Part shown: positions 1 through 24,994 of the stretch, piece after piece
Numbering within the stretch: position 1 is the first letter of the stretch
Layout of the letters: the number at the start of each line of letters is the position of its first letter
DNA from: a virus
Length of the DNA stretch: 24,994 bases
IMG/VR virus record: IMGVR_UViG_3300046689_000451
Location: 1 to 24,994 of that record
Strand: one strand, 5' to 3'
Position numbers and translations under genes: made by a program
The notes under the pieces: generated by a model
Seen by the model: the letters and a program-made list of their open reading frames with translations, nothing else
The model's database searches: none
Told to the model about the DNA's origin: nothing

Positions 1-21
1 GGGGTACTTCGCGCCTTAACA

Positions 22-46
22 CCCCCCCCCCCCCCCCCCCCCCCCC
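22..46. repeat. 25-nt poly-C homopolymer run
   Basis: An uninterrupted run of 25 C residues lies just inside the left end of the window, flanked by AACA and ATATTTTCAG. It is not inside any gene I can support. It may be real, for example a slippage-prone tract upstream of the integrase operon, or it may be a sequencing or assembly artefact near a contig end. The sequence cannot distinguish these. Confidence 0.9.
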
Positions 47-58
47 ATATTTTCAGGA

Positions 59-73
59 AACCTAAGCGGTTAG
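59..73. repeat. Palindromic 15-mer, copy 1 (operator-like)
   Basis: AACCTAAGCGGTTAG occurs here and again exactly 30 bp downstream. In this copy the core CCTAA-GCGG-TTAGG is a perfect 5-bp inverted repeat with a 4-bp centre. The form (short dyad, repeated about three helical turns apart, upstream of a -10-like box and the integrase operon) suits a binding site for a dimeric regulator or an accessory recombination site. The function is inferred. Confidence 0.6.
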
Positions 74-88
74 GCGCACCAGCCGCAG

Positions 89-103
89 AACCTAAGCGGT
101 TAG
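89..103. repeat. Palindromic 15-mer, copy 2 (operator-like)
   Basis: This is the second copy of AACCTAAGCGGTTAG, 30 bp from the first. The dyad is CTAA-GCGG-TTAG; the outer G of copy 1 is C here. It ends three bases before a TATAGT box, so a protein bound here would cover the spacer of the putative promoter. Confidence 0.6.
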
Positions 104-105
104 CG

Positions 106-111
106 TATAGT
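106..111 (+). promoter_or_regulatory. Possible -10 box for the integrase operon
   Basis: TATAGT differs by one base from the sigma-70 -10 consensus and lies 55-60 bp before the first start codon of the rightward operon. No good -35 hexamer sits 16-18 bp upstream; that space holds the second palindromic repeat. If this is a promoter it may need an activator or be controlled by the factor that binds the repeats. This rests on motif inspection only. Confidence 0.35.
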
Positions 112-122
112 GCAGTCCGCCC

Positions 123-141
123 GCCCGACCTGCCGTCGGGC
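123..141 (+). other. Small leader hairpin ahead of the operon
   Basis: GCCCGAC and GTCGGGC form a perfect 7-bp stem around a 5-nt loop (CTGCC). The hairpin lies between the putative -10 box and the ribosome binding site AAAGGA (151-156). There is no U tract after it, so it is not a standard terminator. It could stabilise the leader or affect translation of the first gene; no function is established. Confidence 0.35.
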
Positions 142-165
142 ATTGGCGCGAAAGGACTGCTCCGT

Positions 166-324
166 ATGACGAAACCGATTCGGAAGAACGCTGCCGCGGT
201 CGCCCTCGGCCGCCTCGGTGGCCTCGCCACCTCGCCCCGCAAAGCGGCCAGCTCGGCCGCCAACGGCCGCCTCGGCGGCCGGAAGAAAACCGTGCGGCCG
301 CGGAAGAAAGCGGGGGCGCGGTGA
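166..324 (+). CDS. 52-aa basic protein coupled to the integrase
   Basis: This small gene has an ATG start preceded by AAAGGA at 9-nt spacing. Its TGA overlaps the integrase GTG start in a GTGA tetranucleotide (321-324), which supports a real, translationally coupled gene. The product is about one-third Arg and Lys with many Ala and Gly residues. It contains a repeated pattern, GRLGG followed by SPRKAA, then NGRLGGRKK, ending in a basic tail. Short proteins with a similar NG-x-x-GGR pattern are common in phages and plasmids next to recombination or regulatory genes, but no function is known to me. It could bind DNA or act as a recombination directionality factor; both are inference. Confidence 0.65.
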   Translation: MTKPIRKNAAAVALGRLGGLATSPRKAASSAANGRLGGRKKTVRPRKKAGAR

Positions 325-1589
325 GCCGACCCGCCCGCTCGCCTCAGCCCGAGGCCGCGCCACGCGCCTTGACGCTCGTCGTCCCGGCGCGCCGGTCGAT
401 CAAGGACCCGCGCGATCCGCTCTGGACCGGCATCGATCCGCACGGCGCGGGCCTGCGCGCCAAGATCCGGCAGGGCCGGGACAAACCCGCGATCCGGCGC
501 CAGTTCGCGATCGGCCCCGATCTGCGCGCGACGCTCCGCGAGATCCAAGAGTGGCGCGCCGACGCGAAGGCCCAGCTGCGCGTGACCCGCAAAGTGCGCG
601 CGACGCAGGGCGCCTTCAGCCTCGACGCCGAGACGTACTTGGCGCTCGAGGCGGTGCAGGCGATGCCGGTCTTCAAGACCGGCGAACGCACGCGGCACAT
701 CGAGTTCTGGATCGCGGAGTTTCGCGATACGCAACGCAGCGAGATCGACAAGAACCGGATCGAGAACATCTACCGGCGCCTGCTGCGCACGCCGCGCCGC
801 GCGCCGCGCTTTCAAGACCCGCGGCGGCTGGCCAACCGGCGGCCGGACCCGCGGCCGATCACCGCCGACACGGCGAACAAGATGCTGCGGGCGCTGTCCA
901 ATGTCTGGACGATGCTCGACCGGCCGGGGTCGTATAACCCGGTGCGCGAGGTGGCGGAAGTGCAGCCGGCGGTGGTCCTCGTGGAGTTGGCCAGCGACGA
1001 GCTCGTGAGTGGGGGTCGGTCGATCGGGTACGCGGACATCGAACGGATTCTGGCCGGCATGCCGGACGTGGGCGCGCGCACGGCCGCCGGCGGCCGCGCG
1101 ACCTTTTCGGCCACGAAGATTCGCCTGCGGTGCATGGCCTATTGCCAGATCACCGAGAGCGCCCTGATGGCGCTCACGCCGGGACAGATCAATTTCAAGG
1201 CCCGGTGCGTCGCGCTCGCGCCGCGCTACAAAGCGAAGGGCGCGCCGCCCATCTGGACGCCGGTCACGACGAAGGCGCTCGCGGCCTTTCGCGACTTCCA
1301 CGCGCACGACCTGTACGGCCCGTTTGCCGCCTCGGCCGCGCTCCGCGTGTGGAAGGGCGCGGCCCGGCGGGTCGGGCTGGCGCGCAAGCTCGGCTTCCGC
1401 AAGTACGACCTGCGGCATTCGGTCGCGACCGCGCTGCGGCGGGTGACGACCGATGGCGAGGCCGTCGACTACTTGCTGCAGCATAAGATTCAGGGCACGA
1501 CCATCGTCTACACCGTCGATTCGATCCCAGACCGCATCCGCGAGGCGGTCGCCCGCCTGGACGCGTACCAGCAAGCCCATGAATCCTGA
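321..1589 (+). CDS. int: Tyrosine recombinase (phage integrase), divergent active site
   Basis: The 422-residue protein would catalyse site-specific integration and excision. The C-terminal catalytic half is recognisable. The YDLRHSVATAL motif (362-372) corresponds to the HxxR box with Arg365 present. LLQH gives a His at 388 and TTIVYT gives the nucleophile candidate Tyr397. Lys304 and Lys306 are in the position of the beta-hairpin lysine. Two usual residues look absent: the first catalytic Arg (the matching stretch AYCQITESALMAL has Thr278 there) and the His of HxxR (Tyr362). The N-terminal half (about 1-200) is Arg-rich and should hold arm- and core-binding domains. The GTG start is chosen because it overlaps the upstream stop. 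It shares 11 nt with the next gene. Family assignment is firm; activity is less certain. Confidence 0.88.
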   Translation: MSRPARSPQPEAAPRALTLVVPARRSIKDPRDPLWTGIDPHGAGLRAKIRQGRDKPAIRRQFAIGPDLRATLREIQEWRADAKAQLRVTRKVRATQGAFSLDAETYLALEAVQAMPVFKTGERTRHIEFWIAEFRDTQRSEIDKNRIENIYRRLLRTPRRAPRFQDPRRLANRRPDPRPITADTANKMLRALSNVWTMLDRPGSYNPVREVAEVQPAVVLVELASDELVSGGRSIGYADIERILAGMPDVGARTAAGGRATFSATKIRLRCMAYCQITESALMALTPGQINFKARCVALAPRYKAKGAPPIWTPVTTKALAAFRDFHAHDLYGPFAASAALRVWKGAARRVGLARKLGFRKYDLRHSVATALRRVTTDGEAVDYLLQHKIQGTTIVYTVDSIPDRIREAVARLDAYQQAHES

Positions 1590-1818
1590 TCTCTTTGCGT
1601 GGGTCGGCGACGACGAGTTCGGGTCGGGCGCGGTGGGGATCAAGCAGGCGCGGGTGCCGGCGGGTCTGATTCCATTGGTCGCGGTCGATCGGCGGAAGAT
1701 GGATCGCGACGACGTCATCGCGCAACTCCAGCGGCAGGCCGTGACCTACGGCACGACGATCCGCCTCGTGCGGTACGTGGCCGTGGAGACGGTCGTCACG
1801 CTGAATCCGAAAAACTGA
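1579..1818 (+). CDS. 79-aa phage protein of unknown function
   Basis: The ATG at 1579 lies inside the integrase end (11-nt overlap). An in-frame upstream ATG at 1453 exists, but using it would require a 137-nt overlap, so the short form is preferred. The product starts MNPDLFAWVGDDEFGSG and continues with an IPLVAVD stretch, a helix with a Q-rich face (DDVIAQLQRQAV) and a beta-rich end. It is acidic to neutral, with no signal peptide or membrane segment. I recognise the style (FAWVGDDE...GIKQA...VPAG) as that of small conserved phage proteins but cannot name a family with a known role. It belongs to the operon running from 166 to 2636. Confidence 0.65.
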   Translation: MNPDLFAWVGDDEFGSGAVGIKQARVPAGLIPLVAVDRRKMDRDDVIAQLQRQAVTYGTTIRLVRYVAVETVVTLNPKN

Positions 1819-1827
1819 AAGACGCGG

Positions 1828-2052
1828 ATGCGGCAGTTCGTGGTGTATCGGAATCCGGTTGATTTCCCTGGCCGCATCGTCGTCCGCGGCTTTACGATCG
1901 GCATCGGCGTGATCACCCCCGATCCCGCGCCCACGTACATCGGCGAGAGCGTCTATGCGGCACGTCAGGCCATCCGCGCGATCGACCCCGGCCTGATCCA
2001 GCTTTGGCCGAGCCGCGACGATGAACCGCAGATCGTTGAGATCTGGATTTAA
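1828..2052 (+). CDS. 74-aa conserved phage protein of unknown function
   Basis: The gene starts 9 nt after the preceding stop. The product begins MRQFVVYRNPVDFPGRIVVR and ends with DDEPQIVEIWI. The pattern of NP-x-DFPG near the start and an Asp-rich IVE-x-W end is one I associate with widespread phage and prophage hypothetical proteins. It has no known catalytic motif, membrane segment or signal peptide. It is probably a small single-domain alpha/beta protein. Its stop codon TAA is immediately followed by the strong ribosome binding site of the next gene, consistent with one operon. Confidence 0.65.
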   Translation: MRQFVVYRNPVDFPGRIVVRGFTIGIGVITPDPAPTYIGESVYAARQAIRAIDPGLIQLWPSRDDEPQIVEIWI

Positions 2053-2064
2053 GGGGAGGGCCAT

Positions 2065-2346
2065 ATGAAGGAAACCCGGATCGAAGTGGGCTCCATTCTC
2101 AGCCACCGGACGAAGGAGGGCATGGTGGAGCTCATGCTGAACGACGAAAAGACGCAGATGGATCTCGCGAAGGCGCGCGAGGTGATCGGCTTCCTGCAGG
2201 GCGCGGTCGAAGCCGCGATCTCCGATCAGATCCTGTTCAAGTTCCTGACCACGAAGGTTGGCTTGAGCGAGGACGCCGCGTCCGCGGCCTTGATCGATTT
2301 CCGCGAACTCCGCCAGGGGTCGCGCACCACCGTCTACGCGAGTTAA
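2065..2346 (+). CDS. 93-aa conserved phage protein of unknown function
   Basis: A strong ribosome binding site (AAGGGGAGGG, 2051-2060) precedes the ATG by 4 nt. The predicted protein has a beta strand region (VELMLNDEKTQMDL), then a long amphipathic helix (AREVIGFLQGAVEAAISDQI), and ends RELRQGSRTTVYAS. It looks soluble and compact. The pattern of an ND-x-x-x-QMDL strand followed by an AREV helix recurs in small phage proteins of unknown role, as far as I recall. Its place in an integrase operon suggests an early or lysogeny-related function, which is inference. Confidence 0.68.
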   Translation: MKETRIEVGSILSHRTKEGMVELMLNDEKTQMDLAKAREVIGFLQGAVEAAISDQILFKFLTTKVGLSEDAASAALIDFRELRQGSRTTVYAS

Positions 2347-2351
2347 CGGCC

Positions 2352-2636
2352 ATGAAAATCCGAGGCATCGAGACGACGGGCGGCCGCTACTACGGCCGGC
2401 GCCTCGACGGCGCGCTGGAACTGTTGCCGGGCGATCTGCCCATCAAACCGGACGCGACGATCTGTCGGCGCACCGCGGACTTCGCGCCGGCGCCGATCCC
2501 CGCCGGCGCCGCCTTCACGTCCTGCGCGCGCTGCGGCGAGGAGATCGCCTTCAATCCGGCCGGCCCGCATCAGGACGCGCCGAAGATCTGTTTGCAGTGT
2601 GGCAACGTCGAGCCGCTGCCGATCCCGCTCGGTTAG
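2352..2636 (+). CDS. 94-aa protein with C-terminal zinc ribbon
   Basis: The gene starts 5 nt after the previous stop. Residues 1-30 form a beta-rich start with two GGRYYGRRL-like basic segments. The C-terminal half carries two Cys pairs, CARC (about residues 58-61) and CLQC (about 79-82), spaced as in a single zinc ribbon. A lone Cys in ATICRR lies upstream. Zinc ribbons of this size usually bind nucleic acid or protein, but no specific role can be given. Its TAG overlaps the TAA of the convergent leftward gene, so the two operons meet without any intergenic terminator. Confidence 0.65.
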   Translation: MKIRGIETTGGRYYGRRLDGALELLPGDLPIKPDATICRRTADFAPAPIPAGAAFTSCARCGEEIAFNPAGPHQDAPKICLQCGNVEPLPIPLG

Positions 2637-2890
2637 GGCGTGGGCGGCGGGCCCGTCGGCGCGGCCGCCGGCGTTTCGAGATTCACCACCGGCACCGGCG
2701 GCGGCGCGGCAAACAACGTCAACTGATCGCTCGTGCCGCGGGCCCACGTCTTGCCGAGGTCGCGGCCCTGCTGGCCGGCCGGGACGAGCACCAGCGTCCA
2801 GGTCGTCGGCGGCAGCCCCGAGATCGTCGCGACCACGTAGGTCAACCCACCGATCACCACGTCGTCGCCGAGTTTCAAATTCACGGTCAT
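2633..2890 (-). CDS. 85-aa protein, last gene of the late operon
   Basis: The product starts MTVNLKLGDDVVIGGLTYVV and has beta-rich character to about residue 45. It ends in a low-complexity Pro/Ala/Thr tail (about 59-85) that is likely disordered. There is no membrane segment, so it is not an obvious holin, and no enzymatic motif. It starts 15 nt after the preceding small gene. As the last gene after the tail fibre it could be a virion decoration, chaperone or host-takeover protein; nothing in the sequence decides. The stop overlaps the convergent zinc-ribbon gene by 4 nt. Confidence 0.55.
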   Translation of the reverse strand: MTVNLKLGDDVVIGGLTYVVATISGLPPTTWTLVLVPAGQQGRDLGKTWARGTSDQLTLFAAPPPVPVVNLETPAAAPTGPPPTP

Positions 2891-2905
2891 CGGGCATCCC
2901 TTTCG

Positions 2906-3109
2906 TTAGCTCGTGCGGGCGCGCACTGGATCCTCGGGCGGCGGCGCGCCGTTCGCTTTCTTGAGCGGGATCGCGGCCGCCGGCGCGGCCGCCAGCTTGA
3001 GCGTCGCGATTTCGTCGCGCGCGGCGTCGAGGTCGGCGGTGAGTTTCGCGAGCGTCATCACCTGATCGCCGATGTAGTCGCGGATGATCGTTTCGATCGT
3101 GCGTGCCAT
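2906..3109 (-). CDS. 67-aa helical (coiled-coil-like) protein
   Basis: I chose the ATG at 3109 because it has a GGGGGA ribosome binding site 6 nt upstream and starts just after the preceding hub-fibre stop. The longer reading from 3175 would overlap that gene. The protein has an N-terminal helix (MARTIETIIRDYIGDQVMTL) and a heptad-like helix (LAKLTADLDAARDEIATLKL), then an Ala/Pro-rich tail. It has no membrane span. It could be a small assembly or tail-fibre accessory protein, or a regulator; no family is recognised. Confidence 0.55.
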   Translation of the reverse strand: MARTIETIIRDYIGDQVMTLAKLTADLDAARDEIATLKLAAAPAAAIPLKKANGAPPPEDPVRARTS

Positions 3110-3122
3110 CGTGGTCCCCCGT

Positions 3123-5918
3123 TTAGCCGACGAGAATGCCGCCCTTGAACACGCACGATACACCGCCGAGCACACGCGTGACCGTGAGGCCCGCCGATCC
3201 GAACGCGCTGAAGCCGTTCTGCGCGGTGATCGTGAAATTCGAATAGAGATTGCCGTCGAGCAGGATGCTGCCGCTGACCGGCGTATTCGGCGAGCCGCTC
3301 AGATGCAGGCCCGCGAACGTCGGCGACGAATCGGAGCGGACGGGTTGATTCAGCCAGGTATTCCAGTCGACGCCGGCGACCGTGAAACCGCCATTGACGC
3401 TGACGCCGGCGTTGAACGTCTGCGCGGCCGACCAATTGTTATTGACGTTGTTGTAGGCCAAATTCGGCGGCAAGGTCGCGCCGCCACCAGCGCCGGGGAT
3501 CGTGCAGTTGGCCGTGACGTCCACGCGAAACGGGCCGACGTACAGATACGATTGCCCCAGAAACAACGGCCCGTAAATGGACGTGCCGCCCCCGCTCTGA
3601 TTGATCCGCAGGCTCTTTGCCGCAACGCCCGTATTGATGGATTCAATGAAGCCGTAGTCGCCGCTGATGCTATAGCCAACCCGCAGAGCCGCGCCAATGC
3701 CGTCACCGGGATCGGTCGAAACTCCTGCCGCGGTGAACACCCCAGCCCCATTGACCTGCAACGCTTTCGACGAGCCGACGTTGAGCATCAAGGGATATGC
3801 GATGAGCGGCCGAGATCCGTCATCGGTATCCGAAATCCCAAAATACAAAACATCGACCGACTGGCCGAGCGCCCACGCATAGGTCGATTTCGCCCATTTC
3901 AGAACACCGACTTGGGGAAGGTTGAGCGACTTTAACCAGCCGCTCGTCGTCCAGGTACCGGCACCGCCGGTTACGACCACGGAGTTGAATGACGCGTCGC
4001 CGCCACCGCCACCGCCCGCCTGTGGGAGCACCACATCGCCGATCACGCTCACATGAAACCCGTTGACGTAGAGCTGATCGGTCGCGACCACCACGCCCGC
4101 GTTCGCGAGGATCGGGCCGCCGGTGACAGTCACTTGCCCGGTGAAATAGTTGATCCCGTCGATGGCGAGCACGAGCCGATCCGAATTGTTCGCGCGGATC
4201 TTGAGCGGGTGATTCGTCCAGGTGCCGATCCGCCCCTCGGTCGGAAAGGCGATCATGCCCAGCTCGGATGGCGCTGATGCGTGCGCGTACCGCAGCGAGA
4301 TCTGCGCCGCGATGTTCTGCATCTGGACGGTGATCCCGTCCTGCCCGTTGACGACCGGATCGTTGCCGTCGCCGACGTGGAGCAGCTTCGACCCCTGGCC
4401 GATGCCGCCGGCGCGCACTTTCGGAAAGCCCTGCGCGGCGGTCCACGCGTTCGGAATGTGCACAAACGCCGCGTGCGGGATCGGGTCGATCCCTTCGGGC
4501 TGATGTGTGGCGCCGTGGATGGCGCTGCCGGCGCCCGGATCGATCGGCGGCGGAAACGTGGTGCTGCCGCCGCCGCTGCCGGTGTCGCCGATCGATCCGC
4601 CGGCCCACTGCACGTAGATCCGCCGCCAGTCGTGATCGTTCGCCTGGCTGCGCGCGAGCGTCATGGTGCGCACCAGGCGTTTGCCGCCGGCCTCCGATTT
4701 CGTCTCGACCTGCGTGATCAGAAAATCGCCGGCAACGCCGCGCGAGGGCGCGATGATGTTCATCAGCTGGCCCGGCCGGAAGCCGACCTGCCGCGTGTCG
4801 ATCGTGACGATCTCGTCTTTCGACGCGATCTTGCGCGCGAGCAGCTGCGTCGCGTAGTCGGTGGCCGAGCCGCCGGTCAGGCTCGTGATCGTGTCGGCGA
4901 ATTCCCACAGCCCGTATTGCGCGATCTCGGCCGCGTCCTCGGCGGCCGCGTGCGGGTCGAAGATCCCGACATAGCGGAAGTCGATGATCGTGCCCGCCGG
5001 CGGCGGCCCCATCCAGTCCTCGCGGCGGATCGTTTTCGCCGCGGGGTCGATGATCCACATCGCGCCATCGGACCCGACGGTCTCGTAGGTGTTCGTTTCA
5101 TTCAGGACGACGACCCACCAGTTCACCGGCTGCCGCGAGAGGTGGTACAGCTGCGTCACGCCGTCGGCGATCCAGCGATCGGTGTCGTCGGTCTGCTGCG
5201 GCTCGCCCGAGAGCACGATCCGATTCGCATAGCCGTTCTGCAGCTGGCGCTCGACGGTCAGATCGCCGGTGAGCAAATCCGGGTTGACACTCTCGTCGTA
5301 GTTGACGGGCGCGGCGATGTCGCCCGGTGCCCAGGCGCGCAGCTGGTTAAAGAAGTCGATCGACTGCAGCCAGCCGATCGAGCCGGCGAGCTGGCGGTTG
5401 ACGGTGTCGCCGCGCTCGCGCTCGAAGCTGACCGCCGGGATCACGGGTCCGGCGACCTGCGCGGGGTGCAGCACGACGCCGAGCGCGCCGTAGAAGTTCG
5501 TGACCAGATCGTTGAAGGCCGCGCCGATCGTCGCCGGCGTCGTCGTGCTGAAGGCGGCGGTGATGGCGCGGCGAGCGGCGTTGAGTTCGAAGCTGCTCGC
5601 CTGAATCTCCACGACGATGTCGCCGCCGTTCGGGCCCGAGAAGCCGCGCTCGCGGACGCCCGTCACGGAGCCGCCGAAGATCCGCACGCCGCCTTCCGTC
5701 ACGACGATCGACTGGCCGACGGTCGGCCGGAAGTAGGGCGCGGCCAGCGACTCGACCTCGCCGATCAGCGTGTCGGGGGAGTCGATCGTTTCGGAAATGG
5801 TGAACGTCTCGATGAGCGGATGGACGTCGACGCCGCCGATGGTGACGACGTAATCCTGATCCGCCTCGAGCGGGGTGATCGTGGGCAGGTACGCGACCTT
5901 CGAGTCCTGCGACGCCAT
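3123..5918 (-). CDS. Tail-tip hub fused to fibre (931 aa)
   Basis: The only large gene after the tape measure. Residues 1 to about 435 look like a siphophage baseplate-hub or minor tail protein: beta-rich, with an early IGGVDVHPLIETFTISETID segment and a conserved-looking GFRPGQLMNI stretch (379-388) in a hub-like domain. A Gly/Ser linker (440-465) leads to HGATHQPEGIDPI (468-480), a motif style frequent at the start of phage fibre modules. The rest is fibre-like: two repeated YVxxFxVxV blocks (about 617-640 and 793-813), two AAQ-F repeats (494-498, 831-835), poly-Gly (635-640) and SSPTFAGLHLSG (864-875). Its ATG overlaps the tape-measure TGA by 1 nt. It probably forms the tail tip and contacts the host surface. 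No peptidase or chaperone domain is visible. Confidence 0.8.
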   Translation of the reverse strand: MASQDSKVAYLPTITPLEADQDYVVTIGGVDVHPLIETFTISETIDSPDTLIGEVESLAAPYFRPTVGQSIVVTEGGVRIFGGSVTGVRERGFSGPNGGDIVVEIQASSFELNAARRAITAAFSTTTPATIGAAFNDLVTNFYGALGVVLHPAQVAGPVIPAVSFERERGDTVNRQLAGSIGWLQSIDFFNQLRAWAPGDIAAPVNYDESVNPDLLTGDLTVERQLQNGYANRIVLSGEPQQTDDTDRWIADGVTQLYHLSRQPVNWWVVVLNETNTYETVGSDGAMWIIDPAAKTIRREDWMGPPPAGTIIDFRYVGIFDPHAAAEDAAEIAQYGLWEFADTITSLTGGSATDYATQLLARKIASKDEIVTIDTRQVGFRPGQLMNIIAPSRGVAGDFLITQVETKSEAGGKRLVRTMTLARSQANDHDWRRIYVQWAGGSIGDTGSGGGSTTFPPPIDPGAGSAIHGATHQPEGIDPIPHAAFVHIPNAWTAAQGFPKVRAGGIGQGSKLLHVGDGNDPVVNGQDGITVQMQNIAAQISLRYAHASAPSELGMIAFPTEGRIGTWTNHPLKIRANNSDRLVLAIDGINYFTGQVTVTGGPILANAGVVVATDQLYVNGFHVSVIGDVVLPQAGGGGGGDASFNSVVVTGGAGTWTTSGWLKSLNLPQVGVLKWAKSTYAWALGQSVDVLYFGISDTDDGSRPLIAYPLMLNVGSSKALQVNGAGVFTAAGVSTDPGDGIGAALRVGYSISGDYGFIESINTGVAAKSLRINQSGGGTSIYGPLFLGQSYLYVGPFRVDVTANCTIPGAGGGATLPPNLAYNNVNNNWSAAQTFNAGVSVNGGFTVAGVDWNTWLNQPVRSDSSPTFAGLHLSGSPNTPVSGSILLDGNLYSNFTITAQNGFSAFGSAGLTVTRVLGGVSCVFKGGILVG

Positions 5919-8900
5919 CAGCTGCGGCCCAGCCCGAGCCGGCGCACTTCACCAGGAATGAAGGGCGTGACGATCCGCGAGAGCGTGCGGCCGTCGGCCT
6001 CGACGATCACCGTCATCATCCCGCCGCCACTCCACGCCGCGGCGCCCTCGGCCTCGGTCATCACGCGCTCGCGACCGTGCAGCATGACGGGCGTGCCGGG
6101 CCCGAAGTCCGCATATGCGCCCTGCGTGCCCGCGGCGAAGCTGGGCAGCGCGGCCTCGAGCGCGGGCGAGACGTGCCCGCGCTGGCCGTCGACGGGCGTG
6201 ACGGTCCCCGGCGGTTGCGCGCCCATGCCGGGCGGCGACGTCGGCGCGGTCGTCCCGTCGCCTGGCGCCGCGGGGGCCGGCGGGCCGGCGAGGAGGTCGC
6301 GGATCTCTTCGAGCACGCTCACGACCGCCTTGAGCGACTCGTCCTGCATCTCTTCGAAGCGCAGCCCGTCGGCAATCGCGTTGCCCTGATCGTCGACGAG
6401 CAGGCCCATCTCCTGCAGCCGGCGGATGTACTGCTCGAGCGCCTTCGGTAGCGCGCGGCCGGTGCGCACCGCGTCGGCGGCGAGCGCGGAGAGTTCGTCG
6501 GCCATGCCGGTCAGCACGGCGTCGCGATCGGCGCCCTGCTCGACGAACATTTCGATGTCGTGCAGGAAGCCGAAGCTTTGATCCTTGAGGCGCGCCTGTT
6601 GGAACGCCGGGCCGAGCGCGCCTTCCGGGATTCCGAGATCGATCGCGCGCTGTTGGACCGTCTGCCAGGCGGGCGGCTGCTTCATGCCCTCGAGGAGCGT
6701 GCGCTGCTCGGCCGTCAGGTGCGTCGAGGTCAGCAGGTCGTCGATCATCGGCTGCAGCGCCTTCGGGGCGACGCCGCCGAACGCCACGAGCGCGGCCTGC
6801 GCCTGGCCGAGCTTCTCGGTGACGAGCGCGATGTTCTTCGCCTGCTGCGTGAAGAACGCCGAGACGTCCTTCATCCATTTCTCGTTACCGGCCGTGTCCT
6901 GCTTGCCGATCAACATCGCGCGCGCGCGCAGCGCCTCGCCGCCGGCGCCGCCTTCCGACAGTTTCCCGAACAGCGCATCGAGGTTGTCGAAGCCCTGCGA
7001 TTCGGCGAAGGCGCGGCGTTCCTTCAGCGTCGCGTTCTGTTGGTGTTGGATCAGCTTCGTGATCCCTTGAATCCCGAGCTCGATCGCCGAGGAAATCCCG
7101 AAGGACGACAGCCCGCCGACGATGCCGGACATCAGGCCGCCGGCTTTGCCGCCGAACATCCCCTGCAGCTTTTTGCCGAGGCCGGTCGAGAACGTGCCCT
7201 TCGCATCGACCTCGCCCATCAGCGACGTCGAGATCGATCCGCCGAACAGCTGCGCGATCGATTTCGTCGGATCGCCGCCGCCAGTCATCGCCTGCAAGAG
7301 GACCGGGCTGATCCCACTCAGGCCGGTCGTGATCCCGCGGCCGAACAGATTCCTGAGGCCGGGTCCCGCCGGCGCCGGCCCGAGCAGCCCCGAGAGATCG
7401 CCCACGCCGCCCTGGCCGGGGAGCAGGCCGCCGGTCGGCCGCACGATGCCGAGGCTCGGCGGCAGGCGTGCGAGCGCATCCGCGGTCGCGTTGATCGATC
7501 GCTGGATCTCGTCGGTCGCGGTCTTGACGTCGGACACGACGTGCGCGGAAAACCACGAGCGGACGTTGTCAGGGATCGGCGCGCCGGCAACGATGAACTT
7601 GTCGATCGTCGCCATCAGGTCGTCGATCTGATCGGCCGCGACGCCACCTTGCTGCTCGGCGATCCCGAGCGCGGCCGCAAAGTCTTTCACCTCGGCGGCG
7701 ATCTTCTTGCCGGTGAACACGTCGGCCATCTGCTGCAGCGCCTTCGCGTGCGCGGCGGCCGCGGCCGCGGCGTCGTCCTGTTCTTTCTTCAGATCCGCGG
7801 TGGCCTTCGCGAGGGCGGCGATCTCGTCCTTCGTCAGGAACTTCTTCGTCGTACTGAGGTTCGAGCCGAACAGGCCGCCGCCAACATTGCCGACCTCCTG
7901 CAGGTCGCCCGTCGACCAGCCGGACATCGCCTGCGCGCTGCGCTTGGCGGCGTCGGCGCGCTGCGCCGCGTCGGTGGCCATGAAATCGACCAGGCCCTTG
8001 CCAAGCGCCTCGCGCAGCGCTTCGATCGTATTGCCGCGCGAGGAGGCCTCGACGAACCGCAGCAGGAACTTGGTGCCCGTCGTCAGGTCGTCGAGCATCT
8101 TGTTGATCTGCGGCAGCATTTCGCCGATGGCGTTGCCGGTGATGATCGTGAGCCGGTTCCAGAAGTTCTCCCAGGCCTGCTGCGCGTCTTTGAGTTCGCG
8201 CACCGTGGTCTCCGACATCACTTCGATGCCGTCGGCGACCGCGAGCGAGTTCTCGCGAATCATCGGGAGGAGCGTCGCGCCGCCCTTGCCGAAGAGCGCG
8301 AGCGCGACGTTGGCCTGTTCCATCGGATCAGGAATGCGGCCGATGGCGTCGGCGATCGAGCGGAACGCGTCCTCCGGCTTCATCGCGCGGATGTCGGCGA
8401 ACTTCAACCCGATCTGATCGAGGGCCGAGACGGTGGACTTGTCGCCCTCGGCCAGGTTGTTGCTCATCTTGACGATGGCGGCGCTGACATCTTCGATCTC
8501 GGCGCCCGACTGGCGGGCCGCGAATTGGAAGCGCTGCGCGGCCTCGACGCCGACGCTCATCTTCAGCGCGAGATCGCCCACCTTGTCGGCGGCCTCGAAC
8601 ACGCCCTTCGTGAACGAGATCAGTGAACTCGCGCCCAGCTGCACGCCGAAGGCCCCGAGCACGCCCTTCATCGTCTCGAGCGCGCCGCTCAAGTTCGCGG
8701 TGTTCGTCTGCGCCTGCTTCGTCTCGGCCGCGAGCTTCTTCAGATGCGCGGGGGCCTCCTGGCCGAGCTTGGCGTAGTGGGCGAGCGCGTCGTTGACCGC
8801 GCGATTGACGCGCGCCTGGTCCTGCGCGGTCAGGCGGGTCGCGCCGCCGATCTCGGCGACGGCTTTCGCGTACGCCTCGGCGCGCCCGATCTCGCGGGTG

Positions 8901-9076
8901 CCGACGAAATCACGGACGGCGGCATTGACGGCGCGTTGGCTGGGCTCGAGGTCCTGCTTGAGACGGTTGGCGAGCTTCGCGACGTTGGAATCGGCGCCCT
9001 TGAGCGTCGCTTCAAACTGCGCGGTGTCCGCCTGCAGCAGAACTTTGAGCGCGCCAACGACCGTCGATCCGGCCAC
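5918..9076 (-). CDS. Tape measure protein (1052 aa)
   Basis: It sets tail length and occupies the tail lumen. The N-terminal segment (1-135) is an alpha-helical repeat-like region starting VGALKVLLQADTAQFEATL, a typical tape-measure opening. A long helical domain follows (about 136-470). A Gly-rich hydrophobic stretch (about 636-675, FGGKAGGLMSGIVGGL) could insert in membrane during DNA ejection. The C-terminus (about 981-1006) has AGTQGAYADFGPGTPVMLHG and RERVM, resembling the conserved tape-measure tail. The start is GTG at 9076, overlapping the chaperone TAG by 1 nt. By the usual rule of about 0.15 nm per residue the tail would be near 150 nm. No lysozyme or peptidase motif is seen. Confidence 0.9.
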   Translation of the reverse strand: MAGSTVVGALKVLLQADTAQFEATLKGADSNVAKLANRLKQDLEPSQRAVNAAVRDFVGTREIGRAEAYAKAVAEIGGATRLTAQDQARVNRAVNDALAHYAKLGQEAPAHLKKLAAETKQAQTNTANLSGALETMKGVLGAFGVQLGASSLISFTKGVFEAADKVGDLALKMSVGVEAAQRFQFAARQSGAEIEDVSAAIVKMSNNLAEGDKSTVSALDQIGLKFADIRAMKPEDAFRSIADAIGRIPDPMEQANVALALFGKGGATLLPMIRENSLAVADGIEVMSETTVRELKDAQQAWENFWNRLTIITGNAIGEMLPQINKMLDDLTTGTKFLLRFVEASSRGNTIEALREALGKGLVDFMATDAAQRADAAKRSAQAMSGWSTGDLQEVGNVGGGLFGSNLSTTKKFLTKDEIAALAKATADLKKEQDDAAAAAAAHAKALQQMADVFTGKKIAAEVKDFAAALGIAEQQGGVAADQIDDLMATIDKFIVAGAPIPDNVRSWFSAHVVSDVKTATDEIQRSINATADALARLPPSLGIVRPTGGLLPGQGGVGDLSGLLGPAPAGPGLRNLFGRGITTGLSGISPVLLQAMTGGGDPTKSIAQLFGGSISTSLMGEVDAKGTFSTGLGKKLQGMFGGKAGGLMSGIVGGLSSFGISSAIELGIQGITKLIQHQQNATLKERRAFAESQGFDNLDALFGKLSEGGAGGEALRARAMLIGKQDTAGNEKWMKDVSAFFTQQAKNIALVTEKLGQAQAALVAFGGVAPKALQPMIDDLLTSTHLTAEQRTLLEGMKQPPAWQTVQQRAIDLGIPEGALGPAFQQARLKDQSFGFLHDIEMFVEQGADRDAVLTGMADELSALAADAVRTGRALPKALEQYIRRLQEMGLLVDDQGNAIADGLRFEEMQDESLKAVVSVLEEIRDLLAGPPAPAAPGDGTTAPTSPPGMGAQPPGTVTPVDGQRGHVSPALEAALPSFAAGTQGAYADFGPGTPVMLHGRERVMTEAEGAAAWSGGGMMTVIVEADGRTLSRIVTPFIPGEVRRLGLGRS

Positions 9077-9438
9077 TAGGACACCTGTCTTTCACGGATC
9101 GGAATGCCGTACTGCTGACTGAGCACTTGCAGCGCCGCGAACATCTGCGGCGCCGTCTGCGGCGCCGGCGGGTCGGCCGCGCGGAGCAGCTCCTTGAGCC
9201 CCGGCAGGCGTTTGTTCGCCTTCGTCTTCACGTAGACGTGGACGATGTGCCAGGCGAGCGTGATCTGCCGGCGGTGATCGTCCTGGGCCCGCAAGCGCGC
9301 GGCCGCGAACTCCCGAAACAGTTCGCGCACCGTCAGATCCCAGAACTGCTCGGCCGTTATCCCGATGCGCCGCGCGTGGATGTAGGACCCGCGCCAGTCC
9401 CACGGCTCCGGCGCGGCGTCGAAGGGCGGGCCGGATCT
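9076..9438 (-). CDS. Tail assembly chaperone, frameshift extension (gpT-like)
   Basis: This frame has no plausible start of its own, yet it encodes a coherent domain: WDWRGSYIHARRIGIT, then FWDLTVRELF, then a helical end with QQYGIPIRERQVS. The WGxI-x-ARRIGIT and FWDLT-x-REL pattern is typical of the second half of tail assembly chaperones. It would be made as a fusion to the preceding 141-aa protein through a -1 shift in 9437-9447, giving about 235 aa in total. The fusion and short form together chaperone the tape measure during tail assembly. The TAG stop overlaps the tape-measure GTG start. The end is firm; the exact slip site is inferred. Confidence 0.72.
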   Translation of the reverse strand, partial: RSGPPFDAAPEPWDWRGSYIHARRIGITAEQFWDLTVRELFREFAAARLRAQDDHRRQITLAWHIVHVYVKTKANKRLPGLKELLRAADPPAPQTAPQMFAALQVLSQQYGIPIRERQVS

Positions 9439-9782
9439 TTCTTCTTCACGAGCGCCGCGTCCTCCGCATCCGGCATCGCCGATCGCTTGAGCGCCGCCAG
9501 CTGGCTGAAGAGTTTCTCGGGGCCGCCGGCGGCGTCGATCAGATCGCCCGTCTGCTCGAGCGTCATGGTCTTGTGATCTCGCCGCAGGCACGCCCACACG
9601 AACGCGCGCGTGTAGCGGTGGCTGCCGCGCGCCATCGAGAAGAGCACCTCCGACAAGACGACATCGCGATCGGGCGTCGAGATCACCGCCTCGAGCGCCG
9701 CGATCGCGTTGGTGTTCAGGACGAGCAAGTACTGTTGGCCCTTGACGGTCAGCGGTACCTCGCCCTTCTGCGGGTTGGCCAT
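9357..9782 (-). CDS. Tail assembly chaperone, short form (gpG-like, 141 aa)
   Basis: The protein lies between tail tube and tape measure, the standard place for a chaperone. Its start MANPQKGEVPLTVKGQQYLL is beta-rich; a helical domain follows (LEQTGDLIDAAGGPEKLFSQ). Ribosome binding site GGGGGA sits 5 nt upstream of the ATG. From residue 116 (after KKK, 113-115) the frame turns into Arg/Thr/Pro-rich low complexity until the TAA at 9357. That is what is expected when ribosomes normally leave the frame near there. The short form is therefore probably functional but with an arbitrary tail. Confidence 0.78.
   Translation of the reverse strand: MANPQKGEVPLTVKGQQYLLVLNTNAIAALEAVISTPDRDVVLSEVLFSMARGSHRYTRAFVWACLRRDHKTMTLEQTGDLIDAAGGPEKLFSQLAALKRSAMPDAEDAALVKKKDPARPSTPRRSRGTGAGPTSTRGASG
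9437..9447 (-). promoter_or_regulatory. Putative -1 ribosomal frameshift site
   Basis: On the coding strand the sequence is GAAGAAGAAAG. In the zero frame it reads AAG AAG AAA G; after a -1 slip it reads GAA GAA AGA. Two lysyl-tRNAs in the P and A sites can re-pair at two of three positions with a G-U wobble at the first. This is less ideal than the lambda GGGAAAG heptamer, but it is the only A/G repeat in the overlap that joins the two conserved halves at the expected point. Confidence 0.5.
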
Positions 9783-9794
9783 GCGTCCCCCTTT

Positions 9795-9806
9795 GTTTTA
9801 CGAATC
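9795..9806. repeat. GTTTTACGAATC 12-mer, copy 1
   Basis: This AT-rich 12-mer sits in the 28-nt gap between the tail-tube stop and the tail-chaperone start and is identical to a copy at 20402-20413. Such a low-GC word repeated exactly at the end of two genes of a GC-rich operon is unexpected. It could be a regulatory or RNA-processing element or chance. Confidence 0.5.
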
Positions 9807-9810
9807 CGCG

Positions 9811-10335
9811 TTACGGCAAGGCCGCGTCGTAGGCTTCGGTCGGCTGGATGCCCGCTTCCGCGCGGATGACATCCTCGGCGCCGATCTCGCCCGGCTGGAA
9901 GCGCGACACGTAGCCGCGGAACGGCCACTCGACGTCGTTGCCGGCATTGGGCGACGCGCCCGGCACGATCCGGTGGAGCAGAATCTTCCAGTTGTGCGTG
10001 GTGCGCGCGCGCCAGATCGCGATCAGCCCGCCGAACTGAAACGCGCCGGCGCCGCCGCCGGCGTTCGACTGCGACTCTTCTTCCGGCAACCAGATCAGCC
10101 GCAGCGCGAACGCGCCCGAGTCCCGCAGACCCGGCATGTGTTCGTGGTGCGCATCGGGGCTGCGCAGGTGCGTGCGCCGAATGTCGGCGGTCGACATTTC
10201 GCCAGGGGTGATCGTTTCGACGGCCGCGACCGCTTCGAACACCTCGGGCGCGGCACCGTTGCCGAGCATGAGTTGCCCGCCATAGCCGTGGATCGCATCT
10301 TCCGCGGGATAGAAGGTATCGGTTCTGTCAGGCAT
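9811..10335 (-). CDS. Tail tube protein (174 aa)
   Basis: It is predicted to polymerise into the tail tube. The length, the position (after the tail terminator, before chaperone and tape measure) and the sequence pattern support this. The protein opens with an acidic MPDRTDTFYPAEDAIHGYGG, includes TPGEMSTADIRRTHLRSPDA and DVEWPFRGYVSRFQPGEIGA, and ends with a beta-strand pattern. This matches lambda gpV-type and related tubes in outline: EMxTADIRRTHL-like residues and a Gly-rich loop (NAGGGAGAF). The start has GAGAGGA 5 nt upstream. It is expected to be highly expressed. Similarity was judged by eye, so exact family is uncertain. Confidence 0.75.
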   Translation of the reverse strand: MPDRTDTFYPAEDAIHGYGGQLMLGNGAAPEVFEAVAAVETITPGEMSTADIRRTHLRSPDAHHEHMPGLRDSGAFALRLIWLPEEESQSNAGGGAGAFQFGGLIAIWRARTTHNWKILLHRIVPGASPNAGNDVEWPFRGYVSRFQPGEIGAEDVIRAEAGIQPTEAYDAALP

Positions 10336-10351
10336 AGCGTCCTCTCGTGAG

Positions 10352-10792
10352 TTAGTTCAGGAAACCGGAGCCGGAAACGATGTAGTCGGTGGAGACCATC
10401 ACTTGCTGCAATTCCTCGGCGACGAAGATCGTGGCGACGCCGGCGAGGCGGATCGCCGTGATGGCGACGCCGTCGACGACGCCGGCGAAACCCAAGAGCC
10501 CGGTCGCGACGCCGTTTTTGAAGTCGCCGCGGATCGCGGCCGCCAGCGCGCGCGCCGTCCCTTTCGGATCGATCGACTCGGGCCCGGCGGCCGCATCGAT
10601 CTGCACGCGCTTGCGCCAGCTGCCGCCGCCGCCGCGCAGGTGATGCGTCGTGACGTCGCTCACGTCGGCCAAGCGCACGGCCGGGAACGTCGGGTTCTGC
10701 GGAAAGGTGGTCGTGAAAATCCGATCGCCCGCGATCGCGAGGACCGCCGGCAACACGATCAGGCGCTGGCGCACGACGACGTCGACGGTCAT
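10352..10792 (-). CDS. Tail terminator / tail completion protein (146 aa)
   Basis: The ATG at 10792 overlaps the previous gene's TGA as ATGA and is chosen for that reason; the frame is open upstream only as a shadow of neighbouring genes. The product starts MTVDVVVRQRLIVLPAVLAI, has a Gly-rich turn (HHLRGGGGSWRKRVQID) and a helix ALAAAIRGDFKN, and ends with beta strands. Size, fold pattern and place directly before the tail tube fit the gpU / DUF3168 group that caps the tail tube and joins it to the head. Assignment depends largely on gene order. Confidence 0.65.
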   Translation of the reverse strand: MTVDVVVRQRLIVLPAVLAIAGDRIFTTTFPQNPTFPAVRLADVSDVTTHHLRGGGGSWRKRVQIDAAAGPESIDPKGTARALAAAIRGDFKNGVATGLLGFAGVVDGVAITAIRLAGVATIFVAEELQQVMVSTDYIVSGSGFLN

Positions 10793-11241
10793 AGATTGCC
10801 CGTCCCGCCGGCCGCCGCCCGCGTCACCTGCTCGACGATCGGCATCACGCCATCGCGCAGAATGCGGAGCGCCTCGTCTTGGCCCTCGTCGAAGCCGGGC
10901 CGCATGAACGGGTAGGCGCGCATCTTCACGGTGCCGTGCTCGAGGAAATAGCCGTAGAAGTAATCGCTCGTCGGGCCGACGGTCACCGCGAACTCGTGGT
11001 TCTCGAGGAGCCGCCGCCCCCCGAAGTCCTCGTCCTTCACCGACGTCGCGGCCCGCGTCACGATGTGCTCGAACAGATGGGGCGCGTCGGGGCCGATCCG
11101 GGCGTGTGCCTCGATGCGCGAGCGGATCGGTTCGGCCGCCGCGCGCAGCAGCTTCGTCATCGCGGTGCGCTGGCCTTCGAAGGTCATCTTCTGGAACGTG
11201 TGCTGCAGTTCCTTCAGGCCGAGGATCTTGAAGGTGACCAT
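10789..11241 (-). CDS. HK97 gp10-like neck protein (150 aa)
   Basis: The protein opens MVTFKILGLKELQHTFQKM and has a helix AMTKLLRAAAEPIRSRI. It continues with FAVTVGPTSDYFYGYFLEHG and MRAYPFMRPGFDEGQDEALR. The Y-x-x-FLEHGT and A-x-PFMRP-x-FD signature is characteristic of the HK97 gp10 / phage neck family. This protein works in completing the head-tail interface. It starts immediately after the head-closure stop (TAAATG) and overlaps the next start by 4 nt (ATGA). Confidence is high because both signature and position agree. Confidence 0.88.
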   Translation of the reverse strand: MVTFKILGLKELQHTFQKMTFEGQRTAMTKLLRAAAEPIRSRIEAHARIGPDAPHLFEHIVTRAATSVKDEDFGGRRLLENHEFAVTVGPTSDYFYGYFLEHGTVKMRAYPFMRPGFDEGQDEALRILRDGVMPIVEQVTRAAAGGTGNL

Positions 11242-11646
11242 TTACGCAGGCCTCGCTTCGGCGTGCGGCCGTTCCTTCGTCGAGACTTGCGTCCAGAGTT
11301 CGACGCCGCGGTGGCGACCGATCGTGGAGGCGGCGACGATGTTGTAGACGCGGCCCTGATAGATCAGCCGGCGCGTTTTCGGGACGTCGAGGACCTCGGG
11401 GTCCATGTCGGCGCGGTAATTGATTTCCCACCGCACGTCGGACGCCGACGAGGTCTGCGCCGCCCGGTACCGTTCATACCCCTGCACGTCCTGGCGGGCG
11501 GCCGGCAGGTTCTGGACGAGCGGCAGCCACTGGCCATCGATCGGAAAGCCGGACGGCGCCGGCGTGTCGGGCTCGGGGCGTTGCTCGATCGTGACGAGGC
11601 GATCCCGCAGGCCTGCCGCTTGCCGATCCTGTTTGCGGAACGCCAC
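11242..11646 (-). CDS. Head closure protein (134 aa)
   Basis: It is predicted to close the head after packaging (SPP1 gp16-like head-tail adaptor). The N-terminus MAFRKQDRQAAGLRDRLVTI carries the GLRDRL-x-I pattern usual for this family. The middle is beta-rich and ends VYNIVAASTIGRHRGVELWT, which matches a barrel. The start is GTG at 11646, overlapping the connector TAG (TAGTG); a TTG at 11652 is also possible, but the ribosome binding site (GGAAGAGG) is 8 nt from GTG and only 2 nt from TTG, so GTG is preferred. Confidence 0.75.
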   Translation of the reverse strand: MAFRKQDRQAAGLRDRLVTIEQRPEPDTPAPSGFPIDGQWLPLVQNLPAARQDVQGYERYRAAQTSSASDVRWEINYRADMDPEVLDVPKTRRLIYQGRVYNIVAASTIGRHRGVELWTQVSTKERPHAEARPA

Positions 11647-12278
11647 TACCAATGCCTCTTCCAGAAATAGTCGAGGTTGAGCGTGTTGGCGACCTGCGCG
11701 TCGGCATTCGAGAGATCAGGATTTTTATAGAGCTCGCCGACGAAGGCCCCGATCCCGGTGCGGATCATCGCGGGCACATCCTCGGGCACCTCGTAGCCCG
11801 CGTCGAACTTGATGGCGACCGCATCCCCGCGCGTGGCCGTCGCGGGCCAGGTCGTGCCCACCGCCGGCTCGAGCGTCGGCCGCTTGCCGCCGATGAGGAC
11901 ATAGGCGGACTCGGGAAGCAGCTGTTCGACGTTGGCGGGGTCGTAGTACGTCACCGCCACCATCGCGCGCACCGGGCCGCGCTGCAGCTCCACGCGGCCC
12001 GCTGGAAAGCCGCTCATGACCTGGCGCCGCCGCTGCGGCCGCACGCTCTGATCGGTGTAGGCCTCGCAGACATCCGTCGCGGTCTCGATGTAGCCGGCGA
12101 TCAGGTCGTCCTCGTAGCCGCCGGTCAGGGCGCGGAGAATTTTCTCCGTGACGAATTTCACGCTGACCGCCTGCCAGGGCGGACTCGTCACGGCCGCGTC
12201 GCCCTCCGTCTGCCACCGGATGCCCTCATCCCACGGCCGCGGCCGCATCGTCGCGTACAGCTCGCCCGCGGGGATCAC
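11646..12278 (-). CDS. Head-tail connector protein (gp6-like, 210 aa)
   Basis: It would form the ring under the portal. The middle holds the family pattern: helical VKFVTEKILRALTGGYEDDL and IAGYIETATDVCEAYTDQSV, RRQVMSGFP, then LQRGPVRAMVAVTYYDP. It continues with beta strands to AVAIKFDAGYEVPEDVPAM and a final helix FVGELYKNPD. These are usual for connectors of the HK97 gp6 and phi-E125 gp8 groups. The start GTG at 12278 overlaps the upstream TGA as GTGA and has GAGG upstream; no ATG near that point gives a better fit. It follows the glycan cassette and resumes the normal connector order. Confidence 0.78.
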   Translation of the reverse strand: MIPAGELYATMRPRPWDEGIRWQTEGDAAVTSPPWQAVSVKFVTEKILRALTGGYEDDLIAGYIETATDVCEAYTDQSVRPQRRRQVMSGFPAGRVELQRGPVRAMVAVTYYDPANVEQLLPESAYVLIGGKRPTLEPAVGTTWPATATRGDAVAIKFDAGYEVPEDVPAMIRTGIGAFVGELYKNPDLSNADAQVANTLNLDYFWKRHW

Positions 12279-13006
12279 GCGAGGACCTCGTGGTACGGAA
12301 ACGACAACGTCCGCGGCGGGCCGGCGAGCGTGGCCACCAGCGCGCGCAGCGCGCCGTCCTGCGGTTCTTTCCGACCGTAGCGGCGCGTCGAGGCATCGCC
12401 GACGTGTTCGTGGCGGACGAGTTCGGCGCCGAGCAGCTGCAGGCGCGCGTGCCGCACCAGGCGCCGGCGATAGTAGCCGTCGGTCCCATAGAAGCCGGCC
12501 AGCCGTTCGTCGTAGCCGCCGATCGTCCAGAACATCGCGCGCGTCATGAGGAACGACGCGGAGTGCGGCGCAATCGCCTGGCCGGTGTGCTCGCGCCGGT
12601 GGAACGCGTACACCACGGTCGGATCGTGGACGCCGGTCAGGATCGCCTCGAGCGTGCGCTCGGGCACGACGTGATCGATATCGGTCAGGAGGATCCAGCC
12701 GTCGGCCGCGTGGTGCGCGCCGATGTTGCGCGCGGCCAGCCAGTTCCAGCGGACGTCGGTCTCGATGCGGAAGAGGCGCGTGGCCGACGGCAGGTTCGCG
12801 GGCTTGACGCACGGCACCGGCGAGCCGTCATCGACGATCACGATCGAAAGTGCGGCCGCGAGAGCCGCCGCATAACTGCGCCACACGGTGGCCTGAGTAT
12901 CGAGCCACGTATGGTTTTCGTAAAACGAAACGACCAGCGTGAGCGGTGTCAGCGTGCGGCCGTGTGGCACGTCGACGGTCGGAACGTTGCGACACCAGAG
13001 CGCCAT
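12275..13006 (-). CDS. GT2-family glycosyltransferase (243 aa)
   Basis: The protein is a GT-A fold inverting transferase. Visible landmarks are a beta-strand start LTLVVSFYENHTW (22-34), VIVDDGS (56-62), the metal-binding DID at 109-111 in WILLTDIDHV, and the acceptor-side FWTIGGYDERLAGFYGTDGY (159-178), the classic GT2 GG-Y-DE...G motif. There is no membrane segment. It transfers an activated sugar, but neither donor nor acceptor can be read. ATG at 13006 overlaps the previous TGA (TGATG). It is the last of the cassette before the connector genes. The long upstream open stretch to 13234 is a shadow and not part of the gene. Confidence 0.85.
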   Translation of the reverse strand: MALWCRNVPTVDVPHGRTLTPLTLVVSFYENHTWLDTQATVWRSYAAALAAALSIVIVDDGSPVPCVKPANLPSATRLFRIETDVRWNWLAARNIGAHHAADGWILLTDIDHVVPERTLEAILTGVHDPTVVYAFHRREHTGQAIAPHSASFLMTRAMFWTIGGYDERLAGFYGTDGYYRRRLVRHARLQLLGAELVRHEHVGDASTRRYGRKEPQDGALRALVATLAGPPRTLSFPYHEVLA

Positions 13007-13662
13007 CACCGCGTGCCCATCCAGAGATCGCGAAACCACGGCCACTGGCCGGCCGCGATGTGATTTTTCGGTTTCTTCGCGAGCACCACGCGCGCCGCCG
13101 GCGGCACGATCCCGGTCGCCGCAAATGCGGAGAGCCGCGGGCACCAGGCAGGCGGCAACGTCGCCGCTTCCGGGTGTCGTTCGGCGAGCCAGTCCTGATC
13201 GCCCCACAGCCGATCGGCGACGCCCAGATGCCACTCGATCCAGAGATCGGGATAGACGCCGCCGTCGAACACCATCACGGAACTGTTGAACCGCTTGAGC
13301 ACGCGGTGCGGCAGCCGCGGTTGAAACGTCGAGCCGTCGTCGTGGAGCGTCGCGAACGCCGCCGGGAATTCAAGGATCGGCGCGAGGTCGCCGACGACGA
13401 GCACGTCGAGATCGAGATAGAGCACGCGGTCGGTGAGCCCGTGGCCGGGATTGAAGAGTTCGAGTTTCGACCACCAGCCGGCCCGCGCGAGCGGCGTGAT
13501 GGCAATGGGCGCGACGCCGATCGGCACCTCGCGCGGCCGATCGGTGAAGCAGACGAACCGATGCGGCTGCGGCAGCCGGCGGCGCACCATCGCGGCGAGC
13601 CGCTCGACGTACTCGACGCCATACGGGACCTGGCCACGCACCCACACGCAGGCGACCGTCAT
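13006..13662 (-). CDS. GT8-like glycosyltransferase (218 aa)
   Basis: It has the layout of short GT-A glycosyltransferases found in phages: RFVCFTD (35-41), GWWSKLELF (62-70), LYLDLDVLVVG (81-91) with a DLD metal motif (84-86), FNSSVMVFDGG (125-135), GDQDW (154-158) and a C-terminal KPKNH (197-201). The pattern follows the GT8/GT32-like group using nucleotide sugars. It begins at an ATGA overlap with the methyltransferase stop. Substrate is unknown. Together with its neighbours it could build a short glycan. Confidence 0.8.
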   Translation of the reverse strand: MTVACVWVRGQVPYGVEYVERLAAMVRRRLPQPHRFVCFTDRPREVPIGVAPIAITPLARAGWWSKLELFNPGHGLTDRVLYLDLDVLVVGDLAPILEFPAAFATLHDDGSTFQPRLPHRVLKRFNSSVMVFDGGVYPDLWIEWHLGVADRLWGDQDWLAERHPEAATLPPAWCPRLSAFAATGIVPPAARVVLAKKPKNHIAAGQWPWFRDLWMGTR

Positions 13663-14378
13663 CGGCGGATGCCGATCCCATAGATCCGTTCGGGCGCGGC
13701 CTCGAGGAACTGAAAGTCATACGCCTCCCGCAGCACGCTGAGCGCCGATGCGACCGGCCACAGCTGCACGTCGTCGAAGAGCACGACGTCACCGGGGTGC
13801 TGCCGATCGGCGATCAGAAAGCCTTCGCGCTTCACGACGTCGTGCGTGTGCTTGCCGTCGACGAAGGCGAACCGAATCCGCCCGGCGGTGCGCGCGAGCC
13901 AGTCGAGGCCGCTGTCATGCCGGAACTCGATCGTCTCGGCCTCCGGCCAGGGCGCGAGGATCTGGGCGAGCGTCTGCGGGCCGGCGCATTCGGCGACGGT
14001 GTTGCGCAGGACGGCGGCCGCCGGATCGATCACGTCGACCGAGACCACGCGGCCCTCGACGTGCAGATCGCGGCGGGCCCATTCCAGGCAGAGCGCCGAG
14101 AAGCCTTTCGCGGTGCCGATGTCGAGCAGTGTGACCGGGCCGCCCGCCGGCGTCCGCACGAGGAGCGCCGCGGCCAGCGCATAGATCACGCGGCCGTGCT
14201 GCCAGTTGGGCGGATGCACTTTGACGGGGCAGGCGAGCACGCGCGCGGCGGCCTCGAGCTTGGCCCGCGGCAGCTGGTACCCGTGCGCGGCCTCGAACGC
14301 GTCGATGGTCGGATAGTCGCGGTCCCGCTCGCGCTCCCAGATCGCGCGATAGAGATCGGCCGACGGGATCGTCTTCAT
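13659..14378 (-). CDS. Class I SAM-dependent methyltransferase (239 aa)
   Basis: The SAM-binding loop LLDIGTAKGFSALCLEW (84-100), the next acidic strand VVSVDVID (111-118), AFVDGKHTHDVVKRE (171-185) and LFDDVQ (200-205) identify a Rossmann methyltransferase of the Methyltransf_24-like type, often linked to O-methylation of sugars. The VDG-x-H step is typical for that group. ATG at 14378 follows the FkbM stop with no gap (TGAATG). It could cap or modify glycans laid down by adjacent transferases. The acceptor is not deducible. Confidence 0.8.
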   Translation of the reverse strand: MKTIPSADLYRAIWERERDRDYPTIDAFEAAHGYQLPRAKLEAAARVLACPVKVHPPNWQHGRVIYALAAALLVRTPAGGPVTLLDIGTAKGFSALCLEWARRDLHVEGRVVSVDVIDPAAAVLRNTVAECAGPQTLAQILAPWPEAETIEFRHDSGLDWLARTAGRIRFAFVDGKHTHDVVKREGFLIADRQHPGDVVLFDDVQLWPVASALSVLREAYDFQFLEAAPERIYGIGIRR

Positions 14379-15020
14379 TCAGACGCACTCCACCGGCAGG
14401 AACACGTCGTCGGAGTGCAGGCGGTCGGCCCACGAATACCCGCGCGCGAGAATCCACGCGCGGATCGCCGCGGCCTCGAGCCCGTAGTACCCGCAGTTCT
14501 TGTTGATCTCCACCGCGAGCACCGGCCGGCAGCGCTCGAGCGTCTCGACCGCGCCCTGCAGCGCCCACCACTCGTACCCTTCCAGATCGAGTTGGATCAG
14601 ATCGCAACGCGGCAGCGCGAGGTCATCGATGCGGAGCGTCGGCACCGTGCCGGCGCCGGCGACGTGCGTGATGCCTTCGTGCGCGTTCGGTTTCCCGTCG
14701 CGCCGGGTTTGATCCATCCGCACCAGCTGCCGCTGCAGGCCCAGCGCCGCTTGATACCGGATGATGTTCGGCTCGGGCGCATTGGCGACGAGCAACGGGA
14801 AGAGTTTCGGCGCCGGCTCGAACGTATAGACCGTCGGAAAGAAGTGGGCGAGTCGTTTCGGAAACAGGCCGAGGTTGCCGCCCGCTTGAATGACGGCGCG
14901 CCGGATCGGCACGCGCGCGACGATCGCATCGAGACTCGCGAGATCGCGATGGCCCCAGCGGAGCGCCTCGTGGCTGCCGAGAAACTTTCGCCAGTTCCAG
15001 CCGTAGGTCGGCCCCGTCAT
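14379..15020 (-). CDS. FkbM-family methyltransferase (213 aa)
   Basis: Features of the FkbM family are present: AVIQAGGNLGLF (42-53) as SAM motif I, YTFEPAPKLF (65-74), LRIDDLALPRCDLIQLDLEG (129-148) with the family LxLD-x-EG step, and EINKN (171-175). These enzymes methylate sugar or polyketide hydroxyls. The ATG at 15020 is chosen because it overlaps the preceding TGA (ATGA); the longer frame reads into that gene. The substrate is unknown. FkbM genes beside glycosyltransferases are common in polysaccharide loci and occur in some phages. Confidence 0.86.
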   Translation of the reverse strand: MTGPTYGWNWRKFLGSHEALRWGHRDLASLDAIVARVPIRRAVIQAGGNLGLFPKRLAHFFPTVYTFEPAPKLFPLLVANAPEPNIIRYQAALGLQRQLVRMDQTRRDGKPNAHEGITHVAGAGTVPTLRIDDLALPRCDLIQLDLEGYEWWALQGAVETLERCRPVLAVEINKNCGYYGLEAAAIRAWILARGYSWADRLHSDDVFLPVECV

Positions 15021-15739
15021 ACCGGCAACCCGTAATAGTGCTCGCGCACCCACGGAATCGCCTGCGCGCGCGCGTCCCAGGGATCGAGCTTGCCGTGCCA
15101 GAACACGATGCGCGCGTTGGCGGGCAGGACGTTGCCGGCCGGCTCGAGGTGCACGCGGTGGCTATAGACGCCGTCGGCCGTCGACCAGGTCGCTTCGTGG
15201 GGCCCGAGGATGTAGCTGATCCAACCCTGATCGCTGCCGCGCTTGCCGGCGCGCGCCGCCAGCTGGGGCGATCGCTGGGGATCGAAGGCCGTCCACACCT
15301 GATCGCGCGTGCCGGTGCGCAACAGCCAGAACGAGCCGTTGTACCACTGGCGCGGAAAATCCGCCTGGCCCCAGATGACGAAGTCCTCGTCGCGATCGAC
15401 GAGCGGCGCGATGTCGGCGACGATCACCGTGTCGAGATCGATCGACACGACCCGTTCCCCGAAGATCGCGCGCGCGCCGGGCGCGAACAGTTTCAGCCGG
15501 CGATAGCAGCTGGGATTGTGGCGGCCGCTGGGATTGGGCAGGTCCGCGTGATCGGGCCAGAGCGGCATCGTCCAGATGCCGGGATCGATCGCCGCCGGCT
15601 CATCGGTGATGCAGAGGAACCGATGCGGCCGCTGATAGTGGCGCGCGATCATGTCGCGCAGCGCCGTCACCGTCTCGGGCGCGAACGTGGACCGATAGCC
15701 TGGCGTCGGCCGCCACCGCCAGCAGACGAACGTCAGCAT
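15017..15739 (-). CDS. GT8-like glycosyltransferase (240 aa)
   Basis: It parallels the second GT8-like protein at 13006-13662 but is clearly distinct. Landmarks are RFLCITDEP (40-48), RRLKLFAP (80-87), VVSIDLDTVIVADI (97-110) with DLD (101-103), YNGSFWLLRTG (133-143), GSDQGWIS (168-175) and a final VFWHGKLDPWD (212-222). The F-H-G-x-x-P end is usual for such GT-A enzymes. The ATG at 15739 lies 7 nt inside the upstream gene (ATGCTGA). No secretion signal is visible, so action is in the cytoplasm. Donor and acceptor unknown. Confidence 0.8.
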   Translation of the reverse strand: MLTFVCWRWRPTPGYRSTFAPETVTALRDMIARHYQRPHRFLCITDEPAAIDPGIWTMPLWPDHADLPNPSGRHNPSCYRRLKLFAPGARAIFGERVVSIDLDTVIVADIAPLVDRDEDFVIWGQADFPRQWYNGSFWLLRTGTRDQVWTAFDPQRSPQLAARAGKRGSDQGWISYILGPHEATWSTADGVYSHRVHLEPAGNVLPANARIVFWHGKLDPWDARAQAIPWVREHYYGLPV

Positions 15740-16401
15740 GGCACCGAGGTTTCGACCCGATTGTTCGCGGGTAGCGCCGTCTCGAGCGGCGTGCGCGGGA
15801 AGCATTCGAGCGCCGTCGTGCGCGTGCAGTTGACGATCGCGACGCCGGCGTCGGCCAGCGGCGCGACGAGCGATCGGAAGCGCGGCAGGAAGAGATGCAA
15901 TTCCGGCGGCGGCCCTTTCGGATGCTCGCCGAAGAAGTGCGATCGGCCGTCCGCGGTCTGCAGGTCGTAGCCCAGCAGCACGATCCGCGCGGCGCCGTAG
16001 TGCACGGCGAGATTGATCGCCTGATACCCGCTGTTCAAGCCGGAGCGGAGGCCCGTCGGATGCCGCTCGAGCCCGCGGCTGCCGGTGTTCCGCAGGCGCT
16101 GGACATCGGGATAGCGGTCGGCGCGTGCGTGCCACCGGGGATCGGCGAGCGACCACTTCGCGCCGGCAAAGCCGGGGACGCCGGCGTGCCAGTGCCACCA
16201 GCGCGCGTCGGCCGCGTACAGCACGTCCGCCCACGGGGCGAGCCGGTACGCGTCGTTGATCGCAATCACGCGGGCTTTGCCGCGACAGTAGGCGACGTCG
16301 GCGGCGGTGAGGCTCGGGCCGGTCGCGAGACAGACGACCGTCGCGCCCGGCCAGGCGCGGGGCACACTAGGCGGGTCGACCGGGTTTACCTTCGCGCCCA
16401 T
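15733..16401 (-). CDS. MptE/DUF115-like ('norphogenetic') phage protein (222 aa)
   Basis: The sequence shows VVCLATGPSLTAADVAYCRG (22-41), RVIAINDAYRLAPWADVLYA (44-63), the aromatic ARWWHWHAG (66-74), SGLNSGYQAINLAVHYGAAR (120-139), LLGYDLQ (142-148), GRSHFFGEHP (152-161) and NCTRTTALECFP (191-202). These form a recognisable phage family often auto-annotated 'norphogenetic protein', related to the Rossmann-like MptE/DUF115 group, which includes proteins from glycan loci. Catalytic function is unproven. I take ATG 16401; a longer frame to 16455 is possible but overlaps more. It shares 35 nt with the preceding collagen-like gene. Confidence 0.72.
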   Translation of the reverse strand: MGAKVNPVDPPSVPRAWPGATVVCLATGPSLTAADVAYCRGKARVIAINDAYRLAPWADVLYAADARWWHWHAGVPGFAGAKWSLADPRWHARADRYPDVQRLRNTGSRGLERHPTGLRSGLNSGYQAINLAVHYGAARIVLLGYDLQTADGRSHFFGEHPKGPPPELHLFLPRFRSLVAPLADAGVAIVNCTRTTALECFPRTPLETALPANNRVETSVPC

Positions 16402-16894
16402 CTCGGCCCGCTTTGACGGCCAGCTGCCAGGCATGCGACGCGGCCGGGGTGACACCCGGCCGCTCGGTGGTCGCCTCCTTCGCGATCCACAGATGGCCGC
16501 CCCACGTCACCGCATCGCCCTTCACGTACGATCGGCCGTCCTCGTAGACGCCGCGATAGAGCGGCGCCGCAATCGTGAACGTGGCCACCTTGACGAGCTC
16601 GCCGCGGATGAACTTCACCGTCACGGTGCGCTCGCCATCGAACTCCGCGCTGAAATCGTCCAGGTTGAAACCGTCGCGTCCATCGCGGCCGCTCGGGCCG
16701 GCAACGCCGGCCGGGCCCGGTACCGGCGCGCGATCCTCCATCGCCTTCACGCGCGCGACCAGCGCGATCAGCGTTCCGCCCAGTTCCTCGAGCGCGCGCA
16801 GGCGCAGATCCATCGGGGTGATGGCCGCGGCGATTTCCTCGACGAACACCGGCGCCAGGCCGAGCGTCAATTGCTCGAGTTGTTCGGGCGTCAT
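16367..16894 (-). CDS. Collagen-like / carbohydrate-binding module protein (175 aa)
   Basis: The N-terminal 55 residues are helical. A short collagen-like stretch follows, GPAGVAGPSGRDGRDG (60-75), then a beta-rich linker, then a chitin-binding-like (CBM5/12-type) module (113-160): YRGVYEDGRSYVKGDAVTWG (113-132) and HLWIAKE with WQLAVK at the end. It closes with another Gly-rich repeat (KAGRDGREGKPGRP). This combination is known in phage and prophage proteins that may sit on the virion surface. The start overlaps the portal TGA (ATGA), so it is coupled to a structural gene. It may be a decoration or fibre-like protein; the sugar ligand is unknown. Confidence 0.75.
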   Translation of the reverse strand: MTPEQLEQLTLGLAPVFVEEIAAAITPMDLRLRALEELGGTLIALVARVKAMEDRAPVPGPAGVAGPSGRDGRDGFNLDDFSAEFDGERTVTVKFIRGELVKVATFTIAAPLYRGVYEDGRSYVKGDAVTWGGHLWIAKEATTERPGVTPAASHAWQLAVKAGRDGREGKPGRPA

Positions 16895-18282
16895 GCGGCG
16901 GCCTTTCTGACGACGACCATTGCGCGGCGCATCGACTGGAGGACGGCGGCGGTGTCGATCACCTCCGCGGCCGCGGCGCGTGGGAGCGCCGGCGCCGGCG
17001 CGGGCGGCGCGGCGGCCGACGTCGAGAATGGATTCGGTTGGGCGTCGCGCTTGGCGAGCGCCTCGAGGCTGAAGTTCTGCTGCTGCAGGTACGGCGACGC
17101 GCCGCCGGGCACCGGGCCGAGATTGAGGAACCGCCGGCGCGCTTCGTTGGGCGACATGCCGCCGCCGCCGATCGCGTCGGCCGCCGCTTTGACGAGCGAG
17201 GGCGTGTTCATCTTGAGCAGTTCGTCGAGGTCGCATTCGGTGCCGAGGTCCACGGCCAAGCCGATGCCTTCATCGAGCAGGAGCTCGACGCACTCAATCG
17301 GATTCTGCAGGCACTGCGAGTAGTACCCGATGTTCAGCGACTCGATGTCCGATCCGGCGGGCACCGGGCCCACGCCGATCTTGAACGCCGGCACCTTGAA
17401 GGCGCTGCAGACGTTTTCGGCCGACCACTTCAGCTGTTCGATCAGCTGCGAATCGACGGCGTTGAAACTCAGCTTCTCGAACTTCAGCCCGTTGCCGAGC
17501 ACGGCGACCTTGCCCTGGTTGTCGCCGGAATAGTCGGCGTCCCACCGCTCCTGAATCTGCCGCCGATCGGCTTCGTCGATCATGCCGGGCGCCGTGAGGA
17601 GGCCGCCCGGTTGCGATCCGTTGCCGAAAAAGCGCGCGGAATTGTTCTGGATGCGCAGGCCTTGCGTGGCCGCGATCCCGCACGCGGTGATCGGGGAGAC
17701 GCCGCAGAGCGGGTGATAGAGCGGGACCATCACGTCGTGAATGATTTCGCTGGCGGGCACGGTGACGCCGCTCGGAATTTGCGCGAGCGTGTCGCCCGAG
17801 AGCGCGTAGTAGACCGATCCGTCGGGCGCGACCAGCGGCCGCACCAGCTGCGGGTCGAGGACATAAAGCGCGACGACGACGCCGCGAAGGTCGCGGGCCT
17901 TGAGCATGTAGGCGTTGCCGTGGATGTACTTCGAGGTCACCCACTGCTCGATGAACTTGATCCGATTCTGGTAGCGGTTGGGTTTACGCAGCAGCGGCGA
18001 ATAGGCGGGGTTCTGGGTTTCGTTCCAGACGCCGTCGGCGTCGCGCTGCATCAGTTTGATGCGGAGCTTCGCGATGTCGGAGGCGATCAGCGTGACGCAC
18101 GCATAGACCGCGGTGTAGGTGAGGACATCCTCGGCGCGCAGTTCGATGTTCTTCTGCCAGGCGCCGGTGAAGCCTTCGCGGACGACCGGCCACCAGCCGC
18201 CGCGACTGGACGGCGTGGCGAGCACCGGCGGCGTCGCCTGCTTGCGTCGGATCGCGGGGACGTCGAAGCCGAAGATCTGCAT
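16891..18282 (-). CDS. Portal protein, HK97 type (463 aa)
   Basis: The portal forms the dodecameric channel through which DNA enters. Diagnostic parts are TAVYACVTLIASDIAKLRIK, NPAYSPLLRKPNRYQNRIKF, the WVTSKYIHGNAYMLKARDL stretch, DVMVPLYHPLCGVSPITACG, ARFFGNGSQPGGLLTAPGMI and VLGNGLKFEKLSFNAVDSQL. These match the Phage_portal family of HK97. The C-terminus is Ala/Pro-rich. GGGAGAGG 11 nt before the ATG is a good ribosome binding site. It lies downstream of the major capsid gene, unlike the usual portal-protease-capsid order, and is separated from it by a 98-nt gap with a strong hairpin. Confidence 0.92.
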   Translation of the reverse strand: MQIFGFDVPAIRRKQATPPVLATPSSRGGWWPVVREGFTGAWQKNIELRAEDVLTYTAVYACVTLIASDIAKLRIKLMQRDADGVWNETQNPAYSPLLRKPNRYQNRIKFIEQWVTSKYIHGNAYMLKARDLRGVVVALYVLDPQLVRPLVAPDGSVYYALSGDTLAQIPSGVTVPASEIIHDVMVPLYHPLCGVSPITACGIAATQGLRIQNNSARFFGNGSQPGGLLTAPGMIDEADRRQIQERWDADYSGDNQGKVAVLGNGLKFEKLSFNAVDSQLIEQLKWSAENVCSAFKVPAFKIGVGPVPAGSDIESLNIGYYSQCLQNPIECVELLLDEGIGLAVDLGTECDLDELLKMNTPSLVKAAADAIGGGGMSPNEARRRFLNLGPVPGGASPYLQQQNFSLEALAKRDAQPNPFSTSAAAPPAPAPALPRAAAAEVIDTAAVLQSMRRAMVVVRKAAA

Positions 18283-18321
18283 GCGTCCGATCGCCTCTCC
18301 CTGCGTGCGACGGAACGGGGA

Positions 18322-18355
18322 GCGTGGCGCCTGGAAGGGGGTCCAGACGCCACGC
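18322..18355 (-). terminator. Strong hairpin between capsid and portal genes
   Basis: The arms GCGTGGCGCCTGGA (18322-18335) and TCCAGACGCCACGC (18342-18355) pair over 13 of 14 positions (one C-A mismatch) around a 6-nt loop. It lies in the only sizeable gap in the head genes, just after the capsid stop. No T run follows it on the coding strand, so it is not a clean intrinsic terminator. It may reduce read-through or stabilise the upstream capsid mRNA. Type is uncertain. Confidence 0.55.
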
Positions 18356-18380
18356 GACCGTCAGTCCAGCGTTGCCGCTG

Positions 18381-19790
18381 TTAGGCTGGGCTCCCGACGG
18401 GGCCCCAGGTGACATCGTCCATGTACGACACAGCTTCCGGGCGCCGACGCGCCCAGTTGATGAACCGTTCGGCGCGCAGCGCGATGCTGTTCGTCTGGAA
18501 CATCGACACCGACTGACTCGGCGTCGGCACGCCCGACGTCGCCGCCGGCGCGTCGTCCATCTCCAGCGAGGCCTCGCGGCTCATGTCGACGGCCACTTGC
18601 CCGTCGTCGGCCAGGAAGATCTCGTTGGCGTTGAGCGCGATGACGATGTTGCCCGCGCCGCCGGTGGTGAACGCCGCATACTGCGACGCGATCACCGGAA
18701 TGCCGAGCAGGTTGCCGCCCGTCATCGACATGCCGGGGAATTCTTTCTGCCCCAGCGCGTTGACTTGGATCGAGAGCGCGAGCGCGAGGCTCGCGGGCAT
18801 GATCACGACGATCGCCGACGGATCCTGATTGTTCGCGATGAACTGTGCGATCAGCTTGGCGAAATCCATGCGGATGTCGTCGGCCGTCGATCCGCTTGAC
18901 GCGATCGGAACGAGGCCGTGGGTGATCGACGCCGGCGACACGTTGGCGACTTCCGCCTTCGCCGGATCGATGAAGTCGATGTCCATCCGCTCGATGATCG
19001 CGCGCGCGAGTTCGTCGCGGACGAGCGCCTCGGCCGAGGGCGACGAGAACCGGACGATCTCTTCGGTCAGGACCGCGATGTTCGCGACCTTCGCCCAGCC
19101 CAGCTGCGTCGGCGCCACGTTGAACCGGGTCAGCGGCTTCGCCTTGCCCTGCCCGACCCAGTAGCCCGATCCCTTTGTGGTCTGCCCGAGGATGCGGACG
19201 TTGAACGGCACGCGGCGCAGCTGCGGAATTCCGCCCTGCCCGAACTGGCCGATGATCGTCTTGGGCCGCAGGAACTCCACGAACTCGCCCGACAGGTTCG
19301 TCGGATCGACGAGCGCGCCCAGCCAGCCCGGATCAACCGACGTCGCCGCCGGTACCGCTGCCTTGTGGAGGTACTCGTGGATGCGCGGGAAATCGGGATA
19401 GCGCACCTTCGCGAGCTCGACGGGATTCATCCCCTCGAGGCGCGCGTGCATCTTCACCATGACCATGCGGGCGAATTCGATGCCCGCCGGCAGGTTCGAC
19501 TTCACGCTGATGACGGTCGTCGCCGGCGTGCGCGCCTCGGCGCCCGTCTTCAAGTCGACCGCCTTGACCGCCTTCGCGGCCGCGATGTTCGACGCTTCCT
19601 GAATGCGGAGGCGCTTCAGGTGCGCGTCGATGGCCTCGATCTCGGCGGTCAGCGCGTCGTGCTGTTCGGCGGCTTTCGCATCGAGCGTCACGCCGGTCTC
19701 GGCGGCTTTCGTCATGAGCGCATTGCGCTCGGCGTCCTTCGCGGCACGCGTCGCCTCGAAGGCCGCGATCTGTTCTTGGATCGTTTTCAT
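18381..19790 (-). CDS. Major capsid protein, HK97 fold (469 aa)
   Basis: The main shell protein. Residues 1 to about 85 form a coiled-coil-rich scaffold-like (delta) domain (IQEQIAAFEATRAAKDAERN, EIEAIDAHLKRLRIQEA) expected to be removed by the protease. The body has features usual for HK97-type shells: FVEFLRPKTIIGQFG, RVPFNVRILGQ, YWVGQGKAKPLTRFNVAPTQ, KVANIAVLTEEIVRFSSPSA, RAIIERMDIDFIDPA, MPASLALALS and GGNLLGIPVIASQYA, ending with AERFINWARRRPEAVSYMDD. ATG at 19790 overlaps the protease TGA (ATGA). No fused protease. It is expected to be the most abundant virion protein. Confidence 0.93.
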   Translation of the reverse strand: MKTIQEQIAAFEATRAAKDAERNALMTKAAETGVTLDAKAAEQHDALTAEIEAIDAHLKRLRIQEASNIAAAKAVKAVDLKTGAEARTPATTVISVKSNLPAGIEFARMVMVKMHARLEGMNPVELAKVRYPDFPRIHEYLHKAAVPAATSVDPGWLGALVDPTNLSGEFVEFLRPKTIIGQFGQGGIPQLRRVPFNVRILGQTTKGSGYWVGQGKAKPLTRFNVAPTQLGWAKVANIAVLTEEIVRFSSPSAEALVRDELARAIIERMDIDFIDPAKAEVANVSPASITHGLVPIASSGSTADDIRMDFAKLIAQFIANNQDPSAIVVIMPASLALALSIQVNALGQKEFPGMSMTGGNLLGIPVIASQYAAFTTGGAGNIVIALNANEIFLADDGQVAVDMSREASLEMDDAPAATSGVPTPSQSVSMFQTNSIALRAERFINWARRRPEAVSYMDDVTWGPVGSPA

Positions 19791-20365
19791 GGCAGGCCAA
19801 TCGCTTTCACTACGGGGAGTGCCGACCCGCCGGCGGTTGGACGTGCAGGCGCTGGGGGATCAGACGTGCCGGACGCGGCGCGATCCGCTGCAGCGAGAGA
19901 TTTGATGCTGATGGTCGTCGCGGCGTTCATGGGAATAGTGACGCAGGACGTTTCCAGCCATTCCCACGATCCGAATTTGAAGAGCAGGTCGCCGGCGGCG
20001 TCCTTGATGACCTCGGGCGATTCGAGCGGCGTCCAGCCGATCGAGAAGCCCCGCACCAGTTTGTGCTTGATGGATTGCCAGGCCTCATCGAGGCGGGTCT
20101 TGAGCGGGCCGGGCTCGTCGATGTTTTTGATCGACGCCCGAATCATGATCCCTTCGCGCAGGACCTGCGCCTCGGTGACCTCGCCGATCGGCTGATCCTG
20201 CCGGTGCTGCCAGAGGAGCGGCATCGGCAGTTTGAACTTCGCGCCGGCGGCGACCATGATGTGCCCGCCGCGATCCGGCTCGGGCGACGTGGCGAGGCCT
20301 TCGATAGTCCGCGTCTCCTCGTTGACCGACTTAATGTCCCAGACGCTGTAGGCGCGCGCGTGCAT
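19787..20365 (-). CDS. Prohead protease, HK97/U35 family (192 aa)
   Basis: It cleaves the capsid scaffold domain during maturation. The opening is WDIKSVNEETRTIEGLATSP with a typical beta-strand and D-RGGH step (31-35). The catalytic His54 sits in LLWQHRQDQPIG, and Ser108 in LVRGFSIGW. Glu138 in ETSCVTIPMN matches the conserved ExSxVxxPxN region. After about residue 155 the sequence is low-complexity Ala/Pro and probably flexible. Its stop overlaps the capsid start. Length and motifs agree well with the family. Confidence 0.92.
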   Translation of the reverse strand: MHARAYSVWDIKSVNEETRTIEGLATSPEPDRGGHIMVAAGAKFKLPMPLLWQHRQDQPIGEVTEAQVLREGIMIRASIKNIDEPGPLKTRLDEAWQSIKHKLVRGFSIGWTPLESPEVIKDAAGDLLFKFGSWEWLETSCVTIPMNAATTISIKSLAAADRAASGTSDPPAPARPTAGGSALPVVKAIGLP

Positions 20366-20401
20366 GTCTGAGCGAGAAGGGTAACGGCCGCGCCGATTTT
20401 C

Positions 20402-20413
20402 GTTTTACGAATC
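20402..20413. repeat. GTTTTACGAATC 12-mer, copy 2
   Basis: This identical copy of the 12-mer at 9795-9806 spans the stop codon (TAA) of the small ribbon-helix-helix-like gene and runs into the 39-nt gap before the protease. Both copies lie at the 3' end of a leftward gene. Confidence 0.5.
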
Positions 20414-20614
20414 GCGGCGCCGCGCAGGGCGTTGGCGGCGACGATGGACCGACTCGAGGCAGTCAGCGGCCGCTTCCAAAATGGCGTCGCGAATGAAATC
20501 GCCGACGACTTGGCGATTGATCTGCGCGGCCTCGACGGCCAGCGCCAGCTCGCGCGGCGACAGCCGCACGCCGACCATGCGCGCCGGCGCCTCCGCGCGG
20601 CAGGCGCGTGACAT
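20405..20614 (-). CDS. 69-aa ribbon-helix-helix-like protein
   Basis: A small basic protein with MVGVRLSPRELALAVEAAQI followed by NRQVVGDFIRDAILEAAADC and an Arg-rich tail. A strand (VRLS), a helix starting with P-x-E-L and a second helix after a V-x-x-F-I-R step resemble the ribbon-helix-helix fold of small DNA-binding regulators or relaxosome accessory factors. Its ATG overlaps the large-terminase TAA (TAATG). It lies where most related phages carry the portal gene. It could regulate late transcription or aid packaging; the role is inferred. Confidence 0.6.
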   Translation of the reverse strand: MSRACRAEAPARMVGVRLSPRELALAVEAAQINRQVVGDFIRDAILEAAADCLESVHRRRQRPARRRDS

Positions 20615-22428
20615 TATTTGCGCCCTCCGGCGATGAAGAACTGCAGTCCGCCGACGTCGGGCACGGTCGCCAGCTGCTTGACCGCCATGATGAGCGCGAC
20701 CACGCCGTCGATGCGCTTCTTACCGGCGAGCTTCTTCGGCTTCACCGGACGAATGCGGCCGGCATCGTCGGTCTTGATGGCGACGTTCTCGACGTGATTG
20801 CGGAGCGTGCGGTGGCCACCGTGCGTGATCCGATGGGCTTTGATGAGCGCCTCGACGATCTGCGCGGGCTCCGAGAGGTGCGTGTAGTTCTGCAGGACCT
20901 CGAGGACCGGGAAGCCGGCCAGGTCGCGCAGCTTGGTGGCCAGATCGGTGGCGAACGCCGGGTCATAGCCGATGCCGCCCTGCTTCAGGCGCGGGAACCG
21001 CGGCGCGATCTTCGTGCGGATGTCGTCGTAGATCCGCGTGTAGTCGATCACCCCTCCGGGCGTCGGCGTGACGAGGCCTTGCGCGGCCCAAATCGAATAG
21101 GGAATCCCGTCGTCCTTCTCGCGCTCGCGCATCGTGTCCTCGGGAATCCAGAAGAACGGCACGACGACCAGCCGGTAGTTGAGTTCGACGCGGCGGGTCA
21201 CGACGCCGCCGGCGGGCGTCTCGCCGACGACCTCGATCACATCGCCGGCCGGCAGCGCTTGCCGGAACGCCACCGCCAGGCACGCGAGATCGTATTTCTG
21301 CGCGAGGTCGAGGCCGGCCGCGCAGGGCAGCAGCGCGAGCGCGGCATCGGGCGGTACCGGATCGGTCGCGGCGTCCCACCACTCGATCGGCAGCCACGCG
21401 ACCGCCTGATTCACCCAGCGGTTGGTGTGCAGCTGAATGAACGCGTTGCGCTTGCGCGGTTCGGCCTGGGCGGCGGCAATCTCGGTCTCGAAGTACCCCG
21501 CCTTCATCGTGATCCCATAGCCGGGATTCACGCGCTGGACCGTCGCTAACGCCGCCCAATCCTCATCGGGTCGCGCCTCGAACAGGACCGGCAGGTAGAC
21601 CTCATCGGGTACCGAGTCGGTCACGACCCGGCGCGCATAGTCCCACTCCTCAAAGCAGATCGATTCGTCGTCGTCGCCGGCGGTTGTGATCATGAAGAGC
21701 ACCGGCTGCCGGCGCTTGCCCATGCCGCGATAGAGCGCGTCGAACAGATCGCGATTCGGCTGCGCGTGGAATTCGTCGAAGATGATGAAGTGCGGCCGGA
21801 AGCCGTGCTTGGTCCCGGCGTCCGAGGACAGGACCTGGAACGATTCGGTCGAGCCGATGAGCTTGATCGAATCGCGGAACACTTCGCAGCGCTCGGCCAA
21901 GTACTCGTTGCGTTCCGTCATCACTTTCGCCGAATCGAACACGATGCCGGCCTGCTTCCGATCGGCCGCGACCGCGTAGACTTCCGCGCCCGGCTCGCCA
22001 TCGAAGAACGCGCCGAAGAGGCCGAGCCCGGCGCCGAACGGCGATTTGCCGTTGCCCTTCGGGACCGCGAGAAACACTTTGCGAAACCGCCGCAGCCCGT
22101 CGAGCGTGCGCTTCCAGCCGAAGAGCGGCCGCACGACGAGCAGCCGCTGGTAGTCCATCAGCACGAAGGGCCGCCCGTTGAATTCGCCGATGTGGTGCTG
22201 CAGGAAGGTGGGGAAGAAGTCCTCCGCGAATTCCGCGGCCTCCGCGTCGAAGTAGTACGCGCCGTCGGGACTCTCCCAGCGGCGGCGCCGCGGGGCCCAG
22301 ACCGCCGGGATCGATCGGGTGACGCCGGGCCACCGCACTTCGGGCGCCAGGCCGGTACCCCACCACGGCCGCGGCGGCGGCCGCCGGCGGCCCTTAGCGG
22401 GACGAGACTTTGCCGCCAGGGAGGACAT
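20614..22428 (-). CDS. terL: Large terminase subunit (604 aa)
   Basis: The packaging motor and nuclease. Residues 120-130 hold a Walker A-like LAVPKGNGKSP, and residues 214-221 (FIIFDEFH) the Walker B with Asp218-Glu219. The coupling motif is close to MITTAGDDDES. The nuclease half shows AAGLDLAQKYDLACLAVAFR, FWIPEDTMREREK, IGYDPAFATDLATKLRD and a final acidic DGVVALIMA, which fit the RNase H-like fold. The N-terminus is basic and Pro-rich. It overlaps the small subunit by 35 nt. This is the HK97-like Terminase_1 type. Confidence 0.95.
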   Translation of the reverse strand: MSSLAAKSRPAKGRRRPPPRPWWGTGLAPEVRWPGVTRSIPAVWAPRRRRWESPDGAYYFDAEAAEFAEDFFPTFLQHHIGEFNGRPFVLMDYQRLLVVRPLFGWKRTLDGLRRFRKVFLAVPKGNGKSPFGAGLGLFGAFFDGEPGAEVYAVAADRKQAGIVFDSAKVMTERNEYLAERCEVFRDSIKLIGSTESFQVLSSDAGTKHGFRPHFIIFDEFHAQPNRDLFDALYRGMGKRRQPVLFMITTAGDDDESICFEEWDYARRVVTDSVPDEVYLPVLFEARPDEDWAALATVQRVNPGYGITMKAGYFETEIAAAQAEPRKRNAFIQLHTNRWVNQAVAWLPIEWWDAATDPVPPDAALALLPCAAGLDLAQKYDLACLAVAFRQALPAGDVIEVVGETPAGGVVTRRVELNYRLVVVPFFWIPEDTMREREKDDGIPYSIWAAQGLVTPTPGGVIDYTRIYDDIRTKIAPRFPRLKQGGIGYDPAFATDLATKLRDLAGFPVLEVLQNYTHLSEPAQIVEALIKAHRITHGGHRTLRNHVENVAIKTDDAGRIRPVKPKKLAGKKRIDGVVALIMAVKQLATVPDVGGLQFFIAGGRK

Positions 22429-22891
22429 TCAGATACCGATTGATGTTCGAGTGCGGGCCGCCCGGCGCTTTGATCCCTTTCACGCGCGGGCGCGAACTGG
22501 GCGTCAGCCCGAGTTCGGCATCGACCTTCGCGAGCAGGAGAAAGGTGCGGTTGGCCATGATGCGCGCCGGGTTGCCCATCGGGTATTTGTTTTTCCCGAC
22601 CGACACGACGTGCGCGTGTTTCGCCGCGTCGGCCAGCTGCGACCGCCACGTCGACCAAAAGTGACAATGCGAAATCGCGAACACGCGGTCGGCCGCGGTG
22701 ATTTGGCCGGTGTCGATCGCCGGCACGATCGTCCGCACCCATTCGGCCTGGGCTTCCGCGTCCTCGGCGAGTTCCTCCGGCCAGGCGGCCGGCAGCGCGG
22801 GCGGTAGCGGTTCGTCGCGGTTGATGGGGCGGTGGCCGGGATTGCCGCGCGCCAGGCGAATCACCGAGGGCGTCGGTTTCCGGCCTCTCAC
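22394..22891 (-). CDS. terS: Small terminase subunit, P27 family (165 aa)
   Basis: The N-terminus MRGRKPTPSVIRLARGNPGH followed by RPINRDEP is the hallmark of the P27-type small subunit, which recognises DNA for packaging. A helical middle (AEAQAEWVRTIVPAIDTGQI, then ADRVFAISHCHF and QLADAAKH) and a RIMANRTFLLLAKVDAELGL helix near the end fit it well. The start is GTG in a GTGA overlap with the methyltransferase stop. It partners with the large subunit directly downstream. Confidence 0.93.
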   Translation of the reverse strand: MRGRKPTPSVIRLARGNPGHRPINRDEPLPPALPAAWPEELAEDAEAQAEWVRTIVPAIDTGQITAADRVFAISHCHFWSTWRSQLADAAKHAHVVSVGKNKYPMGNPARIMANRTFLLLAKVDAELGLTPSSRPRVKGIKAPGGPHSNINRYLNVLPGGKVSSR

Positions 22892-24150
22892 AGCGGTGTG
22901 GCCTTCTCGCCGGTGAACGCCTCCCAGCGATCCACCGCGACTTGCACATAGGTCGGATCGATATCGATCGCCAGGCAGGACCGCCCGGTTTGTTCGCAGG
23001 CAATCACCGTCGTGCCGCTGCCGACGAACGGGTCATACACCGCGTGGCCGGGCGAGGAATTGTTCTCGAGCGGGCGGCGCATGGCTTCGACGGGCTTCTG
23101 GGTCGAGTGGCCGAGCCCGCTGTCATCGCGTGCGTTGATCCGCCACACCGTCGATTGCGCGCGGTCGCCGGTCCAGTGGCCCTGGCCTTTCACGACGTAC
23201 CAACACGGTTCGTGCTGCCAGTGATAGTGGCCGCGCGAGAGCGCGAACCGATCCTTCACCCAAATGATCTGCGACCGGATCTCGAAGCCGGCCGCCTCGA
23301 GACTCTCCTGCACCTCACGCGCGTGCAGCCCACCGTGCCAGATGTAGCCGACGGTGCCGGGGAAGAGCGCCCACGCGGCGCGCCAGTCGGATCGGTTGTC
23401 GCCGGTGACGGCGCCCATCTTGCCCTTGTTCTTGTTGACGCCGGCGCGCGCGCGCCAGGCCGGATCGTAGGAGACGCCATAGGGCGGGTCGGTGACCATC
23501 AGGTGCGGCACGACGCCGTCGAGCAGCCGCGCGACATCGGTGCCGTCCGTGCAATCGCCGCAGAGCAGGCGATGGCGGCCGAGCGCGAACAGGTCGCCGC
23601 GCGCGATCGTCGTCGGCCGCGCCTCGGGCACCTCATCGGGATCGGTCAGGCCGGTGCCGATCGTCGTTTGCACGATCGCGGCGAGCTCGTCCTCGCTGAA
23701 CCACGGCGTCAGATCCAGCCCGGCCGCCTGGTCGGCCGCCAGCTGATCCGCATTCCATTCGGCGAGTTCCGCGGTGCGGTTGTCGTACATCGCGAGCGAT
23801 CGTTTCGCCGCAGCCGACAGGCCGCGGCGCCGCACGGCAATGATCTCGTCGCCGGCGGCGTCGATCACGCGCACCTTCGTGATCCCCGCGGCCGCGGCCG
23901 CGGCGGTGACGCCGTTGCCGGCGAGCACCACATCGTCCTCGTCGATGACGATCGACCGAGCCGCGCCGACATCTTTCAGCGCCGCGACAATCATTTCGAC
24001 GTTGCGCGGATTGTGCGTGCGGCGATTATTCGGATCGACCACGAGATCCGCGATCCGCAAACTCTCTTTGCTCGCCGATCGGCCAGCCGCGATCCGCAAA
24101 CTCTCTTTGCTCGCCGGCCGCCGCGATCCGCCGCGATCCTTCGTCGTCAT
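22888..24150 (-). CDS. ParB-domain / DNA methyltransferase fusion (420 aa)
   Basis: Residues about 28-110 are a ParB/Srx-like nuclease-type domain (SLRIADLVVDPNNRRTHNPR, IVAALKDVGAARSIVID, AGNG). A linker leads to the methyltransferase: LCGDCTD (196-202), VTDPPYG (219-225) with the DPPY catalytic motif, HSTQKPVE (348-355) and DPFVGSGTTVIAC (373-385). The order DPPY before F-x-G-x-G marks the beta class of amino-group DNA methyltransferases (N6-adenine or N4-cytosine), usually without a partner restriction enzyme in phages. It probably protects phage DNA or marks it for packaging. The N-terminus carries a 13-residue duplication. It starts after GAGGGGGG and a likely terminator. Confidence 0.9.
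   Translation of the reverse strand: MTTKDRGGSRRPASKESLRIAAGRSASKESLRIADLVVDPNNRRTHNPRNVEMIVAALKDVGAARSIVIDEDDVVLAGNGVTAAAAAAGITKVRVIDAAGDEIIAVRRRGLSAAAKRSLAMYDNRTAELAEWNADQLAADQAAGLDLTPWFSEDELAAIVQTTIGTGLTDPDEVPEARPTTIARGDLFALGRHRLLCGDCTDGTDVARLLDGVVPHLMVTDPPYGVSYDPAWRARAGVNKNKGKMGAVTGDNRSDWRAAWALFPGTVGYIWHGGLHAREVQESLEAAGFEIRSQIIWVKDRFALSRGHYHWQHEPCWYVVKGQGHWTGDRAQSTVWRINARDDSGLGHSTQKPVEAMRRPLENNSSPGHAVYDPFVGSGTTVIACEQTGRSCLAIDIDPTYVQVAVDRWEAFTGEKATPL
24048..24116 (-). repeat. 30-bp direct repeat, 39-bp period, in methyltransferase N-terminus
   Basis: A 30-bp sequence occurs at 24048-24077 and, unchanged, at 24087-24116. The 39-bp period is exactly 13 codons, so the reading frame is kept and ASKESLRIA appears twice (residues 13-21 and 26-34). 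The two copies are identical at the DNA level, which suggests a recent duplication at the start of the ParB-like domain. A further pair of 10-bp CCGCGATCCG-like words sits next to it. Confidence 0.9.
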
Positions 24151-24188
24151 CCCCGCAAGACCCCCCTCACAATTTCGCGGTCGCGTGT

Positions 24189-24209
24189 AAAAGACCGGGC
24201 CGCGGTCCC
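24189..24209 (-). terminator. Possible intrinsic terminator between HNH and methyltransferase genes
   Basis: On the minus strand GACCG-CGGCC-CGGTC forms a 5-bp GC-rich stem (24193-24207, plus two flanking G-U pairs) followed directly by TTTT. That is the form of a short Rho-independent terminator or attenuator. It lies in the 117-nt gap (24151-24267) between the HNH stop and the methyltransferase start, otherwise empty of genes. The stem is short, so strength would be modest. Confidence 0.42.
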
Positions 24210-24267
24210 TGGGCGACGCATCGCAATGGAAATCGTCCCCCCCCGGTGCCGCACGCGCACCCCGCGG

Positions 24268-24693
24268 TCACGGCGTCCCCCGTTCGCGCTGCCGCTTGCG
24301 ATCGTGGCAGCCGCGGCCCGTCACGCCGTCGCAGAGCCACTGCAGATTCGTGGGATCGAGCCGACGCGGATCGGTCGGGCCGGTGATCGGCGTGATGTGG
24401 TCGAGCACGCGCGCGGGCGTGATGAGGCCGAGGCGCGCGCACTCGGAATCCTCGGTGGCCGGCGCGCCTGGCAACCGGCTGCCACAGAGGCCCACGCGCG
24501 GGACCTCGAGCCGGAAGCATTCGGTCAAGTGCCAGAGGCGGAATTGGTCCCACTCACGGTCATAGCCGCGGGCGCGGGCCGAGCCGCGTCGGTCGTCGTA
24601 TTGCTGCTGCCGGACCGACCGACCGTGCACCGGACAGGGCTCCGGGTGCGGGCATCCGTAGACGTGGCAGGCCTTCGCGAGGGCGTTCGGCAC
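24268..24693 (-). CDS. HNH endonuclease (141 aa)
   Basis: The C-terminal half holds the HNH fold: VLDHITPI (97-104) with His99, NLQWLC (116-121) with Asn116, and RGCHDRKR (127-134) with His130. The N-terminal 25 residues contain C9, C14, C20 and H23, which may bind a structural zinc; more Cys pairs lie around 59-85 and 121-129. HNH nucleases next to terminase genes are known in cos phages such as HK97, where they assist terminase cutting. GTG at 24693 has AAGGGGA 7 nt upstream. It is the first gene of the late block in this window. Confidence 0.9.
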   Translation of the reverse strand: MPNALAKACHVYGCPHPEPCPVHGRSVRQQQYDDRRGSARARGYDREWDQFRLWHLTECFRLEVPRVGLCGSRLPGAPATEDSECARLGLITPARVLDHITPITGPTDPRRLDPTNLQWLCDGVTGRGCHDRKRQRERGTP

Positions 24694-24748
24694 CTCGTCG
24701 TCCCCTTGTCAGACCCGTTCGGCCAGGGCGGTCGGGTAGGTCACTTGC

Positions 24749-24790
24749 CTATGGAAACAGAAAACACCTCATAGCGCACGAAATTTGTTT
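24749..24790 (-). promoter_or_regulatory. AT-rich island upstream of the late genes
   Basis: This segment has roughly 40% G+C by eye against about two-thirds elsewhere. It includes an interrupted dyad CTATG...CATAG (24750-24775) and runs such as AAATTTG. The minus strand has a TATGAG-like word that could act as a -10, but without a convincing -35 at the right distance. It may be the control region of the late operon or a protein-binding site. Confidence 0.28.
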
Positions 24791-24803
24791 GACCACCTGC
24801 GAC

Positions 24804-24867
24804 GGGAAGGGGTCGTGCGGGGCGCTGGGCGGGCACAGGCGGGGGCTGAACGGGCGCGGGATTGGGG
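24804..24867 (+). other. G-tract cluster with quadruplex potential
   Basis: Nine runs of three to five G residues occur within 64 nt on the plus strand (starting at 24804, 24809, 24819, 24827, 24831, 24841, 24852, 24858 and 24864), separated by one to seven bases. Any four neighbouring tracts meet the usual loop limits for an intramolecular quadruplex. The region is non-coding and sits upstream of the packaging genes. Confidence 0.55.
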
Positions 24868-24994
24868 CAAGAGGTCGTGGCCGTGCGCCCCACAGCGGGG
24901 CACGTGGCGGCTCAGGTAGGGGAGCGGGCTAATACCATAAGGCGGCCGGCGTTGTCTGTAACCGCGTTGTGCTCGTGATCGGAGCGGGGAGCGC

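Follow-up and report, generated by a model that had tools for sequence, protein, structure and literature searches.

A variable glycosyltransferase and methyltransferase cassette flanked by portal and connector genes in a phage head operon

Gene organization of the locus

The DNA analysed here (hereafter "the window", 24,994 nucleotides) comes from the viral record IMGVR_UViG_3300046689_000451, a soil-type phage, and carries on its minus strand, at positions 12275–16894, seven tightly coupled genes lying within a head operon that reads portal–Coll–D115–GT8a–FkbM–MT24–GT8b–GT2–connector. The features of the locus, all on the minus strand and listed in the direction of transcription, are the following:

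18381–19790, minus: HK97-fold major capsid protein (MCP), candidate acceptor (phrog_617, 6e-102; TIGR01554 over cut-off)
16891–18282, minus: HK97-type portal, upstream anchor of the site (phrog_2271, 8.7e-123; TIGR01537, 222.8 bits vs cut-off 112)
16367–16894, minus: Coll, collagen/CBM5/12-like protein (phrog_1289, 5e-25; triplet count; structure model)
15733–16401, minus: D115, DUF115/MptE/Cst-like protein, start codon uncertain (phrog_4603, 3e-47; Pfam MptE-like, 2.4e-4, below cut-off; model)
15017–15739, minus: GT8a, GT8-like glycosyltransferase (phrog_1962, 1e-14; invariant DLD and DQ; glycogenin profile match, 5e-6)
14379–15020, minus: FkbM-family methyltransferase (Pfam Methyltransf_21, 9.6e-15; TIGR01444, 58.7 bits vs cut-off 37.7)
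13659–14378, minus: MT24, class I methyltransferase, Methyltransf_24 (Pfam, 5.6e-11, over cut-off)
13006–13662, minus: GT8b, second GT8-like glycosyltransferase with a DLD motif (phrog_1962, 3e-19; alignment)
12275–13006, minus: GT2-family glycosyltransferase (Pfam, 4.5e-9, over cut-off; alignment; PDB profile matches)
11646–12278, minus: head-tail connector, downstream anchor of the site (phrog_442, 9e-18)

A preliminary description had proposed a seven-gene sugar and methyl block extending from portal to connector, and this is confirmed, since all seven open reading frames and their couplings can be read from the sequence. The junctions are ATGA (portal/Coll), ATGCTGA (D115/GT8a), ATGA (GT8a/FkbM), TGAATG (FkbM/MT24), ATGA (MT24/GT8b), TGATG (GT8b/GT2) and GTGA (GT2/connector), while Coll and D115 overlap by 35 nt, provided that the uncertain start of D115 is at 16401. 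The six genes from D115 to GT2 have GC3 values of 0.85–0.90 and Coll one of 0.83, compared with 0.81–0.91 for the structural genes, and the codon usage of the cassette is close to that of the structural set, FkbM being the furthest away. Furthermore, the cassette proteins are 49–69% identical to those of relatives having the same gene order, a level similar to that of portal and MCP and higher than that of the connector, which bears out the earlier view of a multi-enzyme cassette long established in the head operon.

The enzymes of the cassette

The curated Pfam cut-offs are exceeded by FkbM, GT2 and Methyltransf_24 and are not reached by the GT8-like, MptE/DUF115, collagen and CBM5/12 matches; the assignments falling below the cut-off in the window are backed by PHROG matches, profiles and structure models. 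Thus, GT8b scores 16.9 vs 24.3 and GT8a yields no match to the curated GT8 family; nevertheless, the GT8 profile search finds glycogenin (5e-6), and D101-L102-D103, corresponding to the DxD motif by which GT8 enzymes hold metal and nucleotide sugar, and D170-Q171 of GT8a are invariant in an alignment of 18 sequences. GT2 (36.9 bits vs cut-off 23.3) has conserved aspartates in DDGS and in the TDxDH stretch, D59, D84 and D111 being invariant in 17 sequences, and its profile matches in the PDB include chondroitin synthase (9e-10) and GmaR (1.4e-6). In FkbM (55.6 vs Pfam cut-off 22.7) the SAM-binding and catalytic residues G47, G51, E68, D145 and E147 are likewise invariant.

D115, the constant gene of the cassette, encodes a single-domain protein of 222 amino acids whose model (pLDDT 94.8), when compared with solved structures by VIA-align, finds Maf 5mu5 as its first match (Z 15.4, rmsd 3.8 over 188 residues), followed by Cst-I 2p2v (Z 12.9) and MptE (11.6), a group standing far above the unrelated entries of the ranking (~5). 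The modelled protein therefore has the same catalytic-domain fold as the Maf/Cst (GT42-like) glycosyltransferases. The PF01973 score remains below the curated cut-off (21.4 vs 34.6 bits, E 2.4e-4), the three-domain architecture of Maf is absent, a plain Foldseek search of the PDB gave zero matches under E 0.001 and the sequence-profile search of the PDB gave insignificant matches only (E 0.7 and worse), so that the argument is carried by the fold. Maf-dependent glycosylation of flagellin is cytoplasmic (PMC4065374) and consists in placing nonulosonic acids on flagellin Ser/Thr (PMC11339370); judging from its model, D115 is plausibly a glycosyltransferase linking the first sugar to a protein. 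Genes for NeuB or CMP-sugar synthetase were found in none of 15 related records, so that the donor would need to be supplied by the host. A literature search returned no paper combining DUF115, phage and glycosyltransferase.

Recurrence and variability of the site

The conservation of gene order was checked in other viral contigs, in which the same genes were found in the same order: the arrangement of the window is repeated in L003–L006 and L121 (plus a further methyltransferase gene) and in L002 and L158 (plus a further gene behind D115). This recurrence excludes a chance arrangement.

Searches with D115 yielded 44 distinct loci flanked on either side by structural anchors, 32 of which contain a glycosyltransferase, 36 a methyltransferase and 27 both. 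The slot behind D115 is occupied chiefly by these two classes, together with radical-SAM enzymes, in differing combinations (67 glycosyltransferases, 50 methyltransferases and 4 radical-SAM enzymes out of 222 slot genes), about one third of the slot genes of the relatives having no assigned function. A control set retrieved by the portal contains exact empty sites, portal–collagen–connector (L105, L113, L125 and L128), as well as minimal sites with only D115 and GT8a (L110, L112, L114, L118, L122 and L126). The portal–connector site is thus a hot spot whose contents are exchanged between relatives, and the earlier remark that a complete cassette in this location stands out understated the case. 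The occurrence at one spot of differing enzyme mixes, of a two-gene version or of nothing suggests a replaceable kit for the sugar decoration of virions.

When GT8a or GT2 served as the only query, with no structural bait, the loci obtained adjoin TerL (L179, L180, L182 and L183), portals of other families (L181 and L185), an unrelated capsid gene (L187) or connector/neck genes (L184, L186, L189, L191 and L192). Phage-encoded glycosyltransferase genes therefore lie within virion-structural modules, at the portal–connector site in most loci and beside TerL, portal or MCP genes elsewhere. In the deposited Caulobacter phage CcrColossus, D115, a sugar transferase, a methyltransferase and a GT9 enzyme are located behind the tail genes. 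A genome scan for hosts returned six relatives only, all of them in metagenome-assembled genomes.

Coll and the candidate acceptors

Coll consists of an N-terminal helix, short G-X-Y collagen runs and a CBM5/12-like β domain; its model (m12ea5f10052e, pLDDT 87) best matches a tail fibre of cyanophage A-1(L) (Z 8.0) and chitin-binding domains (Z 7–7.7 over 45–48 residues). In the window the collagen match (15.1) is below the curated Pfam score of 27.2, and the CBM5/12 match also lies below its cut-off. The PHROG label "portal protein" (phrog_1289) is not to be read literally, the relative in PAJU2 and SP-016 being a separate open reading frame after the portal.

Although Coll is located directly upstream of D115 in most loci, it is not an obligatory partner of the cassette, each occurring without the other among the relatives: Coll is present in the four empty-site phages, where it has 24–26 triplets, and it is missing from the cassette-bearing loci L023, L026, L073, L077, L078 and L081 and from S20 (L096), a deposited phage record. 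Since cassette-free phages also have it, Coll belongs to the portal module and not to the enzyme cassette. The preliminary description had the methylated glycan built on a virion protein, for example Coll or the capsid; a virion target stands as the best reading, whereas the place given to Coll as cassette member or preferred acceptor is not supported. Since Coll and cassette occur apart, the capsid or another head protein would be at least as likely an acceptor.

The C-terminal tail of the capsid protein was considered as acceptor and set aside, as phages with and without the cassette differ significantly neither in its length (p 0.94) nor in its Ser/Thr count (p 0.13); the tail-tube C-terminus likewise displays no visible difference by cassette status. 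Several cassette phages have a capsid protein ending in WG(S/P)(V/I)GSP, which was not seen in empty-site ones and is recorded as a lead only.

A model for the function of the cassette and its alternatives

The explanation that we favor, with a probability of about 60%, is that of a modular, late-expressed cassette through which a head protein is given a variable methylated glycan. The cassette would represent an insertion behind the portal/collagen genes and ahead of the connector gene. D115, whose fold makes it a minimal relative of Maf and Cst, would act in the cytoplasm, linking the first sugar to Ser/Thr of a head protein; the glycan would then be lengthened by GT8a, GT8b and GT2 from nucleotide sugars of the host and O-methylated by FkbM and MT24. 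Swapping of the downstream enzymes among related phages would then give each lineage a different surface glycan. What the data show are the genes, their order and recurrence, the empty and minimal sites, the conserved catalytic motifs, the fold of D115 and the position beside head genes in phages that are not related. The virion target, the acceptor, the role of D115 as initiator, the supply of donors by the host and a protective or adhesive function of the glycan are proposed. More tentatively, and at somewhat less than even odds, the cassette may be one case of a widespread exchangeable "glyco-island" that sits at a single precise position within the head operons of many siphophages, in which a Maf-like D115 adds the first sugar and interchangeable glycosyltransferase, methyltransferase and radical-SAM genes produce a lineage-specific methylated surface glycan.

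Enzymes of the GT8, GT2 and FkbM families often take part in envelope polysaccharide synthesis, and the cassette could instead alter the LPS or capsule of the host, late in infection or in lysogens, thereby blocking superinfection or the re-adsorption of progeny to debris. Phage GT8 genes are so interpreted by the authors of a pelagiphage study (PMC7029224). However, the cassette products lack a clear membrane segment (highest Kyte-Doolittle value over 19 residues, 1.63, vs 2.06 for the soluble MCP), no flippase- or GtrA-like partner is found among the cassette genes of the window, the enzymes retrieved without structural bait still adjoin head, packaging or connector genes and the fold of D115 is that of Maf/Cst, so that an action on the host surface seems unlikely. 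A glycan built on Coll, which would be a special case of the favored explanation and not exclusive of it, is about equally unlikely: glycosylation of collagen-like proteins is known from other systems and, besides its position upstream of D115, Coll has 20–94 G-X-Y triplets in many relatives, but the window's own Coll has only 10 and the independent occurrence of Coll and cassette described above also speaks against it.

The premise that D115 and some of its neighbours are virion or assembly proteins that have kept an enzyme fold, the block being structural rather than enzymatic, draws on PAJU2 ORF010, a D115 relative annotated as "structural protein" with no glycosyltransferase cassette recognised nearby, and on phage D3, whose D115 relative lies in a head operon without a recognised cassette. 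It is nonetheless improbable, given that GT8, GT2 and FkbM keep their catalytic motifs throughout the aligned relatives and that the content of the slot is interchangeable between enzyme families and missing in empty-site phages, unlike what an assembly role would entail. Least probable is the hypermodification of phage DNA with methylated sugars. A thymidylate-synthase-type gene is the usual source of hydroxymethylated bases, and none was found in 15 related records (29–54 kb, possibly incomplete), the same search being positive in 9 control genomes, which argues against DNA glycosylation, as does the resemblance of D115 to protein- and glycan-modifying transferases. In favor of this possibility, TerL adjoins some cassettes and phage glycosyltransferases acting on DNA exist, according to the citation of Pyle et al. 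2024 in PMC12619734.

If the favored explanation is true, phages make their own variable glycoproteins through multi-step pathways organised like bacterial O-antigen loci and sited exactly where virion parts are produced. Many scattered "sialyltransferase", glycosyltransferase and FkbM genes in phage annotations would be explained, compact candidate enzymes for cytoplasmic protein glycosylation would become available and possible surface differences between related phages would have a testable reason; a glyco-island, if real, would be the bacterial-virus counterpart of O-antigen variation.

Comparison with known systems

A close counterpart is offered by Tetraselmis viridis virus S20 (NC_020840, Caudoviricetes), in which D115, glycosyltransferases, a methyltransferase, an FkbM-like gene and a GT8a 51% identical to that of the window lie in the stretch from the protease/capsid block to head closure; unlike the window, S20 has no collagen-like gene, and the order and some of the enzymes differ. 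No study of the S20 cassette was found in a literature search.

As regards Maf (Magnetospirillum 5mu5; Aeromonas, Clostridium), the best match of the D115 model, the likeness lies in the cytoplasmic O-glycosylation of a self-assembling protein proposed here; D115 differs in being a single domain without the flanking Maf domains and below the Pfam cut-off, its activity being predicted from the model. The A064R protein of chlorovirus PBCV-1 combines two rhamnosyltransferase domains with a sugar methyltransferase (PMC7019647), and in that virus, too, viral glycosyltransferases and a methyltransferase equip the major capsid protein with a methylated glycan (PMC7019647). PBCV-1, however, is a eukaryotic virus that relies on one multidomain protein and separate glycosyltransferase genes, with no swappable block in a head operon. 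Finally, mycobacteriophages have glycosyltransferases of their own that add sugars to capsid and tail-tube subunits (Freeman et al. 2023, as cited in PMC12363180 and PMC12619734). Like those of Che8 (gp110), Corndog (gp38) and Myrna, the enzymes considered here are proposed to act on virion proteins; whereas the passages on capsid glycosylation in those two articles name single glycosyltransferases, here a multi-gene set of glycosyltransferases and methyltransferases accompanies a constant Maf/Cst-like gene at a fixed portal–connector site that also exists in empty and swapped versions.

Organization of the late operon and identity of the cassette genes

The window is a virus record of 24,994 bp, the late operon of which is read from the minus strand in the order terminase large subunit (TerL), protease, HK97-type capsid protein, portal, seven cassette-region genes, connector, neck, tail tube and tape measure, and the features of concern here are the following:

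12275-16894, minus strand: seven genes between portal and connector, i.e., a collagen/CBM-like protein (Coll), a DUF115/MptE/Cst-like protein (D115), the glycosyltransferase (GT) GT8a, FkbM, the class I methyltransferase (MT) MT24, and the glycosyltransferases GT8b and GT2
18381-19790, minus strand: major capsid protein (MCP)
19787-20365, minus strand: protease
22888-24150: ParB-like domain fused to a DNA methyltransferase, directly upstream of the terminase

The coordinates, the gene count and the junctions attributed to the seven-gene block in the preliminary description were borne out when re-read from the window sequence. FkbM, GT2 and MT24 (Methyltransf_24) pass the Pfam cut-offs, and the DUF115/MptE, GT8 and collagen/CBM assignments, which fall below these cut-offs when the window sequences are taken singly, are founded on PHROG matches, profile searches and structure models. 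As to the neighboring genes, protease and capsid protein are encoded in the window by separate, ATGA-coupled ORFs and are fused into one ORF of about 620–670 aa in most relatives.

An optional cassette in a fixed position of the head operon

Since loci retrieved with the portal alone display empty, minimal and full versions of the cassette, the latter is an optional block occupying a fixed site. Indeed, in this control, in which related loci were collected by portal alone or by GT8a or GT2 alone rather than with D115 as bait, precise empty sites with the order portal-Coll-connector-HTJ-neck were found with the portal in L105, L113, L125 and L128, whose portals are 62–64% identical to that of the window; a minimal version consisting of only D115 and GT8a is present in L110, L112, L114, L118, L122 and L126, and the full set in L121 and L158. 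Furthermore, in 13 of the 14 loci retrieved with GT8a or GT2 alone (all but L188) the neighborhood could be assigned, and there the enzymes adjoin TerL, portals of other families, connector/neck genes or an unrelated capsid gene, so that the cassette enzymes accompany head genes across differing head architectures.

Three deposited phages, namely Tetraselmis viridis virus S20, CcrColossus and phiNP, conform to this pattern, the last of them carrying D115 and a GT8a relative immediately before the small terminase gene. The first of these (NC_020840, our L096) is entered as an algal virus, yet its head/tail operon is that of a tailed phage and includes a D115 cassette, and its host entry is probably wrong.

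When D115 was used as the query in a scan of viral contigs, 80 loci were found. The window order recurs in L003–L006, where one added gene, for a methyltransferase of about 185 aa, is placed between MT24 and GT8b, and in L002, with one added gene between D115 and GT8a. Across the set, whose loci are close relatives by construction, portal-Coll-D115 stays constant and the content of the stretch from D115 to the connector (the slot) varies. Over the 44 distinct loci that are flanked at either end by structural anchors, the slot has a median length of 3.6 kb (range 0–6.9 kb) and holds 222 genes, called by a simple purpose-written script and classified by transfer from cluster representatives to members: 67 GT, 50 MT, seven further D115 copies, four radical SAM, 19 weak GT/MT and 75 unassigned. 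The GT types include GT2, GT8-like, GT-D, GT9, TOD1-like and GT-B. The radical SAM enzymes seen within the slot of L032, L039 and L009, one of which has a B12-binding domain, suggest unusual sugar or peptide chemistry. In L023, L026, L032 and L076 the portals measure 667–969 aa, their long C-terminal extensions being rich in Ala/Glu and apparently coiled-coil; these portals stand in for the separate collagen-like gene, and D115 is still next.

Proposed mechanism and target

The D115 model (pLDDT 94.8) has as its nearest structure Maf from Magnetospirillum (Z 15.4), followed by the Cst-I/II sialyltransferases and then by MptE. Maf enzymes transfer nonulosonic acids onto Ser/Thr of flagellin in the cytoplasm, prior to export (PMC4065374, PMC11339370). 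By analogy, the first step could be carried out by D115 as a single-domain Maf-like enzyme co-produced with the capsid proteins, after which the glycan would be extended by the GT8 and GT2 enzymes and capped by the two methyltransferases. The GT8a profile matches glycogenin, a protein-glucosylating GT8, and that of GT2 matches, among many others, GmaR, a flagellin glycosyltransferase; these profile matches are no more than hints. NeuB and CMP-sugar synthetase genes are absent from 15 related records, so the donors would be those of the host or of another kind.

The chief argument for a virion target is the association of the enzymes with head genes across architectures; modification of the host surface by the cassette is a less probable alternative. 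DNA hypermodification is unlikely, no thymidylate-synthase-type gene having been found in the 15 related records. A structural role for D115, as distinct from an enzymatic one, is hinted at by PAJU2 (L082), whose ORF010 (7780-8349), a D115 relative, is annotated as a virion structural protein. PAJU2 has no evident GT cassette.

As to the acceptor of a putative virion glycan, for which the preliminary description had named the collagen-like protein or the capsid as examples, the former is dispensable for the cassette, because Coll is retained in phages lacking the cassette and cassettes occur in phages lacking Coll. The C-terminal tail of the capsid protein was tested as an acceptor signal and not established as such: the tail WG(S/P)(V/I)GSP, which recurs in the cassette-bearing window, L003, L004, L009, L057, L061, L121 and L158, is absent from the MCPs of the empty sites, the cassette-linked difference being not significant overall.

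Relation to known systems

In the openly licensed literature no description was found of an exchangeable multi-enzyme cassette that has a Maf-like constant gene and occupies a fixed place in the head operon. Its putative products have precedents, virion glycosylation by phage glycosyltransferases being already known in mycobacteriophages, and a methylated glycan of the viral capsid in chloroviruses.
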